This document shows, in pieces, positions 1 through 64,000 of a stretch of DNA of 64,000 nt (position 1 is the first letter of the stretch; each line of letters begins with the position of its first letter). Origin of the DNA: an uncultured Granulosicoccaceae bacterium (lineage in GTDB: Bacteria > Pseudomonadota > Gammaproteobacteria > Granulosicoccales > Granulosicoccaceae); assembly GCA_938007995.1 (NCBI GenBank), contig CALLLW010000036.1, forward strand, positions 1 to 64,000, in the 5' to 3' direction. The notes beneath the pieces are model-generated. The model worked only from the letters and a program-made list of their open reading frames with translations, was not told the origin of the DNA and ran no database searches. Both the position numbers and the translations under genes were made by a program.

Positions 1-83
1 CACTACCCAATGCCCAATAGGATCCCATCCTACTGGTACAATTTCTAAGCGCTCTTTGTGCTTGTTCCGGAATATCATTTAAA
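1..83. other. Partial integron cassette at left edge
   Basis: This is the attC-distal start of a ninth cassette in the array; it continues beyond the left edge. I see no ORF with a convincing start in these 83 bases. Its boundary with the next cassette is the core site at 84-90. Confidence 0.5.
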
Positions 84-200
84 ATCTAACGCCCAGCTCA
101 ATCGCAATTCACGCGATGGCTAAATTGCCATACAATGTGAGGAACGAACATGGCAATTTTGACAGCGCGTGAATTGTCGATTTGCAGCTGCTTGTTAGAT
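84..200 (-). repeat. attC recombination site (cassette 8/9 boundary)
   Basis: Core sites RYYYAAC-like (84-90) and GTTRRRY-like (194-200) bound an imperfect palindrome of about 117 bp. The inner arms (near aattcacgcg and gcgtgaattg) are complementary. The inner sequence belongs to the CAGCTCAATCGC/GCAGCTGCTTG subtype also seen at 4268-4385. Cassettes read on the minus strand. Confidence 0.88.
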
Positions 201-557
201 TAGATTTCTTTATGCTACGAACCACAACAACCTCTGCGCAATACCACACGGCGGGAACGGAGAATTTGCCGCCCCGCTTCGTACTCTACCACTACAGTTT
301 CAAGAAGCAACTGAGCGACGAAGCCCATACGCCTCCGCAATACCTATGACTCTCGAAGCCCCTAAGTAACGAAGCACATAATCTTAATTTCAACACCAAT
401 CACAACCGAGACCCGTCAACAACGAAGTATAGTTTTTTTCCATAACTCTCTTCGAAGCCACTCTATACCGATGGTGTGAATAGCTCCTGCAATTGCCAGG
501 GGAAAACGCAAACATGATTTTTAAATTTCCAACACGCTCATGTCCCTCGCCTTGCGA
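201..557. other. Integron cassette 8 without a convincing gene
   Basis: The stretch lies between attC 84-200 and attC 558-677. The only minus-strand ORF of any size begins inside the neighbouring attC and runs to 390, giving at most about 41 codons from an internal ATG near 512. No ribosome binding site or recognisable motif supports it. It may carry a promoter, a small RNA or a decayed gene; nothing in the sequence decides this. Confidence 0.5.
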
Positions 558-677
558 ATCTAACGCCGCCTTCAGGCGCAGTGCATGTGATGGCCGTTTG
601 TGTGCGAAAATAGCGAGGTACGAGCTGCACACAAACGGACAGCGCGTGCGCTGTCGCTCTGGAAGGCCTTGTTAACC
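558..677 (-). repeat. attC recombination site (cassette 7/8 boundary)
   Basis: A 120 bp palindromic site with cores atctaac (558-564) and gttaacc (671-677). It belongs to the subtype with GCCGCCTTCAGGCGCAG and CTCTGGAAGGCCTTG arms, shared almost base for base with the sites at 1376, 2824 and 3311. The core gttaacc complements ggttaac at 1376, as expected for the two ends of one cassette. Confidence 0.92.
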
Positions 678-681
678 CGAC

Positions 682-1350
682 TTACGCAGAGCATATAAGA
701 CACTTACAGTCTTCGTAAAAATGCACCCTAATATAAACCTTATTTTCGTTTTTTATAATCTGGTAAGCGAATGCCTCTGGGTGCGCACCCTTTAGCTCAA
801 CCCCTTCAAATATTGTATCTGCGTTAGATATAAAGTCCTGCAAGTGGGCATTCACAGCTGCTGCGTCAACTGAGCTTGGATTAGCCTGTAAGAACTCGGG
901 AAGAACAAAAAGCCCTTCCATATATTTCTCTCCATATTCATGGAAATACAAAGCACGCCCCATACAATCAAGGACATGATCAAGCCGATCACGCTCAACC
1001 TGCAAACCACCTGATGCGGAAACAGCACCGTCAGGCCCACCGAGAAAAACTTTTTTAAATGTTCTTAATATTCGATTTTTCAACCTCGGACTATAGCTAA
1101 TCGAACGAACCGCAGCACCTCTAAAGTTATCTTTTCCTGTATTGTTTGTTCGAATATTAGTTGTGAGTATCATCCGAAGATACTCATCATCTTTAGATTT
1201 CCTCGTATTATGTATGTCGCAAGAGCGCACAAGAATTGGATCTTTCCGCAGATCCAACCCATCCGGGTGATCCTCTTTTTTCGGAAATATATTCTTTGGC
1301 GGCACATGCTCATTACTTGTATCCGGCCGCTCGCACATATAACAACTCAT
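682..1350 (-). CDS. HNH-endonuclease-like protein (integron cassette 7)
   Basis: A 222 aa protein filling one cassette; it starts 26 bp inside the cassette edge and stops 4 bp before the attC, a typical cassette layout. The N-terminus has a treble-clef/HNH-like pattern: CYMCERPD (CxxC) at residues 3-6, NEHVPPKNIFP at about 13-23 supplying the EH pair, and then SCDIHNTRKSKDDEYL at about 43-58 with a second Cys, HN and KSKDDEYL. Two more cysteines occur at the extreme C-terminus (CKCLIC). This order of Cys pair, EHVPP, then C..HN..K..DD matches HNH-family nucleases found in restriction and phage-defence contexts. The middle and C-terminal parts are unrecognised. The nuclease role is inferred from the motif; substrate and partner are unknown. 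Confidence 0.65.
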   Translation of the reverse strand: MSCYMCERPDTSNEHVPPKNIFPKKEDHPDGLDLRKDPILVRSCDIHNTRKSKDDEYLRMILTTNIRTNNTGKDNFRGAAVRSISYSPRLKNRILRTFKKVFLGGPDGAVSASGGLQVERDRLDHVLDCMGRALYFHEYGEKYMEGLFVLPEFLQANPSSVDAAAVNAHLQDFISNADTIFEGVELKGAHPEAFAYQIIKNENKVYIRVHFYEDCKCLICSA

Positions 1351-1375
1351 ATTTAACGGTGCCTCTTACTATTTG

Positions 1376-1495
1376 GGTTAACGCCGCCTTCAGGCGCAGT
1401 GCATGTGATGGCTGTTTGCATGATAAAATGTGAGGTACGAACATTCATGCAAACGGACAGCGCGTGCGCTGTCGCTCTGGAAGGCCTTGTTAGAT
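1376..1495 (-). repeat. attC recombination site (cassette 6/7 boundary)
   Basis: Core ggttaac at 1376-1382 (second position deviates from RYYYAAC) and gttagat at 1489-1495. The interior is nearly identical to the sites at 558, 2824 and 3311, but the apical arms differ (tgtttgcatgataaaatgtgagg). Confidence 0.92.
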
Positions 1496-1858
1496 TTTCT
1501 GTAATGATGATGAAATTATTACCTCGATACCAAAGCCTACAAAAATCTATACTACGATGGCTCTGCTACGCAATATGGCCGATAAATTGAAGCTGACAAT
1601 ACCTGATATAAGTAGCTTACTGGCTAAGTAATTCGTGGGCAATAGCCGCCAACGAAAAACGAAACAACAACCGCCCAAGATCATGCTAGTTTAAATGCAA
1701 CCGATTTACTCGGGGCGGCGAACTTGCTTTACCGGATTCAAACGAAATACCACCTTCTTACTTAACCACAAACAACCTGGGCAACTGTTCTTTAAATAGA
1801 TATCCAATGCAAACCGCCCTATTTTTTTGGTTTTGTTTTTTACGATGGTACCTTTGAA
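1496..1858. other. Integron cassette 6, related to cassette 4, no conserved ORF
   Basis: This cassette body aligns nearly end to end with 2944-3310: shared blocks include the ends near ctgtaatg and ttactacgatggctctg, the central ccgcccaagatcatgct, ccaccttcttactt, and the edge cctttgaaatctaac. The minus-strand ORF 1706-1930 begins inside the attC and ends by frameshift relative to its relative, so no reading frame is kept over the full length. Only a short minus-strand stretch beginning MILGG..FV is shared. It could be a decayed gene, a small peptide or an RNA. Confidence 0.5.
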
Positions 1859-1976
1859 ATCTAACGCCGCAGTTAGCCGTAATTTATGGGGTGTTTTTAT
1901 TGTGGTAAAATTGAGCGACAGCGATATCACAATAAAAACACCGCGTAAATTGTCGGTCTACACTGCCTTGTTAGGC
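1859..1976 (-). repeat. attC recombination site (cassette 5/6 boundary)
   Basis: Cores atctaac (1859-1865) and gttaggc (1970-1976). The arms ggggtgtttttattgtg and cacaataaaaacaccgc are complementary around a short apex. gttaggc complements gcctaac at 2824-2830, pairing the two ends of cassette 5. Confidence 0.9.
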
Positions 1977-1995
1977 TAATTCCAAGTACCAACAT

Positions 1996-2823
1996 ATGTC
2001 GAATCTTGTATTATTCCATTATATTCATTTTATAAATTGTCTACCACCAGCTGATGTTGGCGGCGCCAAAAGAATATACGAAACTGTTACCAACATAGAC
2101 GGATTCTTGGGCCCTTTGAAAACTAATTACGAGGAGACAAGAACACCTGAAAGCTTCCTGGATACATTGAAGAATATAGAAACAAATATTCGGCCTGACT
2201 CAATCCCTTTGATTCATATTGATGCACATGCAAATAAACACCAAGGGATTAACTTTTCAGACGGGATTTTTCTATCTTGGGACGGTGTAGTAGAAGCATT
2301 AGCTCGAATTAACGCGAAAATCTCTAATAGGCTGTTTCTTGTTTTTTGCGCTTGTTCAGCTTTTTATATCAATTCAAGACTACACCCCAACAGTAAAGCC
2401 CCATTCAGTTTTTGTGTATCTCCGTATTCAGAAATTACCCTAGCTCAACTGGAAGACATCATTCCAAATTTTTACCACGCACTCGTTGGCAATAATAGTA
2501 TCACCAATGCAGTTGCCGCATGCAACGGGATGCTACACCCAATTAGCAGTGACATATTTCTAAAAGATATCATGGTCAGAATGATGATGACCACAATGGG
2601 AAAAGAAGGAAGAATACGGCGAGAATACTTACTCAGCGAAATAATTAGCCAGAGCCGAGAGCCAGTTGATAAAAGACATGCGCGTGCACACATAAAAGCC
2701 AAATTGAAACTTTCTAATTCTGATGTACAGTCGTTTAGCAGAACTTACTTATGCGGTAGATTCGCACCGTTTACTGCTGAAGAAGTCATCAAAGAAGCTA
2801 GGCAGAGGACTAATTCTTCTTGA
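1996..2823 (+). CDS. Caspase/CHAT-like protein, antisense cassette 5
   Basis: A 275 aa protein on the plus strand, opposite to the other cassette ORFs. Its ATG lies 20 bp from the attC at 1859-1976 and its TGA (2821-2823) abuts the core site at 2824, so it fills the cassette but cannot be read from the common cassette promoter. Residues about 70-120 show PLIHIDAHA, a gap of about 35, then RLFLVFCACSAFYI: a His-containing strand followed by a Cys-ended hydrophobic strand, the order of the His-Cys dyad in caspase-fold (CHAT/C14) peptidases. Further on, FCVSPYSEI and NFYHALVGNNSITNAV resemble the strand and helix that follow the catalytic Cys in CHAT domains. The fold call is inference from motif order; the C-terminal 100 residues are unrecognised. 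It needs its own promoter, probably near 1950-1990. Confidence 0.5.
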   Translation: MSNLVLFHYIHFINCLPPADVGGAKRIYETVTNIDGFLGPLKTNYEETRTPESFLDTLKNIETNIRPDSIPLIHIDAHANKHQGINFSDGIFLSWDGVVEALARINAKISNRLFLVFCACSAFYINSRLHPNSKAPFSFCVSPYSEITLAQLEDIIPNFYHALVGNNSITNAVAACNGMLHPISSDIFLKDIMVRMMMTTMGKEGRIRREYLLSEIISQSREPVDKRHARAHIKAKLKLSNSDVQSFSRTYLCGRFAPFTAEEVIKEARQRTNSS

Positions 2824-2943
2824 GCCTAACGCCACCTTCAGACGCAGTGCATGTGATGGCCGTTTGTGTGCGAATATAGCGAGGCACGAGCTGCACACAA
2901 ACGGACAGCGCGTGCGCTGTCGTTCTGGAAGGTCTTGTTAGAT
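2824..2943 (-). repeat. attC recombination site (cassette 4/5 boundary)
   Basis: Cores gcctaac (2824-2830) and gttagat (2937-2943). It is almost identical to the sites at 558 and 3311, with a few substitutions (gccaccttcagacg). Confidence 0.93.
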
Positions 2944-3310
2944 TTGCTGTAATGGTGATGCACTTCTTACCCCGATAACCAAGTCTGCGACAATCTTTAC
3001 TACGATGGCTCTGCAACGCAACATGGCAAATAGTTTGATGCAGACAGAACCTTATATAGCCAGCTTACTGCTTGATTGTTTGCGGGCAATACCCGCCAAT
3101 AAGAAACGAAACCGTAACCGCCCAAGATCATGCTGGTGTAAAAGCCAACAATTACCTCTGAGCGGCGAACTTGCTTTACCAGCCTCAAACGAAATTCCAC
3201 CTTCTTACTTGAGAATTTTCTCATGGGCAATGGCCCTTATAAAAATCACCAACACATACTGCCCATGACATTACGTTTCTCGTTTTGCTTTTAACGATGT
3301 AACCTTTGAA
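2944..3310. other. Integron cassette 4, related to cassette 6, no conserved ORF
   Basis: Homologous along most of its length to 1496-1858. A minus-strand ORF at 3000-3230 (76 codons) and a plus-strand ORF at 3005-3268 (87 codons) exist, but neither is kept in the related cassette; the minus-strand frame shifts by one base after the common KQVRR segment. The shared DNA includes the attI-proximal leader GTTAGATTTCAAAGGT and a central block, which may point to a conserved RNA or a gene in decay. Confidence 0.5.
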
Positions 3311-3430
3311 ATCTAACGCCGCCTTCAGGCGCAGTGCATGTGATGGCCGTTTGTGTGCGAAAATAGCGAGGCACGAGCTGCACACAAACGGACAGCGCGT
3401 GCGCTGTCGCTCTGGAAGGCCTTGTTAGCT
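3311..3430 (-). repeat. attC recombination site (cassette 3/4 boundary)
   Basis: Cores atctaac (3311-3317) and gttagct (3424-3430). This is the clearest member of the GCCGCCTTCAGGCGC subtype. gttagct complements agctaac at 4268-4274, defining cassette 3. Confidence 0.93.
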
Positions 3431-3433
3431 TCT

Positions 3434-4258
3434 TCATGCGTCATTTGCTTGCTCGATCCATTTTTCAATACAGTTATTCTTAAGAGCTCGTTTAAGAAAT
3501 TGCTTTTCGTGCATGTCTAGTGATTGCCCCAATTTCCAGCGATAAGCCAGGAATTCTTGCAGGATGGAAGCAGAATACATAACAAGAACTTCTATAGCAA
3601 AAAATGCAACATGATCTCGACCTAATGGGGCTTTACTTCCAAAATTACCCGCAGCACCAAGTGGCGAACTATGAATATGATTAGATAGTAGCTTGTACAA
3701 AGCAGACTCATGATCTGCGCTAATAAATTTTGGAGCTGGCTTATTTCCACGCCAATAATATGCTTTCCTGCCAGAAAGTAGCATTTTTTGTTCTTTAGGC
3801 TTCAGCTGTTGAAAATACTTGTCTGAGGTTAGCTGCCGCCGATTACCCCGTAAGGATCTTTCGTTCCAATCTGAAAAGAAGTTTAAGTCATCGAAACCGA
3901 GACGATTTAAGACAACAGAATATTCTTTTGAATAGTGGTACTGATAGAGAGCCATCCTAAAGCTCTTTTCCTCCGCACTTAAACCACGCTGCGTGAAATA
4001 GATAATTGCTTCGCGGGATTCAATGACAACACGGGCTATTGCTGCCAAAGCGGATACATCTACTGTTCGATAGCTCTTATCGGGTAAGAGCCGTACTACT
4101 GATTTTAAATGCACAGCAAATTTCAGAAATAATTCAGTTACAAAGTATGCCCCCCATGTAGTTGGCGGATACTCACCATGAGCCGACTGCACTTTACTGG
4201 CCAGCGCTGATATCTCACGAAGCTCAGATGCTCGATATTCTACTTCAGGTAATTTCAT
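3434..4258 (-). CDS. Uncharacterised protein, possibly DUF5677-like (cassette 3)
   Basis: A 274 aa helical protein that fills its cassette. Start ATG is 10 bp from the cassette edge and the stop is 3 bp from the attC. Residues about 60-90 (SALAAIARVVIESREAIIYF) and about 190-200 (LLSNHIHSSPLG) resemble the R....Y and S..H segments of the DUF5677 group of HEPN-like helical proteins; this comparison is from memory and weak. No signal peptide, membrane segment or catalytic motif stands out. Function unknown. Confidence 0.65.
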   Translation of the reverse strand: MKLPEVEYRASELREISALASKVQSAHGEYPPTTWGAYFVTELFLKFAVHLKSVVRLLPDKSYRTVDVSALAAIARVVIESREAIIYFTQRGLSAEEKSFRMALYQYHYSKEYSVVLNRLGFDDLNFFSDWNERSLRGNRRQLTSDKYFQQLKPKEQKMLLSGRKAYYWRGNKPAPKFISADHESALYKLLSNHIHSSPLGAAGNFGSKAPLGRDHVAFFAIEVLVMYSASILQEFLAYRWKLGQSLDMHEKQFLKRALKNNCIEKWIEQANDA

Positions 4259-4267
4259 GCATTTTTA

Positions 4268-4385
4268 AGCTAACACCCAGCTCAATCGCAATTTATGCGG
4301 TGGCAAAATTGCGGTATAGTTGAGCGACAGCGAGACCGCAATTTTGACACCGCGTAAATTGTCGATTTGCAGCTGCTTGTTAGCA
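4268..4385 (-). repeat. attC recombination site (cassette 2/3 boundary)
   Basis: Cores agctaac (4268-4274) and gttagca (4379-4385), 118 bp. The outer arms match the site at 84-200 (cagctcaatcgcaatt and aattgtcgatttgcagctg), with a different apex (gcggtgg and ccgcg). Confidence 0.92.
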
Positions 4386-4404
4386 TATTTCTCTCAAATT
4401 ACAC

Positions 4405-4803
4405 TCAGATATTTGCATACGGATTGACTTTGCCGATGACGCTATACTGCCTTGCATAACGCTCCTCCGCTTTTTTGATGCCGGATTTTGTATAACGCAG
4501 AGTTCGTCCTTTATATTTTACAAAATCATTCGATTTACCGAGATTCAAATCATGAGCATGAAAGCTCAAAATCTTGTTAATACGATCTGCCTTGCTCAAG
4601 TTGCAATGAATAACCGCCTCCAAGTATGGGACTTGACCTGCCCTCCAACGTTTCAGATTTACGTCAGATAGCTGGCCCATTTTTGTAAGTACATCTGCAA
4701 CCCGAACGACTCTTGATTCTTGCAGTATCTCACCGACCACACGGACCATCTTCGGGTAATATTTGTCTTCCTTGTAGTTCTGCAATGTAACTCGATAGTT
4801 CAT
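4405..4803 (-). CDS. Uncharacterised protein (cassette 2)
   Basis: A 132 aa basic protein. The ATG is 12 bp from the cassette edge and the stop is 19 bp before the attC. The N-terminal half contains VLTKMGQLSDVNLKRWRAGQVPYLEAVI, helix-turn-like in character, and the C-terminal half is Lys/Arg/Tyr-rich (RTLRYTKSGIKKAEERYARQY). I do not recognise the family. The placement and length make it a credible cassette gene; a nucleic-acid-binding role would be a guess from charge alone. Confidence 0.65.
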   Translation of the reverse strand: MNYRVTLQNYKEDKYYPKMVRVVGEILQESRVVRVADVLTKMGQLSDVNLKRWRAGQVPYLEAVIHCNLSKADRINKILSFHAHDLNLGKSNDFVKYKGRTLRYTKSGIKKAEERYARQYSVIGKVNPYANI

Positions 4804-4814
4804 ATTTTTTTAAA

Positions 4815-4930
4815 TGCTAACGCCTCATTCAGCGGCAATTTATAAGCTACCCGTTTTGCGATAAAATGGAGCGGAGCGACATTGCAAAACGGGTAGCTTG
4901 TAAATTGTCCGATGCAATGACTTGTTATGC
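4815..4930 (-). repeat. attC recombination site (cassette 1/2 boundary)
   Basis: Cores tgctaac (4815-4821) and gttatgc (4924-4930). The arms agctacccgttttgc and gcaaaacgggtagct are complementary. gttatgc complements gcataac at 5318-5324, which identifies the first-cassette junction with attI. Confidence 0.9.
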
Positions 4931-5293
4931 ACTTTTTCTGTAGGCGCGACTTGATATTTGAATAGAATTCTTACTAGGGTCTTTTGCATTTGAATAAACA
5001 TACCCATCAGCTTTGTGTATGGCACCGAATTTCAAACCATTTTTAGCACACTTATTCCTGAAGGATTCTACATCTTTTATATCAAAAACTAACTTCACGC
5101 ACGCCTGCCCCTCTCTAATTCCTTTCCCTGCCTGATGTATCATAAGAGATGCTCCACCTGAGGACGGTGTTAACTCTATGATTCTATCTCCTTCTTCAAT
5201 GTGAGATTTGAACCCGAAGTGCTGCTCGTAAAAAGCAATAGTCTTCTCTACATTCTTTGCGTATAGAACTATCTTATTAAGAGAAGGTTTCAT
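4925..5293 (-). CDS. VOC (glyoxalase/bleomycin-resistance) family protein (cassette 1)
   Basis: A 122 aa protein in the cassette next to attI, the position best served by the cassette promoter. It shows one beta-alpha-beta-beta-beta module pair: IVLYAKNVEKTIAFYEQHFGF at residues 8-28 is the classic start of a VOC domain, and VFDIKDVESFRNKCAKNGLK begins the second half, ending in DPSKNSIQI. Such small proteins act as dimers on small electrophiles or antibiotics, but the metal ligands cannot be assigned confidently. The stop codon lies inside the attC core, as is common for cassette genes. Confidence 0.8.
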   Translation of the reverse strand: MKPSLNKIVLYAKNVEKTIAFYEQHFGFKSHIEEGDRIIELTPSSGGASLMIHQAGKGIREGQACVKLVFDIKDVESFRNKCAKNGLKFGAIHKADGYVYSNAKDPSKNSIQISSRAYRKSA

Positions 5294-5317
5294 ATATGTA
5301 CCTCTGCAGTTCTTTTG

Positions 5318-5390
5318 GCATAACAGTAAATTATAACGCAGCTTGACGATATGCTTTAGCCCGTCGTAATACTAATGGTATTATATTCTG
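5318..5390 (-). other. attI site of the integron
   Basis: The junction core is gcataac at 5318-5324 (GTTATGC on the cassette strand), which is the exact complement of the R'' core of the first cassette at 4924-4930. The 5325-5390 flank on the integrase side is therefore attI. It contains the inverted repeat TAATAC-TAATG-GTATTA (5367-5383). Extent on the integrase side is estimated from known attI sizes. Confidence 0.7.
5343..5385. promoter_or_regulatory. Candidate promoters in attI
   Basis: On the plus strand TTGACG (5343-5348) and TAATAC (5367-5372) are 18 bp apart, a good sigma-70 match reading toward the integrase. On the minus strand TATAAT (5380-5385) could be the -10 of the cassette promoter, but I see no good -35 for it. 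The two elements overlap the inverted repeat at 5367-5383. Confidence 0.35.
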
Positions 5391-5465
5391 AGTAATTTTA
5401 ACCGATTTAAAAATACACTGACCAAATTCGATTAGACAAACACTTGTTTCTCTGTTAAAACTACA

Positions 5466-5485
5466 TACTGTTGTTATGTACAGTA
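5466..5485. promoter_or_regulatory. LexA (SOS) box before the integrase gene
   Basis: TACTGTTGTTATGTACAGTA fits the CTG-N10-CAG LexA consensus with extended TACTG/CAGTA ends. A -35-like TTGTTT (5444-5449) and -10-like TACTGT (5466-5471) place the box over the promoter, so LexA would block integrase transcription until DNA damage, as known for many integron integrases. Confidence 0.8.
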
Positions 5486-6904
5486 GTGTATTTTGTGACG
5501 ATTTCATACGGCAATGACAAACGACGCTTTGCTGATTTTGGGGCAACGCCTCATTCTAGCAAGCCGAGCGGGTGGCATAAATATAGAAAGGCGCTGATCG
5601 CAGCTGGCGTTCGCGATCACCATCACCGGTGGTATGTGCTACACGTGAAGAAATTCCTGTCCAATTTCGCTGGGAAACGGCTCAGCGAGCTTAACGCCGA
5701 TGAAGTTACAAAGCACTTCAAAACACTGGATTCCTTGCAGTTCAAGTCCGACTGGCGGCACCAGCAGTATATTGACGCTGTGCATATTCTGATCAGTGAT
5801 GCCGCAGATCTCACCTGGGAAAATGAGGTCGACTGGGACGACCTGAAACTTGCTGCCAACAGCCTACCGGTTGATCACACCACCATCGCTCGTGAGACTG
5901 ATGGTGTCAATCCAGTGGAACCTCAGTTCAAAGACTCCTTGCCTGAAACTCATCGGGAATCCCTACTACAGCTATCTAACACTTTACGGCTTAAAGACTA
6001 CGCAATCAGAACTGAGCAAACTTACTGCCACTGGGTCCAGCGCTTTCTACTCAGAAATAGCAGGAGTTCACTGGAGTCCCTGACCCAGTCACACGTTCGC
6101 TCGTTTTTATCTGAACTTGTACTTCGCCGCAATGTAAGCAGAAGCACCCAAAGCATCGCACTTAGCTCACTTGCTTTTTACTTCAATGAAATACTCCGCA
6201 GACCTTTCTCGGATTTGGAACATCTTATCAGTCGTAGAGGCCCAAAACTTCCCGTTGTATTAACACCAGAGGAAATCACGAATCTATTTTCGGAGCTATC
6301 CGGTGTACACTTATTGATGTCAAAACTGATGTACGGCTCTGGCATGCGGATCATAGAGTGCGTCCGCCTTCGAGTGAAAGACATAGATTTCACGTATCAG
6401 ACCATATCCATCCTTAACTCTAAGGGAGGCAAAAGCCGCCGCGTTCCACTGCCCAAAAAGTGCTTATCACTACTACAGGAACAGATAAACAATTCTCTTG
6501 AATTACACCAAAAAGATCTCGATCTCGGCTTCGGAGAAGTTTATCTTCCAGACGCGCTAGCCAGAAAATACCCTAACGCGAAAACTGAAAAGGCGTGGCA
6601 GTATATTTTTCCAGGCGGCAGGCTATCAGTGGATCCTCGCACCGGCATAACCCGACGCCACCATCAGCACGAAAGCTCGTTACAACGCGCAATTAAAAAG
6701 GCAGCTGCAGCCGCAGACATCAGAAAACAAGTCAGCAGCCACTGCCTTCGGCATTCATTCGCTACGCATTTACTCGAAGCAAACTACGACATCAGAACGG
6801 TTCAGGAGTTACTGGGCCATAGCGATGTGAGTACCACAATGATCTATACGCATGTGATGAATCGCCCTGGCATGGCACCGGTGGTGAGTCCGCTGGATGC
6901 CTGA
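5486..6904 (+). CDS. intI: Integron integrase, long form
   Basis: Tyrosine recombinase that catalyses attC x attI exchange. The open frame extends to a TTG at 5471 inside the LexA box, so GTG 5486 or GTG 5495 is the more likely start (472 or 469 aa). Counted from 5486: residues 1-140 form an extra N-terminal region (HHHRWYVLHVKKFL near 45-58) absent from ~330 aa class 1 type enzymes; about 150-240 is the SAM-like core-binding domain; 260-460 is the catalytic domain with Arg288 (GSGMR), His419 and Arg422 (HCLRH), His445 (GHSD) and Tyr454 (MIYTH). The integron-specific patch (GFGEVYLPDALARKYP) follows near 348-363. It is divergent from the cassettes, as expected. The frame looks intact, so the integron may be active. 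Confidence 0.93.
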   Translation: MYFVTISYGNDKRRFADFGATPHSSKPSGWHKYRKALIAAGVRDHHHRWYVLHVKKFLSNFAGKRLSELNADEVTKHFKTLDSLQFKSDWRHQQYIDAVHILISDAADLTWENEVDWDDLKLAANSLPVDHTTIARETDGVNPVEPQFKDSLPETHRESLLQLSNTLRLKDYAIRTEQTYCHWVQRFLLRNSRSSLESLTQSHVRSFLSELVLRRNVSRSTQSIALSSLAFYFNEILRRPFSDLEHLISRRGPKLPVVLTPEEITNLFSELSGVHLLMSKLMYGSGMRIIECVRLRVKDIDFTYQTISILNSKGGKSRRVPLPKKCLSLLQEQINNSLELHQKDLDLGFGEVYLPDALARKYPNAKTEKAWQYIFPGGRLSVDPRTGITRRHHQHESSLQRAIKKAAAAADIRKQVSSHCLRHSFATHLLEANYDIRTVQELLGHSDVSTTMIYTHVMNRPGMAPVVSPLDA

Positions 6905-6921
6905 TGCCTGATGCCTGATGC
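6896..6921. repeat. 7-bp tandem repeat over the intI stop codon
   Basis: GATGCCT occurs in 3.7 copies; the first copy supplies the Asp-Ala codons and the TGA (6902-6904). The reading is exact in the sequence. Confidence 0.9.
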
Positions 6922-7003
6922 TAAGGCCACGGAGTGCAGTCTTGATTCCGCAACATTATTTGCAGCCCAAAATTGCCGAGTGCTCTATTTGCACAGGCCG
7001 GCG

Positions 7004-7516
7004 CTATGTGAGCCCCCAGCTACCAACGGTGCTGTAACGTGCACCGTATGATTCGCGCACTGAGCTCCACAGCTCAAGAGTCTCTGCGGTAAAAGTAAAG
7101 TCCGGCTCCAATAATGCCGGTAGCGGTGGTGTATTCAGCTTTCGCGCAAGCGTAATATGTGGTTCATAGCGGCTGGATCCACCGCGGGCGCTGATGCGAT
7201 TGGCTATTTGCCGACACTTGTCATGCAATGCAAGCAACTCTTTCGGCGGACTGTTTGTACCAAGATAAAGTACCTCGGTATTCGACCAGTAACCAATTTG
7301 ATTTAAGCTGACTTGAAAAATACTATGACTGAACCCCTCAAGCATCTCAGACAATTGTTGCAACGCCGCATCATCTACTTCACCCAGAAAGGCTAGAGTC
7401 ATGTGATAGTTTTGCACTGGTACCTTTCTGCCGCTGACGGGCCAGCAAAGCTCGCACCAGCGTTCAATGGCCAAAGCAGTCTGTGTGTCAGGTACCAGGG
7501 TTAGAAACGCTCTCAT
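7004..7516 (-). CDS. thpR: RNA 2',3'-cyclic phosphodiesterase (2H family, ThpR)
   Basis: A 170 aa 2H phosphoesterase with the two signature HxT motifs: HMTLAFLGEV near residues 43-52 and HITLARK near 121-127. These line the active site that hydrolyses 2',3'-cyclic phosphate ends of RNA (and was first described as a 2'-5' RNA ligase). Length fits the family. It is convergent with intI and marks the return to core chromosome next to the integron. Confidence 0.9.
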   Translation of the reverse strand: MRAFLTLVPDTQTALAIERWCELCWPVSGRKVPVQNYHMTLAFLGEVDDAALQQLSEMLEGFSHSIFQVSLNQIGYWSNTEVLYLGTNSPPKELLALHDKCRQIANRISARGGSSRYEPHITLARKLNTPPLPALLEPDFTFTAETLELWSSVRESYGARYSTVGSWGLT

Positions 7517-7592
7517 AAATTGTTATTTGTAAAACGACGGATGGTCCGATCTTTTCGGGCTGATGCCTTTGCCGGGCAAATAAAAATAAATA

Positions 7593-7919
7593 TCAAAACG
7601 TCACTGAGATCTCAGGGAGTTCCTTGCCGCAATTCCAGCAGACAACATAGTTACCTTCTATCTCTTCCGAACAACCGGGGCATTGTTGCGGCGGGCTTTC
7701 ATGACTTTTGCGGCTTTCATATTCCTGCACGATGGTTCTGCCCTTCGACTCATCCGCTTCGTCAGCCAGCCATACCGTGATGAGCCCGGCAGCGGGTAGC
7801 TCGCCTATCGCTCCTGAAAGAAAATGTCCTTTCATTACTGCTTCAATATCAGCAGATAACAACTCATCAAGCAGGAGCTGTGCGTCGAGATGATTTTCGG
7901 CTTCGTATAGCTTTAGCAT
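7593..7919 (-). CDS. DUF2007 protein with C-terminal zinc ribbon
   Basis: A 108 aa protein. Residues 1-65 match the DUF2007 (putative signal-transducing) pattern of a PII-like fold: LYEAENHLDAQLLLDELLSADIEAVMKG and a following GLITVWLADE strand. Residues 78-98 carry CPGCSEEIEG...CWNCGKELP, two CxxC pairs that should bind one zinc. No known biochemical role. It sits alone 76 bp upstream of thpR on the same strand. Confidence 0.8.
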   Translation of the reverse strand: MLKLYEAENHLDAQLLLDELLSADIEAVMKGHFLSGAIGELPAAGLITVWLADEADESKGRTIVQEYESRKSHESPPQQCPGCSEEIEGNYVVCWNCGKELPEISVTF

Positions 7920-8092
7920 GTAGCGACTTGCAAGTTGAAAGACAGGCTCGGTAACAAACTATATACCATTGAAGAATGAATCATGTTTTGACAGAAGCAC
8001 AATAGACATCGAGCCACTATAAGCACAACACGAAAATTCCTGAGCTTGACAACCGCAGTTGTGCTTTACGGCCACGCTTTTGAACGATGGAA

Positions 8093-9151
8093 TCAACTGC
8101 AATCAGCCACCGGTGTGTCATAAGGAAGATCGATAAGCTCAAGCGGCCGGGTTGCTGCCTTATCCAGAAACAATGGTTCAGTGGTTTCCGCTATTGCTAA
8201 CACGGCAAGCAAACGACTCTGCTGCTTATCAACACCTACTGCATCAACCACCTTCCCGACAGATGAATCCCGCCCCGCAACATAGATATCATCACCGGCA
8301 GCAGGCGTTGCTTCACCGGAGCTTTGCAGTCGATACATCTGTCGCTTTAACTTGCCAAGATATTGCATACGGGCCACGACTTCCTGTCCTGGAAAACACC
8401 CTTTTTTGAAACTTACACCGTTTATGTGCTGCAAGTTGAGCATCTGTAAAACAAAAGCCTCGGTGGTTGCCGCATTTATTGAAGGAATACCTGCATCTAT
8501 GTTTTGCAATCGCCATGATGCTTCGGTACCGATCGGGCAAGATTGCGATAACACGCTCCAGTACTTTCCTACCTGGCTGGTGCTTGCAACAATCTCAAAT
8601 CTCGCCGCTTGGCTGTCGGAGCCAGACCTCACCCGCGTTAGCCAGCCGCCTCCGCTCAGTTCTACTGACGCGTCGATCACTTGCGGCAAAGCGGTGGTCA
8701 TTTCATTCAGCGCCGGCAAGGCATTCTCTACGCTAACACCTGCAACCAGTAAGTCGTTGCGCGGCTCAAGAACAACCTTGCTCATCAGCACATACATTCT
8801 AAGCCGCTTAAGAATCGTTTCGAGCAAGTCTGTGGGAAGTCGCAACAGAAATCCGTCAGATACTTTCAGTACTCTAAGCAGAGTAATGACACGACCTTTC
8901 GGGCTTGACCAGGTGGTCAGCTGGCTGCCGGGTGTTTGCAGTGCAGCGATATCGTTTGAGAACTGCGCCTGCAGAAATTTCTCCGCATCTTCGCCTGTCA
9001 CATGAACCACTGATTCTGATACCAGAGGACATACCACCGCTGCTGCATCAACCACTGGTGTTTGATCAGAGCTGTCTTTTGCACCGTGTCCGTCGAGAGT
9101 TATAAATTTCTGCCATTCGGAATTCATATTCAATGCACTCGCTGTGAGCAT
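8093..9151 (-). CDS. ygfZ: Folate-binding Fe/S cluster maintenance protein YgfZ
   Basis: A 352 aa protein of the GcvT-like folate-binding fold. The diagnostic YgfZ motif K-G-C-F-P-G-Q-E is present around residue 259 (FKKGCFPGQEVVARMQYLGKLKRQ). YgfZ supports folate-dependent repair or assembly of some iron-sulfur enzymes, MiaB among them. ATG at 9151 or the internal ATG at 9127 are both possible. It is divergent from the sdh operon, whose SdhB subunit carries three Fe/S clusters; this neighbourhood is also common in other Gammaproteobacteria. Confidence 0.9.
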   Translation of the reverse strand: MLTASALNMNSEWQKFITLDGHGAKDSSDQTPVVDAAAVVCPLVSESVVHVTGEDAEKFLQAQFSNDIAALQTPGSQLTTWSSPKGRVITLLRVLKVSDGFLLRLPTDLLETILKRLRMYVLMSKVVLEPRNDLLVAGVSVENALPALNEMTTALPQVIDASVELSGGGWLTRVRSGSDSQAARFEIVASTSQVGKYWSVLSQSCPIGTEASWRLQNIDAGIPSINAATTEAFVLQMLNLQHINGVSFKKGCFPGQEVVARMQYLGKLKRQMYRLQSSGEATPAAGDDIYVAGRDSSVGKVVDAVGVDKQQSRLLAVLAIAETTEPLFLDKAATRPLELIDLPYDTPVADCS

Positions 9152-9468
9152 TAATCACGTTGTGTTCACACAAAAATCAACCACCACGGGGCACCATGAT
9201 GATGTGGAAAATCGTTCGCAACACTAGGCGCCATAGGGCTGCCGCATGCTTACCCACAAAGGTGTTTAATCGCACAGGATTTAACGCTGATGCGTTAAAA
9301 ATCAAGTATTGATCACGATTGGCGAAGCGATTAGTGGTACACCTTTAGGCGCGACCTTTGCGAGAGACTTTGCTACAATACGTAACACTATCATGAATTG
9401 CCGCAACCAGTGCGCCAACTCGCCATTCAACACTGTAGTGCAACACTTTGCTTAGCGAAAAATCCGTC
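9152..9468. promoter_or_regulatory. ygfZ/sdh divergent intergenic region with palindrome
   Basis: Contains a perfect 7-bp-arm inverted repeat, TTAACGC-TGAT-GCGTTAA, at 9281-9298, a possible operator for either divergent unit. I find no clear sigma-70 pair and no known regulator consensus. Confidence 0.4.
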
Positions 9469-9714
9469 ATGATCAGCAACACCGAGCAGCCAGAAGATGC
9501 CAAATTGCCGGCAGAATCGACCGACGGGCATGCCGAAACAAGGGCCGAAAATCAGCCCGATAGAAAAGACCGGAAACTGCCTGAAACGGGCAAGCAGAGC
9601 CCTGACGGAACTCAGCAGGAATCCACACAACAAACGGAACACGGCGGCTATAAAGGACTGGAGCCCACACGCTACGGCGACTGGGAACAAAACAGCCGCT
9701 GCACAGACTTCTAA
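9469..9714 (+). CDS. SDHAF4/DUF1674-type succinate dehydrogenase assembly protein
   Basis: An 81 aa (from ATG 9469) polar, probably disordered protein that ends in the DUF1674 signature GGYKGLEPTRYGDWEQNSRCTDF-like tail (G.KG.EPTRYGDWE....DF). In eukaryotes and alphaproteobacteria this family (SDHAF4) binds flavinylated SdhA and protects it before assembly. The frame also opens at a TTG at 9448, but ATG is preferred. It lies 65 bp before sdhC on the same strand, so the family call and the operon position support each other. Confidence 0.8.
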   Translation: MISNTEQPEDAKLPAESTDGHAETRAENQPDRKDRKLPETGKQSPDGTQQESTQQTEHGGYKGLEPTRYGDWEQNSRCTDF

Positions 9715-9779
9715 CAGATCGGCGAACTTCTAGGCACAGACTCGCCTACAACACACCTTAAAGATTACTGGAACACACC

Positions 9780-10169
9780 ATGGCCTGGAAAGATACGCGA
9801 CCCATGTCGCCACATCTGCAAATCTACAAACTGCCACCCACGGCACTCATGTCTGTGCTGCACCGGGGTACCGGCGTTGTGATCAGTATCGGCACCCTGT
9901 TTCTGGTCTGGATTCTCGCCAAAGCCGCAATGGGTCCGGAAGCTTTTCAAGGCACACAAGGTCTGGTGAGCTCCTGGTTTGGTTATTTGGTGCTGTTCGG
10001 TTTTACCTTCGCTCTGTATGCACACTTTTGCAACGGCATTCGCCACCTGCTATGGGACATGGGCTATGGCTTCGATGTCAGCAAGGCCAATGCAGGTGCG
10101 TTGGCTTCCTTCGGTGCTGCAATCGCGCTGACTCTTTTGACCTGGATCGTAGCGTTCGCTGCGTCCTGA
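9780..10169 (+). CDS. sdhC: Succinate dehydrogenase cytochrome b556 subunit
   Basis: A 129 aa membrane anchor with three hydrophobic segments (about 30-50, 65-85, 105-127). It shows the family motifs SVLHRGTG at residues 25-32 (ubiquinone pocket Ser and Arg) and H...GIRHLLWD at about 82-93, where the His ligates heme b. First structural gene of the sdhCDAB operon; sdhD follows after 17 bp. Confidence 0.95.
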   Translation: MAWKDTRPMSPHLQIYKLPPTALMSVLHRGTGVVISIGTLFLVWILAKAAMGPEAFQGTQGLVSSWFGYLVLFGFTFALYAHFCNGIRHLLWDMGYGFDVSKANAGALASFGAAIALTLLTWIVAFAAS

Positions 10170-10186
10170 ACCGGAGACTCTTAACA

Positions 10187-10531
10187 ATGTCTGGAAATCA
10201 CGGTGGCACAGGTCACTTCTGGGTTCAGCGACTCACTGCAATCGCACTGATACCGCTGACGATATGGTTCTGTTTTTCTGTGGCATCTTTGCCGCAGATG
10301 TCACATGCCAATCTGAGCGCATGGTTGAGTTCACCATTTAACGCCACACTTATGATACTTGTGATCGGGGTTGGTTTGTATCACGGCAAGCTTGGACTGC
10401 AGGTTATTGCTGAAGACTACATTGCTGATCGCAACAAACGCGTTATCACCATTGCAGCAGTGACGATGATCAGCGCACTCTTTGCTGTGATCGGTATTGT
10501 CTCAGTTCTCAAATTATCGTTTGGAGCATAA
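10187..10531 (+). CDS. sdhD: Succinate dehydrogenase membrane anchor subunit
   Basis: A 114 aa protein from ATG 10187; the open frame extends further upstream over sdhC, but this ATG follows a GGAG-like site (10172-10175) and gives the family length. Three transmembrane helices are visible. [12 protein letters not shown] near the N-terminus and [16 protein letters not shown] in the middle match SdhD, with the His of YHGKLG as the second heme ligand. sdhA starts 2 bp after the stop. Confidence 0.93.
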
Positions 10532-10533
10532 CC

Positions 10534-12315
10534 ATGTCCTACAACGTCATTAAACACGAACACGATGTGGTTATTGTTGGCGCCGGCGGTGCCGGGCTGC
10601 GAGCAACGCTGGGCATGGCCACAGCTGGCTTATCTACCGCCTGCGTGACCAAAGTATTTCCAACCCGCAGTCACACAGTGGCAGCTCAGGGTGGCATGAG
10701 TGCCGCACTCGGCAACATGGGCCCTGATGACTGGAAGTGGCACATGTACGACACCATTAAAGGTTCGGACTGGCTGGGTGATCAGGACGCTATCGAATAC
10801 ATGTGTCGTGAAGCGATACCTGCCGTCATTGAGCTCGAACATTATGGCGTGCCCTTTTCACGCACCGATGACGGCAAAATCTACCAGCGGCCTTTCGGCG
10901 GCATGACAACCAACTACGGTGAAGGCACGGCGCAGCGCACCTGTGCTGCGGCAGATCGTACCGGTCACGCCATTCTGCACACGTTGTATCAGCAGTCGCT
11001 GAAGCACAACGCAGAGTTTTACATAGAGTACTTCGCCACTGATCTGATTATGGATGAAGACGGTGTGTGTCGCGGTGTGATGGCATGGGATCTTGCCACC
11101 GGTGACCTGCACGAATTCAGAGGCCACATGGTGGTTTTGGCAACCGGTGGCTGTGGTCGCACCTACTTCTCTGCCACTTCGGCGCACACTTGCACCGGTG
11201 ACGGCAACGCAATGGTTTTACGTGCCGGCCTGCCACTGCAGGACATGGAGTTTGTGCAGTTTCATCCTACCGGTATCTACGGTGCGGGCGTACTGATCAC
11301 CGAAGGGGTTCGCGGTGAAGGCGGCTATCTCACCAACTCCGAAGGTGAGCGTTTTATGGAACGCTATGCGCCAAATGCTAAAGATCTCGCCTCTCGCGAT
11401 GTTGTCAGTCGTTCCATGACGCAAGAGATCAACGAAGGTCGCGGCGTTGGACCGGACAAAGACCACATCTTTTTGAACCTGATGCACCTAGGCCCTGAAG
11501 TTATCAATGAAAGGCTGCCGGGCATCTCTGAAAGCGCCAAAGTGTTCGCCGGTGTAGACGTCGGCAAAGATCCGATCCCGGTCATCCCGACCGTGCACTA
11601 CAACATGGGCGGCATACCCACCAACTATAACGGTGAGGTCGTTACCCTGTGGGAAGGCAATCCCGATCAGGTAGTGCCTGGCCTGATGGCAATTGGTGAG
11701 GCTGCTTGCGTTTCGGTACACGGTGCGAATCGGCTGGGTTCGAACTCACTACTTGATATTGTTGTCTTTGGTCGTGCTGCAGCACTGCGCGCCAAAGAGG
11801 TAGTTACGCCCGGCGCACCTCACAAGAAACTGCCCGAAGAGGCGACCTCCAAACTGATAGATCGGCTCGACAGAGTTCGTAATTCTTCAGGCAGCACAGG
11901 TGCAGCGCAGATCCGTGACAGGATGCAGCGTTGCATGCAAGCCCGGGCCGCCGTATTCCGCACGGGTGAAACCATGGCAGCCGGCGTTGAAGAACTGAAC
12001 GAAATTGTCGCTGAGTGGGACGATATTGGTGTCGCAGATAAAAGCATGATCTGGAATACTGACCTGGTCGAGACACTGGAACTTGAAAATCTACTCTGTC
12101 AGGCGCAAACAGTAATAGAGGGTGCCAATGTGCGCACTGAATCACGCGGCGGTCACGCACGGGAAGACTACCCGGACCGCAACGATGATGAATGGATGAA
12201 GCACACTCTCGCGTGGGTTAAGGATGGCAAGGTGAATTTTGACTACCGGCCTGTGCACATGAACACACTGACTGATGAAGTCGATTCGTTTCCGCCGAAA
12301 AAGCGCGTTTACTGA
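10534..12315 (+). CDS. sdhA: Succinate dehydrogenase flavoprotein subunit
   Basis: A 593 aa subunit that oxidises succinate to fumarate on covalent [15 protein letters not shown] (about residues 16-27) is the dinucleotide-binding loop; SHTVAAQGG (about 47-55) carries the His that binds FAD covalently; [10 protein letters not shown] and [21 protein letters not shown] are conserved substrate and FAD segments. Full length, no damage. SdhE at 13196 and the SDHAF4-type protein at 9469 are its likely assembly helpers. Confidence 0.97.
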
Positions 12316-12393
12316 TCGCCCCAAGCAGTCGAAAATGGCACCCGAATACATGACCAACAGTTTGACGACTTTACGTAACGGAGCAATCTGAAT

Positions 12394-13176
12394 ATGGCTG
12401 ATTTCAAATTACCGGCAAATTCTATTGTCAAAAAAGGCAAGACGTTTGATGCTCCCGAAGGCGCATCGCGTGTCAGGAAGTTCGAAATATACCGCTTCGA
12501 TTCTTCTGATGACAAAAACCCGTCTGTTGATACCTATTTTATCGATCTCGACAACTGCGGCCCGATGGTTCTCGACGCACTGATCAAAATCAAATCAGAA
12601 ATCGACCCCACGCTTTCATTCAGACGCTCATGCCGTGAAGGCATTTGCGGATCATGTGCAATGAATATCGATGGCGCTAACACCCTTGCCTGCACCATGG
12701 CCATAGAAGATGTTGAAGGTGACATCAAGATCTATCCACTGCCGCACCAGCCGGTGGTTAAGGATCTGGTTTCTGATCTGAGTAACTTCTACAGACAGTA
12801 CGAAGCCATTGAGCCGTGGATGCAGGCAGATAAAGAACCGGTGGGCGGACGTGAAAGACTGCAATCCAAAGAAGATCGTGAAAAGCTTGATGGCTTGTAC
12901 GAGTGCATCATGTGCGCTTGTTGCTCTACCAGCTGCCCGAGCTACTGGTGGAACAGCGACAAGTATCTCGGCCCTGCAGCACTACTGGCAGCCTATCGCT
13001 GGATTGTCGACAGCCGCGATGACAACACCGAAGAACGCCTGAAAGCACTGGATGATCCTTTCAAATTGTATCGCTGCCACACCATCATGAATTGCGCAAC
13101 GGTCTGCCCGAAGGGTTTAAACCCGGCAAAGGCAATCGCTGAAACCAAAAAAATGCTGGTACAAAGTAATCTCTGA
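12394..13176 (+). CDS. sdhB: Succinate dehydrogenase iron-sulfur subunit
   Basis: A 260 aa electron-transfer subunit. The 2Fe-2S site is [16 protein letters not shown] (about residues 75-90); 4Fe-4S and 3Fe-4S ligands are in [16 protein letters not shown] and [17 protein letters not shown]. Slightly longer than the E. coli protein because of an N-terminal extension. A 78 bp gap separates it from sdhA, longer than the other operon gaps, with no terminator visible. Confidence 0.97.
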
Positions 13177-13195
13177 TAAGGCCAGACTGAAGTGG

Positions 13196-13411
13196 TTGTG
13201 TCGTCGCGGAACAAAAGAACTGGATACCGCGATGAATACCTATCTGCTGCATCACTACGATGCAGCAGAGGCAGACGAACAGCAATTGTTCGGCGATCTG
13301 CTGCAGGAGCAGGATCCGATAATCATGGACATGCTCAATGATCCGGAAACCCCCTCCCGCTACCACACCATCATTCGAAAAATCCGCCAAACCCTTATTA
13401 CTGGCGCTTAA
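13196..13411 (+). CDS. sdhE: SdhE (YgfY) FAD assembly factor
   Basis: Small protein that promotes covalent flavinylation of SdhA. The family pattern is clear: RLKWLCRRGTKELD, then DEQQLFGDLLQEQDP and an alpha-helical tail. The frame upstream contains no ATG or GTG before a stop at 13118; possible starts are TTG 13196, CTG 13187 or CTG 13139, and the conserved RLKW segment just upstream of 13196 (13184-13195) suggests translation begins at or before CTG 13187. So the true start is probably non-AUG and overlaps or follows the sdhB stop closely. Confidence 0.85.
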   Translation: MCRRGTKELDTAMNTYLLHHYDAAEADEQQLFGDLLQEQDPIIMDMLNDPETPSRYHTIIRKIRQTLITGA

Positions 13412-13838
13412 ACCATCGCGCTGCTGGCAATGGTTTTTGTATCTGCTGCATGCGCTTTGCGTTGTAGCGGTTGTGATTTCATCTATACCAGGCTGGAGTA
13501 AAGCACTACTGCTTTGCCTGGTGGCAATCAGTTTTATCTATCAACACAGGCAACATCAACGGCTATCGCAGTTGGTTTGGCGTAATGGTAATCGCTGGTT
13601 TGTTGATGATGAGCAAACCCGTTATGAGCTTGCTTCAATTGATTTTTTCTCGCGGTGGCTGGTTATTCTTTCTGTGACACCGGCTGATAGTACCGGGTGG
13701 TATCAGCGACTGCGTCGCACTCGAAAGTTTATGATTCTGTTTGATTCGGTTGATGATGATACGTTTCGATTGTTACGGGTTCGATTGCGGATTGAGGGGT
13801 TTGAGTTGTTGAATCCTTTTGAGGATTCTATTCGGTAG
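13338..13838 (+). CDS. YgfX/CptA-like membrane protein
   Basis: A 166 aa protein with two hydrophobic segments (about 32-52 and 54-68) followed by a basic cytoplasmic region. In E. coli and relatives ygfX follows sdhE (ygfY), and the pair has been described as a membrane toxin-like protein and its partner. PLLLALKPSRCWQWFLYL fits the family's start (L.PSR.....L...H). It overlaps the sdhE 3' end by 74 bp from this ATG; a later non-ATG start is possible. Confidence 0.75.
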   Translation: MIRKPPPATTPSFEKSAKPLLLALKPSRCWQWFLYLLHALCVVAVVISSIPGWSKALLLCLVAISFIYQHRQHQRLSQLVWRNGNRWFVDDEQTRYELASIDFFSRWLVILSVTPADSTGWYQRLRRTRKFMILFDSVDDDTFRLLRVRLRIEGFELLNPFEDSIR

Positions 13839-13861
13839 TTGTTTTTGGGTTGGACTGTTTT

Positions 13862-14029
13862 GCCTTGCAGGTGGCTTTTATGTGTTGCTTGCCCTGCCGG
13901 CGGCTTGTGTTTCTTTTGCCTTGCGGGTGGCTTTCATGTGTTGCTTGCACTGTAGGCGGCTTGTGTTTCTTTTGCCTTGCAGGCAGCGTTCATGTGTTGC
14001 TTGCCCTGCAGGCGGCCTTTATGTGTGGC
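13862..14029 (+). repeat. 56-bp tandem repeat, three copies
   Basis: The landmark GCCTTGC recurs at 13862, 13918 and 13974, a strict 56 bp period, within units reading GCCTTGCAGGTGGC, TGTGTTGCTTGC and GGCGGCTTGTGTTTC. The units are made of the same CTGCNGGCGGC motif that begins the dispersed element at 14032, so they probably arose from its edge. ORFs predicted across it are by-products. Confidence 0.85.
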
Positions 14030-14031
14030 AT

Positions 14032-14242
14032 GCCCTGCCGGCGGCCTTACTTTTAAAAAGACCAAAAGTAAGCAAAAGTCTTCTTGCTACTGCTTTGCCC
14101 TTCGGGTGCCTGCGGCATTTTGAATTCCATCGCTCCGACAGGCACGCTCAGATAGCACATCCATGTGCCAGCTTCGCTAACGCGGCGTCCTGCCGCTTTT
14201 GCCTGTCTCCACGATGAAATTCAAAACAAATCAGGAGCGCGG
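14032..14242 (+). repeat. Dispersed ~210-bp element, direct copy 1
   Basis: Begins GCCCTGCCGGCGGCC, then TTTTAAAAAGACCAAAAGTAAGC and CTTTGCCCTTCGGGTGCCTGC, and ends CAGGAGCGCGG. An internal dyad (GACAGGC... and GCCTGTC) is flanked by TTTTGAATT and AATTCAAAA. Copy 3 (14673-14882) is nearly identical; copy 2 is a sequence variant with the same ends. Confidence 0.9.
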
Positions 14243-14382
14243 AAACTGCAAAAACATAAACACCAAAAAATTACACATCTACGGGCTTATATACTTTCGT
14301 GTTATCGAATAAGTCTCCACTGAATGGTTATATTCGTTTTGCTTGTACAGTTTGCACTGCAGGTGGCTTTCTTGTGTTGCAT

Positions 14383-14593
14383 GCGCTGCCGGCGGCCTTA
14401 CTTTTAAAAAGACTAAAAGTAAGCAAAAGTCTTCTTGCTACTATTTCGCCCCTTGGGTGGCTGCGCCATTTTTTGAAATCCTCTAGTGTCGGGCCGCGCT
14501 GGAAGCACATCCCTGTGCAGCCAGCGCTCACGTGGCATCCATGCCACTTTGACCCAACCCTGAAGGATTTCAAAAAACGAAACAGGAGCGCGG
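14383..14593 (+). repeat. Dispersed ~210-bp element, direct copy 2 (variant core)
   Basis: Same outer parts as copy 1, but the core reads TTTTTTGAAATCCTC, TCGGGCCGCGC, ACATCCCTGTGC and ends AAAAAACGAAACAGGAGCGCGG. This core is the type found in the three inverted copies at 16472-17290. Confidence 0.88.
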
Positions 14594-14672
14594 AACTGCT
14601 AAAACATAAACGCCTATACGCTTTGACGTTAGTTAATAGGATTGCACTACCAATGGCTTTTTTGAGTGTCAT

Positions 14673-14882
14673 ACCCTGCCGGCGGCCCTACTTTTAAAAA
14701 GACCAAAAGTGGGCAAAAGTCTTCTTGCTACTGCTTTGCCCTTCGGGTGCCTGCGGCATTTTGAATTCCATCGCTCCAACAGGCACGCTCAGATAGCACA
14801 TCCATGTGCCAGCTTCGCTAACGCGGCGTCCTGCCGCTTTTGCCTGTCTCCACGATGAAATTCAAACAAATCAGAAGCGCGG
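14673..14882 (+). repeat. Dispersed ~210-bp element, direct copy 3
   Basis: Nearly identical to 14032-14242 through the whole unit, including the CAGGCACGCTCAGATAGCAC segment, with minor changes (AGAAGCGCGG for AGGAGCGCGG). Confidence 0.9.
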
Positions 14883-15264
14883 CACTACAAAAACATAAAC
14901 ACCCATGTGTATATAACGCACTGGCTTTAGAGAGTTGGGTTCACAGATCATAGAGAACAACTGGTTACATTTCTTTTACTTGCAGCACCATTGCTTAAGC
15001 GTTTTTAATCAATAGAGCTCTTCACGAAACCTGCCAGGACAAACCGACTCCTCACTGGATCATCCGGCCTCTACAACATCTAAAGAAACTGATCATCAGA
15101 GAAACGCATTACTTACACGAGCGATTGGGAACATAATCTTGCTGAAAGCAAAGCTAGCCAGGAAAGGAGTGAAACAAACAGATCGAGCGCGTATACTTGA
15201 AGCAGAATACACGCTAAAAGATAGATCTCTGATGCCATCGACAAGATAGTCGGGGGAACTTTTA
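14883..15264. other. Intergenic stretch before the island gene
   Basis: No ORF or RNA gene recognised. A purine-rich GGGGGAA at 15250-15258 is a plausible ribosome binding site for the GTG at 15265. Confidence 0.4.
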
Positions 15265-16284
15265 GTGCGGTCTTTATGCTCCGGATATTGGACGTTATTG
15301 GTTGTGATAGACTGGATGTCGCTACTTAAAAATCCAAAAACTTGGCTATTGTTTGGGTCTTTAGCATTGGCACAGTGGCCTTTCTGGATTCATTACAACC
15401 AACTACAAAAAGACTACGGTACCGAGGCAGGAGAGCGCAGCAAGGTTACAAACCCAGTAGATATAAGCGTTCTACTTCAAAAGGCTATTAATAATTGCGA
15501 TAGCAAGAAAAATAAAAGCCCCAAAGAATGCGAGGCGGCTATAGATTCGCTCTCGCGAAGCCTGACTATTGTTGATATTGAAGCGCAAAGAAGCATGGCA
15601 AAAAGCGCTCTGGGTATTCTTCACCTCAACTTTTGGCAAATTATTCTCAGTGTATTGTTGTTTGGCGCTGTCGGCTGGACTCTGTTTGAAACAAGAAAGA
15701 CAGCTAATGCTGCAGTCAGAACCGCTAATGCGGCTGAAAACGCTGAGAGGCCTTTTCTTTACACATTGATTGAGCCTGTAAAAAGGGATACTCATTCTAT
15801 TATGAAGGTTAGTATTCAAAATCTCGGAAATTCCCCAGCCGGAGATATCAAGGTTTTTTTTCAATACGGCAGAGTCTTCGGTTTTATAGGACAGGGCAAC
15901 CATACTCTCGAAGAGATTCAGAGCTATGAACAATCCGAAATCAACGCTATTCCCGCTGGAGAATTGCGTTTCATCAGTGAGGTCGCCATTGGCAAGTACG
16001 GATTCATGATTTCTCTTAAAGGTCAGGAGGATGGTTTCCATCATCCTGGTTCTACCGGAATGATCTTCGCCACCACTTTGTCTTATCAGGACCTGGTTAC
16101 GGAGAATACGAAGTCCATCACTCTTTTTGATGTCTTTTATATTAGTGGTTCTGGCAAGAGCATCAGGACCTCTAGAGCAAATGTCGATAAGAATATTTTG
16201 CTGAAAGACTTTGGTACTGACAGCAGAAATGCTTTCCTTGCCGACAAAAACAACAAAGAATCAAAAAGTATTGAAAAAATCTAA
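15265..16284 (+). CDS. Uncharacterised membrane protein within repeat-flanked island
   Basis: A 339 aa protein from GTG 15265, which follows GGGGGAAC at proper spacing; ATG 15316 is an alternative. Hydrophobic segments near residues 25-42 and 122-142 would anchor it. Between them lies a soluble domain of about 75 residues with two Cys; after the second segment TRKTANAAVRTANAAENAERPF is coiled-coil-like, followed by a beta-rich domain (SIQNLGNSPAGDIKVFFQYG) of about 170 residues. The N-A-A repeat leading into a 'NLGNSPA' beta domain is seen in many uncharacterised bacterial membrane proteins. AT-richer than its neighbours and bracketed by inverted copies of one repeat family, so possibly acquired. 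Function unknown. Confidence 0.75.
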   Translation: MRSLCSGYWTLLVVIDWMSLLKNPKTWLLFGSLALAQWPFWIHYNQLQKDYGTEAGERSKVTNPVDISVLLQKAINNCDSKKNKSPKECEAAIDSLSRSLTIVDIEAQRSMAKSALGILHLNFWQIILSVLLFGAVGWTLFETRKTANAAVRTANAAENAERPFLYTLIEPVKRDTHSIMKVSIQNLGNSPAGDIKVFFQYGRVFGFIGQGNHTLEEIQSYEQSEINAIPAGELRFISEVAIGKYGFMISLKGQEDGFHHPGSTGMIFATTLSYQDLVTENTKSITLFDVFYISGSGKSIRTSRANVDKNILLKDFGTDSRNAFLADKNNKESKSIEKI

Positions 16285-16357
16285 TCAGTCGATCGCCTCG
16301 GCCTTATGAGCAGTGAAAACCCATCCCCCGGTTTTGTGCGACCGCAACATAAATCCG

Positions 16358-16400
16358 TTTTTGGTCTTTTTAAAAGTAATGCCGCCTGCAAGGCACAGCC
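16358..16400 (-). repeat. Truncated end of the ~210-bp element
   Basis: Only the GACCAAAA...GGCGGC end (read on the minus strand) of the element is present, about 40 bp, immediately left of the three inverted full copies. Confidence 0.75.
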
Positions 16401-16471
16401 AAATCAAAAGACAGGGCAAAAGATACCCGCCCAATCCACCTACACCACAAAACACACAAAAGCGACTTAGT

Positions 16472-16696
16472 CGCCCTTCCCCTGCTTCTGTTTCGTTTTT
16501 TGCAATCAGCTGGAGTCGGGTCTAAGTGGCATTGATGCCATGTGAGCGCCAGCGGCACAGGGATGTGCCATTGGCGCGGCCCGACGGAGGATGATTTCAA
16601 AAAATGGCGCAGCCACCCAAAGGGCGAAATGGCAGCACGAAGACTTTTGCTTACTTTTGGTCTTTTCAAAAGTAAGGCCGCCTGCAAGGCAATGCC
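16472..16696 (-). repeat. Dispersed ~210-bp element, inverted copy 4
   Basis: Read on the minus strand it matches 14383-14593: GGCATTGCCTTGCAGGCGGC at its start, TTTTGAAAAGACCAAAAGTAAGC, the GAAATCATCC core and an end with AAACAGAAGCAGGGG. It and the next two copies carry an extra segment AAGGGCGACTAAGTCGC. Confidence 0.88.
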
Positions 16697-16770
16697 AAAT
16701 AAAAATACAGACAAACAAAAAAACCGACAACCAAACCACCGACAACAAAACACAGAAAAGCGACTTAGTC

Positions 16771-16997
16771 GCCCTTCCCCTGCTTCTAGTTCGTTTTTTG
16801 AAATCACCCGGAGTCGGGTCAAAGTGGCAGGGATGCCACGTGAGCGCCAGCGGCACAGGGATGTGCCATTGGCGCGACCCGACGGAGGGGGATTTCAAAA
16901 AATGGCGCAGCCACCCGAAGGGCGAAATAGCAGCAAAAAGACTTTTTGCTTACTTTTTAGTCTTTTTAAAAAGTAAGGCCGCCGGCAGGGCAAAGCC
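16771..16997 (-). repeat. Dispersed ~210-bp element, inverted copy 5
   Basis: Very similar to copy 4, with the same GCGACTTAGTCGC palindrome just outside (16760-16772). Confidence 0.9.
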
Positions 16998-17066
16998 AAA
17001 TCAATAGACAGAGTAAAAATACCCAACCAAACCACCCACAACAAAACACAGAAAAGCGACTTAGTC

Positions 17067-17290
17067 GCCCTTCCCCTGCTTCTAGTTCGTTTTTTGAAAT
17101 CACACGCAGTCGGGCCTAAGTGGCATGGATGCCACGTGAGCGCCAGCGGCACAGGGATGTGCAATTGGCGCGGCCCGACGGAGGGGGATTTCAAAAAATG
17201 CCGCAGGCACCCAAAGGGCGAAATAGCAGCAAAAAGACTTTTGCTTACTTTTGGTCTCTTCAAAAGTAAGGCCGCCTGCAGGGCAAAGCC
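17067..17290 (-). repeat. Dispersed ~210-bp element, inverted copy 6
   Basis: Very similar to copies 4 and 5, again preceded by GCGACTTAGTCGC. It ends 111 bp before pdxJ. The ORFs predicted in 16313-17447 on both strands are translations of these repeats. Confidence 0.9.
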
Positions 17291-17400
17291 AATTCAATAG
17301 ACAGAACAACCGACAAATAGACAACTCACCAAGCCACCCACCCACTGTTATATGATATACAAAGGAAAAACACACAAAGAACACCGGAATAAAGCCCAAA

Positions 17401-18138
17401 GTGAAACCAATCCTACTAGGAGTCAATGTAGACCACGTCGCCACCATCCGACAGGCCCGCGGCTCAAGCTACCCAGACCCGGTACACGCCGCACTACAGG
17501 CAGAAATGGCAGGTGCTGACGGTATCACCATGCACCTGCGGGAGGATCGCCGCCATATTCAGGACAGTGACATTGAACGCTATGCCGCCTGTGCTCAGAC
17601 CAAGCTCAACTTTGAGATGGCGGCGACGGATGAAATGGTTGAACTGGCGCTGCGCATTAAACCTGAGGATGTCTGTATTGTTCCCGAGAAACGCGAAGAG
17701 CTGACCACCGAAGGTGGTTTGAATGCGATCAATGCCGAGAATAGTCTGACAGTCATCTGCAGAAAAATGGCAGAGCAGAAGATTCAGGTCAGTCTTTTTA
17801 TTGATCCAGATAAAGATCAAATCGATGCGACCAAACGCATCGGTGCGCCTGTCATCGAGCTACATACCGGTAGCTATGCTGAAGCCGTTACAGCTGAAGA
17901 TAAAACACGTGAGCTGAACAAGCTCATTGACGCTGCCGCCTATGCCGATGAAATCGGGTTAGTGGTTAATGCGGGTCATGGTTTGACTCGTTACAACGTC
18001 GCACCGATTGCGTCAATACCGCAGATACATGAGTTAAACATCGGCCATTCGTTGATTGCCGATGCGGTACTGGAGGGCTTGCCTGCTGCCGTTCGCAATA
18101 TGAAGGCGATTATGCAACAGGCTCGTGCAAACTCATGA
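17401..18138 (+). CDS. pdxJ: Pyridoxine 5'-phosphate synthase
   Basis: A 245 aa TIM-barrel enzyme that condenses 1-deoxyxylulose 5-phosphate with 3-amino-2-oxopropyl phosphate to give pyridoxine 5'-phosphate. GVNVDHVATIRQARG at residues 7-21 and ITMHLREDRRHIQD are hallmark active-site segments; ELHTGSYAEA and NAGHGL come later. GTG start. It overlaps acpS by 4 bp, the usual pdxJ-acpS pair. Confidence 0.96.
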   Translation: MKPILLGVNVDHVATIRQARGSSYPDPVHAALQAEMAGADGITMHLREDRRHIQDSDIERYAACAQTKLNFEMAATDEMVELALRIKPEDVCIVPEKREELTTEGGLNAINAENSLTVICRKMAEQKIQVSLFIDPDKDQIDATKRIGAPVIELHTGSYAEAVTAEDKTRELNKLIDAAAYADEIGLVVNAGHGLTRYNVAPIASIPQIHELNIGHSLIADAVLEGLPAAVRNMKAIMQQARANS

Positions 18139-18515
18139 TCGTGGGTACCGGCATTGACCTGGTGAAGATTTCCCGCATTGAAGAGGTATTTGCAAAACGG
18201 GGAGATCGTTTTGTCAGTCATGTGCTGCATGATGCAGAACGACCGGCCTTTGAAGCTGCGAAGTTTAAAGGCCGTATGCTGGCTAAACGATTTGCGGTAA
18301 AGGAAGCCGCCACTAAAGCGCTGGGTACGGGCCAGGCACAGAATGTTCTGCTCAGACATTTCTATGTACTGCACAATGAACACGGTAAACCACAGTTACA
18401 TGCCGATGATGAAGCGAAGCGTGTCTGTGAGTCTCTGCACATTAGTGCGATGCATGTGAGCATCTCAGATGAAAGCGAGTATGCGATTGCACAGGTCATT
18501 CTGGAGCGGGCTTAA
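18135..18515 (+). CDS. acpS: Holo-[acyl-carrier-protein] synthase
   Basis: A 126 aa phosphopantetheinyl transferase that activates acyl carrier protein. GTGIDLVKISRIEE at residues 4-17 carries the Mg-binding Asp, and RFAVKEAATKALGTG holds the conserved KEA motif. Translationally coupled to pdxJ through a 4 bp overlap. Confidence 0.95.
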   Translation: MIVGTGIDLVKISRIEEVFAKRGDRFVSHVLHDAERPAFEAAKFKGRMLAKRFAVKEAATKALGTGQAQNVLLRHFYVLHNEHGKPQLHADDEAKRVCESLHISAMHVSISDESEYAIAQVILERA

Positions 18516-18517
18516 CC

Positions 18518-18910
18518 GTGAGTGCGGCAAAGCCCGGAAGCCCGTATCAGCAGCTTGGTGGTGATGCAGCGGTCAGACAACTGGTGGATCGATTCTATGA
18601 TCTGATGGATGAAAACAAGGAAGCAGCCACCGTCAGAGAGATGCATCCGGATAACCTTACAGAGTCACGCGATAAACTCTATGAATTCCTGAGCGGGTTT
18701 CTTGGTGGACCACCGCTTTATCATCAGAATCGCGGGCACCCGAAACTGCGCATGCGCCACCTGCCCTTCAGCATTGATGAACAAGCCAGAGATCAATGGT
18801 TAAGCTGTATGTACCGGGCACTCGAAGAACAAACTGACGACGCACTGCTACTGATGCAGTTAAAGAGTTCTTTCTATAAAACTGCTCATCATATGATTAA
18901 CCAACAATAA
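18518..18910 (+). CDS. Group II truncated hemoglobin
   Basis: A 130 aa protein of the trHbII group: YQQLGGDAAVRQLVDRFYDLMD at the start with the B10 Tyr, FLGGPPLYHQNRGHPKLRMRHLPF containing the proximal His, and DQWLSCMY with the conserved G8 Trp. Such globins bind O2 or NO. GTG start, 2 bp after acpS, so probably co-transcribed with it. Confidence 0.93.
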   Translation: MSAAKPGSPYQQLGGDAAVRQLVDRFYDLMDENKEAATVREMHPDNLTESRDKLYEFLSGFLGGPPLYHQNRGHPKLRMRHLPFSIDEQARDQWLSCMYRALEEQTDDALLLMQLKSSFYKTAHHMINQQ

Positions 18911-18925
18911 ACTGATACCATTATC

Positions 18926-19342
18926 TTGCCTGAAAAATTTACCCTGCACCCGCGGCTCGAAGCTGATTCAAGCATTATTACCGAGTTGAATCTTTGCCTC
19001 GTGCTACTGATAAACGATGCCAACTACCCATGGACAGTTCTTGTGCCTAAACGGGTTGGCGCGACGGATATCTACAAACTTCAGCACAATGACCAGTTAG
19101 AACTACTGAAAGAATCAGAATTGTTGAGTAAAGCAATGGAGTCGATCTTTCAGCCGGATAAGCTGAATGTTGCGGCGATTGGCAATGTCGTGCCGCAGCT
19201 CCACGTACATCACATTGCGCGCTTCAAAACCGATATTGCCTGGCCTGCTCCGGTGTGGGGATTTACCAAAGCCCGGGACTATGATGCAGACACAAAAAAC
19301 AAGGTCGTGGATCAAATCAAAGCGTTTTTAGCTGGCCAGTAA
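18926..19342 (+). CDS. HIT-domain protein
   Basis: A 138 aa protein with the histidine-triad-like motif QLHVHHIAR near residues 91-99 and the usual preceding hydrophobic core (NLCLVLLINDANYPWTVLVPKR). HIT proteins are nucleotide hydrolases or transferases. The motif is H-V-H-H rather than strict H-x-H-x-H, as in a subgroup of bacterial HIT proteins. TTG start 15 bp after the globin gene. Confidence 0.85.
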   Translation: MPEKFTLHPRLEADSSIITELNLCLVLLINDANYPWTVLVPKRVGATDIYKLQHNDQLELLKESELLSKAMESIFQPDKLNVAAIGNVVPQLHVHHIARFKTDIAWPAPVWGFTKARDYDADTKNKVVDQIKAFLAGQ

Positions 19343-19465
19343 AGCAAGGCTTGTCGTCACTGCTATTGGCGCAAACGGCACAGCAGAGTACACAGCGTGC
19401 GTTGTGTCTGGACATTCAACGCCACAGGCCGTAATCTTTTCCACACACTTCAGGAGGATCAATCC

Positions 19466-20302
19466 GTGGGAAGCAAATTACACGCATTACTGGTTACCGC
19501 TACATTGGCGCTGGGTTCGGCGTCTGCACTGGCGGCAAATGAATGCAGCGTTGGCAAAACCTTAAAAGCAGACCGTTTAACGGTCGCCACCGGCAATCCG
19601 GCCTATCCGCCCTGGGTCATGAATGATGCGCCGGAAAGTGGCGAGGGCTTTGAAGCTGCAGTAGCGTTTGCGGTTGCTGAGCGTATGGGTTTTGACCAGT
19701 CCAGTGTCGACTGGGTACGCACCAGTTTTGATGAGGCCATTCAACCGGGTGCCAAAGATTTTGATTTTAATCTGCAGCAATACTCCATCAAGCCGGAGCG
19801 GCTGGAAGTGGTAGATTTTAGCGAACCGTACTACACCACAACAATCGCTGTGGTGGTTCGGGAAGATTCTGCTGCCGCAGATACTGAAGCGACAGCCTCT
19901 TCGTTAAAAAAGCTTAAGTACGGTGCAGCTGCAGGCACATCAAGCCAGCCATTTCTTGAGAACGTTCTGCAGCCCGAGCAAGCTACACTTTTGTATGATG
20001 ATAACGCAGATGTTGTTGCAGCAATCAGCGCCAATCAAATAGACGCGATTGTTTTTGATTTGCCATCCGCATTGTTTGTATCTGCTGTGCAGCTTGAAGG
20101 TGGCAAATTAGTGGGTCAGTTTCCGGTTGAAAACAACGAAGCGCCGGATAACTTTGGCTTGCTCATGGCAAAGGACAGCCTGCTTAAAGAATGCGTCGAT
20201 GAGGCGATTAAATCTCTGCATGAAGACGGTACTTTAAAAGACCTTGAATCAAAATGGCTGGCTGATGCGACTGGTGCGCCCGTTATAGACATGGATAAAT
20301 AA
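19466..20302 (+). CDS. Polar amino-acid ABC transporter, periplasmic binding protein
   Basis: A 278 aa solute-binding protein of the SBP_bac_3 type. The GTG at 19466 follows AGGAGG (19452-19457) at ideal spacing and yields a clean signal peptide ending ALA near residue 23; the frame upstream of it is not used. The mature part has LTVATGNPAYPPWV and DFNLQQYSIKPERLEVVDFSEPY, typical family segments. First gene of a three-gene transporter; the ligand (polar amino acid or organic acid) is not determined. Confidence 0.9.
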   Translation: MGSKLHALLVTATLALGSASALAANECSVGKTLKADRLTVATGNPAYPPWVMNDAPESGEGFEAAVAFAVAERMGFDQSSVDWVRTSFDEAIQPGAKDFDFNLQQYSIKPERLEVVDFSEPYYTTTIAVVVREDSAAADTEATASSLKKLKYGAAAGTSSQPFLENVLQPEQATLLYDDNADVVAAISANQIDAIVFDLPSALFVSAVQLEGGKLVGQFPVENNEAPDNFGLLMAKDSLLKECVDEAIKSLHEDGTLKDLESKWLADATGAPVIDMDK

Positions 20303-20321
20303 ACGTACCTGCATTTTACAG

Positions 20322-21140
20322 TTGTCAGCACTCTCCCCCAGAAAGCGTTATGAGCAAAAGGAACGCCGTCGCAGTCTTTTAATTGCGACGGCTAGCCTGC
20401 TGGCTGTATGTGCGGCACTGTACACCCTGGTACCGAAGGCACCTGGCTGGGTAGCGGTAAAGCGCAGCTTTTTTAACTGGGCTGTTCTTGAAAAAACCTT
20501 CCCCACCCTTCTAAAAGCATTTCTCTGGGACATCGCAATTTTCGCCTGGAGCCTGCCACTCATTATGGTACTGGCGCTGGCTATTGCGCTGTGTCGTAAC
20601 GTAAAGACCCCTGCTCTATTCCCGCTGCGTGTTTTTGGCGCTTTTTATACCGATATTTTTCGCGGCGTACCCACGATATTACTGGTGTATTTGATTGGCT
20701 TTGGTATTCCGGGCCTTGGACTGCCGCGACCGTGGAATTCACCTTACCTGTGGGGTACGGTTGCACTGGTGCTGACTTACTCTGCTTACGTTGCCGAAGT
20801 GCTGCGCTCCGGCATAGAGTCAGTGCACAAAAGCCAGCGTGCAGCATCAGAGTCACTGGGCCTGACTGAAGCAGACACGATGCGCTTTGTTGTTTTACCG
20901 CAGGCGATTCGCAGGCAGGTACCGGCAATGATGAATTTTATAATCGCTCTGCAGAAAGATGTCGCATTGCTGTCTTTCATTGGACCAGTCGAGCTATTGA
21001 GACAGGCCAATGTCTATAAATCATTGATGGCCAACTTCACGCCTTATGTGGGGGCTGCAGTGATATTTCTTTGTGTCACTATTCCTGCAACTCGCTATGC
21101 CGACTATCTGCTTGCAAAGCAGCACTCGGTGCGTACCTGA
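20322..21140 (+). CDS. Polar amino-acid ABC transporter permease
   Basis: A 272 aa inner-membrane protein with about five hydrophobic segments. The EAA loop is visible as SESLGLTEADTMRFVVLPQAIRRQ near residues 184-207. The frame begins at TTG 20322; the basic N-terminus (RKRYEQKERRR) precedes the first helix. Partner of the binding protein upstream and the ATPase downstream (3 bp gap). Confidence 0.9.
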   Translation: MSALSPRKRYEQKERRRSLLIATASLLAVCAALYTLVPKAPGWVAVKRSFFNWAVLEKTFPTLLKAFLWDIAIFAWSLPLIMVLALAIALCRNVKTPALFPLRVFGAFYTDIFRGVPTILLVYLIGFGIPGLGLPRPWNSPYLWGTVALVLTYSAYVAEVLRSGIESVHKSQRAASESLGLTEADTMRFVVLPQAIRRQVPAMMNFIIALQKDVALLSFIGPVELLRQANVYKSLMANFTPYVGAAVIFLCVTIPATRYADYLLAKQHSVRT

Positions 21141-21143
21141 TCA

Positions 21144-21884
21144 GTGAAAAACAGATCCCAAAAACTGGTTCTTGAAGACGTGACTTGCCGCTTTGATGAG
21201 CTGACGGTCTGTGATGGAATCAATTTATCTGTTGATGCCGGTGAAATGGTATGCCTGATCGGTGCATCCGGTTCCGGTAAGTCTACGTTGTTGCGCTGTA
21301 TTAACCTGCTTGAACCGATTGACAGCGGACACATCTGGCTCGATGGAGAAGATATCTCTATACCCGGCCTTGATCCAAAGCCGTATCGAAAAAGAATCGG
21401 CATTGTATTTCAAAGTTTCAATTTATTCCCGCACATGACTGTGATGCAAAATATCTGTCTTGCACCAACAAGAGTGCTCAATGCAACAGTAACTGAAACT
21501 CACGCTGTGGCGAAGGACTTACTGCAGAGATTCGGCCTGCAGGACAAAGCCAGTGAATACCCTGACAGACTATCCGGTGGACAGCAGCAGCGTGTCGCTA
21601 TTGTTCGTGCTCTTGCGATGCAACCGGAGATCATGCTGCTTGATGAAATTACCTCAGCACTTGACCCGGAACTGGTTGGTGAAGTTCTGGAAGTGGTCAA
21701 AGCTTTGAAAGAACAGAATATGACGATTGTACTGGCGACTCATGAAATGGCATTTGCACGTGAGGTTGCAGACCGTGTGTGCTTTCTTGATGGTGGAAAA
21801 ATTCTTGAGACTGCGCCACCTGAAGAAATATTTACCAACCCGCGCGAAGCTCGAACGCGGGAATTCCTGCACAGGTTGCTGTAG
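21144..21884 (+). CDS. Polar amino-acid ABC transporter ATPase
   Basis: A 246 aa ATPase. Walker [10 protein letters not shown] (about 38-46), Q-loop FQSFNLFPH, signature LSGGQQQR (about 141-148), Walker [13 protein letters not shown] and switch His in ATHEM. GTG start. Completes the binding protein-permease-ATPase set. Confidence 0.94.
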
Positions 21885-21904
21885 TGGCACGTAAAACAGC
21901 ATAA

Positions 21905-23368
21905 ATGGAAGATCGAATCATGTCAGACATCATAGAAAAACTGCAGCAGATTGTAGGACCCGCTCAGGTACTGAGTGCAAAGCAAGTGGCGCAGCGTGCC
22001 ACCCATTTCTGGAATCCGTCTCCAATGGTTGCCAGGGCACTGGTCAAGCCTGCAACGGTTGACCAGATCAGTGACGTATTGAGAACCTGTTTCGAACACG
22101 GTCAGTCGGTGGTCACTCACGGTGGGGTAACTGGTCTTGCAGACGGCGAAAAATCGACCAGTGATGATATTGTGCTGTCGCTTGAACGTTTGAATCAAAT
22201 CGAGTCGGTCGATGCAGTTAATCGAACCATGACGGTGCAGGCGGGCTGTGTACTGCAGTCGATCCATGAAGCAGCAAACGATTGCAATTTGTTATACGGT
22301 GTGGATCTTGGCGCCAGAGGCTCCTGTACTATTGGTGGCAATATCTCAACCAATGCCGGTGGCTTATCTGTACTGCGTTATGGCATGACCCGCGATCAGA
22401 TACTGGGTCTTGAAGTGGTACTAGCTGACGGCACAGTGATTACTGCACTGAACAGCCTGATAAAAAATAACACCGGCTATGACCTAAAACAGTTGTTTAT
22501 TGGCAGCGAAGGAACGCTTGGCGTTGTCACTCGTGCGGTACTTAAACTTAGACCTGCAACCCCGACTCGTAATACTGCGATCGTGGCCTTTAATACATTT
22601 GAGCAGGTCACTGAAACATTGGCGCTGGTGTCACGCGAGCTCAATGCCAATCTGAATGCATTTGAGATCATCTGGAACGATTTTTATCGACTGTCTACTA
22701 ACCCTGACATCACCGGCACCAGTCGCGCTCCACTTACCAGAGATTACAGTGCTTATGCGATTATTGAATCGCGTGGTGCGTCTGTCGAGTCAGATAAGCA
22801 ACAGTTTCAGCAGACTCTTGAGGAACTACTCGAAAAAGATCTCATTGCGGACGCTGTAATCGCGCAATCTGAAACAGAACAGAAAGACATCTGGCAAATA
22901 CGTGAAAACGTCGATCTTTCACTGCGACACAGCCCGCTGTTTGTCTATGACATTAGCCTGCCAGTCAATCACATGGAAGCTTATGTTGATGAAATTCGCA
23001 CCAACACAAAAAAGCACTGGCCTGATGCGGTTGTGCATGCCTACGGTCATCTGGCGGACTGCAACCTGCATATTTCTATCGCGCCGAAGCCTGAGAATTT
23101 TATCCGTGATACGCAGCAACAACCCATCAGAATTCAGGCCTTTAACGAAGAGGAAAGCAAATGGTACGAGACGGTCAATCGAATAGTATTTGAACCGCTG
23201 GCCTCGATCGGTGGCTCAATTTCAGCAGAACACGGCATTGGGCTTTTAAAGAAAAAATATTTACACTACTGCGTAAGTGATGAAGAAATCGCAGCCATGC
23301 GACTACTTAAGAAATCACTTGATCCAAAAGGCATTCTCAACCCGGGTAAAATTCTTGATATGGAGTAA
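21905..23368 (+). CDS. FAD-linked 2-hydroxyacid oxidase/dehydrogenase (GlcD/D2HGDH type)
   Basis: A 487 aa flavoenzyme of the PCMH FAD-binding plus FAD-oxidase C-terminal architecture. GARGSCTIGGNISTNAGG near residues 137-154 is the FAD-binding stretch; YGHLADCNLHISI and SAEHGIGLLKKKYL are the C-terminal substrate motifs seen in D-lactate, glycolate and D-2-hydroxyglutarate dehydrogenases. ATG 21905 or ATG 21920 may start it. Placed after the amino-acid transporter, it suggests oxidation of an imported hydroxy acid, but specificity cannot be read. Confidence 0.88.
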   Translation: MEDRIMSDIIEKLQQIVGPAQVLSAKQVAQRATHFWNPSPMVARALVKPATVDQISDVLRTCFEHGQSVVTHGGVTGLADGEKSTSDDIVLSLERLNQIESVDAVNRTMTVQAGCVLQSIHEAANDCNLLYGVDLGARGSCTIGGNISTNAGGLSVLRYGMTRDQILGLEVVLADGTVITALNSLIKNNTGYDLKQLFIGSEGTLGVVTRAVLKLRPATPTRNTAIVAFNTFEQVTETLALVSRELNANLNAFEIIWNDFYRLSTNPDITGTSRAPLTRDYSAYAIIESRGASVESDKQQFQQTLEELLEKDLIADAVIAQSETEQKDIWQIRENVDLSLRHSPLFVYDISLPVNHMEAYVDEIRTNTKKHWPDAVVHAYGHLADCNLHISIAPKPENFIRDTQQQPIRIQAFNEEESKWYETVNRIVFEPLASIGGSISAEHGIGLLKKKYLHYCVSDEEIAAMRLLKKSLDPKGILNPGKILDME

Positions 23369-23452
23369 CCGAAAGAATCAACTCTGTATTTTTTGCATCG
23401 GTGTTTATGCACCACTCACAATCTCACCCATTACACAGTAGCCGAAAATCTA

Positions 23453-24400
23453 ATGATCGAAGTCATCGGGCTGGTAGCACCACTGTTTGCGCTGATACTT
23501 CTCGGCTATATCAGCGCCAGAATCGCACGCATTCCTATTGAAGGCCTTGCCTGGCTCAACTTCTTTGTAATCTACATTGCGCTGCCACCGCTCTTTTTCA
23601 GATACCTGTCAGTCACTCCACTCAGTGAGTTTGCAAACACTACTTTTCTGTTCAGTGCCACTGGCGCTACTTTGTGTGTATTCGTTCTATGCTTTGCTAT
23701 TGCAAAGCTCTATCGTCGTTCCAGCACACGAGATTCGACTATACAGGGGCTTGCCGGTGCTTATGGCAACATCGGTTACCTAGGTCCACCTTTAGCTATT
23801 GCGGCTTTTGGACCTGAAGCAGGTGTACCGGTCGCGCTGGTGTTCTGTCTTGACAACACCATGCATTTTATTGTTGCACCATTATTGATGGCCATCGGTT
23901 CAGACAAACGCGAATCGTGGATTCTTGTTATCGGCCGGATAATAAAGAACATCATTACTCATCCGTTTATCATTGCCACAATTATTGGACTGCTGGCCGC
24001 CTACCATCAGTATCAACCCCCGGCACCTGTCAATAAGCTTTTGCACTCACTGGCAGATGCTGCCGCACCCTGCGCACTGTTTGCTCTGGGGGTCACAGCT
24101 GCCATCAGACCATTGAAACGTATACCGGTTGATCTATCTTATCTGCTGCCAATCAAGTTGCTGCTGCACCCGCTGTTGGTCTATCTGGCAGTCAGCTGGA
24201 TTCCGGGTGTGCCGGATTACTGGGTTTATTCTGCGGTACTGCTCGCATCACTTCCTACCGCTACCAATGTATTCGTGATCGCCAGTCAGTATCAGTCATG
24301 GGAACAACGGGTATCGAGTATGATTGTAATCTCGACAGTGCTTTCCGTTGTCACAGTAACCGGCTACATATACCTGGCAAAGAACGGGTACCTGCTATAG
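23453..24400 (+). CDS. AEC-family (auxin efflux carrier type) permease
   Basis: A 315 aa protein with about ten hydrophobic segments from ATG 23453 (the frame extends to 23393 without signal support). GLVAPLFALILLGYISAR at the start and NIGYLGPPLAIAAFG in the middle are typical of AEC carriers such as the malonate and malate transporters. It follows the FAD oxidase by 84 bp and may export or import its substrate or product. Confidence 0.85.
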   Translation: MIEVIGLVAPLFALILLGYISARIARIPIEGLAWLNFFVIYIALPPLFFRYLSVTPLSEFANTTFLFSATGATLCVFVLCFAIAKLYRRSSTRDSTIQGLAGAYGNIGYLGPPLAIAAFGPEAGVPVALVFCLDNTMHFIVAPLLMAIGSDKRESWILVIGRIIKNIITHPFIIATIIGLLAAYHQYQPPAPVNKLLHSLADAAAPCALFALGVTAAIRPLKRIPVDLSYLLPIKLLLHPLLVYLAVSWIPGVPDYWVYSAVLLASLPTATNVFVIASQYQSWEQRVSSMIVISTVLSVVTVTGYIYLAKNGYLL

Positions 24401-24416
24401 CAGACTGAGCACCGGA

Positions 24417-24944
24417 TCAGCCGGGCTGCTTTGCGCCCTTTAGATAGTGCGGCAATCCCGCGACAGTTAGCACTACGTTGTCACAGAGTCCGGCGAGTTC
24501 CTGATGTAATAGTCCCGCTTCATCGCAGAATTGCCTGGTCAGCTCACCCATTGGTACGATGCCCATGCTGGTTTCGTTACTCACCAGAATAACCGGCCCG
24601 CGGGATTGTCGAATCGACTCTATCAATTCAGTTTTCAGCTGTTGCAGCAGCTGGTTATTCTGCTGCATTAATAAGTTAGTCAGCCAGAGTGTCAAGCAAT
24701 CTACCAGTACGCATGATTGCTCAGTGGCGTGCAATTTGATCATTCGGCCAAGATGAACAGGCTCTTCTACAACCTGCCATTCTACGGGGCGGGATTTTTT
24801 ATGATGCTCGATTCGTTGTTGCATCTCAGCATCGCCTGCTGAGGCAGTGGCAATGTATACAATAGGCATTTTGCAGTCGGTCGCAAGTGACTCTGCCAAT
24901 CGACTCTTACCGGATTTGATACCGCCAAGCACCAGCGTATTCAT
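24417..24944 (-). CDS. cobU: Adenosylcobinamide kinase / adenosylcobinamide-phosphate guanylyltransferase
   Basis: A 175 aa enzyme that activates (adenosyl)cobinamide to the GDP form used by CobS. GGIKSGKSRLAE at residues 7-18 is the P-loop, IATASAGDAEMQQRI and DCLTLWLTNLL are conserved CobU segments. Last gene of the minus-strand B12 run, 20 bp after btuD. Confidence 0.93.
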   Translation of the reverse strand: MNTLVLGGIKSGKSRLAESLATDCKMPIVYIATASAGDAEMQQRIEHHKKSRPVEWQVVEEPVHLGRMIKLHATEQSCVLVDCLTLWLTNLLMQQNNQLLQQLKTELIESIRQSRGPVILVSNETSMGIVPMGELTRQFCDEAGLLHQELAGLCDNVVLTVAGLPHYLKGAKQPG

Positions 24945-24964
24945 GATTTAAAATTCACGAAGAT

Positions 24965-25738
24965 TCAGAGCTCACGGACCGGAACAATATAAGGCACTTC
25001 ATCACCGCCCGTTGCCACCTCGACCCCGTACACTTGTCTGAGGTTATCCCGACTGAGAACAGTTGCAGGTTTGCCTTCTGCAACAATTTTTCCTTCATGC
25101 ATCAGGTACAGGCGATCACAAAATCGGGAGGCAAGTGATAGATCATGCAGCACTACCAGACAGGCTTTATCTTTCGTTGCAAAGTTTCGCAGTAAGTGCA
25201 TGGTTTGCAATTGATGTTTAAGATCAAGGGCTGCAATCGGCTCATCTGCCAATAACACCTGAGGATCTGAGGCTATTGCTCTGGCGAGTAGCATACGGGT
25301 ACGTTCACCACCGGATAACGTCGTTGCATCCTGTAGACGCAGCGCTTCACAATCAGTCAGTGCAATCGCATTATCGATTGCACGCTGATCCTCTGCTGAC
25401 AATCTTTGCCATGCACTTAAGTGCGGACGCCTGCCTAACGATACCACCCGCTCGACGGTTAACGGCCAGTTAACCGGGCCACTCTGGGCGACCCAGGCAA
25501 GCAAACGGCTTCTTTGTGCTACCGGAATTTTTTTTATATCGCGCTGATCAAGAGTGACGCTACCGGCATTACAGTCATCAAGGCCAGCAAGTAGATTAAG
25601 CAATGTTGATTTACCCGCACCATTCGGCCCGACCAGACCCACCAGCTCACCGGCATTAAGCGACACAGAAACTTCGTTCACCAATGATCTGTTTGATCGA
25701 ACATAAGTCACAGCAGAGGATTGCAATAGTATGGTCAC
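24965..25738 (-). CDS. btuD: Cobalamin ABC transporter ATPase
   Basis: A 257 aa FepC/BtuD-type ATPase: Walker A GPNGAGKST (about 36-44), signature LSGGERTR, Walker B VLLADEPIAALD, switch His in VVLHDLS. GTG start overlapping the btuC stop by 4 bp, so the two are translationally coupled. Confidence 0.92.
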   Translation of the reverse strand: MTILLQSSAVTYVRSNRSLVNEVSVSLNAGELVGLVGPNGAGKSTLLNLLAGLDDCNAGSVTLDQRDIKKIPVAQRSRLLAWVAQSGPVNWPLTVERVVSLGRRPHLSAWQRLSAEDQRAIDNAIALTDCEALRLQDATTLSGGERTRMLLARAIASDPQVLLADEPIAALDLKHQLQTMHLLRNFATKDKACLVVLHDLSLASRFCDRLYLMHEGKIVAEGKPATVLSRDNLRQVYGVEVATGGDEVPYIVPVREL

Positions 25739-26748
25739 AGATACTCTCTTCTACTTTTTACAATCAGATGCAAAAAGAAGGGCGCCCCAACAATTGCTGT
25801 TAGCACTCCTACTCGCAACGGTGAATCTGTGGGTATCAGCCTGACGCCGATGTCAGCTGCCAGCAGCATACAGGCACCACCAAGGGCCGACACTGGTAAT
25901 AGTCTTCCAGGCTCATGTGATACAAACGGCCTGAGCAGATGCGGCACTACCAGCCCGATAAATCCAATCATGCCGACTGTTGCGACCGACGCACCAACTG
26001 CCAGTGACACTGCAATAAACACACGCCACCTGAGTCGACCCGGATTAACCCCCATACTTTGTGCCGTGCGCTCACCCAGGGTGAGCGCATCGAGCTGACC
26101 ACCGACACCTGCAAGCATTGCCCAGCCAATTAGTGTGGTAGGTAACATGACCCAGAAATCCCGCATACTGCGATCAGTGATATCACCCAGCGTCCACAGC
26201 ACCAGCTCTCTCACTGCAAACGGACTAGGTGCGAGATTTAGCAGCAATGACATACCGGCTGTAGCAAGTGCGTTGATGGCGACACCGGCCAGTATTAGTG
26301 TAGTGATAGAGGCATCTCTGCCGGCCAGTACGTACACCAGTACCGTTGCGAGCAATGCGCCAGTCATTCCGGCTATTGGCAATATAAAAGGCGATATCAA
26401 ACTATTGCCAAAGTACAGCACCATCACAGCGAATAACGCTGCACCGCTGGCACTGCCAACAAGGCCGGGGCTTGCCAGTGGGTTACGCAATAACCCCTGC
26501 ATGGCAGCGCCACACACGCCCAGTGTGGCACCCGCTAACAGTGCAATTAATGCTCGTGGCAGTCTGATCTGATTAAGGATCACTGCGTAAACAGAGTCAG
26601 TGCCACTGAGAGAGTCTTTTAGCGCCGTGGTTAATGGCAGAGCATCACGACCAATGGCAACAGAGGCCATAAACAGAATCACACAGGCAGTACACAACAC
26701 ACCATATAGTTGCTTCTGGGTGATGGTGTTCAGGCTGCTATCGTTCAT
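25735..26748 (-). CDS. btuC: Cobalamin ABC transporter permease
   Basis: A 337 aa FecCD/BtuC-type permease with about ten hydrophobic segments. RLPRALIALLAGATLGVCGAAMQGLLRNPLASPGLVG-type segment near residues 63-98 and GFIGLVVPHLLRPF near 260 are family signatures. Overlaps btuF by 4 bp. The B12 assignment rests on the riboswitch-led locus rather than on the protein alone. Confidence 0.9.
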   Translation of the reverse strand: MNDSSLNTITQKQLYGVLCTACVILFMASVAIGRDALPLTTALKDSLSGTDSVYAVILNQIRLPRALIALLAGATLGVCGAAMQGLLRNPLASPGLVGSASGAALFAVMVLYFGNSLISPFILPIAGMTGALLATVLVYVLAGRDASITTLILAGVAINALATAGMSLLLNLAPSPFAVRELVLWTLGDITDRSMRDFWVMLPTTLIGWAMLAGVGGQLDALTLGERTAQSMGVNPGRLRWRVFIAVSLAVGASVATVGMIGFIGLVVPHLLRPFVSHEPGRLLPVSALGGACMLLAADIGVRLIPTDSPLRVGVLTAIVGAPFFLHLIVKSRREYL

Positions 26749-27608
26749 GAACCGGACATTAGCTTTTGTCTTTCCGATTGCAGCTGTTCAATCACATCAA
26801 TGGTCCATGGTCCGCCACAGACGGTCATTCTACTCGGAACATGAATGATATGCGGATTAACCCCTGCATCAAGCAATGCCGGATGCTGACTCATTGCCTG
26901 CGCTCTCGACCAGGTGCCGGGGCTATAAGGTGACTCTATTAACGCATCCGGCTGTAATGCGATGATTGCCTCCAGTGACAGTTTTCCGTAGCTTTCAATA
27001 CCTGCCACTGAGGCGGCGTTTTGAAAACCGGCGGCTTCCATCATTTCACCACGCAACGATAACTTACCACTGGTGTATCCATTCGGGTCAAAAACCGCAG
27101 CGATAGGTTTTGGTTCCCGGGGTGACTGAATCGATGATAATTTTTCACGTAGTTGCGTGACCACATCAACACCGCGTTGCGGATGCCCGACCCACTCGGC
27201 CACATCCAGAATATTCTGAAATACGGTTTCTATATTATTCGCAATTGGCAGAGTCTGAATTTGCAGGCCGACTTCCTGCAACATTGCCACGGTATGCTGG
27301 CTTGAATACTGACCGACGATCACAACATCGGGTTGCAAGCCGAAGATCTGTTCTGCATGACCTTCATTGACCGGATACTCGCGAGCTGTTTCAAAGTAAT
27401 AAGAGCCAGCCTCTTCGTGCGAAAGATTCGATAAGGATCGAATCTGATCACTGTCTGCCAGTAACAAAACCAGTTGATCTGCGCACAGGTTGATTGAAGC
27501 TACCGCTATCTGCTCTTTGGCCGGAACTTGTTCCGGGAATGCTAACAGCATGGCCATTGCCACAGATACGGCGCTGGTAAAAATTCGGGAGCGAGGTGCC
27601 ATAGTCAT
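26745..27608 (-). CDS. btuF: Periplasmic cobalamin-binding protein
   Basis: A 287 aa periplasmic binding protein of the BtuF/FepB (helical-backbone) type. A signal peptide covers about residues 1-30 (ends VPAKEQ). ASINLCADQLVLLLADSDQIRSLS and QPDVVIVGQYSS are typical. ATG 27608 or 27602. It follows a strong hairpin downstream of the lipoprotein gene and begins the btuFCD-cobU block. Confidence 0.88.
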   Translation of the reverse strand: MTMAPRSRIFTSAVSVAMAMLLAFPEQVPAKEQIAVASINLCADQLVLLLADSDQIRSLSNLSHEEAGSYYFETAREYPVNEGHAEQIFGLQPDVVIVGQYSSQHTVAMLQEVGLQIQTLPIANNIETVFQNILDVAEWVGHPQRGVDVVTQLREKLSSIQSPREPKPIAAVFDPNGYTSGKLSLRGEMMEAAGFQNAASVAGIESYGKLSLEAIIALQPDALIESPYSPGTWSRAQAMSQHPALLDAGVNPHIIHVPSRMTVCGGPWTIDVIEQLQSERQKLMSGS

Positions 27609-27642
27609 ATCTACCAGGGCTTATAACAAACTTCATTAATCA

Positions 27643-27671
27643 GAGCAGCCACGCGAACCGCGTGGCTGCTC
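27643..27671. other. Strong intercistronic hairpin before btuF
   Basis: A perfect 13 bp stem, GAGCAGCCACGCG and its complement, around a 3 nt loop. Reading on the minus strand it is followed by TGATTAATG, not a T-run, so it does not look like a classical terminator and may protect the upstream messenger or reduce read-through. Confidence 0.8.
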
Positions 27672-27677
27672 AAAACA

Positions 27678-29108
27678 CTACTCGGTAAACGCAATACTTG
27701 AAGGGTTCAATGTAGTCGCGATGCTGTCTGTAACCACCGAGTTATCAGCCGGGTTCAATACAACCACTCTCGGTGATTCCGGATCACCCACTGCAACCCA
27801 AAGATTACCTGCCGGTCCTACAGCAATATCGCGCACATCAACGTCACTTAAACCCGCCACACCGAGCGCGTCAATTCTGCCGGTTATCGGGTTGAACTGC
27901 TCTAAAGAGGAGACACCAAAAGTTGATGAGGTCACAAGATAACCCACTGAAGCGCTGGCAATTTCAACGCCCGCCATACGACCAGTGCCGTCGTTGTCAT
28001 CAATAAGTTGTGAGGCAGAGAAGTCGGTCGTATCCACAGTCACCAATCCGCCTGTCAAAGCCGGAGGACGTGAACCGTCAAACGCACCAAAGTCACCCTG
28101 CGCCGAGATAAACAAGGTATCACTGGCAGCATCAACCGAGATATCTGACGGATTAAAAGCCGGCAGCTCTATACCCGGCAGCGTGTCGTTGGTGCCTGTG
28201 TCAATCTCGGTATCCGTATTGGTATCGATCACTGCAACAAAGCCCGGCTGGGTTGGTGCAAACGCTTCAAGCCGCTGCATAACAATAAACAAGCGATCAC
28301 CAACAATAGCGCCGCGAGTTGCCTCTGGCACACCATCGGCGTCATAGATGCTCAGATCGATCTCACCGATTTTAAAGTCTGCCGGATCTGTAACCGATGG
28401 GTTAACAATCCACATAATCGGGCTGCCATAGCGCAACAGATACGCTTTGTCTTCGTTCAGAAAAATAAGATCGTGCGGGTTGCTGGATGCTTCTTCAGTG
28501 TCTGAGTTGGTAGAGACTTCATATAGAGGCGTTGTTGGATCATCAATGGAGTAAGCCGCGATGCTGTCAGACATAAATCGACGAATAACAAAGTACTTGT
28601 CACCGAAGGCACGAACAATCGTGTCCGATACACCAGGATTCAAACTACCGTCAACAGTAAACGGATCTTCCACACCAACAAGATCAACTACCGAGCTGCT
28701 GAAGCCTGAGTCAATAGAGGCGATCACTGCTCTGGCTGACGCTGAAACACCTGAGTCAGTCTCTGCACCTGTGTCACCGCCAGTGCCTGTTTCACCATCA
28801 CCACCGGTATCGCCTGTGCCGGTATCACCACCAGAATCTGTTTCGCCACCTGTATCTGCATCACCATCAGTGTCTGCATCACCATCAGTGCCTGCATCAC
28901 CATCAGTGTCTGTATCACCATCAGTGCCAGTATCACCACCATCAGTGTCTGCGCCACCATCAGCATCAGTCCCTGTATCGGTCCCACTATCAAGGCTGCT
29001 GGTATCTGTATCATCGACTGGGGTGTCGTCATCGTCACTGCCGCAGGCAGACAGTGCGAGCGTTACAGCAAATAACGGTGCGATTAGAGTTGATCGATTT
29101 AGTTTCAC
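27678..29108 (-). CDS. Beta-propeller-like lipoprotein, BtuG-like by context
   Basis: A 476 aa protein. A lipoprotein signal ends in LSACG (Cys about 22), then comes a ~110-residue acidic low-complexity linker of Asp/Thr/Gly hexads (DTDGDA, GGDTGT), then about 330 residues of repeated strands: SSVVDLVGVEDPFTVDG, DKYFVIRRF, DTLFISAQGDFG, GNLWVAVGDPESPRVVVLNP, DNSVVTDSI. These look like YVTN-type beta-propeller blades. It lies 33 bp after btuB in the riboswitch-led operon. In Bacteroides BtuG, a propeller lipoprotein, sits on BtuB and hands it cobalamin; the same arrangement suggests this protein is its counterpart on the cell surface. Homology to BtuG is not established here. Confidence 0.7.
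   Translation of the reverse strand: MKLNRSTLIAPLFAVTLALSACGSDDDDTPVDDTDTSSLDSGTDTGTDADGGADTDGGDTGTDGDTDTDGDAGTDGDADTDGDADTGGETDSGGDTGTGDTGGDGETGTGGDTGAETDSGVSASARAVIASIDSGFSSSVVDLVGVEDPFTVDGSLNPGVSDTIVRAFGDKYFVIRRFMSDSIAAYSIDDPTTPLYEVSTNSDTEEASSNPHDLIFLNEDKAYLLRYGSPIMWIVNPSVTDPADFKIGEIDLSIYDADGVPEATRGAIVGDRLFIVMQRLEAFAPTQPGFVAVIDTNTDTEIDTGTNDTLPGIELPAFNPSDISVDAASDTLFISAQGDFGAFDGSRPPALTGGLVTVDTTDFSASQLIDDNDGTGRMAGVEIASASVGYLVTSSTFGVSSLEQFNPITGRIDALGVAGLSDVDVRDIAVGPAGNLWVAVGDPESPRVVVLNPADNSVVTDSIATTLNPSSIAFTE
28749..28991 (-). repeat. 18-bp repeats coding the Asp/Thr/Gly linker
   Basis: Units such as ATCACCATCAGTGTCTGC and variants recur in frame (18 bp, six codons), coding DTDGDA-like hexads in the linker of the lipoprotein gene. 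Slippage here would lengthen or shorten the linker without a frameshift. Confidence 0.8.
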
Positions 29109-29141
29109 TTTGATTCCAGAAGTTAAAAAAGAGATAAGGGC

Positions 29142-31235
29142 TTACTGCAAAGTTTGCGGTTGGTAAAACAGACTGATAAAACCGGCTCTCCCCGGACGGG
29201 GATAGCCGTTGAAATCTTCATAGTTCTGATTGGTCAGGTTGTTTAATTCAAAATCTACCCGCCAGTCATTCCAGTACCTACTAAAGCTGACACCATGAAT
29301 GCGCTGATCGGCTGCCACCAGAAAATTACCGGTATCAAAAAACCGATCGGAGTTTAATTTGAATTCGTATTCAAGTTTCCAGCGATTATTTTTCCAGCCG
29401 GCGGTGACAGCTGCATCAACCGCTGCTTCTCCGGGTAGCTGCTTGCCTGTTTGCCCGCGTATATTGGATCGGTTTTCAGTATCCTGAACAGTAACTGCAG
29501 CATTTACACTGAAACCGGTTCGCCACAATACACTTGCCGCCAGCTCTACGCCACGTGCGGTAGCGCGTGAGAGGTTCTGCGATGTGCCGACACCCTGGGC
29601 ATTAAAGGTGCGCACGATTAAGTCATCCCGGTTGCTGCGAAAGTAAGTGGCACTGAAGAGTCGCTCAACAGGCTGCGACGGGTGCGAGTTCCACTTAAAA
29701 CCAAAATCGAGATTGGTCGATGATTCATCCTGCAAAGAAGAGTTACCAACGAACAAGCCCTGACTACCAAACAATTCAAAAAACGAAGGTACTCGTTTTT
29801 GCAGCGAGGCATTGCCCAGCATCACCAGACGATCACTTAAGGTATGACTAAAGCCCAACTGCGGCACAACTGCCGTGGTTGAAAAATCTGCGCGAGCCTG
29901 CTCGAAGTTTTCAATGTCATATTCATCACTTACTGCAAAGCCCACGGCACTGGCCGATATCAGCGTTGCCCCGTTGTTGAAATACCGATTGCCCTGAACG
30001 CTGAAATCAGTTCTTAGCCTTTGAGCGTTGGTTGCGTTTACCTGGCGCAATTCATTAAAAGCGCTGAACTCTTCACCACGCAGTTTAAGGCTTAGTGACA
30101 CACTGTTATCGCTATTGATTTTTTCCCAATAACCACGCGCCCCGAGTACTGATGTATCAGAATCAATCAGCTGACTTGATGTACCAATACTGGCGTTGCG
30201 ATCATCAAACAATTCGTTTTTAAGTGACCCGTTCACTTCCCACAGCGAAGACCAGCCGTTGCCCGTTGCGGTGTTTCGCAATGTCGAGCGCCACTGAGCG
30301 TTGGTACTGTCAAGCTGTGCGGCACCACCCTCTGTATTGCGCCAGTTAGCCACACCCTGCGCGCGATCATAAAACTGCAGCGCATGCTCAAGCTTTGCAT
30401 TACCGCGCAATCGATGGCCGGTTTTAACAAAGCCGGATAAGCTGCGGGTCTGACCATTGTTGCGCCGCTCTCGATTGTCATCAGCGGTGTTAAAGCTGGT
30501 GCCATTGTCGTTCAGGAACGGAAAGTCATTCTCACTTTGCCGGAATGACAGTGAGGCGACAAAGGTCTGATCTTCAAGCAGATTAACCGGGCCACGAAAG
30601 GCTGCAGAGAAACGCGAAGAACCAAAAGAACCAACGCCTGCCAGAAAACTGCTTACCGACGTACTGGAGCCACGCGCTGAAATAATATTAACTGCACCGC
30701 CAATCGCTGTATTACCTAGCTGAACCGGTACCGTCCCTTTATATACTTCGACTTTCTCAGCCTGTAGTAGCTCGATGTCACTGAAGTTGACCGCACCACC
30801 AGAGGCTTCATTGAGCAAAATGCCATCAAGATAAACATTGACCTGTTCAGCACTGGAACCGCGCAGAGATATACTGCTGTGAGACCCGAAGCCGCCACTT
30901 TCCCTGAACTGCACACCACTTTCAGTTGCCACCACTTCGGCAAGTGAGGTGCCTGCCTGTTGCAGTTGTTCTTTTTCAATGACTTCGCGAAAACCGGTGA
31001 ACTCACCCGCTGCTGTGTCACCGATTTCAAATGGCACAGGGTTATTAACCGCTGGCCCGGGTGCAGTACTTTCAGCCCCGGTACTGTCTTCGTCAGTGAT
31101 AACAATGGGACCAAGCTGAGCAGTCACTCCTGGCGCTACCAGCAGCAGGCACAAATGTACAGCAAGCGCACCGACGCGCCTTGCTACAACCCATTGATCT
31201 GGATAACACTGTTTCAAAACCAGCCCGCTCGGCAA
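29142..31235 (-). CDS. btuB: TonB-dependent cobalamin receptor
   Basis: A 697 aa outer-membrane receptor. A signal peptide (hydrophobic about 22-38, ending VTAQ) is followed by a TonB-box-like GPIVITDEDS, a plug domain (about 80-190; SISLRGSSAEQVNVYLDGILLNEASGG and GTVPVQLGNTAIGGAVNI) and a beta-barrel ending in SLFYQPQTLQ. The frame starts at a TTG (31233-31235) with a weak upstream site; a later TTG is possible. Directly downstream of a cobalamin riboswitch, which fixes its ligand as a corrinoid. Confidence 0.92.
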   Translation of the reverse strand: MPSGLVLKQCYPDQWVVARRVGALAVHLCLLLVAPGVTAQLGPIVITDEDSTGAESTAPGPAVNNPVPFEIGDTAAGEFTGFREVIEKEQLQQAGTSLAEVVATESGVQFRESGGFGSHSSISLRGSSAEQVNVYLDGILLNEASGGAVNFSDIELLQAEKVEVYKGTVPVQLGNTAIGGAVNIISARGSSTSVSSFLAGVGSFGSSRFSAAFRGPVNLLEDQTFVASLSFRQSENDFPFLNDNGTSFNTADDNRERRNNGQTRSLSGFVKTGHRLRGNAKLEHALQFYDRAQGVANWRNTEGGAAQLDSTNAQWRSTLRNTATGNGWSSLWEVNGSLKNELFDDRNASIGTSSQLIDSDTSVLGARGYWEKINSDNSVSLSLKLRGEEFSAFNELRQVNATNAQRLRTDFSVQGNRYFNNGATLISASAVGFAVSDEYDIENFEQARADFSTTAVVPQLGFSHTLSDRLVMLGNASLQKRVPSFFELFGSQGLFVGNSSLQDESSTNLDFGFKWNSHPSQPVERLFSATYFRSNRDDLIVRTFNAQGVGTSQNLSRATARGVELAASVLWRTGFSVNAAVTVQDTENRSNIRGQTGKQLPGEAAVDAAVTAGWKNNRWKLEYEFKLNSDRFFDTGNFLVAADQRIHGVSFSRYWNDWRVDFELNNLTNQNYEDFNGYPRPGRAGFISLFYQPQTLQ

Positions 31236-31315
31236 CGTCTTTTTGAGCAGGTGCGAAACAGAGGAACGGGAGTTCCCGCCGAAGCACCTCGCTCAGGCAG
31301 ACAGAATGTCATGTC

Positions 31316-31525
31316 ATCGGCGGATATCCTGACTCACGGGTCATCGCTGCTATCTCTGCCTTCCCGGCGACATATGCCAGTGGCTGGGCGGTCACAAAGC
31401 CCGTTGAGATAGTGCTCTCCGTTCACAGTTGCGAGGGCAGTCCGGGATTTTGCCAGTGTCTGCCAATGACTCTCATTGGCGAAGGCAGCACCCGGTTCCC
31501 CACGACCAAACCATCTGGTCGCCCT
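31316..31525 (-). ncRNA. Cobalamin riboswitch
   Basis: Minus-strand landmarks of the B12 aptamer occur in order: GGGGAACCGGGTG (near 31489-31501), GACACTGGC, CCCGGACTGCCCTCGCAACTG (about 31424-31447), CCAGCCACTGGC, GCCGGGAAGGC, GATGACCCGTGAGTCAGGATATCCGCC (the B12 box, about 31316-31345). It ends about 80 bases before the btuB start and should turn off btuB and its downstream genes when cobalamin is plentiful. Boundaries of the outer stem are estimated. Confidence 0.93.
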
Positions 31526-31716
31526 GTTAAGGACCGAAGCGTGAATGATGACTGAAACCACCGCCAGTGGCAACTGGTGAACCACCCACAGCAGCCTGAA
31601 AGCGGCTGTAATGTTGCAGCAATCGCTCTGTAGCGCCAATTCAATTCAAAATGTGAATTACATCCTGCCGATACATGCGCTAGCATTCGCGGTTCTTCTC
31701 CAACGAGCCACCTTTG

Positions 31717-32775
31717 ATGCAGGGTTCCATTTCAACTCGATCGCGCACACCCGGCCCACTATTCAGTGCTGCGTTTAGCAAAGATATGCAAACAGCCGGT
31801 GCAATACTCGATCAGAAAACCAAACCACCCGGCTCACTCGGCACTGTTGAAACTATCGCCATGCAAATCAGTGCGATACAAAAAACACTGAAGCCGGACG
31901 TAGACTCCGCACTGGCCATTTTATTTGCCGCAGATCACGGCGTGATGGAAGAATCAGTCAGTGCTTATCCACAGGCAGTAACAAGACAGATGCTACTCAA
32001 CTTTGCTTCCGGTGGATCTGCTGCAAATGTTTTCTGCAACGCCAATGCAACCGCCCTTGAAGTCATTAACGTTGGTGTTATTGGTGATGCAGTAGATGGC
32101 ATCGTGCATGACAAAGTTAGCGATGGAACAGCTAACATGATGAAACAGGCTGCTATGAGTAGCGAGCAGTTAGAGCAGGCGTTAGCAGCTGGACAAAATG
32201 CCGTGCAACGCGCTGCTAACAATAATATTAAGCTGATTGCATTAGGAGAGATGGGTATAGGCAATACAACATCGGCAGCCGCTATTGTGTCTGCGCTGGG
32301 TGATATTCCTGCTGTCGACAGTGTCGGCCCTGGCACCGGCCTTGATCAAAAAGGCCTGGCACATAAGGTATCAATAGTTAATCAAATACTCACCCGTCAC
32401 TCACAACGTGATCCGGAATCGGTTCTCAAAAACATGGGCGGGCTCGAAATAGCCGCTTTATGTGGTGCCATGCTTGAAGCTTGCAAACATAAAATCACCG
32501 TTATTGTTGATGGCTATATCGTCACAGCGGCAGCACTGTGCGCTGTTGGCATGAACCCCGTAGTCAGAGAACACTTAGTGTTCGCACATCGATCAGCAGA
32601 GCCCGGGCACATTGCAGCTCTAGCACAGCTTAATGCTCGCCCGCTACTGGATCTTGGTCTGCGACTTGGTGAGGGCTCCGGTGCCATTCTGGCGATACCG
32701 CTGGTGCGAAGTGCCGTTGCCATGCTCAACAATATGGCAACTTTTGAAGATGCCGGTGTTGACGGTGCTATCTAG
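31717..32775 (+). CDS. cobT: Nicotinate-nucleotide-dimethylbenzimidazole phosphoribosyltransferase
   Basis: A 352 aa enzyme making alpha-ribazole phosphate, the lower-ligand precursor of cobalamin. KTKPPGSLGTVE near residues 35-46, FAADHGVMEESVSAYPQAVT, EMGIGNTTSAAA and LGEGSGAILA near the C-terminus (with the catalytic Glu) are conserved. ATG 31717 preferred over TTG 31714. Divergent from the riboswitch operon, coupled to cobS 20 bp downstream. Confidence 0.95.
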   Translation: MQGSISTRSRTPGPLFSAAFSKDMQTAGAILDQKTKPPGSLGTVETIAMQISAIQKTLKPDVDSALAILFAADHGVMEESVSAYPQAVTRQMLLNFASGGSAANVFCNANATALEVINVGVIGDAVDGIVHDKVSDGTANMMKQAAMSSEQLEQALAAGQNAVQRAANNNIKLIALGEMGIGNTTSAAAIVSALGDIPAVDSVGPGTGLDQKGLAHKVSIVNQILTRHSQRDPESVLKNMGGLEIAALCGAMLEACKHKITVIVDGYIVTAAALCAVGMNPVVREHLVFAHRSAEPGHIAALAQLNARPLLDLGLRLGEGSGAILAIPLVRSAVAMLNNMATFEDAGVDGAI

Positions 32776-32795
32776 CCCGGTTTGCAAGCCACAAC

Positions 32796-33578
32796 ATGAA
32801 AATTGCAACACAGCTTAAACAAGCTCGCGACCGCTACTTTGTTGCACAAATGTTTCTCACTCGACTGCCATCGCCGGTCAAACTTGCATGGTCTGAATCT
32901 GAACTCGCACACAGCACTCCCTGGTTTGCAGTGGTGGGTGTTGTGGTTGGCAGCATTACAGCACTTGCCTTTTGGTTCGGCTTTACTTTCTGGTCACCAA
33001 TTATGGGCGCGGTATTCGCTGTGGCAGCCTCTATTTTTGTAACAGGTGCTTTTCATGAAGATGGCCTTGCCGACTCCGCCGATGGGCTGGGTGGTGCTTT
33101 TGAGATTGAAAAAAAACTAACTATCATGCGTGATAGCCGCATTGGCACCTATGGCAGTGTGGCACTCATACTTACGATTATCGCAAAAGTCAGTGCTATA
33201 TCTCAGTTGCCGCCCGAGACTGCAACAAGTGTATTGATTGGAGCACACATGCTGGGTCGATGGACGTCAGTGCCGTTAATTAAGTATAACAACTATGTGC
33301 GTGAACAAGGCACCGGCAAACCATTTGCAGCAATGGTGACAACACGCAACGTTATCTTTAGTTCGCTGTTTTCGATTCTTGTTAGCGCAGTGCTTTTTCA
33401 AGCCATCATGTTGTTCGTAATACCCACGATATTACTTTTTCTATGGCTGGCGCAATGGTATGTTAGAAGAAAAATCGGTGGTATTACCGGTGATATACTC
33501 GGCGCTATTAACTCACTGAGCGAGCTTCTGGTTTACCTGATTATGTCTTCAAGCTTTATAATCCACTTTTACAACTAA
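32796..33578 (+). CDS. cobS: Adenosylcobinamide-GDP ribazoletransferase
   Basis: A 260 aa membrane enzyme joining adenosylcobinamide-GDP with alpha-ribazole to complete cobalamin. FLTRLPSPV near residues 20-28 and FHEDGLADSADGLGGAF near 86-102 (metal-binding Asp cluster) are signatures; several hydrophobic segments follow. With CobU and CobT it closes nucleotide-loop assembly for salvaged cobinamide. Confidence 0.95.
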   Translation: MKIATQLKQARDRYFVAQMFLTRLPSPVKLAWSESELAHSTPWFAVVGVVVGSITALAFWFGFTFWSPIMGAVFAVAASIFVTGAFHEDGLADSADGLGGAFEIEKKLTIMRDSRIGTYGSVALILTIIAKVSAISQLPPETATSVLIGAHMLGRWTSVPLIKYNNYVREQGTGKPFAAMVTTRNVIFSSLFSILVSAVLFQAIMLFVIPTILLFLWLAQWYVRRKIGGITGDILGAINSLSELLVYLIMSSSFIIHFYN

Positions 33579-33598
33579 CTGACCGGAACACTGACTCC

Positions 33599-34366
33599 GT
33601 GGCCAAAAGTAAATACTACGTTGTATGGCAAGGCAAGCAAACCGGCATTTTTACCGATTGGGAAACCTGCAGAAAACAGGTACAGGGAGTGGCGGGTGCA
33701 AAATACAAATCGTACACCAGCCGCGCTGACGCTGAGGCTGCATTCAAAAGCGGACCCGCAGCAACAAAAAAAACATCATCTTCAGCAAGCAAGTCTACCA
33801 GCAGAAACAAGCTTAAGACCTGGTCTGATGCAGAGATCAAAACGCTCGACTTTGATACTTTTATTTATACCGATGGCGGCTGCGAACCTAATCCCGGAGA
33901 AGCCGGCTCCGGCATGGCAATTTATCGGGACGGCAAAATAGCTGAACTCTGGTACGGGCTGTATAACCCGCAAGGCACTAACAACACAGCAGAGCTTAAT
34001 GCGCTTTATCAAGCGTTGGTACAGGCAGAAACAGAGATAGATAAGAATCGCAAAGTGGCGATACTCTGTGACTCTAAATACTCAATTCAGTGCGTCACTG
34101 AGTGGGCAGTAAACTGGGAGAAGAAAGGCTGGACCCGCCCGGGTGGTGAGATTAAAAACCTCGAGCTGATAAAAGCCCTCTATGCACAATATCAGTCAAT
34201 CAAAGACAAGGTGAAAGTGTTGCACGTGAATGGTCACGTCGGTGTGGAAGGCAATGAGCTGGCCGACCGCATGAGTATTCTGGCGATTGAAGAACACAGT
34301 ACCGAGTTCTGTCGATATCCAGAGCAAATAAACGTTGCAGAAATACTGGCTATGCGAAATGGCTAG
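33599..34366 (+). CDS. Ribonuclease HI with N-terminal RNA-DNA hybrid-binding domain
   Basis: A 255 aa protein from GTG 33599. Residues 5-50 (YYVVWQGKQTGIFTDWETC..QVQG..GAKYKSY) form the hybrid-binding (viroplasmin-like) domain. A Ser/Thr/Lys linker follows to about 80. The RNase H domain has YTDGGCEPNPG with the first catalytic Asp, AELNALYQAL with Glu, LCDSKYS with Asp and NGHVGVEGNELAD with the His/Asp end. It degrades RNA in RNA-DNA hybrids. The linked hybrid-binding architecture differs from the short E. coli RnhA. Confidence 0.92.
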   Translation: MAKSKYYVVWQGKQTGIFTDWETCRKQVQGVAGAKYKSYTSRADAEAAFKSGPAATKKTSSSASKSTSRNKLKTWSDAEIKTLDFDTFIYTDGGCEPNPGEAGSGMAIYRDGKIAELWYGLYNPQGTNNTAELNALYQALVQAETEIDKNRKVAILCDSKYSIQCVTEWAVNWEKKGWTRPGGEIKNLELIKALYAQYQSIKDKVKVLHVNGHVGVEGNELADRMSILAIEEHSTEFCRYPEQINVAEILAMRNG

Positions 34367-34392
34367 CGAACATTCCTGATCGGCCTGCAGGT

Positions 34393-35319
34393 TTATTCAA
34401 TAATCAGTTTATTGGCATTGCGTACAACTGCTGCTTCTTCAACTACCGGCTCGCGTCCGCCACGTAAAATTGAATTGCCTTCATAGACCGTACGCTGATC
34501 GATAGCCGCCGGGTTTAACCAGTCATCTTCATTCATCTGGCCACTTTGGCCGTAGGCAGTCAGTGCATTCTGGTAACAGGCTAAATGCACCTGCTCTTCA
34601 GGGATACCATGTTCAAGCGCCAGCCTGGCCGTTTTAGCCACACCGAGTGGCTCTGATATACCCCAGTCACAGGCTGAGTCGACCATGATTCGATCAGCAC
34701 CATACTCATTTAAAATTTCAACCATTCGGGCATTACCCATTTTGGTTGACGGATAAATTGAGAAAGCTGCCCAGTAACCGCGATCAAGCACTTCACGTAC
34801 TGTTTCTTCATTGTTGTGATCAATCACGATTTTGGTCGGGTCCATGCCATGCTCTTCACAAACATCCATGGATCGGCTGGTGCCGCGCTTTTTATCCCGA
34901 TGCGGGGTGTGCACCATAACTGGCAGATCGAGCTCTTTTGCAAGCTCCAGTTGCAGCCGGAAGTACTTGTCTTCAAGTTCGGTTTGTTCGTCGTAGCCGA
35001 TTTCACCAATCGCAACCACACCTTCCTTTAACGCGAACCGTGGCAGAATTTCCATCACACCTTCTGCGAGTTCCGGGTTATTGGCCTCTTTTGAATTTAA
35101 CCCGACCGTGCAGTAATGGCGAATACCAAACTGGCCGGCTCTGAATCTTTCAAACCCGATAATGGTAGACAGATAGTCGATGTAGGTACCCACATAAGTA
35201 CGTGGCTGACCCAACCAGAATGCAGGTTCAATAACCGCGACAACGCCTGCCGCTGCCATCGCCTGATAATCATCAGTGGTGCGCGAAATCATGTGCGCGT
35301 GCGGATCGATAAACATCAT
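34393..35319 (-). CDS. eboB: TatD-like metal hydrolase, EboB type
   Basis: A 308 aa amidohydrolase-fold protein starting at ATG 35319 (or 35316). The frame extends to 35421, but residues upstream of MMFIDPHAH do not belong to the fold. Metal-site motifs are IDPHAH, GEIGYDE, VHTPHRDK, VIDHNNEE and MVDSACDWG. It follows an eboA-like gene and an eboD-like gene, the order of ebo clusters, which supports EboB rather than the DNase TatD. Its substrate in ebo systems is unknown. Confidence 0.82.
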   Translation of the reverse strand: MMFIDPHAHMISRTTDDYQAMAAAGVVAVIEPAFWLGQPRTYVGTYIDYLSTIIGFERFRAGQFGIRHYCTVGLNSKEANNPELAEGVMEILPRFALKEGVVAIGEIGYDEQTELEDKYFRLQLELAKELDLPVMVHTPHRDKKRGTSRSMDVCEEHGMDPTKIVIDHNNEETVREVLDRGYWAAFSIYPSTKMGNARMVEILNEYGADRIMVDSACDWGISEPLGVAKTARLALEHGIPEEQVHLACYQNALTAYGQSGQMNEDDWLNPAAIDQRTVYEGNSILRGGREPVVEEAAVVRNANKLIIE

Positions 35320-35425
35320 AAAGACGGATTCTTGGTGGTTGTTTTCAGTAGAATCAGTATAGCTCTGTTTGCACAGAGGCGTCAGGATGTGAGGCAGACA
35401 GTAACACTTGACCCGCAGCAACGGG

Positions 35426-36334
35426 TTACTCTGCGATCTTGTCCCAGGTCAGACGCCCTTCGGAGATAGCAGCGGCAAGCTCAGGGTATTCGCTCATTGC
35501 AAATGCCGCTGACTTTTCCTGACATCGGGATAAAGCCAGTGCACCGGCTTTTTGCTGAAGCGGATCATCAGAGCGGATAACACCGATCAGATCATCTACC
35601 ATACTGCCTGTCGCAAATGGTCCGACACACCGCCACAGCTCCGGACTGACCGGTCTGCCAGCTGCCTGTCTCTCATGTGCGTAGTCCACAAGCATCACTG
35701 CCAGCTCATGATTGGCGCGCTGATCAAGCCCGACTATCGGTGACAGAGTCGAGTCGACAAACAACGCTTTGAGCACCATGTGGTTCCAGCGACTTTCATC
35801 AAAATACAAAGCCGGATACGGGTTGTGATGTGCGATAGTTTCGAACACAGCTTTTATATTGCTGCGCAAGCCTTCACTGACCTGCCAATCCAGTGCATCG
35901 CTCTGCGGATAGAGCGCAATACCTGCGTAGTACGCAATCTGTTCTGACAAATCAGCGTTACGGAAAAGACCGGCAAGGATGTCATTAAATCTGTCACTGT
36001 TGCTTTCGGCAAGTGAACACAGCACTGCGATACGAGCTGCAGTATCGATGCTCCACCGGGATGGCTGCCAGCCTGCATAACACCGCTCTGCCTCGGCTGA
36101 TTCGGCTGCCGATAGGTTCATTTCAATACGTGGTAGCTTTCTTGGCAGCATGCCGAGCGTAATGTAGAGGTCATGCAGCGAATTGCTGGAGCCTGACTTT
36201 TCGATTTGCAGACGTAACCATTCTGCATTTTCGGGCGCTACTCGACTGTTCAGCCATGCAAGCAATGTTTTCGCAGAGCTGCGGGTACTTTGCCAATGCT
36301 GAACATTATTGTCAGGACTTGCGGGTTGATTCAA
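35426..36334 (-). CDS. eboA: EboA-domain protein
   Basis: A 302 aa, mostly helical, soluble protein. SRWSIDTAARIAVLCSLAE near residues 88-106 and LYFDESRWNHMVLKALFVDSTL near 155-176 are typical for EboA. No catalytic motif. It overlaps the eboD-like gene by 4 bp and precedes the eboB-like gene by about 100 bp. EboA is a marker of the eustigmatophyte-Bacteroidetes (ebo) operon type and has no known biochemical role. Confidence 0.8.
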   Translation of the reverse strand: MNQPASPDNNVQHWQSTRSSAKTLLAWLNSRVAPENAEWLRLQIEKSGSSNSLHDLYITLGMLPRKLPRIEMNLSAAESAEAERCYAGWQPSRWSIDTAARIAVLCSLAESNSDRFNDILAGLFRNADLSEQIAYYAGIALYPQSDALDWQVSEGLRSNIKAVFETIAHHNPYPALYFDESRWNHMVLKALFVDSTLSPIVGLDQRANHELAVMLVDYAHERQAAGRPVSPELWRCVGPFATGSMVDDLIGVIRSDDPLQQKAGALALSRCQEKSAAFAMSEYPELAAAISEGRLTWDKIAE

Positions 36335-37680
36335 CGTAGTCTCTCACGCAGCCAGCCTATGCATTGAACAACGGTTTCCTGTTCGATCTGATTGACTTCT
36401 ACCCCCTGACCGAGATCTTTTAGTAAAGTTATCGTCAGCGCACCACCCAAATGCTCCCGAAACTCATTCAGTCCGTCTATTACCGCATGCGTATTGCCAT
36501 CAGTCACTTCAAGACTGTTGTGCCATAGATGAAAGCCCAGCTTTTCAAGCAGGCCACACACGCGTTCTGCACTTCCCGCTTTGATAAGCCGGGTAGCTTC
36601 GGAGTACTTTGTGTCAAGTGCAATACCAATCGCCACTGCTTCGCCATGCCTTATCTGATGATCAGATAGCGATTCAATTTTATGCGCCAGCCAGTGACCA
36701 AAGTCCAGTGGCCGGGCACTGCCTGATTCAAACGGATCACCCCCACGTGCGATCTGATGCATGTGCAGTTCGGCGCAACGTTTAATCATGTACCGCACGG
36801 CATTTTCTTCAAACACGGCCAGAGCATCTGCATGATCTTCAAGCCACAGATAAAACTGCCCGTCGCGAATCAATGCCACTTTTACAGCCTCCGAAATACC
36901 AGAAATCTTATCTCTGGATGGCAGACTGCGGATAAACTCGTGATCGTTGATCACTGCAAACGGAGGCGCGAATGTACCCAGGTAGTTTTTCTGACCAAAA
37001 AGGTTAATACCGTTTTTTACCCCGACGCCGGAGTCGTTCTGCGACAGCACAGTGGTAGGCACTCTGATATGCCTGACCCCTCTGTGACAGGTTGCTGCAA
37101 CCAGTCCGGCAGCATCCAGAAATGCTCCACCGCCGACTGCCACCAGATAGGAATGGCGATCTATATGAAAGTCTGCAACCGCTTGTCGCATCAGCTCGAT
37201 TGACTGCTCACCGGCTTTTATCACCTCGCCTCCGGCAAGCACGATGGGCTCGGCGACCAACTGCAGGAACTGACTGTGAGAATCTGCGTAAGCCTGTATG
37301 TCAGTTATTAAAGACGGGATGCTGTGCAACAATCCCGAATCAATAAAAACCAGAACGCGATGACGCTTATCAGGCTCGAGGCGAGCGACACACTCGGCAA
37401 ACACCGGATTGCTGCTGCTGAAAATACGATCAGTGAAGTAGACAGGGTATTCATAAGGAACGGCAAAACGCTGCCACGATACTTCACTTACCGGTTCAAC
37501 TTCGCAAGTGCTCTGTTCTGACCGAAGGTCAGGTTCAAAACTCACGTCTGGTGCTATAGTCTCACTGCCAGTGGCGATAGAACTTTGTGACATCAAATCC
37601 GATTCCGAAAACCTGGGAGTCTGCGCGGCAAAACGTCCACTGCTGCGAGCACGCCCTGATGGTACGTTCTTATCGATCAT
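36331..37680 (-). CDS. eboD: 3-Dehydroquinate synthase-like protein, EboD type
   Basis: A 449 aa sugar-phosphate-cyclase-fold enzyme, longer than AroB (~360) by an N-terminal leader of about 60 residues of low complexity. LVAVGGGAFLDAAGLVAATCHRGVRHIRVPTTVLSQNDSG (NAD and metal region, near 178-217), KNGINLFGQKNYLG, SGISEAVKVALI and DFGHWLAHKIESLSDHQIRHGEAVAIG (His metal ligands) are visible. EboD proteins are thought to act on cyclitol-like substrates. First gene of the ebo-type trio. Confidence 0.85.
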   Translation of the reverse strand: MIDKNVPSGRARSSGRFAAQTPRFSESDLMSQSSIATGSETIAPDVSFEPDLRSEQSTCEVEPVSEVSWQRFAVPYEYPVYFTDRIFSSSNPVFAECVARLEPDKRHRVLVFIDSGLLHSIPSLITDIQAYADSHSQFLQLVAEPIVLAGGEVIKAGEQSIELMRQAVADFHIDRHSYLVAVGGGAFLDAAGLVAATCHRGVRHIRVPTTVLSQNDSGVGVKNGINLFGQKNYLGTFAPPFAVINDHEFIRSLPSRDKISGISEAVKVALIRDGQFYLWLEDHADALAVFEENAVRYMIKRCAELHMHQIARGGDPFESGSARPLDFGHWLAHKIESLSDHQIRHGEAVAIGIALDTKYSEATRLIKAGSAERVCGLLEKLGFHLWHNSLEVTDGNTHAVIDGLNEFREHLGGALTITLLKDLGQGVEVNQIEQETVVQCIGWLRERLR

Positions 37681-37957
37681 TTTCGTTGCGTATGAATAAC
37701 CAGGCGCCTCGAATGATCGTACCCTTTTTGCAAACGTTAAAGGGCACCCGCCATGGCACGTTCTTGCTACATAGATTTATACCGCGCAGACTCCCTTGCG
37801 ATTTTGATGCGGCAATCTCATCTTTAACGCAACTTGCCAACAAGCGACTCCGTGCTTGAGATTCCCGGGCACAATATTCTTTATATGCGCAAATAATGCC
37901 ATGTACCTGTTTACTGGAGCCGCGCCAGTGTACCTAACACCAGCCTGAGAGAACAAC

Positions 37958-38338
37958 TTGCGACTTATTAACGCTGTATTTTTGGTCATACTAATTTTGT
38001 TTATCGCAGTACAGTACAACGATCCAGACGGAGCCATCTGGATGCTACTGTATGCCGTACCGGCAGTTTGGGCTGCAGTTGCTGTGTTCCGCCCCAGGCT
38101 GCTTGCTGACCGCGTCATAACATCGCTGTTGATTTTTTTCATCATTGCAGCATGCTTCGGGGTGTGGTGGTTCTGGCCCGAGGCATCAGGCTGGTGGCGA
38201 CAGGAAGTATGGTGGGAGACCGAAACAGCACGCGAAGGAATCGGCATGATGATCATATTGATAGTTTTACTGTTTGTATGGCTCACTCGACAGTCGTTAG
38301 CACGAATTAATAGATTGAAAACCGGGATTGAACCGTGA
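37958..38338 (+). CDS. TMEM220-like small membrane protein
   Basis: A 126 aa protein from TTG 37958 (after GAGAGAAC) with four hydrophobic segments (about 2-20, 26-43, 52-72, 95-112). VQYNDPDGAIWMLLY near residues 18-32 is the signature of the TMEM220 family. Function unknown. Divergent from the ebo-type operon. Confidence 0.78.
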   Translation: MRLINAVFLVILILFIAVQYNDPDGAIWMLLYAVPAVWAAVAVFRPRLLADRVITSLLIFFIIAACFGVWWFWPEASGWWRQEVWWETETAREGIGMMIILIVLLFVWLTRQSLARINRLKTGIEP

Positions 38339-38599
38339 AACATCAGGCATAGTTGTCAGTCTTAAAGTTTGTGTTGATGCATTGCAGGGTTATCCTGGGT
38401 TTGGCGATAAGCTACACAAAAAATTCACCTATTGCGTGAGAGTCTCCCACGACAACATGGTTACCGTCGACTTGCAAACATATTGCGCATAAGCGACCCT
38501 TCACTGATAACCAAAATTCATCGAACTTCCGCAGAACGCCACATGTACTGACTACTGATGGCGTACAGCACCGCTGACTCAATAAAGGATAAAACACAA

Positions 38600-39463
38600 A
38601 TGAGCGATAATAATTACACCCCGCCACGCGTTTGGCAGTGGGATGCAGAAAGTGGTGGTAGATGGGCAACGATCAACAGACCCATATCCGGTGCAACCAG
38701 TCAGGCGAAACTGGCAGTTGGCAAGCACCCGATTCAAGTTTATTCGCTCGCAACCCCTAACGGGGTGAAAGTCACTGTGATGCTCGAAGAGCTGTTGGCG
38801 CTGGGACACTCCGGTGCCGAATACGATGCACATCTTATTCGCATCGGAGAAGGTGAACAGTTCGGCAGCGGTTTTGTTGAAATAAATCCAAATTCAAAAA
38901 TACCAGCGATGGTGGATCACAGCACTGACACACCAATAAGTGTTTTCGAATCCGGAGCCATTTTGATGTATCTGGCAGAAAAGTTCGGCGAGTTCCTGCC
39001 CGTTGAGCCAGCTGCACGGGCAGAGTGTCTTTCATGGCTATTCTGGCAGATGGGTAGTGCACCCTATCTGGGCGGCGGCTTTGGCCACTTTTATGTGTAC
39101 GCTCCTGAGAAATTCGAGTATGCGATAGATCGGTTTACTATGGAGGCCAAGCGTCAACTGGATGTGCTGGATCAGCGCCTTGCTGATAATCAGTATATCT
39201 GTGGCGACAACTACACCATTGCAGACATTGCCATCTGGCCCTGGTACGGACAAGTAGCTTTGGGAACCGTGTATGACGCTGAAGAGTTTTTGCAAACACA
39301 TACCTACACCAACGTGCTTCGTTGGGCGAATGAGATACAGTCACGCGAAACAGTTAAACGTGGGCGTATGGTTAACAAAACGTTCGGACCGGAAGAAGAA
39401 CAGCTTCATGAGCGCCATGACGCCAGTGATTTTGATACAAAAACGCAGGACAAGATCGGGTAG
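38600..39463 (+). CDS. Glutathione S-transferase family, YghU type
   Basis: A 287 aa protein. ATG 38600 follows AAAGGA and is preferred over the upstream start of the frame at 38558. The N-terminal thioredoxin-like half has VYSLATPNGVKVTVMLEEL, EINPNSKIPAMVD and FESGAILMYLAEKFG; the helical half has GDNYTIADIAIWPWYG. This is the YghU/YfcG disulfide-bond reductase subgroup. Confidence 0.9.
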   Translation: MSDNNYTPPRVWQWDAESGGRWATINRPISGATSQAKLAVGKHPIQVYSLATPNGVKVTVMLEELLALGHSGAEYDAHLIRIGEGEQFGSGFVEINPNSKIPAMVDHSTDTPISVFESGAILMYLAEKFGEFLPVEPAARAECLSWLFWQMGSAPYLGGGFGHFYVYAPEKFEYAIDRFTMEAKRQLDVLDQRLADNQYICGDNYTIADIAIWPWYGQVALGTVYDAEEFLQTHTYTNVLRWANEIQSRETVKRGRMVNKTFGPEEEQLHERHDASDFDTKTQDKIG

Positions 39464-39539
39464 CGTGAAACTTTTATACGGTTGATTTACATGTTGAATG
39501 CGCGCAGGCCATTTAAAGTGAGCTATGTATGGATGCAAA

Positions 39540-39677
39540 CGGCAAATGTTTACACGGTAGATGCGCCTGCGGCTTATCTCCCCTACGCAAACTATGCGAA
39601 CAACTGATCAGCTATACCCGTGGGGTGAATAAGCTAAAAGCGCATCCACCAATATTAAGCTGGCGCGTCCGCTCTGT
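39540..39677 (-). repeat. Hairpin-forming dispersed repeat, inverted copy
   Basis: Matches 52270-52625 in reverse orientation. A long stem forms between GGTAGATGCGC..GGCTTAT..CCCCTACG (from 39556) and GTGGGG..ATAAGC..GCGCATCCACC (to 39650), around a TGATCA-containing loop. It fills the gap between two convergent genes, and its end reaches the stop codon of the class V aminotransferase gene. Confidence 0.88.
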
Positions 39678-40927
39678 TACGACGCCAGCAACTCTTCCAT
39701 TGCTGATAAGAATCGCTTCACTTCTGCAGGCGAATTATAATGACACATCGATACACGAACACAGGTATCAAGCCCGAGTGGCTCAAGGATATTGCCTGAA
39801 AAATAATCATTCTTTCTCACGTGCGTTCTGACTCCGCGATCATTTAAAAAACTGACAACCTCTGCCGACGGGTGACCATCGACCGTTATTGCAACCAGGC
39901 CTTCCCGGCGGTTGTTATCGTGGCCGCCTATTACTGTAACCTCAGACATCTGTCGCAAACCGCGCTGACCATCGATACCGTCAATCATCGCATCTACCAG
40001 ACCTGCTTCATGATCACTCATGGCCTTACCTGCAGCGAGAATTCGCTCGCGCTGATCAGTGGAATTAGTGAAGTTTGAGCCGAGCCATTCAACATACTTA
40101 ACAACTTCAGTAAAGGTCGCATACGCTGAGGTGTCGCGTGTTCCAAGCTCCCATTGCAGCTCGGCACTGCCGTCAAGTTTTTCATGCTCCAGTGCCGCCA
40201 TTCGTGGTGATAACCAGGCAACACCATAATTATGTTTTGAAAAGACCTTATAGGCTGATACGGTGAATGCATCGATGTTGTAGGAGTCAACATCAATACC
40301 ACCGTGCGCTGCGTGCTGAATGCCATCAACAATAATGAAACAATCCGGAGAAACTGCTCTGATCTCTTTACTGACTGCAGCGATATCAACACCCATACCA
40401 GTGACCGGGCTGGTTTGAATAATGGTGGCAACCCGTACGTCGGGTGTGATGTACTGCTTGTAGTCATCACTGGTGATCGACGCTGTTTCATTGTTGTGAG
40501 CAATCAACACATGGGTGCGATTGGTTTTTTCTGCCCACTGTCGGGACGCACTGCGGGTTGCCGGGTGCTCAAGTGTTGAGCCCAGTACAACGCCGCCCTC
40601 GGGACTGGCAACAATCGCTGTGCGCACCAGACGAAACAGCAACTCGGTACCGCTCTCACCAACGATGATCTGTCCGTCAGAGGCGCCGATCAGTGTTTTT
40701 GCATCAGTACGTGCTTGCTCGATAATTCGCACAAGCTCATGCGATGCGGGGTTATCGCGCCCCTGGTTGTCTGGGATGGCACTTAATTGGGTGTTCACAT
40801 CAACAACTGATTTTAGTGTCAGGGAGCCACCGGCATTTTCAAAAAACGCTCTTGATCCCTGATATGGACAGGTATCAACGTGGTGAAAACGATCTCTTAT
40901 TTCCTGCAACAGTTTTTCTTCAAACAT
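39677..40927 (-). CDS. Class V aminotransferase / cysteine-desulfurase-like protein
   Basis: A 416 aa PLP enzyme. FENAGGSLTLKSVVD near residues 29-43, GESGTELLFRLVR, TLEHPATRSASRQWA, DGIQHAAHGGIDVDSYNIDAFTVSAYKVF with the PLP Lys in SAYK (about residue 230), and GTRDTSAYATF identify the fold. It may act as a lyase or transaminase; specificity is not readable. Monocistronic, convergent with the GST gene. Confidence 0.85.
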   Translation of the reverse strand: MFEEKLLQEIRDRFHHVDTCPYQGSRAFFENAGGSLTLKSVVDVNTQLSAIPDNQGRDNPASHELVRIIEQARTDAKTLIGASDGQIIVGESGTELLFRLVRTAIVASPEGGVVLGSTLEHPATRSASRQWAEKTNRTHVLIAHNNETASITSDDYKQYITPDVRVATIIQTSPVTGMGVDIAAVSKEIRAVSPDCFIIVDGIQHAAHGGIDVDSYNIDAFTVSAYKVFSKHNYGVAWLSPRMAALEHEKLDGSAELQWELGTRDTSAYATFTEVVKYVEWLGSNFTNSTDQRERILAAGKAMSDHEAGLVDAMIDGIDGQRGLRQMSEVTVIGGHDNNRREGLVAITVDGHPSAEVVSFLNDRGVRTHVRKNDYFSGNILEPLGLDTCVRVSMCHYNSPAEVKRFLSAMEELLAS

Positions 40928-41005
40928 GCACTTTTTCTTTAAATAGGTTAACGAGCTGGTTCGCTGCTATTCGCCGCTTTGAGACTTGAGTAGATCTATA
41001 GACAA

Positions 41006-41734
41006 CTATACCACCACAACAGAAATGATCTCGGCACTTCCACCATACACCTGCCATTTTACATCGGTATGGCGAACACGCATTCCCCACGATTGCCCTG
41101 GCTTGCCATCCTGTCCACGCTCATGCGCAGGACGCGGATCAAGGCTGACCGTTTCCTCGATAAGCTCCTTTAGTGTTTCAGCATCGTCCGCTTGCGATGC
41201 AGCGACTGCCAGTTGTTTGAGCGACGTATCACTCCAGATCACTGGCAATACAGGCTCGGCTGAAACGGCCCACTCACTTTTCGCCTGCGGGATTGAATCT
41301 GCAAAAGGCACATAGGGCTTGATATCGAGTACCGGTGTATCGTCGAGAAAATCGCCGCCTTTTACCTTCAGCAGTATTTCTGAATCGGTAAACTCTACGC
41401 TGTCGAGAAGTACAGCGCTCAAGCCAATCGGATTGGGTCGATTAGGACTCCGGGTGGCAAAGACACCCATGGTTTTTTTACCGCCTAACCTTGGTGGCTG
41501 TACCAGTGGTTTAAAACCTGTGTACTTCTGATTGTGAAATACAAAGACTATCCACAAGTGGGTGAATGACTCTATATCTCTTACTGCAAGCTCGTTGTCT
41601 CGCGTGGCTTCAAAAACAATACTCGCAGTGGCCGACTTGACCAGCCCCGCCTGCCTTGGAATACCAAAACGCTGTGGATAGCATGAGCGGATTGTTGCAA
41701 TGCGCTGCATTGAGAAATCTTTGGTTTCAATCAT
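41006..41734 (-). CDS. trmO: tRNA (t6A37-N6)-methyltransferase TrmO
   Basis: A 242 aa SAM-dependent enzyme that methylates t6A37 of tRNA-Thr. The UPF0066/TsaA motif GVFATRSPNRPNPIGLSAV is at about residues 90-108, and the N-terminus MQRIATIRSCYPQRFGIPRQ binds the cofactor region. Length matches the E. coli enzyme (235). Confidence 0.92.
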   Translation of the reverse strand: MIETKDFSMQRIATIRSCYPQRFGIPRQAGLVKSATASIVFEATRDNELAVRDIESFTHLWIVFVFHNQKYTGFKPLVQPPRLGGKKTMGVFATRSPNRPNPIGLSAVLLDSVEFTDSEILLKVKGGDFLDDTPVLDIKPYVPFADSIPQAKSEWAVSAEPVLPVIWSDTSLKQLAVAASQADDAETLKELIEETVSLDPRPAHERGQDGKPGQSWGMRVRHTDVKWQVYGGSAEIISVVVV

Positions 41735-41800
41735 GCGGTAGCGTGCATTTCAGTTGGGGTCGATCATTGATTAATCGGTGACTGAGTTGGAGTTCAACGT

Positions 41801-42442
41801 TCAAACCGCTTGCAATAGCAGCTTTTTATAACTCTCCACTCCCTGTGCACCCACTACCAGTTCGCGCTGATCGATGATCACTGCGGGCACACCCTGAATA
41901 CCGCCGGCAATTGAAACCCGCTGCGCTTCACGCACAGCATTGGCGTATCGTTGATCTTCAAGTACTGCAGATGCCTCTTCAAAATCGAGCCCGGCCTCGA
42001 CTGCAGCGTTAGTCAGCACTTCATGATCACTGACATCACGTGCACGAGAAAAGTAGCAGTTGAACAGTGTAATTTTCAGCTCGTGTTGCCTGCCGCAAAC
42101 AGACGCCCAGTGTAGTAGCTGGTGAGCACTGAATGTGTTGACGATACGCATGGCCTCATCAAAACGGAACATGAATCCAAACTGCTGACCGAGCGCGATC
42201 AGTTGTTGCCGCAGCTGATCTCTTTGTTCAGTACCGGAGCCGTATTTCCGTTGCAGATGCTCGTCAAGATTCTCACCTTCTTGCGGCATTTCCGGATTCA
42301 GCTCAAATGGCTGCCAGTGGATAGTTGCAGCAATACCGGTCTCGGTTAATGCCTGTTGCAACTGTAGAAAGCCCACAATGCACCACGGACAGACAACATC
42401 CGAGACAATGTCCAGTCTGATTGGCTGATTGTTTTCAGACAC
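41801..42442 (-). CDS. DsbA-family (FrnE-type) thioredoxin-fold protein
   Basis: A 213 aa cytoplasmic protein with SDVVCPWCIVGFLQL (CPWC at residues 18-21) and C-terminal GIQGVPAVIIDQ containing the cis-Pro. This arrangement fits FrnE-like oxidoreductases and 2-hydroxychromene-2-carboxylate isomerase relatives. No signal peptide. Confidence 0.9.
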   Translation of the reverse strand: MSENNQPIRLDIVSDVVCPWCIVGFLQLQQALTETGIAATIHWQPFELNPEMPQEGENLDEHLQRKYGSGTEQRDQLRQQLIALGQQFGFMFRFDEAMRIVNTFSAHQLLHWASVCGRQHELKITLFNCYFSRARDVSDHEVLTNAAVEAGLDFEEASAVLEDQRYANAVREAQRVSIAGGIQGVPAVIIDQRELVVGAQGVESYKKLLLQAV

Positions 42443-42560
42443 CCCATTTTACCCCTGCAACTCACCCGATTGGTGCGGTGAGCTTACACGCCGGAAGGCT
42501 GTCGGTACAGACAGCCGATGATTAATCAATATCGCCGGAACAGGGAGTTTAAGCCGGGGT

Positions 42561-43922
42561 TTAACCGCGACGGTGGGACTCCGGAGGCTGATAACTTCGA
42601 ACGTTGGGACAAAAGCCGGTCTGGATATAATTAAATGCCGCACCGGTCAACGCGTCATTGATACTGTCTGTCGGGGCGAGAAAATCATCCACGACTTCGC
42701 AGGTTGGAATCAGACCACCCAGCACACTTTGATTTGCCCCGTTGGTAGTCAGAGAGCTCATTGCATGAAGTCGCTTGCCACAGAAGTCCTGTGCCACAGA
42801 GGTAAACGGCTTACCCTCAGTTCTTGAACCTATGACAACCACATCAATCAACGGTGAAAGCCCGTTGGTTAACGTTTCTGATGCCGATGCAGTGCTGCCG
42901 GTAGTCAGTACAACAAGGCGCGATAGCTCCAGGTTGGTCGCTTGCGGCTCAATGAAAAGATCCAGGTCAAACTGGCTGTATTTATCATTAAACACACGGC
43001 GTGAGTAGACTTCAGAAATAAACGAAGGCCCGGCAATCTGTGAAGCCAGCTGACGCGCAACTGCGGTGAATCCACCACCGTTATACCGCAGATCAAGTAT
43101 CAGTTCAGAGATACCGGCGTCGGCAAGAAACGCTACTGCATTGTCTATTTCAGCTGCGGTGGTGCCGCGAAACGCAGTCACCTGAAGATACCCGACTTCA
43201 TTGTTGGTTTGTTCGTAGGTGCCAAAAACCGGCACGGTAGATTCTGTATAGGTGGTTTTGGTAACGATGTAATCTGTCTCGGTAGAGACGCCGGATCGCA
43301 CGGTAAATATAGTGGTCAGCTCTTCGCCGGGCTCACCGACGATAAACTCCAGCCATTGCTCATCAGTGACTTCTGCAAGCGGTATCGAATTGATCGCCAG
43401 CAGTTCATCACCGCGCTGAATACCGGCCCGCTCCATCGGTGAGTTACCACTGATACTGGCGAAGTGTTGTCTGCCATCAGACGCCTGCTGTAGCCAGAAG
43501 CCAAATCGGGTTACGTTGCTGTTGGCAATCACGTCTTCGTCACTGACCTGATCCACCAGAGAACTGTAAATATCGGGAAAAACCCTTAAGTCTCTAACCA
43601 GCTGTTCCGGTGCATCATATTCATCCAGATTAAGCACCGGCACCTGATCGTAGTAGATGTAGGTATCACGCATGCGTTCATTTACCCAGCGATTGATTTC
43701 CTCCACACTACAGCTGGACCCAGCACCGTTGGCGACCAGCGATGGATTAGTTGCAGGTGAATTATCTGCGGCCTCATCATCGCCACCGGAGCCGCCACCA
43801 GAGCCGCCACTACAGGCAGTGAGCACGGCGGAAAGCAGGCAAGTGCCGACTATCCGGACAAGACTCACACCAGAATTGTTAGAGGCGAGCCTGCTACCGG
43901 AACTTTCAATAAGACGCATCAT
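42561..43922 (-). CDS. S41-family lipoprotein peptidase with PDZ domain
   Basis: A 453 aa protein from ATG 43922 (the frame opens at 44006, but only from here is there a signal peptide). LLSAVLTACSGGS is a lipobox with the Cys near residue 37, followed by a Gly/Ser linker. A PDZ-like region (SPMERAGIQRGDELLAINS, about 145-165) precedes the S41 catalytic core: LILDLRYNGGGF, TTGSTASASETLTNGL with the nucleophilic Ser and RTEGKPF with the Lys. Carboxy-terminal processing protease family, likely on the periplasmic side of a membrane. Confidence 0.9.
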   Translation of the reverse strand: MMRLIESSGSRLASNNSGVSLVRIVGTCLLSAVLTACSGGSGGGSGGDDEAADNSPATNPSLVANGAGSSCSVEEINRWVNERMRDTYIYYDQVPVLNLDEYDAPEQLVRDLRVFPDIYSSLVDQVSDEDVIANSNVTRFGFWLQQASDGRQHFASISGNSPMERAGIQRGDELLAINSIPLAEVTDEQWLEFIVGEPGEELTTIFTVRSGVSTETDYIVTKTTYTESTVPVFGTYEQTNNEVGYLQVTAFRGTTAAEIDNAVAFLADAGISELILDLRYNGGGFTAVARQLASQIAGPSFISEVYSRRVFNDKYSQFDLDLFIEPQATNLELSRLVVLTTGSTASASETLTNGLSPLIDVVVIGSRTEGKPFTSVAQDFCGKRLHAMSSLTTNGANQSVLGGLIPTCEVVDDFLAPTDSINDALTGAAFNYIQTGFCPNVRSYQPPESHRRG

Positions 43923-44226
43923 TGTGTAATCGCTTGCCTTTGGCTTTGTGCGGGGTATTGCCACGCTGGACAAGCCGCATCGGGTACAAGGAATGTACCA
44001 AAGCATGAGACTGACCGGACATCAGAGGGTAAACAATTGCAGCAATCACGCAAAGCACCACAGAACCGGCGCTGCCTGCCTTGCCTATGCGGCCTGCCTA
44101 TGCGGCCTATTTGTGTCGATTGCCTTGTGTCAATTGAACGGCAACCACTGGCAGTAACGATTCCCAGGCATTATTAGCCGGCATTGTTAACTGGCATCAC
44201 CCGCGCAGCTCATCACACTACCGGGG
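43923..44226. other. Intergenic region between lysS and the S41 gene
   Basis: Only a short direct duplication of GCCTATGCGGCCT (about 44083-44110) is seen. No promoter or gene can be supported. Confidence 0.3.
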
Positions 44227-45720
44227 TCAGTTTTTCTCGGGACGCATGTGCGGAAACAAAATCACATCGCGTATCGACTGAGCGCCGGTAAACATCATCA
44301 CCAGCCGATCGATGCCAATGCCCTCGCCTGCAGTCGGCGGCAAGCCGATTTCAAGGGCGCGGATGTAGTCATGATCATAATGCATGGCTTCATCATCACC
44401 AGCGGCGAGATTTTCAACCTGCTGACGAAACCGCTCGGCCTGATCTTCCGGATCATTCAGCTCAGAAAACCCGTTCGCCACCTCGCGGCCACCCACAAAG
44501 AATTCGAAACGATCAGTCACTTCGGGGTTGTCATCATTGCGGCGCGCAAGGGGTGATACTTCTGCCGGATAAGCGGTAATAAAAGTGGGATCCTGCAATT
44601 GATGTTCAACGGAAGACTCAAAAAGCTCCGTTTGCATTTTACCCACTCCCCAGTTTGCTTCGACTTTCAAACCTTTGCTTTCCATGATGGTCTTCATGAC
44701 TTCAGGCTTTAGCATGTCATCAGCGTAGATGTCAGGGTTGTACTTTGCGATGGCTTCTATCATGGTCAGCCGCTCGAATGGTTTTTCAAAATCATATTCT
44801 GTATCAGAGTCAGGTACTTTGATTTTACTGCTACCCATCACGTTTTCAGCAATGCCGCGCAACAGCTCTTCAGTCAGATCCATCAGATCAGTATAAGTGG
44901 CATACGCCTGATAAAACTCGAGCATGGTGAACTCGGGGTTATGTCTGGTGGAAAGACCTTCATTACGAAAGTTACGGTTAATCTCAAATACCCGGTCAAA
45001 GCCGCCTACCACCAGGCGCTTTAAATAGAGTTCCGGTGCGATACGCAGATAAAGATCCATATCGAGCGCATTGTGGTGTGTGACAAACGGTCTGGCTGTC
45101 GCACCACCCGGAATCACCTGCATCATCGGGGTTTCTACTTCAAGGTAACTTCTATCAATAAAAAACTGTCTGATGTACTGCACAATCGCAACACGGGTTT
45201 TAAAAGTTTCGCGCACTTCCTGGTTGGCAATTAAATCTATGTAGCGCTGCCGGTAACGTTGCTCGGTATCTGTCATACCGTGAAACTTTTCAGGCAGTGG
45301 TCGCAACGATTTGGTGAGCAAACGGATACTGCTCGCCTTCACAGTAAGCTCACCTACCTTGGTTTTAAACAGCTTGCCGGTGATGGCTACAATATCGCCA
45401 ATATCAAAATGCTTGAAGCTTTCATAAGCTTCTTCACCGATGACTGCTATTTGCACAAATACCTGAATTTTGGCACTGGTATCCTGCAACTGAAAAAAGC
45501 TTGCCTTACCCATGATCCGCTTTGACACCATGCGTCCGGCAATGGATGCAGCAACATCGGTAGATTCAAAAAATTCTTTATCTCGCAGAGCGTGTTCATC
45601 TATTAACTCTGCCGCTGTGTCAGACGGAGTAAAGTCGTTCGGGAACGCCGGCCCCTGCTGACGTAGCTGACTGAGTTTTTCACGACGTTGCGCAATCAGT
45701 TTATTTTCATCTTCTGACAT
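44227..45720 (-). CDS. lysS: Lysyl-tRNA synthetase (class II)
   Basis: A 497 aa class IIb enzyme. An OB-fold anticodon domain (about 60-150), motif 2 [24 protein letters not shown] (near 258-281) and motif 3 [13 protein letters not shown] near the end are present. Full length. Downstream of prfB, as in many Gammaproteobacteria. Confidence 0.97.
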
Positions 45721-45803
45721 GGTGGTTTCCGTGTCCCGGGTTGATGCTGCTAAAGGTGTTGTTTAAAGGTCAGCTGAAGACTTATTCTTCGCAACGGATT
45801 TAT

Positions 45804-46899
45804 TTATAAGCCGCTCTTGAGGCTTGCTTCTATGAACTGATCAAGCCCGCCATCCAGCACTGCCTGTGTGTTGCCGGTTTCTACATTCGTGCGCAAATCT
45901 TTTATCCGCGACTGATCAAGTACATAAGAGCGAATCTGACTGCCCCAGCCGATATCGGATTTTGAATCTTCAAGCGCTTGCTGATCACCACGGCGCTTCT
46001 GCATTTCAAGTTCATACAACTTGGCCTTCAGCTGTTTCATTGCCTGGTCTTTATTCTTGTGTTGCGAACGATCATTCTGGCATTGCACAACCACATTGGT
46101 TGGCGTGTGAGTAATACGCACGGCGGACTCGGTGCGGTTGACATGCTGACCACCTGCACCTGATGCACGGTAAACATCGATGCGTAAATCTGCCGGATTG
46201 ATATCAATCTCTACCGAGTCATCAACCTCCGGTGCGACAAACACAGCAGCAAAAGACGTGTGTCTGCGATTACCGGAATCAAAGGGTGATTTTCTGACCA
46301 GCCGGTGCACACCGGACTCAGTGCGCAGCCAGCCAAACGCATACTCACCTTCAAACCGGATGGTTGCCGATTTAATGCCGGCCACGTCGCCGGGTGAAGC
46401 TTCCATTAATTCGGTTTTGAAACCGTGTGCCTCGCCCCAGCGCAAATACATACGCAGCAGCATTTCAGCCCAGTCCTGTGCTTCGGTACCACCGGAGCCG
46501 GATTGAATATCAACGAAGGCATTGTTGGAATCCTGCTCGCCGCTGAACATGCGTCTGAACTCAAGCGTGGCAATCTGGCTTTCGAGCTTTTCGAGATCCT
46601 GATTAACCGAGTTCAGCGTATCGTCGTCCTGCTCTTCCTGAGCCATCTCGACGAGCTCGGCGCAGTCATCGAGGCCGTTACTCAAACCGCTGAGCAGGTC
46701 TACTACGGTTTCCAGCGCGACTCTTTCTTTGCCCAGCTTCTGAGCTCGTTCCGGCTCGTTCCAGACAGCGGGATCTTCGAGTTCGCGCATGACTTCGTCC
46801 AGTCTTTCGCTTTTGGTTTCGAAGTCAAAGATACCCCCTCAGCGCGGTGCCACGCTGACGCAGGTCTTCAATTTTATTGACCGTCGGATTGATTTCCAT
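45804..46899 (-). CDS. prfB: Peptide chain release factor 2 with programmed +1 frameshift
   Basis: Starts at ATG 46899 and reads 24 codons to CTT (46828-46830) followed by an in-frame TGA (46825-46827); the preceding AGGGGGT and CTTTGAC form the well-known RF2 frameshift site. After a +1 slip the protein continues ([12 protein letters not shown]) to 45804, about 365 aa. [13 protein letters not shown] holds the SPF anticodon-like motif and [12 protein letters not shown] the catalytic GGQ. RF2 terminates at UGA and UAA and regulates itself through this UGA. Confidence 0.97.
46825..46842 (-). promoter_or_regulatory. prfB programmed frameshift site
   Basis: On the minus strand AGGGGGTATCTTTGAC: an internal Shine-Dalgarno element AGGGGG three bases before CTT TGA C. 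When RF2 is scarce, the ribosome pauses at UGA and slips +1. Confidence 0.95.
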
Positions 46900-46993
46900 A
46901 GACAACAGATCTGATCGTTAAGAACCCGCCAAGTCTACACTACCCGTGGTACCGTCGCTGCTGTGATTTAGTTTCAAATCCGGTACCGTAATC

Positions 46994-48727
46994 TCACAAT
47001 CGACCTGTTGCCTGGACCGGCGCAATATACTGAACCACCAACTGCAGGGAACGGGAATTGTTGTAGTCGTTAACGTCGAGCTGATAGACCGCATGCCACT
47101 GTTCACTTTGGCTACTGTCTATCAGACGGTTAAAAGCGATAGCCGGCAACTTTTGTCTGCTGTTGGGCCTGCGCAGTAACATCTTGCTGTGATTGTTACC
47201 AACAATGCGCACCGACTCAATGCAAAACACATCATCGAAGCTGGGCGCTTCGAACGACTGACCCCATGGCTGCAGGAACTGCATCAACTGCGCATTTTCA
47301 AGATTCAATTCTTCATCTTCAAGTGCGCCGTCTGTCAGCCACTCGCGCTGAGGAGCATCACCACCAAGCTTGCTGGTTACCGTTGCTACCACTGCATCAG
47401 TAAAGGCCTGCAACAAATCAGTCTGCAGAGACAATCCGGCCGCCATGGCGTGACCGCCGAACTTGTGCAACATATCGGGCCTTGCAGCAGCAACTTCCAT
47501 CAACACGTCGCGTATGTGAACCTCAGCGATTGAACGACCCGAGCCTTTCAAACTGCCGTCAGCAGTTTGCGCAAAGGCAAACACCGGACGATGAAATCGC
47601 TCTTTGATCTTGCCTGCGACAATGCCGATCACACCCTCATGCCAGGCGGGCTCGTACATAACCAGCGCTGCCGGAAGCTCGCCGTTAAGTTGTAACTTTT
47701 CGATCTGTAGCTCGGCTTCGGCATTCATATCATCCTGTATAGCGCGGCGTGCTGAATTGATCCGCTGCAGTTCAGCCGCCAGTTCCGTTGCACGCTCGAT
47801 ATCTGTAGCCAGTAAACATTCGACGCCGACAGTCATGTCTGCCAGCCGACCAGCGGCATTAAGCCTTGGTGCAATAAAAAAACCGAGATCCTGCGTCATA
47901 CAGTTGTGTTGTTTGCGACCAGCAACGGCAAACAGAGCGCGTATACCCGGGCGTGTGGCATCTGCGCGAATTCTTTTTACCCCTTGATCGACCAGTATGC
48001 GGTTGGTCTTATCGAGTGGTACCACATCAGCGACGGTACCAAGCGCCACCAGATCAAGATAAGACGCCATATTCGGTAAAGGCAGATTTTGCGATTCAAA
48101 CCAAGCGGTCTGTTGCAGGCGTCTGCACAGGCCGGTCATTACGTAGAAAATCACACCAACACCACAGAGATGCTTTGACGGAAACACACAATCGTTCCGG
48201 TTAGGGTTAACCATGGCATGTGCTTGTGGCAACACTTCTGGCGGCAGGTGATGATCTGTTACCACCACTGTAACACCCGCCTGCACCGCTTTAGCCACAC
48301 CTTCGTGAGAGGCGATGCCGTTGTCTACCGTTAGAATAACATCGGGCTTTGATTCAAGTGCTACGGCAACTATCTCTGCTGAAAGCCCATAGCCATACTC
48401 AAAACGATTAGGCACCAGATAGTTAGCATCGGCGTTACAGGCGCGCAGCACTAACATAGCCAGTGCAGTACTGGTAGCACCATCGGCGTCGTAGTCGCCA
48501 ACAATTAAAATCGACTGTTTATGTTGTACCGCCTGTGAAAGCAGATCGACGGCGGTTGCAAAATCAGCCATCTTGTCGGGTGGTGGCAATTCGCTACTTG
48601 GCAGCACCACCTCTTTGCTGTGCTGTATGCCACGCGCTGCGAGCACGCGACCGGCGAGCGGTTTATCGTGTAATGTTTCTGCGATCTGCGGATCGAAAGA
48701 ACGCCGCCTGACTTTATCTATCGACAC
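46994..48727 (-). CDS. recJ: Single-stranded-DNA-specific exonuclease RecJ
   Basis: A 577 aa DHH-family 5'-3' exonuclease. VGDYDADGATSTALA near residues 77-91, VVTDHHLPPE (DHH), MVNPNRNDC and the DHHA1 region KGSGRSIAEVHIRDVL...FGGHAMAAGLSL are evident. Works in recombination and mismatch repair. Follows an rpfE-like gene and precedes prfB. Confidence 0.96.
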   Translation of the reverse strand: MSIDKVRRRSFDPQIAETLHDKPLAGRVLAARGIQHSKEVVLPSSELPPPDKMADFATAVDLLSQAVQHKQSILIVGDYDADGATSTALAMLVLRACNADANYLVPNRFEYGYGLSAEIVAVALESKPDVILTVDNGIASHEGVAKAVQAGVTVVVTDHHLPPEVLPQAHAMVNPNRNDCVFPSKHLCGVGVIFYVMTGLCRRLQQTAWFESQNLPLPNMASYLDLVALGTVADVVPLDKTNRILVDQGVKRIRADATRPGIRALFAVAGRKQHNCMTQDLGFFIAPRLNAAGRLADMTVGVECLLATDIERATELAAELQRINSARRAIQDDMNAEAELQIEKLQLNGELPAALVMYEPAWHEGVIGIVAGKIKERFHRPVFAFAQTADGSLKGSGRSIAEVHIRDVLMEVAAARPDMLHKFGGHAMAAGLSLQTDLLQAFTDAVVATVTSKLGGDAPQREWLTDGALEDEELNLENAQLMQFLQPWGQSFEAPSFDDVFCIESVRIVGNNHSKMLLRRPNSRQKLPAIAFNRLIDSSQSEQWHAVYQLDVNDYNNSRSLQLVVQYIAPVQATGRL

Positions 48728-48774
48728 GTGAGTTTTGCCACGCCGTTAATCAGATTTGGGCTGATGCTTTCTTT

Positions 48775-48828
48775 TATCATGAAGATCTCTCTTATCATGA
48801 TGAACTCTCTTATCATGATCAACTCTGG
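48775..48828. repeat. 18-bp tandem repeat over the stop codon of the rpfE-like gene
   Basis: TATCATGA recurs at 48775, 48793 and 48811 (period 18 bp). On the coding (minus) strand each unit contains in-frame TGA-TAA stops; the first TGA (48819-48821) ends the gene at 48819. Confidence 0.9.
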
Positions 48829-49949
48829 TCGATATCCACAGCTGGCAAAAAATCAGACAACGGCCGGGGTTTGTAAAACAATCGTCGCAGCCACTGTTTT
48901 TTAACTGAAGCACGTAGACGAAACAGGCGGTTGTCACCACACCAGATTGATACTTCCGGCCAGCCGGAATGATGCAGGTTATTCCACAGTGCAGAGCAGA
49001 TAATTTGCTCAAACCAGGCCAGTGAACCGACTGTTTGAGCTTCCTGCTGTGGCATTTCGGTAGCTTTCAGTGCAACGGGATCAGACTGCGCTGCCAACGG
49101 GCGGGTAAAGCTATCCACCACGACAAGCACCGGTTGCGCTGCGGGTTTAAACGTTGCTGTTGTGGCCGGCAAATCGTTAAACACTACACCGGCAAACTCT
49201 GCAACACCTTTGCAATAAAGATTATCGCTGAACACGGTTAACGCTTTTGCGGCTTGCGGAGAACCCGGCACACCTTCACCCCAAAGCCACAACGTATTAA
49301 CCGGCAAGCGGTTATCCTGCTGCCGCGCAGTGTTCACCGGGTGTGCAAACAACATCATTTCTATTTCTGCAAGTTTACTGCGCCAACGTCTGGAATCAGC
49401 GCCACGCGGTCGGTAGTCAGCCACATCGCGACCAATCGCCGCATTCACCGGTGTACTGGTGATGTTCAATGCTGAATCGAAATGACAGTACCAGCGATGC
49501 GGATCAACACAGGTAAAACGCATCCCGTCTTCAGCAAAGTGCTGGTTCAACGTATCCAGCAAAGCGGTACTTTCATGACTGGATAAGTCCAGCTCCAGCG
49601 GATTGCCAAGCGTTGCGTTGTTCATGTCAATCTGCTGATAAGCCGGATCAACCCGTAGCAGCGAGCCGTGATTATCTGTGTGTGTGGTGGCGAAATCCTG
49701 CTTGTAAGTGAAGTGCGCGGCACAGGGTAATTCCTCAGCCGGCAGTAACAGGCCTGCCACTACGCTCTCTATCGATTGATATGCCGTTTCGGACAACGGC
49801 ACCTCTTCAGCCAAACCGAGTAAATAGCGCAAGCTGCCGATTGAGTCTGAATCGGGTGTATCGATCTGGGCGGCGCTCGATAACAAGCCTGGAGCCAGCA
49901 CCAGGCACCCCGATGCATTGATTGTTTGTTCTCCGGCCGAAGCATTCAT
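48819..49949 (-). CDS. RpfE-like / phosphoglycerate-mutase-related protein
   Basis: A 376 aa protein. LVLAPGLLSSA near residues 17-27, RWYCHFDSALNITSTPVNAAIGRDVADYRPRGADSRRWRSKLAEIEMMLFAHPVN (about 153-207) and LPVNTLWLWGEGVPG (about 216-230) match the family annotated as cofactor-independent phosphoglycerate-mutase-like regulatory proteins, known from the rpfE gene next to recJ in Xanthomonas. The catalytic role is unproven, and no metal or Ser site typical of iPGM is evident. Adjacent to recJ-prfB-lysS in the same orientation. Confidence 0.7.
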   Translation of the reverse strand: MNASAGEQTINASGCLVLAPGLLSSAAQIDTPDSDSIGSLRYLLGLAEEVPLSETAYQSIESVVAGLLLPAEELPCAAHFTYKQDFATTHTDNHGSLLRVDPAYQQIDMNNATLGNPLELDLSSHESTALLDTLNQHFAEDGMRFTCVDPHRWYCHFDSALNITSTPVNAAIGRDVADYRPRGADSRRWRSKLAEIEMMLFAHPVNTARQQDNRLPVNTLWLWGEGVPGSPQAAKALTVFSDNLYCKGVAEFAGVVFNDLPATTATFKPAAQPVLVVVDSFTRPLAAQSDPVALKATEMPQQEAQTVGSLAWFEQIICSALWNNLHHSGWPEVSIWCGDNRLFRLRASVKKQWLRRLFYKPRPLSDFLPAVDIDQS

Positions 49950-50376
49950 AAGTTTTTCATTCAGGTGATTTCACAGGTAAACGGCAGCAACTGCTATCGA
50001 CGGGGTATCTGGAGCTGTGTGCAAGTTTGAATGGCAGCGGCGCACTGCCTCAGGCATCAGCGCAGGCGGCATTATCCCAAAATTCAGGCGCTTGTGTATC
50101 GCTCATATCAGGTGCCGTCGCGCGTGTTCGGCTTTTTCCTGTGTCAAATAAATTGCGCGAAATCCTGCAATCTACGCATGCTCTGCTATATCCATACAAC
50201 CGGTTCCGGCTGTGCGCGATCCAGCCATCGCAGCTGCAGCCTCCCTGGTCGTCAGATCACCCCGGCACTGAATTAACGATCGCAGACATCAGTTTCGATT
50301 TGTACTGGCCGATTTGAACTACTCGATTTGTACTGGCCGATTTGTACTGCCAGGCACCAACGCAGAGGATAACTCG
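49950..50376. other. Intergenic region with 14-bp tandem repeat
   Basis: Contains a short ORF 50027-50317 without a convincing start or homology, and four exact-length 14 bp units CGATTTGTACTGGC (50296-50351), three of them nearly identical. AGAGGA at about 50364-50369 could be the ribosome binding site for the gene downstream. Confidence 0.5.
50296..50351 (+). repeat. 14-bp tandem repeat, four copies
   Basis: Units at 50296, 50310, 50324 and 50338: CGATTTGTACTGGC, CGATTTGAACTACT, CGATTTGTACTGGC, CGATTTGTACTGCC. It lies just upstream of the calcium-repeat protein gene. Confidence 0.92.
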
Positions 50377-52269
50377 TTGCACGCAAACACTACCATTCAG
50401 CTTTCAGGTAGCAAAACACCAAGCATGACAAACGCGCTGACAGGACTGTTATTCGCATTTGTAGCAGTACCTCTAACTGCGGTTGCGACACCCTCAAACG
50501 ACACAAACTCCGGCTTTACCTTTGTCGATTTACCAGCGGCTGAACTGCTCGACACTCGTGAAACATTGAATACCACAGATGGCACCACAGACAGCGATAA
50601 TGATGGCCTGTCAGACGACGATGAAATCAAGATCTACGGTACCGATCCACTGATTGCCGATACTGACGGTGACACATTGACTGACGGTGCGGAAGTTAAC
50701 GAACACGGCACTGATCCGTTGCTGAGCGACACTGATGCCGATGGTTTATCCGATGCAGATGAACTGAACGTTTACAACACTGACCCGATAAACCCGGACA
50801 CTGACGGCGGTGGCGTAGCAGACGGCATTGAAGTGGATAACGGTACCGATCCACTAGCAAACAATCGCGACGACATTGCATCTGCCGATACCGACAACGA
50901 TGGATTGTCAGACGAAAGAGAAATCGCACTGGGGTCCAACCCTGAAGACGCAGATACCGACAGCGACAGTATCAATGACTACGATGAGATAAACCAGTTC
51001 GGCACCAGTCCGATTCTATCTGACACAGATGAAGACGGACTGGGTGACGCCGAAGAGCTGAACACCGTACAGACAAGCCCGCTGAATCCTGATTCGGACG
51101 ACGATGGCTTAAAAGATGGTGATGAAGTTAATACCTTCAACACTGACCCGAATCTGGCCGACACCGATGGCGATGGATTAACTGACGGTCAGGAAGTGCT
51201 GGTTTACAACACCGATCCTTTAAACACTGATACTGATGACAACGGCACAAGCGATAGCGTAGAAGTCAGCAACAATACTGACCCGGTCGACAGCAGCGCC
51301 GATCTGATCAACCTCGATACAGACAATGACGGCATCCCGAACAGCGTTGAAGGCGACTCGGATCAAGACGCAGACGGTATTGCTAACTTTCAGGATCTCG
51401 ACAGTGATAACGACGGCATACCAGATATAGTCGAGGCAGGCGGCACTGATACAGACGGTAACGGCAGAGTGGATAACTTTACCGATGCCAACAACGACGG
51501 ACTTGATGATTTACTGGCTGAAATGCCACTGCTGCTACTGGACAGTGATGGTGACGGATTTGCAGACTACCTCGATACAGACTCAGATAACGACGGTTTG
51601 ACCGATCTGTTTGAAGCCGGTGGTACTGATGCTGATGACAATGGGCTTGTCGACGATGTTACCGATACAGATGGTGACGGATTGTCAGATGTTATCGCAG
51701 CAAGCCAGTTACCACTGACCGACTCCGACAACGACGGCTTGCCAAATCACCTCGACCTAGACAGTGACAATGACGGCATAAGCGATCTGGTTGAAACCGG
51801 CAATGAAGATACAGACAGCAACGGTATGCTGGACGCGTTTCTCGACAGCGACGCCGATGGTATACCTGATGTGGCCGACTTTGACACGATTGGCTCGGCT
51901 GACACAGACTCAGACGGCATTGATGACTCCGCAGACGCCAGCATTACTCTGGGTGACGATCTCAATCAGAACGGCATAGACGATAACGTTGAGGCAGACG
52001 CTGATGGCAATGGCCGAGGCACCGTTGTGTTAAGCAACGCGAGCCTCCCGGATCCCAATAACAACGGCATACCTGAAGTGTTCGAGTTTAGTCCCGCGGG
52101 TCCGGGCTTGATCACCGGTATCAGTGGCGGCATTGGTTGTAGTGTCGCGGGTTACGCAGCGCCCGGCAAAGTCACTGATCCCTTGCTGCTGTTGCTCACC
52201 ATGATCAGCGCATGCCTGCTTTGGACACGCCGGCGGTTCGGCCAGCGTGAAACTTCGGGTCGCTGTTAA
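50377..52269 (+). CDS. Secreted/surface protein with thrombospondin type 3-like Ca repeats
   Basis: About 630 aa from TTG 50377, which follows AGAGGAT at good spacing; ATG 50425 begins directly at the hydrophobic signal segment and is an alternative. After the signal peptide (LTGLLFAFVAVPLTAVA) the bulk consists of about 20 repeats of D-x-D-x-DG-L/I-x-D (TDSDNDGLSDDDE, DTDGDTLTDG), which bind calcium. The C-terminus has GGIGCSVAG, then DPLLLLLTMISACLLW and a basic end TRRRFGQR: a Cys, a hydrophobic helix and an Arg cluster, as in C-terminal sorting signals (CTERM types). Probably exported and retained at the surface until processed. The highly repetitive DNA may recombine. Confidence 0.85.
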   Translation: MHANTTIQLSGSKTPSMTNALTGLLFAFVAVPLTAVATPSNDTNSGFTFVDLPAAELLDTRETLNTTDGTTDSDNDGLSDDDEIKIYGTDPLIADTDGDTLTDGAEVNEHGTDPLLSDTDADGLSDADELNVYNTDPINPDTDGGGVADGIEVDNGTDPLANNRDDIASADTDNDGLSDEREIALGSNPEDADTDSDSINDYDEINQFGTSPILSDTDEDGLGDAEELNTVQTSPLNPDSDDDGLKDGDEVNTFNTDPNLADTDGDGLTDGQEVLVYNTDPLNTDTDDNGTSDSVEVSNNTDPVDSSADLINLDTDNDGIPNSVEGDSDQDADGIANFQDLDSDNDGIPDIVEAGGTDTDGNGRVDNFTDANNDGLDDLLAEMPLLLLDSDGDGFADYLDTDSDNDGLTDLFEAGGTDADDNGLVDDVTDTDGDGLSDVIAASQLPLTDSDNDGLPNHLDLDSDNDGISDLVETGNEDTDSNGMLDAFLDSDADGIPDVADFDTIGSADTDSDGIDDSADASITLGDDLNQNGIDDNVEADADGNGRGTVVLSNASLPDPNNNGIPEVFEFSPAGPGLITGISGGIGCSVAGYAAPGKVTDPLLLLLTMISACLLWTRRRFGQRETSGRC

Positions 52270-52625
52270 AAGGCTTCACCCCATGTGTATAGCTGATCAG
52301 TTGTTCGCGTAGGGGAGGTAAGCCGCAGGCGCATCTACCATGTAAACATTTGCCATTTGCATCCATACATAACTCACATCCACAACGGAAGAGTAACTGA
52401 CGGCGTAACAGAGCGGACGCGCCAGCCTAATATTGGTGGATGCGCTTTCAGCTTATTTACCCTACGTGTATAGCTGATCAATTATTTGCGTAGGGGAGAT
52501 AAGCCGCAGGCGCATCTACCGTGTAAACATTTGCCGTTTGCATCCATACATAGCTCACATCCGCAACGGAAGAGTAACTGACGGCGTAACAGAGCGGACG
52601 CGCCAGCTTAATATTGGTGGATGTT
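52270..52625. repeat. Tandem pair of 181-bp hairpin-forming repeats
   Basis: GTGTATAGCTGATCA recurs at 52285 and 52466 (period 181). The second unit contains a long imperfect stem (52435-52520): GGTGGATGCGC with GCGCATCTACC, GCTTAT with ATAAGC, CCCTACG with CGTAGGG, around a loop with TGATCA. The first unit lacks the left arm because the calcium-repeat gene ends at 52269. It fills the gap between two convergent genes; an inverted relative lies at 39540-39677. Confidence 0.9.
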
Positions 52626-53144
52626 CTAATGCTCAACCCAAATCAACTCCTCAACAGCAAACCCGTTTGCGGTCACTGTTTCGATGAAGGCTTGCTTTGC
52701 AGCTTCGGACACTGTGGGTGTGCGTGATAAAAACCACAAGTTGTTGCGACTGTTGCCAACCACGTAAGCCTGTTGATAATCATCCAAATCAAAGATCACG
52801 TACGAGGCGTAAAAAGGACCAAAGAAAGAAACCAGCAAGTGCCCGGTTTGAGATGACCCTTTAAACTTCGCTGTTCCAACCGCCTCACTCCACTCGCCTT
52901 TCGCCTCGTTGTAACCGCGATTCTTAACCACAACCCGGCCGTTTTCACCGGCGCTATATTCGGCGGTAACACGCTGCAAACCACGTTCAAAACGATGATC
53001 CAGTCTGGCTACTTCGTACCACTTGCCGTAGTACTGCTGTAGATCAAAGTTCTGAACAGGCTCGATACCTTTTGGCAATCCGGTACAGGCGCTGAGAGAA
53101 ATAAAAATGAAGGCGGCAAAGATATAGCCCGATAAATTTTGCAA
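52626..53144 (-). CDS. blc: Outer-membrane lipocalin (Blc)
   Basis: A 172 aa lipoprotein. ISLSACTG is the lipobox; NFDLQQYYGKWYEVARLDHRFERGL (about 33-57) has the lipocalin GxW signature, and the rest follows the beta-barrel (VKNRGYNEAKGEWSEAVGTAKF, NLWFLSRTPTV). Binds lipid-like ligands. The frame starts at TTG 53144. Confidence 0.92.
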   Translation of the reverse strand: MQNLSGYIFAAFIFISLSACTGLPKGIEPVQNFDLQQYYGKWYEVARLDHRFERGLQRVTAEYSAGENGRVVVKNRGYNEAKGEWSEAVGTAKFKGSSQTGHLLVSFFGPFYASYVIFDLDDYQQAYVVGNSRNNLWFLSRTPTVSEAAKQAFIETVTANGFAVEELIWVEH

Positions 53145-53368
53145 GTCAGCACCCTGTACGAATAGACGAACGAGCCGCCATGCTACTGGTATTTGTTTAA
53201 AAATAAATACCCGTCGACAAATTTACATCGGACACAAAAAAATCGTGCCCTACCCCTTTGTTGCGGGTTATGGCCGTGCATTGACCGTCTGGCAAATGAT
53301 TCACATGCCGAACACAGCATCAAAGTTATTGTAATAAATTCAGTGCAATTGCAGAGCAAATCCAATTG

Positions 53369-54118
53369 ATGCAGACTAACGCCATAGACAACGCAGCAAA
53401 ATTCGATATGCAGTCGATAGAACATACCAGAGTATTACTTGTTGAGGATCACCGTGATCTCGCTGAGACCATTGTCGACTTCCTCGACACCATGGGGTGC
53501 ATTGTCGACTACGCCGCAGACGGGCTCACCGGCTTGCACCTCGCGCGCACGCAGAAGTTCGACATCATTCTGCTGGATGTCATGTTACCTGGCATCGATG
53601 GGCTCGAACTGGCGCGTAAGCTGCGCGAGCAGCACACATCCAGCGTACCCATCCTGATGACCACCGCCCGTGATGAGCTGAACGACAAGCTCGCAGGCTT
53701 CGAAGCTGGTGCAGACGATTATCTGGTTAAACCGTTTGACCTGCCGGAACTGGTCGCACGCATCAACTCGCTGATCCGACGAACACGCGGGCATTTGACC
53801 TCCGAGATTTTAAATGTGGGTGATCTCGAGCTGAACCCGTCCACGCTGATTGCGACCCGCGAAGGCAAGCCGCTCACGCTCACACCGGCAGGCTTCCAGA
53901 TTCTGTCCCTGTTGATGAAAAACGCACCGAATGTAGTGCCAAGAGAAGATCTCGAAAACGCCTTGTGGGGTGATGAACCACCAGCGAGCGATACACTACG
54001 CAGTCAGATATACAAACTTAGGAAGCAAGTTGACAAGCCTTTTGACAAAGCGCTCATCCACACAGCTCAGGGATCGGGCTACCGCTTGATCACTGAAGAA
54101 ACGGCTTACGCCAGCTGA
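53369..54118 (+). CDS. OmpR/PhoB-family response regulator (orphan)
   Basis: A 249 aa regulator from ATG 53369 (ATG 53408 also possible). The receiver has VLLVEDHRDLAE, the phosphorylation Asp in IILLDVMLPGIDGLEL, and VKPF. The C-terminal winged-helix (about 145-245) has LTLTPAGFQILSLLMKNAPNVVPREDLENALWG and RSQIYKLRKQVD. No histidine kinase gene lies nearby, so its partner is elsewhere. The 220 bp before it is the presumed promoter. Confidence 0.92.
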   Translation: MQTNAIDNAAKFDMQSIEHTRVLLVEDHRDLAETIVDFLDTMGCIVDYAADGLTGLHLARTQKFDIILLDVMLPGIDGLELARKLREQHTSSVPILMTTARDELNDKLAGFEAGADDYLVKPFDLPELVARINSLIRRTRGHLTSEILNVGDLELNPSTLIATREGKPLTLTPAGFQILSLLMKNAPNVVPREDLENALWGDEPPASDTLRSQIYKLRKQVDKPFDKALIHTAQGSGYRLITEETAYAS

Positions 54119-54511
54119 TAAAAAATCAGGGTCACACCATACCCTGCCCGCTCTGCCCCCGATGTGTGCAGACAGCTCGTATCAACAAACGACATCCACC
54201 CTCCGTTCGTGACGGCGTTTTTCAGCATACTTGCCCGGCGCGATGCCCTTGTTGTTCGAGCTGCCAGCCAGTACCAAGCTACTGATAGTACAGCATTATA
54301 TTCCCAGTCTCTCTCCTTTCAATTGGTGCACAATTGGTACAAAGCGCTTGATAAATATACAGATTTCAGGCGATTGCGTTGTCCGATTAGAACAATAATG
54401 GTACGTTTCCAAAGCAAGCTTGCTGATCCTGAACGGTAAGATTGAGTAGCGCACAACGGTCGCATGACCAACAGGTTGCTGCGACACACAACAAGCATGA
54501 GAGGAAACGAT
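54119..54511. other. Intergenic region before proX-like gene
   Basis: The only landmark is the GAGAGG ribosome site at 54499-54504. No other gene, hairpin with T-run or known operator recognised. Confidence 0.4.
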
Positions 54512-55468
54512 ATGAAGGTACAAACTGCAAGAGCGGTCCGCACCCTGGTGGCCGCAGGCTGCGTTTCACTGCTATCAGTAGCAGGCGTCGCACGAGCCGC
54601 CGATAGTAAACAACCCATTGTTATCCCGACCCACAACTGGTCCAGCCAGGTCGTCATGGCCTATGTGATTGGCGGTATGTTCGAATCAATGGGCAACAAT
54701 GTGGAATATGTTTCGGCAGATTCGCAAGCTGTTTATGAATCTATTCGAACTGGCGATGTGACCATCTCGCACGAAGTATGGCAGTCAACTTTCGGCAAAT
54801 CTTTCCTTACCGCGATGGAAAAAGGCGGTGTGATTGATGCGGGTACGCACACGGCAACCACATTGGAAGAAATGGGTGTTCCCAACTGGGTTATCGAGCA
54901 GGACCTGTGTCCCGGTTTACCCAACTGGGAAGCATTGAAGGACTGTCACGAAAACTTCACCACGCCTGACTCGGATGGTAAAGGCCGTTGGCTGGAAGGT
55001 CCGCAAAGCTGGCACGGTGATCTGATGCCGGTACGATTGGAGGCACTGGGTCTTGCTGACAAATGGACGGTGAAATTTGCCGGTAGCGCTGATGCACTGT
55101 GGACCGAGCTGGCCGCTGCCAAAAAAGAAGGTCGCGGAACCATCGTATTTAACTGGACACCAAACTTTACTGATGCTGATGGCTTCACCTTCATTGAATT
55201 CCCGGAGTACACCGATGGTTGCCGTGTAGAGGATGGTGGTGATGGAAGTTGTGGTTCACCAAAAGGCTGGCTGAAAAAAGCAGCTAACGAAAAATTTCCT
55301 AAAACCCACCCTGCCGCATACGCTGCCTTTGAAGCGCTGGACTTCACAACAGAGCAAATCGGCCAAATGGCAGCTTTAGTTGATACCGATAAGATGGACC
55401 ACAAAGATGCTGCTGCCAAGTGGCTTGCGGATAACGAAGATGTCTGGGCACCCTGGACAAAGCAGTAA
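54512..55468 (+). CDS. Glycine-betaine/proline-type ABC transporter binding protein
   Basis: A 318 aa periplasmic protein. ATG 54512 follows GAGAGG with 7 bp spacing and starts a signal peptide that ends VARAA; the frame upstream is not coding. The mature part is OpuAC/ProX-like: IVIPTHNWSSQVVMAYVIGGMFESMG, THTATTLEEMGVPNWV, WTPNFTDADGFTFIEFP, and two Cys pairs. It likely binds a quaternary ammonium compound (betaine, choline or proline betaine). A terminator follows, so it may be made in excess over the membrane parts. Confidence 0.88.
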   Translation: MKVQTARAVRTLVAAGCVSLLSVAGVARAADSKQPIVIPTHNWSSQVVMAYVIGGMFESMGNNVEYVSADSQAVYESIRTGDVTISHEVWQSTFGKSFLTAMEKGGVIDAGTHTATTLEEMGVPNWVIEQDLCPGLPNWEALKDCHENFTTPDSDGKGRWLEGPQSWHGDLMPVRLEALGLADKWTVKFAGSADALWTELAAAKKEGRGTIVFNWTPNFTDADGFTFIEFPEYTDGCRVEDGGDGSCGSPKGWLKKAANEKFPKTHPAAYAAFEALDFTTEQIGQMAALVDTDKMDHKDAAAKWLADNEDVWAPWTKQ

Positions 55469-55507
55469 CACAGTCCTATCCAGTCTTTAACATATTCCGG
55501 GTAGCTA

Positions 55508-55547
55508 AAGCCCCTCTGCTATTGCTTATCAGAGGGGCTTTTTTTTA
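55508..55547 (+). terminator. Rho-independent terminator between proX and proV
   Basis: AGCCCCTCTG pairs with CAGAGGGGCT around a ten-base loop, followed by a run of eight T. It would end most transcripts after the binding-protein gene and let a fraction continue to proV-proW. Confidence 0.92.
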
Positions 55548-55630
55548 CTTGAAAATCAAAACATACTGACGGCATTCAATGGTCGTAGCACCGACCAACA
55601 TAGTAATGCGCTCTGACAATAAAAATAATT

Positions 55631-56731
55631 ATGGCTACTGAAACTTCTATTGCATCTGAACCCGTCATCCGTTGCGAGTCGGTTTATAAGGTCTTCGGTA
55701 AAAATGCCAAACGCATGATGAAGGAATGTGGTGGCGTGGTGGATCCGGTCAAATTCCGAGAAGCTGATTGCATTGTTGGTGTCGATAATGCGTCTTTTGA
55801 AGTACACCAGGGTGAGCTGCTGATTATCATGGGCTTATCAGGCTCCGGTAAGTCAACGCTGCTTCGCTGCATATCACGACTGACGCAATCGACCGCCGGT
55901 AAAATTTTTATTGAAGGACAAGACATTACTTCAATGGGTAACCGGCAACTGATTAAGTTACGCCGCAACAAGATGGGCATGGTTTTCCAAAGCTTTGCCC
56001 TGCTACCCCACAAAACAGTTCTTGAAAACATCGCTTTCCCTTTGCAGGTGAAAGGCATCAGCACCAAAGAAAGTATTAAACGCGCACAGGAGATGATTGA
56101 TCTTGTCAGCCTCTCCGGTCGCGAGAATTATTTTCCACGTGAATTATCCGGCGGACAACAACAACGGGTTGGCATTGCACGCTCACTGGCGATCGAGCCG
56201 GACATCTGGTTTCTTGACGAACCATTCTCAGCGCTTGATCCACTGATTCGCAAAGAAATGCAAGACGAGTTTCTGCGTATTCAAGGCGTGCTTAGCAAAA
56301 CAATACTTTTTGTGACCCACGATTTTGATGAGGCGCTTCGCCTTGCTGATCGAATCGCGATTATGAAAGATGGCATCATTGAACAACTCGACACACCGGC
56401 AAACATTGTTTTAAATCCAGCCACAGAATATGTTCGCAAATTCACCGAAGAAGTGCCGCGTGAGAAAGTGCTGAAAATTGAATCGGTCATGGATCCGGTA
56501 AACCCCGGAGATACTTTCGATGATATCTCTGTATCGAGTGACGCCGTTATAGAAACCGTTGCTGAAGTTGTTTTGAATTCCCGTAAGCCTGTTTCTGTGG
56601 TCAATGGTTCCGGTGAAGTTGTCGGTGCAGTGCATGCCTCGAAACTGGTCAGTTTGTTGTTTGGAGGTCATTCCAAAGAGACACTGGCACAAGAAGCATT
56701 GGCGCAAAAGACATCGGATCGGGCTTCATGA
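55631..56731 (+). CDS. proV: Glycine-betaine/proline ABC transporter ATPase
   Basis: A 366 aa ATPase with a ProV-like N-terminal extension. Walker A GLSGSGKST near 72-80, signature LSGGQQQR (about 172-179), Walker B IWFLDEPFSALDPL and switch His in VTHDFDEAL. The C-terminal ~80 residues (about 285-350) resemble a reduced CBS-domain region. Overlaps the permease gene by 4 bp. Confidence 0.93.
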   Translation: MATETSIASEPVIRCESVYKVFGKNAKRMMKECGGVVDPVKFREADCIVGVDNASFEVHQGELLIIMGLSGSGKSTLLRCISRLTQSTAGKIFIEGQDITSMGNRQLIKLRRNKMGMVFQSFALLPHKTVLENIAFPLQVKGISTKESIKRAQEMIDLVSLSGRENYFPRELSGGQQQRVGIARSLAIEPDIWFLDEPFSALDPLIRKEMQDEFLRIQGVLSKTILFVTHDFDEALRLADRIAIMKDGIIEQLDTPANIVLNPATEYVRKFTEEVPREKVLKIESVMDPVNPGDTFDDISVSSDAVIETVAEVVLNSRKPVSVVNGSGEVVGAVHASKLVSLLFGGHSKETLAQEALAQKTSDRAS

Positions 56732-58791
56732 TGGAACTGCTTCGAGAGCGCAAGTACCTGCAGTTCCTGCTGCTGATAGTGATCTTTATCCTTATGTGCA
56801 AGCTCATTCCGGCAACGGAGGGCAACTGGCTATGGCGATTGCCATCGCTGCTCGCACAATTTCCAACCTTCATCTATGAATCAGTGACTTTTCTGATGGA
56901 GGATTGGTGGCTGATTGATGTGTACGACCCCGACATCAATGAATACGAGCAGAAACCGCTCGTCAGAGAGATTACGCGCAGCATTGCCGCTGCAGTGTTA
57001 TTTATGATTGAGTTAGTTAGGGAGATTATGCTCGGTGGTGTAAAAACCATTGTTGCATTCACCAGTTGGGATTATGTATCAGACAATGAATGGGCTGAAT
57101 TGCCCGGCCTGCCGTGGACAGTAGTCACAGGCGGCGTCGCCATTCTGGGATACCATTTAGGTGGTATTAAACTCGCTTTGTTTGCCGGACTCTCCTTTGT
57201 TTACATTGCCGTATTCGGTCAGTGGGAACCATCAATGCAAACGCTATCGTTTGTGTTGATTGCAGCCCCGATGGCAATATTGATCGGACTGCTACTGGGC
57301 ATTTGGGGGTATAAAAGCAAAACCGTCGCAAACATACTGGACCCGATACTTAACGTTGCGCAGATCATGCCGCACTTTGCCTACCTGATTCCAGTGGTGG
57401 TGTTTTTCAGTATCGGCGATCACGCAGGAGCCGTTGCAACCATTATTTATGCAACCCCGCCAATGGTACGCCTGACCATGTTGGGCCTTAAGAAAGTGCC
57501 GCCAGAAGTTACTGAAGCCGGCAGAATGAGCGGTTGCACCGACTGGCAGCTAATGCGCCGGGTGCTCATCCCGACGGCTCGCAGAGATATCCTAATTGGG
57601 GTAAATCAGGTCATCATGCAATGCCTGGCCATGGTGGTCATCGCATCGTTGATTGGTGCAAAGGGGCTTGGTAGTAACTTACTCATCGCCCTGAATGGGT
57701 TGCGTATTGGATTGGCACTTGAAATTGGCGTTTGTATTGTACTCATCGCGCTAGTGCTCGATAAACTTTCCCTGGCGTGGGCTAATAAGCCAACTGATTA
57801 TTTTGCCGATCAATCGTTCAAACAGCGGCATAAGCACTCCCTTTGGTTTTTAGGTGTTTTTGTTGTCGGTGTTCTGCTGGCCTGGATCGGGTCATTCCAG
57901 TTTAAGGAGGGCTTTAACTACCTGAACGTGATACCACATAACAAAGGCATTACCACAGAGCCGTTCTGGCAATGGGGCGTTGACAAAATATGGGACACTT
58001 TTTTCTATCCGTTAAATGAATTTAACAAATGGTTCATTGTTGAGGTGCTTGCACCGGTTAAAAAGGCTTATCTGGCCATGCCAGTAGCGGCGACATTTAC
58101 ACTGGCTATGGGTACCGCCTTTATCGTTGGCGGTATCCGTTCTGCACTCATCGTTGGCGGGTACTTGTTGTTTATCGCGCTAACCGAGTGGTGGGACCGT
58201 GCTTTGATTACTGCCTACCTGATGACAATGGCCGTGTTGATTGCAGGCGCTATTGGTATTGTTGTAGGAACGTTGTGTGCTCAGCATTCAACCACGTCAC
58301 GCATGTTATTGACCTGGTGCGACACTTTACAAACCTTTCCATCGTTTATTTATCTGATACCAGTGATGATGTTGTTTGGTGTAACAGATACCTCGGTACT
58401 GATTGCGGTTGTCGTGTACGCTACCATTCCCGCAGCTCGTTATACGGTGGTGGGGCTAAATAGCGTTCCAGCCTCGTTGCATGATGCCGCCACCATGTCG
58501 GGGGTTAATCGCATTCAGCGCTTCCTCTCGATTGAGTTACCAATGTCGTTTCCGCATTTAGCACTCGGTATAAATCAAACCGTTGTGTTTGCACTTGCTA
58601 TGGTAGTTATTGGTGCTCTTATCGGCACCGACGATCTTGGACAGTTGATTCTTGGTTCTTTGTCAGACAGAGAGGGTGTGGGAACCGGGTTGATACTGGG
58701 TTTTTGTGTAGCGTTTATAGGCCTGGCAATCGATCAGATTTTGCGTACCTGGGCCAATCAACGAAAAGCCGCACTTGGTATTCCGGATTGA
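56728..58791 (+). CDS. proW: Fused tandem ProW-type ABC permease
   Basis: A 687 aa membrane protein with two complete permease modules: module 1 at about 185-350 (EAGRMSGCTDWQLMRRVLIPTARRDILIG EAA-type loop) and module 2 at about 495-670 (DAATMSGVNRIQRFLSIELPMSFPHLALG). ProW of E. coli is a ~350 aa single-module protein working as a dimer; here both halves are in one chain. The N-terminal 100 residues and the inter-module region (about 375-470) are additional. Overlaps proV by 4 bp. Confidence 0.9.
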   Translation: MMELLRERKYLQFLLLIVIFILMCKLIPATEGNWLWRLPSLLAQFPTFIYESVTFLMEDWWLIDVYDPDINEYEQKPLVREITRSIAAAVLFMIELVREIMLGGVKTIVAFTSWDYVSDNEWAELPGLPWTVVTGGVAILGYHLGGIKLALFAGLSFVYIAVFGQWEPSMQTLSFVLIAAPMAILIGLLLGIWGYKSKTVANILDPILNVAQIMPHFAYLIPVVVFFSIGDHAGAVATIIYATPPMVRLTMLGLKKVPPEVTEAGRMSGCTDWQLMRRVLIPTARRDILIGVNQVIMQCLAMVVIASLIGAKGLGSNLLIALNGLRIGLALEIGVCIVLIALVLDKLSLAWANKPTDYFADQSFKQRHKHSLWFLGVFVVGVLLAWIGSFQFKEGFNYLNVIPHNKGITTEPFWQWGVDKIWDTFFYPLNEFNKWFIVEVLAPVKKAYLAMPVAATFTLAMGTAFIVGGIRSALIVGGYLLFIALTEWWDRALITAYLMTMAVLIAGAIGIVVGTLCAQHSTTSRMLLTWCDTLQTFPSFIYLIPVMMLFGVTDTSVLIAVVVYATIPAARYTVVGLNSVPASLHDAATMSGVNRIQRFLSIELPMSFPHLALGINQTVVFALAMVVIGALIGTDDLGQLILGSLSDREGVGTGLILGFCVAFIGLAIDQILRTWANQRKAALGIPD

Positions 58792-58893
58792 GTTTGGAGC
58801 GTGAGTTTTTTTGATTTGCCTGGTCTGGTTATTTTAGCTTGCTCTTCTGTCTTGGCATCCATGCCGTTTTTCGATGCCAGTCCCTGGCACTAC

Positions 58894-59110
58894 GAGTCAC
58901 TTTTCAAAAGCGGAAAAGTAACCAAAACGCTTTTTCGCAGCTTCTTTGCCCTGCGGGTGCCTGCGGCATTTTTTGAAATCATCCTCCGACAGGTCGCGCC
59001 CATTGTTGTTTTAAAACCACGGTACGTCCCTGTACAAAGCGCTCACGCGCCATCTCTGGCGCTTTGACCTATCTCCGGATGATCTCAAAAAACAATTCAG
59101 ATGCTCGGGG
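58894..59110 (+). repeat. Diverged copy of the ~210-bp dispersed element
   Basis: Shares the GTCACTTTTCAAAAGC...GTAACCAAAA end, CTTTGCCCTGCGGGTGCCTGCGGC, TTTTTTGAAATC and a dyad (CGACAGGTC and GACCTATC) with copies at 14032-17290, but is clearly diverged. It lies in the gap between proW and the GcvT-family gene (58792-59186), which holds nothing else I can support. Confidence 0.8.
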
Positions 59111-59186
59111 TACTACAACTACTGTATGAATAAGCTTCACTGCTAATTTTTCAGAAACGCTACTTTTTCTTACCCCGGATACGACA

Positions 59187-60368
59187 ATGAACTCAAGCGA
59201 CGGCAACACCCGCGATCTGGTGTCAAGCATTCCCGGTGCCGGCTGGGACTACAGCCTTTCAAGGCATCCGTATCACGAAATCGAACGCCCGATGAAGCCA
59301 CACTACTATGTGTACAACCGTCGTCATATGGCGTGTTGTTTCGATACCAAGTCCACTGAGGAGAGTTACTGGTTATTACGACAAAAGGCTGCCTTGCTCA
59401 ACACGGGTGAGTATCCGTTGCAGTTCGCAGGATCGGATGCCGAACGACTACTCGACAAACTGTTTACTAAAGACATCACCAAATTAAAAGTTGGCCGGTG
59501 CGGCTATGGACTCGCCTGCTATGAAGACGGCGGTTTAATTGTTGACGGAATTCTTTTACGCCTGGGGGAGGATCGCTTCTGGTATGCGCAAGCTGATGGT
59601 GATTTTTATAGCTGGGCCCGTGCTCACGCTGCGGGTATGGAAGTCGAAATCACCGACCCGAAGGTGTATGTGTCGCAGGTACAGGGGCCCAACGCCCTAA
59701 AGATATTAGAAGCCGCCAACGGTGGCAGTATGCCGGAGCCGTTTGGTTATTTTGCTATCGCACGCGTTAACTTTGCCGGGCAGGAACTGATCGTCACCCG
59801 AACTGGCTATACCAATGAACTCGGGTGGGAGTTTTATACTGAACCGCATCACGATGCCAACAGCATATGGGAGCACCTTAAACAGGCTGGCGAGCCGCAC
59901 GGACTGGAAATATTCGGACTTGATGCCATGAACATTCGACGTATCGAGGCTGGCATTCTCAATGCCGGCTCCGACTTCGATCACACAACCACTCCTTACG
60001 ATGTTGGTTTAGGAAAATTTATTGATGAAGATAAGGGCGATTTTATAGGTAAAAAGGCTCTAGAAACGGCCTCACGGAAATCAAGGTTATTTGGCATCAA
60101 ATGCACACACGCTGAACCTTTAATCGCTGGAAAAATTGAATCAGAAGGAGAAGTCGTCGGGACGGTGACTGCAGGTGCGACGTCACCTTTCCTTGGTCAC
60201 GGTATCGGAATAGCACGTCTCGATAGTTCGGGTTTTACTTCCGGAAGCACTGTTAAGGTTGGCTGCAAAGATGGCTCGTTGCATGAGGCAGAACTTGTAA
60301 CACTCCCGTTTTATGACGAGCTAGCAGAAATTCCACGAGGAAAGCGTGTAGATATCCCGGTGCGCTGA
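59187..60368 (+). CDS. GcvT-family aminomethyltransferase-like protein
   Basis: A 393 aa folate-dependent fold. RHMACCFDTKSTEESYWLLRQKAALLNTGEYPLQFAGSDAERLLDKLF (about 45-93), LIVTRTGYTNELGWEFYT (about 201-218), GLDAMNIRRIEAGILNAGSDFD and the C-terminal barrel (PLIAGKIESEGEVVGTVTAGATSPFLGHGIGIARL) are typical of the GcvT/DmdA/dimethylglycine group. It lacks the other glycine-cleavage genes beside it. Following a betaine transporter, a demethylase role on a methylated osmolyte (DMSP, dimethylglycine or a relative) is plausible but not shown. Confidence 0.82.
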   Translation: MNSSDGNTRDLVSSIPGAGWDYSLSRHPYHEIERPMKPHYYVYNRRHMACCFDTKSTEESYWLLRQKAALLNTGEYPLQFAGSDAERLLDKLFTKDITKLKVGRCGYGLACYEDGGLIVDGILLRLGEDRFWYAQADGDFYSWARAHAAGMEVEITDPKVYVSQVQGPNALKILEAANGGSMPEPFGYFAIARVNFAGQELIVTRTGYTNELGWEFYTEPHHDANSIWEHLKQAGEPHGLEIFGLDAMNIRRIEAGILNAGSDFDHTTTPYDVGLGKFIDEDKGDFIGKKALETASRKSRLFGIKCTHAEPLIAGKIESEGEVVGTVTAGATSPFLGHGIGIARLDSSGFTSGSTVKVGCKDGSLHEAELVTLPFYDELAEIPRGKRVDIPVR

Positions 60369-60423
60369 AGTGAGATCGCTAGTCTGGATACAGGCTACCG
60401 TTACACTCAATGTTATTAGCTCC

Positions 60424-60894
60424 CTACGCTTGATCGAGTGGCAACTCCGTCGTGTCTTTTAACTCTTCAAGAACAAAACTTGCCGACACATCGTTCATGG
60501 GTACCCGTTTAATCAAACGTTGGTAAAACGCATCGTAACCTGCCACGGAATTAACCCGTATCCGAAGCATGTAATCGAGATCGCCACTCATGCGCCACGC
60601 TGTCACTACCTCTGGCATTTCGTTCACAGCTTGTCGGAATTTCTCGAGCCAGCCCTGCTCGTGTTGATTGGTGCGAATCTGTACCAGAGCCACCAGCGGC
60701 AGACCCAGCAAGTCCGGGTTGAGCAACGCCACTTTGCGCAAAATGTAGCCATCATTCTCCAGCGCTCGAATTCGTCGCCAGCAGGCATTGCGTGACAGCG
60801 ATACGCTTTCAGCAAGCTCCTCGATACTCAGCGACACATCGGACTGCAAAGACTCCAGAATTTTTTGGTTCTTTTTATCCACTTTTCCACTCAT
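60424..60894 (-). CDS. Lrp/AsnC-family transcriptional regulator
   Basis: A 156 aa regulator from ATG 60894; the frame opens 17 codons earlier at 60945, but those residues do not look like the family. The HTH is KKNQKILESLQSDVSLSIEELAESVSLSRNACWRRIRALENDGYI and the ligand-binding RAM domain follows (VVTAWRMSGDLDYMLRIRV). Convergent with the GcvT-type gene, which it may control. Confidence 0.93.
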   Translation of the reverse strand: MSGKVDKKNQKILESLQSDVSLSIEELAESVSLSRNACWRRIRALENDGYILRKVALLNPDLLGLPLVALVQIRTNQHEQGWLEKFRQAVNEMPEVVTAWRMSGDLDYMLRIRVNSVAGYDAFYQRLIKRVPMNDVSASFVLEELKDTTELPLDQA

Positions 60895-60896
60895 AT

Positions 60897-60922
60897 TTGG
60901 GATTATATCCCAACTATGTTGG
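60897..60922. promoter_or_regulatory. Overlapping palindromes at the AsnC-family gene start
   Basis: TTGGGAT-TAT-ATCCCAA (60897-60913) and CCAAC-TAT-GTTGG (60910-60922) are perfect, share their middle bases and sit directly upstream of the ATG. Their position and the Lrp type of the gene suggest an autoregulatory operator. Confidence 0.65.
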
Positions 60923-61000
60923 ATATTAACGTTATTTATCGCCAATTTTCCCGAGATACTCAGGTTAGACTTTAGCTTCCTCCCTAGCCAGACGCGTCAC

Positions 61001-61267
61001 ATGAACAGCAAACCGGAATCCCGTTCAATTTCCCACAACAGTCCATTGCGGGCGGCATTTTTAAACCACCCCCAATCAGTCGGCGAGACATACTTTGAGC
61101 ATCAGCGCGTCGCACTGGGTTTCGCAGGGTCTCTTGCCATTACTGCAGCTGCAGCTTTTTTGCACGCGCTGGTGCCGTGCTTGTGCGAGAACACGGCACG
61201 CAAAAGAATCGGGTTACTCAACAACCGATTGCAGAGTCGAGCTGCAGAAAGCCCAGACAAGAGTTAA
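61001..61267 (+). CDS. DUF6356-like small membrane protein
   Basis: An 88 aa protein from ATG 61001. AAFLNHPQSVGETYFEHQRVALGF (about 19-42) matches the FL.HP.SVGE.Y.EH signature of the DUF6356 group; the hydrophobic helix SLAITAAAAFLHALVPCLC follows, then a basic tail. Divergent from the AsnC-type gene. Function unknown. Confidence 0.78.
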   Translation: MNSKPESRSISHNSPLRAAFLNHPQSVGETYFEHQRVALGFAGSLAITAAAAFLHALVPCLCENTARKRIGLLNNRLQSRAAESPDKS

Positions 61268-61316
61268 AGGAATGCCAACAGTTAAAGGAATGACCAGAGT
61301 TAAAGGACTAACGCAA
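61263..61316 (+). repeat. 18-bp tandem repeat over the stop of the DUF6356-like gene
   Basis: GTTAAAGGA recurs at 61263, 61281 and 61299, period 18 bp. Each unit carries the in-frame TAA of the gene, so the stop codon itself is triplicated. Confidence 0.9.
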
Positions 61317-61384
61317 GTGTGTCGACCGGCAGCGAGTCACGCACCGGGCGGCTCGCAGAAGTAAAAACCCGGATAGAACAAATG

Positions 61385-61660
61385 CTAATCGCGAAACAAC
61401 TGACGTAACGCATCTTCACCGTGACGGGTAAACTGAATCACCCGAGAATCGTCGAGTCGCCTGGCCCACTTTTTTTCATAGCAATGTTTAGCAGCGCAGC
61501 ACCGGTAACACCCGCGAGATGATGTCGCCTTACACTCCAGTCCAGGCAGGCACGGCGTAGGGGGCGCCAGCTGTTTTTTCGCGGTGTTAGCACTATACCG
61601 ATATCCTCAAGATGCGCTCTGCCGGCAGAGGTTAGCTCCACATTTAAGGGGTTGTTCCCT
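61385..61660 (-). pseudogene. Truncated, frameshifted ArsR-family regulator remnant
   Basis: The minus strand encodes the ArsR-type C-terminal part: NVELTSAGRAHLEDIGI and ACLDWSVRRHHLAGVTGAALL. After NIAMKK the frame breaks within a run of seven A (+ strand TTTTTTT near 61470): one more A would restore KKWARRLDDSRVIQFTRHGEDAL and the end LRQLF before TAG at 61385-61387. The N-terminal helix-turn-helix is missing; its place is taken by the divergent monooxygenase gene that starts at 61708. So it is both 5'-truncated and frameshifted. Confidence 0.8.
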
Positions 61661-61707
61661 AAACTTGCATCCGGAAAATTAGATACAGCAACTAACCGGA
61701 AAAACAA

Positions 61708-62073
61708 ATGATTGGCGTTATATTCGAAGTCTGGCCCAAACCCGAATTCAAAGACGACTACCTGAGGCTTGCGGGGGAATTACGCGGGGTACTGGAAGAG
61801 ATAGACGGATTCATCTCGGTCGAACGTTTTCAGAGCATTACAGACAATGAAAAACTACTGTCATTGTCATTCTTTGAAAGCCACGATGCATTGGACGCCT
61901 GGCGCAATGTTGCGGAGCATCGAATAGCACAGCACGTTGGCAGGAACAGTTATTTTTCAGATTACCGCTTGCGTGTTGTCGCAGTCGAGCGCGACTACGG
62001 CATGAATGACCGAAAACAAGTGCCCACTGATAGCCTGGCAGCTTTAGAGACCGTGGATTCAAAAAATCAATAG
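61708..62073 (+). CDS. Antibiotic-biosynthesis-monooxygenase (ABM) domain protein
   Basis: A 121 aa protein with one ABM (dimeric alpha/beta barrel) domain: IGVIFEVWPKPEFKDDYLRL, ELRGVLEEIDGFISVERFQS, LLSLSFFESHDALDAWRNVAEH and QHVGRNSYFSDYRLRV. Small cofactorless oxygenase or heme-type members are known; no specific role follows. Directly divergent from the ArsR remnant, which may once have regulated it. Confidence 0.88.
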   Translation: MIGVIFEVWPKPEFKDDYLRLAGELRGVLEEIDGFISVERFQSITDNEKLLSLSFFESHDALDAWRNVAEHRIAQHVGRNSYFSDYRLRVVAVERDYGMNDRKQVPTDSLAALETVDSKNQ

Positions 62074-62097
62074 CGCATCAGCTCTGTTGTATCACTC

Positions 62098-62236
62098 TGT
62101 ATTTGTTGCACTCGCGGTGCCCGCTGCATCGGCGGGTTCATTATTAAAGACGGTTCTAACCATTTCTTTCTGAATCCACCCAACAAAGGCATCCCCACTG
62201 AACCATTCTGGCAGGCGGGAGTCGACTGGCCCTGAG
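62098..62236 (+). pseudogene. Remnant of a ProW-type permease gene
   Basis: The translation IGGFIIKDGSNH..LNPPNKGIPTEPFWQAGVDW ends in TGA and parallels IGSFQFKEGFNYLN...NKGITTEPFWQWGVD of the fused ProW at about residues 389-414. A preceding VFV-like stretch fits in another frame, so the fragment also carries a frameshift. It is a decayed piece of a second, related permease gene. Nothing else is recognised in 62074-62543. Confidence 0.75.
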
Positions 62237-62543
62237 AGACTGGCTTTGGGACATTTCCTTGATAGTCACTGTCTAACTGGGCTGCTGTAGGTAACGGGTT
62301 AATACACCGCCTGGATTAACACGATACATGTCGAAGATGATTACGCAGGCGTTTGCCATACTGACAAAATTAGTTACAGTCAGTCCAATCAAAGAGTTGT
62401 TAGGCTTGCACTATAATTGTCACAACTAAAACGCTGCGTATATTTTACAAACAACGTTTTAACAAGAAACTAATCCCCCTGCGCCGCAGTCCAGCGTGTG
62501 TAAGGCGCAACAATATAAAACCCTGGAACTCCTGAGACCAGCA

Positions 62544-62978
62544 ATGGAACTAATCAAGCTAATTTATACCAGTGCAGCCAAACCCTATTGCGATCTGGCT
62601 GAAGCAGATCGAATTCTGGAAACTTCACAAAGACTAAACAGCATCAATGGCATCACCGGGATTCTGTATTTTTCGAACAGTTATTTCCTGCAATATCTGG
62701 AAGGTGACAAAGCCGCTATTAATGAGACCTATGAGCGCATCACGCAGGATAAACGTCACCACAAGATTCGATTGGTCATTACAGCACCGCTCGAAAAGCG
62801 CGAGTTTGGGGAATGGTCTATGGGATATATTCCACAATCCGAGTTACTTACTCCACTGAACCTGAAGTTCATGAACGGACCGGATTTCAACCCGAAGAAT
62901 ATTTCTCCGGAAGAGTCGCTACAATTGATTTTCGAATTACGCGCACAGCTGCCAAAGGCACACTACACGACAGACTGA
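62544..62978 (+). CDS. BLUF-domain blue-light sensor
   Basis: A 144 aa single-domain photoreceptor from ATG 62544. LIKLIYTSAA holds the key Tyr (about residue 8), NGITGILYFSNSYFLQYLEGD the FAD-contact Asn and Gln (Gln about 50), and FGEWSMGY the Trp/Met region. FAD-based blue-light sensing by a short BLUF protein; no effector domain, so it must act through a partner. Confidence 0.92.
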   Translation: MELIKLIYTSAAKPYCDLAEADRILETSQRLNSINGITGILYFSNSYFLQYLEGDKAAINETYERITQDKRHHKIRLVITAPLEKREFGEWSMGYIPQSELLTPLNLKFMNGPDFNPKNISPEESLQLIFELRAQLPKAHYTTD

Positions 62979-63091
62979 AGTGGCGTCATAGCTACGATAG
63001 CCACAGTTTTGTGAAAGCAAACGCTCGGGAAAAGCGTAGCGAAATAATTGCAATCTTTAGTGGCTTTAGAAAATCGCTCATACTTTTACAT

Positions 63092-63125
63092 AAAAAAAGG
63101 CAGGTGATATTCAATCACCTGCCTT
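63092..63125 (-). terminator. Rho-independent terminator after bioY
   Basis: GGCAGGTGAT and ATCACCTGCC form a 10 bp stem around ATTCA; on the minus strand seven T follow it. The plus-strand side has only TTT, so it mainly serves bioY. Confidence 0.9.
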
Positions 63126-63159
63126 TGCCGTACAGTAAAGATTAAAGCAAATACAACTG

Positions 63160-63810
63160 TTAACTGCGTGCTTTACCTACCAGCTTCCAGACTGCTGGCA
63201 CCGCAATGGCTGCAATCGCGAGTTTGATTAGATCACCAATGATGTAGGGCGTGAGGCCCCAGGCAAATGTTTGAGCGGCAACCGTTTCGTACTGTGCTGA
63301 GTTAAACAGACCCGTGTTGATCAGGTACCCCAGCCACAGTAAGCCCGGCACATAGATCAATACGTTAGCGACCAACATCGAGCCGCCCAGCCCCTCTATT
63401 GAGCGATCCAGCCCACGTCGTGCGACCCATCCAAGATAGACAGTAGCGAGTACATAGCCAACCAGATAACCACCGGTTGTGCCCATCATGTAAGCGAGAC
63501 CATTTTTGTCAGCACTGGAGTTGGCGAAAATATCAAGCCCCATTGCACCGAGAGCCATGTAGCCGAGTATGGTGATCAGACCCAGCTTCGGCCCATAGGC
63601 CACGCCCAGCGTTAATACTGCCAGCGTACCCAGGTTGATCGGCACCGGAGAAGGCGGTACCGGAATTTTTATTTGTGCAGCAATCGCCAGCACAGCAATA
63701 CCTACGGCAACAAGGATTGCCTGCTTGACAAGAAGAGCCGAGCCTTCGGTTGGCCCGAGAGATTCAGCCAATGCCTCTGTTACGGTCTCATCATAACTGG
63801 TGGTAACCAT
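63160..63810 (-). CDS. bioY: Biotin transporter BioY
   Basis: A 216 aa S-component of the ECF type with six hydrophobic helices. IPVPPSPVPINLGTLAVLTLGVAYGPKLG (about 49-77) is the BioY signature, and GTTGGYLVGYVLA follows. Biotin uptake, with the ECF ATPases elsewhere or alone. A terminator ends the unit; nothing of a biotin-operon is next to it. Confidence 0.93.
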   Translation of the reverse strand: MVTTSYDETVTEALAESLGPTEGSALLVKQAILVAVGIAVLAIAAQIKIPVPPSPVPINLGTLAVLTLGVAYGPKLGLITILGYMALGAMGLDIFANSSADKNGLAYMMGTTGGYLVGYVLATVYLGWVARRGLDRSIEGLGGSMLVANVLIYVPGLLWLGYLINTGLFNSAQYETVAAQTFAWGLTPYIIGDLIKLAIAAIAVPAVWKLVGKARS

Positions 63811-63919
63811 CTATATCGTTTCACCTGATTTGCCTGCAGAACATTGTGTTGTACGCAGGGTTTGTGTTGGGAAGTTTTTGCGTAAAAACCGGGCCGAGCC
63901 GGCACCATCACGCCGCACT

Positions 63920-64000
63920 ATGTTAACCGCTTTCCATGCCTTTTTCGAGTTAAAGACTAACGAGCGGCGGTATCGGGCGGACTACGGGCCTACGCCTGCA
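63920..64000 (+). CDS. Possible start of a gene cut by the right edge
   Basis: An open frame from ATG 63920 (MLTAFHAFFELKTNERRYRADY) runs to the edge without a stop, divergent from bioY. No ribosome binding site stands out and the family is not recognised. Confidence 0.25.
   Translation, partial: MLTAFHAFFELKTNERRYRADYGPTPA

Follow-up and report, generated by a model that had tools for sequence, protein, structure and literature searches.

The 64,000-nucleotide stretch analyzed here (the window), from an uncultured Granulosicoccaceae bacterium, contains an operon headed by a cobalamin riboswitch, with genes for a TonB-dependent receptor and a propeller lipoprotein that lie in a common reading frame (Table 1). 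The initial annotation had described such a riboswitch-led unit, and the RF00174 match (31553-31302, minus strand) bears this out while extending 28 bp beyond the end given there. The receptor assignment held as well, as the ORF carries both Plug and TonB-dependent beta-barrel domains, and the spacing noted between the two genes is exact to the base. Downstream of the lipoprotein gene, on the same strand, are genes of the btuF, btuC, btuD and cobU types, and cobT- and cobS-like genes diverge upstream; the initial annotation did not mention these neighbors.

Table 1. Features of the locus and their positions in the window
Feature	Position	Strand	Basis
CobU-like enzyme (cobamide salvage)	24417..24944	-	By eye from sequence; position conserved in relatives
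BtuD-like ATPase	24965..25738	-	PF00005, 1.7e-30
BtuC-like permease (FecCD)	25735..26748	-	PF01032, 7.9e-86
BtuF-like periplasmic binding protein	26745..27608	-	PF01497, 4.2e-20; PRK03379 BtuF, 1e-7, under cut-off
BtuG-like propeller lipoprotein, 476 aa, GTG start	27678..29108	-	ORF
Seven-bladed beta-propeller domain, residues 126-476, net charge -37	27681..28733	-	AlphaFold2, Foldseek
Cys22 and acidic D/G/T-rich linker, residues 22-125	28734..29045	-	Sequence; degenerate 18-bp repeats 28778-28992
Lipoprotein signal peptide, residues 1-21, lipobox LSA↓C	29046..29108	-	Sequence
33-bp spacer, receptor TAA to lipoprotein GTG	29109..29141	-	Sequence
BtuB-like TonB-dependent receptor, 697 aa	29142..31235	-	PF07715 (Plug) and PF00593 (beta-barrel)
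Cobalamin riboswitch heading the operon	31302..31553	-	RF00174, 85.7 bits, E 1e-19, full model 1-189
CobT-like enzyme, divergent	31714..32775	+	By eye from sequence; position conserved in relatives
CobS-like enzyme, divergent	32796..33578	+	By eye from sequence; position conserved in relatives

The lipobox places the cysteine at residue 22, in agreement with the annotation as a lipoprotein. The long acidic linker reported to follow it is present, but it comprises 103 residues (23 to 125; 33% D+E) rather than about 110. It is indeed built from 18-bp units in degenerate form: TRF detected a period of 18 with 5.9 copies and 82% match at 28855-28963, together with overlapping arrays of 33, 36 and 57 bp across 28778-28992. 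The suggestion that its length could vary was also correct, as the linker has some 70 residues in a species whose domain is 93% identical, and the range over the family is about 15 to 114. The proposal in the initial annotation that the linker would extend past surface polysaccharide found no support here; linker flexibility also assists Lol trafficking (PMC11784454). The linker is predicted to be disordered (pLDDT <50 over residues 667-788 of the joint receptor-lipoprotein model). The sequence C-G-SDDDD after the lipobox contains the SDDDD consensus of B. fragilis lipoprotein export signals (PMC5080379), a consensus defined for Bacteroidetes. One other SDDDD-like run was found among the approximately 10 lipoproteins sampled in the host genome.

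Structural relatives of the lipoprotein and its receptor

AlphaFold2 modeled the 351-residue domain confidently (pLDDT 92.6, pTM 0.92), and the strand list gives seven four-stranded blades. The propeller-like repeats of the initial annotation thus correspond to a well-defined fold, although the domain starts near residue 126 and not at 140. A Foldseek search of 350,542 PDB chains returned BtuG1, BtuG2 and BtuG3, and nothing else, at ranks 1 to 15, with TM scores of 0.72-0.75 by query and up to 0.82 by target and E values from 7e-15 to 2e-12. Identity to BtuG across the fold is 13-15%. XusB, a siderophore-catching lid of the same architecture, ranks close behind, and YncE (TM 0.54-0.56) and NirF are also among the matches. 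The BtuG-like reading, for which the fold had been named as the refuting test, therefore survived, with the nearest solved structures all being BtuG, and the operon, the riboswitch, co-occurrence and modeled docking concur with it. Comparing conservation between loop classes, to see whether one face of the propeller is conserved, showed no difference (p 0.83-0.91). The acidity of the protein may partly mirror a marine-type proteome.

Sequence comparisons were less telling. Neither Pfam nor NCBIfam gave a name to the propeller lipoprotein, and phmmer found no match up to E 10 among all PDB chains, BtuG1-3 included. A profile match to BtuG (E 8.8e-4) covered blade 2 only and was no better than those to histidine-kinase propellers. 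The protein thus misses the published threshold for BtuG homology in HMMER searches of PDB chains, which we used in place of the BlastP criterion of 1e-10 by which that threshold is defined. A wide profile, A5, was rejected as sequence evidence; its best PDB scores went to histidine-kinase propellers, and sequence alone is therefore no evidence for BtuG. Because the similarity is marginal, we call the protein a BtuG-like lid and not a BtuG orthologue; judged by its sequence, it is a distant relative. Searched singly, the propeller domain had no match in viral contigs and one distant match in plasmids, a Phocaeicola XusB-like protein. DUF5074 occurs in the host genome only as a piece of a large protein at another place.

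The receptor has a signal peptide and a TonB-box-like sequence, GPIVIT, at its mature N terminus. Against the NCBIfam model TIGR01779 (TonB-B12) it scored 126.2 bits (1.5e-36), far below the equivalog cut-off of 599.7 bits, and a siderophore receptor model scores it as well as the BtuB model does. Its closest solved structure is BtuB3 of the BtuB3G3 complex, followed by XusA of XusAB; BtuB1 of the BtuBG complex and PqqU are also among the nearest. As the TIGR01779 cut-off was not reached, its assignment as BtuB-like is based on riboswitch, operon and structure.

The Bacteroides proteins BtuG1/2/3 (PDB 8BMX, 8OKV, 8P97, 3DSM) resemble the lipoprotein in being negatively charged seven-bladed propeller lipoproteins with an acidic run behind the lipidated cysteine, a btuB neighbor and a cobalamin riboswitch, and the BtuBG complexes provide the closest solved structures for lipoprotein and receptor alike. 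They differ by their low identity over the fold, with no significant single-sequence match. The present family, for which we infer B12 binding, also belongs to another bacterial division, and it has a long acidic repeat linker here and C-terminal anchors in one branch. In a gammaproteobacterium, E. coli, YncE is a propeller protein encoded beside a TonB receptor, PqqU (YncD); it is, however, a non-lipidated periplasmic protein of lower structural similarity, and the system handles PQQ instead of B12. TbpB, LbpB and HpuA of Neisseria are surface lipoproteins that assist TonB receptors in Proteobacteria, but they have another fold, bind protein ligands and are exported by Slam. XusB and XusA of Bacteroides likewise pair a propeller lipoprotein with a TonB receptor; in contrast to the present pair, their ligand is a siderophore, they lack a cobalamin riboswitch and the lipoprotein belongs to the DUF4374 family (PMC13142918).

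Distribution and genetic coupling of the family

Homologs of the lipoprotein were found in 30 of 57 related genomes. All family orthologs with flanking sequence lie behind BtuB, and under a cobalamin riboswitch wherever the contig extends that far. Among seven relatives without the lipoprotein, five also lack BtuB, and in the other two the contig stops inside or just past BtuB. We scanned genomes more widely with profile A2, as A1 was too diverse for contig scanning. Every homologous locus with flanks had a BtuB-like receptor as a neighbor (78/78), directly upstream in 75, and a cobalamin riboswitch was present at 50 of the 54 loci checked in other lineages. At two loci (L081 and L108) the propeller gene is led by its own riboswitch, and at a third (L122) the riboswitch is of the AdoCbl-II type.

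The receptor-lipoprotein pair occurs in several gammaproteobacterial orders and in Desulfobacterota, with dozens of carriers across Proteobacteria and Desulfobacterota; Desulfonema magnum is a member from the latter. Cultured carriers are Marinobacter salexigens, Colwellia hornerae, Pseudoalteromonas phenolica and Solimonas terrae. Of the 87 family members with a place in the tree, 66 have a lipobox. C-terminal cysteine CFI-box sorting tags are found on most of the Desulfobacterota branch, and the anchor has apparently moved to them, as far as sequence motifs indicate; several members of this branch have neither a lipobox nor a visible C-terminal tag. We lean towards the view that lidded B12 transporters are widespread and old, occurring in Gammaproteobacteria and Desulfobacterota as well as a Bdellovibrionales MAG, and that the anchor has changed, with function kept, between a lipidated cysteine at the N terminus, joined to an acidic repeat linker, and the CFI-box tag at the C terminus.

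A candidate lid for B12 capture

A joint model of receptor and lipoprotein, computed for the true pair only, reached a pTM of 0.80 with 13% of residues below pLDDT 50, and suggests that the two proteins dock. The host genome encodes MetH (1760 bits), and neither MetE nor CobI/CbiL was found above cut-off in it; therefore, the host probably relies on imported B12. Riboswitch, gene order, fold, nearest structures, family-wide coupling to BtuB and the riboswitch, predicted docking and the B12 dependence of the genome form the computed basis for considering it likely that the lipoprotein is the B12-capturing lid of the BtuB-like receptor, with ligand, surface location and hand-over being what we infer. 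At low intracellular B12, the riboswitch would permit joint production of receptor, lipoprotein, BtuF, BtuC, BtuD and CobU. The lipid on Cys22 would tether the lipoprotein to the outer membrane, mobility of the propeller would come from the long acidic linker, and the negatively charged propeller would capture cobamides outside the cell. Once loaded, it would dock at the receptor mouth and hand over its ligand, TonB would power uptake, and BtuFCD would finish import to supply B12-dependent MetH.

Alternatively, the linker might serve only Lol trafficking and span the periplasm. In Proteobacteria, the majority of lipoproteins in the outer membrane are turned towards the periplasm (PMC5080379), a flexible linker behind the lipidated cysteine helps Lol trafficking (PMC11784454), and the Desulfobacterota members devoid of both anchor motifs also fit this possibility. 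Slam, discussed in PMC5080379, was not detected in the host by a search (PF04575; SlipAM) that had no positive control and was equally silent in the controls. Nevertheless, BtuG and XusB, which come closest in fold, are lids on the cell surface (PMC10404256, PMC13142918), the C-terminal cysteine tags of most of the Desulfobacterota branch are comparable to the MYXO-CTERM tag, which directs proteins to the surface (PMC11980579), and a periplasmic binding protein, BtuF, is already encoded alongside. We thus regard a purely periplasmic role as unlikely.

A lid with another ligand, be it a B12-binding protein, a particle-bound corrinoid, another metal chelate or a siderophore, seems very unlikely. 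XusB-type propellers of the same architecture do bind siderophores (PMC13142918), and the score of the siderophore receptor model is compatible with this option. However, the cobalamin riboswitches, including those before the split-off propeller genes and the AdoCbl-II element in L122, point to cobamides, and the BtuFCD and CobUTS neighbors tie the lipoprotein to them. A propeller-class enzyme or cofactor handler, akin to lactonase, YncE or NirF, that alters corrinoids outside the cytoplasm is highly improbable: single members have weak Lactonase or SGL model matches and NirF handles a tetrapyrrole, but such matches rank far beneath BtuG, and no catalytic motif of these families was identified in an inspection short of a residue-by-residue check.

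BtuG homologs have been stated to occur in Bacteroidetes only (PMC6143338), and TonB transporters capped by a lipoprotein have been described as seemingly confined to that phylum (PMC10404256), a restriction related to competition in the gut (PMC6143338, PMC10404256). A family in environmental Proteobacteria that shares fold, partner and riboswitch with BtuG would make a gut-specific explanation less compelling and would suggest that catching B12 with high affinity benefits scavengers outside the gut too. It would also raise the question of the route by which lipoproteins of this kind get to the cell surface in Gammaproteobacteria, and the cultured carrier strains make the idea of a lid directly testable.

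Organization of the operon and the lipoprotein

The initial annotation had described the locus accurately, including the 33 bases that separate the stop codon of the receptor gene from the GTG of the lipoprotein gene; both genes lie in one frame. Downstream of the lipoprotein gene and on the same strand follow, in order, genes for a BtuF-like binding protein, a BtuC-like permease, a BtuD-like ATPase and a CobU-like protein, and CobT- and CobS-like genes are divergent, on the other side of the riboswitch.

Features of the window and of related loci (L-numbers denote individual loci or sequences)
Feature	Location	Strand	Remarks
Cobalamin riboswitch	window 31553-31302	-	RF00174, 85.7 bits, E 1e-19
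TonB-dependent receptor	window 31235-29142	-	697 residues; 3' of riboswitch
Lipoprotein	window 29108-27678	-	476 residues; GTG start at 29108, end at 27678
Split-locus riboswitches	L081:5586-5710 and 9752-9883
Split-locus riboswitches	L108:976-1088 and 4916-5029
AdoCbl-II riboswitch leading propeller gene	L122:936-1022		Bdellovibrionales contig
CFI-box C-termini	L065, L069, L093, L098, L104, L107, L110, L111, L114, L117, L126, L131

The signal peptide of the lipoprotein covers residues 1 to 21 and ends with LSA, directly before Cys22. The linker (residues 23 to 125; 103 residues, among them 31 Asp, 27 Gly and 22 Thr) is predicted in the joint model described below to be disordered, and the folded domain, residues 126 to 476, carries a net charge of -37. 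Linker DNA consists of overlapping degenerate repeats of 18, 33, 36 and 57 bp, in line with the 18-bp period noted at the outset. The suggestion that the linker could vary in length was borne out between species, since the tether between the cysteine and the first aligned residue of the domain spans about 15 to 114 residues among relatives and is some thirty residues shorter in the nearest one, whose domain is 93% identical. A second predicted lipoprotein of 453 residues is encoded in the window at 42563-44006 (minus strand) and has a Gly/Ser-rich start after its cysteine (CSGGSGGGSGGD).

Fold of the lipoprotein and predicted docking

AlphaFold2 modeling of the lipoprotein domain with 30 homologs gave a confident propeller (pLDDT 92.6, pTM 0.92), bearing out the propeller-like repeats of the initial annotation. 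By our reading of the strand list, seven four-stranded blades are formed, the last being closed by the C-terminal strand together with the first three strands. When 350,542 PDB chains were ranked by fold, the top fifteen matches were Bacteroides BtuG1, BtuG2 and BtuG3, most of them cobalamin bound (E 7e-15 to 2e-12, target-normalized TM up to 0.82, 13 to 15% identity). Below them came XusB, the lid of a Bacteroides siderophore receptor, an archaeal YVTN surface protein, AztD, YncE and NirF.

By sequence alone, the likeness to BtuG is weak. A single-sequence search of the PDB gave no match up to E 10. A 30-member profile found BtuG at E of about 1e-3, mostly through a blade 2 motif (NPxxLvFvsdeKAYlxrygsxxxwivNP), and scored an unrelated kinase propeller level with it; a wider profile preferred kinase propellers in the PDB. 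A face-conservation test of the propeller was negative. Because the protein falls outside the published sequence criterion for BtuG, we stop short of calling it an orthologue. Its weak similarity is consistent with the report of Wexler et al. that BlastP searches at 1e-10 across 313 gut genomes detected no BtuG homologs beyond the Bacteroidetes (PMC6143338). BtuG and the present family may descend from a shared B12-binding ancestor or may have been recruited separately from the propeller pool.

As the two genes share a frame, the window DNA can be read through the TAA as one chain. We used this 1146-residue chain (code table 6 read-through) purely as a modeling device, with no claim about translation, and an alignment of 68 rows, 18 of which were likewise paired. 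The joint model reached a pTM of 0.80, with 150 residues below pLDDT 50, nearly all in the BtuB N terminus and the linker region. From the lengths, we estimate that two confident domains of unknown relative position would give about 0.55 to 0.6; the value obtained thus suggests a confident predicted placement of propeller and receptor. The best PDB matches of the receptor part were BtuB3 (from BtuB3G3), XusA (from XusAB), PqqU and BtuB1 (from BtuB1G1), with E. coli BtuB behind by small margins.

Distribution of the receptor-propeller pair

The association of BtuB with the propeller is real and old. A homolog occurs in 30 of 57 related genomes, and every ortholog whose upstream sequence could be inspected immediately follows BtuB, in the same orientation, with a cobalamin riboswitch 5' of the operon in every related contig that reaches far enough. 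Of seven relatives without the lipoprotein, five also have no BtuB at E 1e-40, and the contigs of the remaining two stop within BtuB or 421 bases past it.

A scan of 84,980 genomes yielded 108 relatives, of which 80 were kept. Gammaproteobacterial carriers were Granulosicoccaceae, Nevskiaceae (Solimonas, Nevskia, Panacagrimonas, Sinimarinibacterium and Hydrocarboniphaga), Alcanivorax, Marinobacter, Colwellia, Pseudoalteromonas and Paraglaciecola; elsewhere, there were many Desulfobacterota and one Bdellovibrionales MAG. Apart from two loci at contig ends, a BtuB-like receptor adjoins the propeller gene in all 78 loci, directly upstream and on the same strand in 75. Receptor matches in distant loci go down to 23 to 30% identity, and for the eight receptors scanned against NCBIfam, TonB-B12/BtuB models ranked first or among the top matches. 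Beyond the close relatives there were 58 loci, four of them cut too short for riboswitch counting; among the remaining 54, an automatic count placed a riboswitch 5' of the operon in 48, and inspection added L113 (5' of the true receptor start) and L131 (heading an operon that starts with btuC/btuD). The most telling loci are L081, L108 and L122. In the first two, the genes for receptor and propeller are convergent, with one riboswitch each; in L122, the propeller gene is led by an AdoCbl-II riboswitch. The family is patchy, being found in 22 of 369 genomes of a class sample and in one of 398 of a phylum sample, the window's own.

Abellon-Ruiz et al. concluded that TonB transporters capped by a lipoprotein seem to be confined to Bacteroidetes (PMC10404256), and our search of an open-access library turned up no description of a BtuG-like protein from Proteobacteria.

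Other propeller lipoproteins were seen alongside. A Granulosicoccaceae relative with a BtuB-linked propeller encodes a second, diverged one (L051:2202-3440; G021:C248), by eye closer to a XusB-like protein of Phocaeicola; its contig ends before the upstream neighbor. That Phocaeicola massiliensis locus (L021:26-6858; OY726067.1, labelled plasmid) holds nonribosomal-peptide and phosphopantetheinyl-transferase-like genes, then a TonB receptor and the propeller lipoprotein (best PDB match XusB, 8.7e-8), possibly a system in which the bacterium makes its own siderophore and has a lidded receptor for it.

Anchoring, export and proposed function

No lipobox was found in any of the 21 sequences of a mainly Desulfobacterota branch. 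Twelve of these have an ordinary signal peptide and an acidic or glycine-rich C-terminal tail with a Cys-Phe-Ile motif, sometimes continuing into a hydrophobic helix and basic residues. The NCBIfam model for the CFI-box putative sorting motif scored above cut-off in L117, and CFI-box-CTERM matched L111 at 5.6e-31 and L098 just under cut-off. One branch (SH-aLRT 98%; quick, unrooted tree) splits lipobox-bearing from other sequences. These sequence features point to an anchor switch within one BtuB-linked propeller family. Proteins with MYXO-CTERM, a comparable tag, are cleaved at the C terminus and anchored on the surface (PMC11980579); for the CFI-box itself, our literature search turned up no experimental test. 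By this analogy, the CFI-box tags argue, moderately and indirectly, for a propeller that acts at the cell surface.

The acidic motif after Cys22 resembles the B. fragilis lipoprotein export signal SDDDD (PMC5080379). Of about ten plausible lipoproteins in 432 kb of the same genome, one other carries a similar motif, numbers too low to build on. The lipoprotein at L159:9696-10361 (G000:C17, same genome) has an acidic run directly after its cysteine (CDSDDDDATDAA) and an acidic linker, and possibly belongs to the same sorting class. Adjacent SMC-like and toprim-like genes on that contig (L159:5003-9516) resemble, by eye, JetC and JetD of the Wadjet plasmid-defence system. The genome also encodes a type II secretion secretin (592 bits), and one might speculate that this system conceivably exports the folded lipoprotein.

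The genome, a 4.69-Mb MAG that is 91% complete, encodes the B12-dependent methionine synthase MetH (1760 bits); at that completeness, neither the B12-independent MetE (best 19.6 bits) nor CobI/CbiL (63 of 163 bits) was found over cut-off. With this gene complement, the host very probably relies on imported B12 to make methionine; the missing genes may reflect incomplete assembly. On the evidence assembled here, all of it computational, the lipoprotein most likely works like BtuG. If it follows the mechanism known for the BtuBG system of Bacteroides thetaiotaomicron (PMC6143338, PMC10404256), the riboswitch would control synthesis of the system, and the mobile, negatively charged propeller would capture the cobamide, dock on the receptor and hand its ligand over for TonB-driven import.
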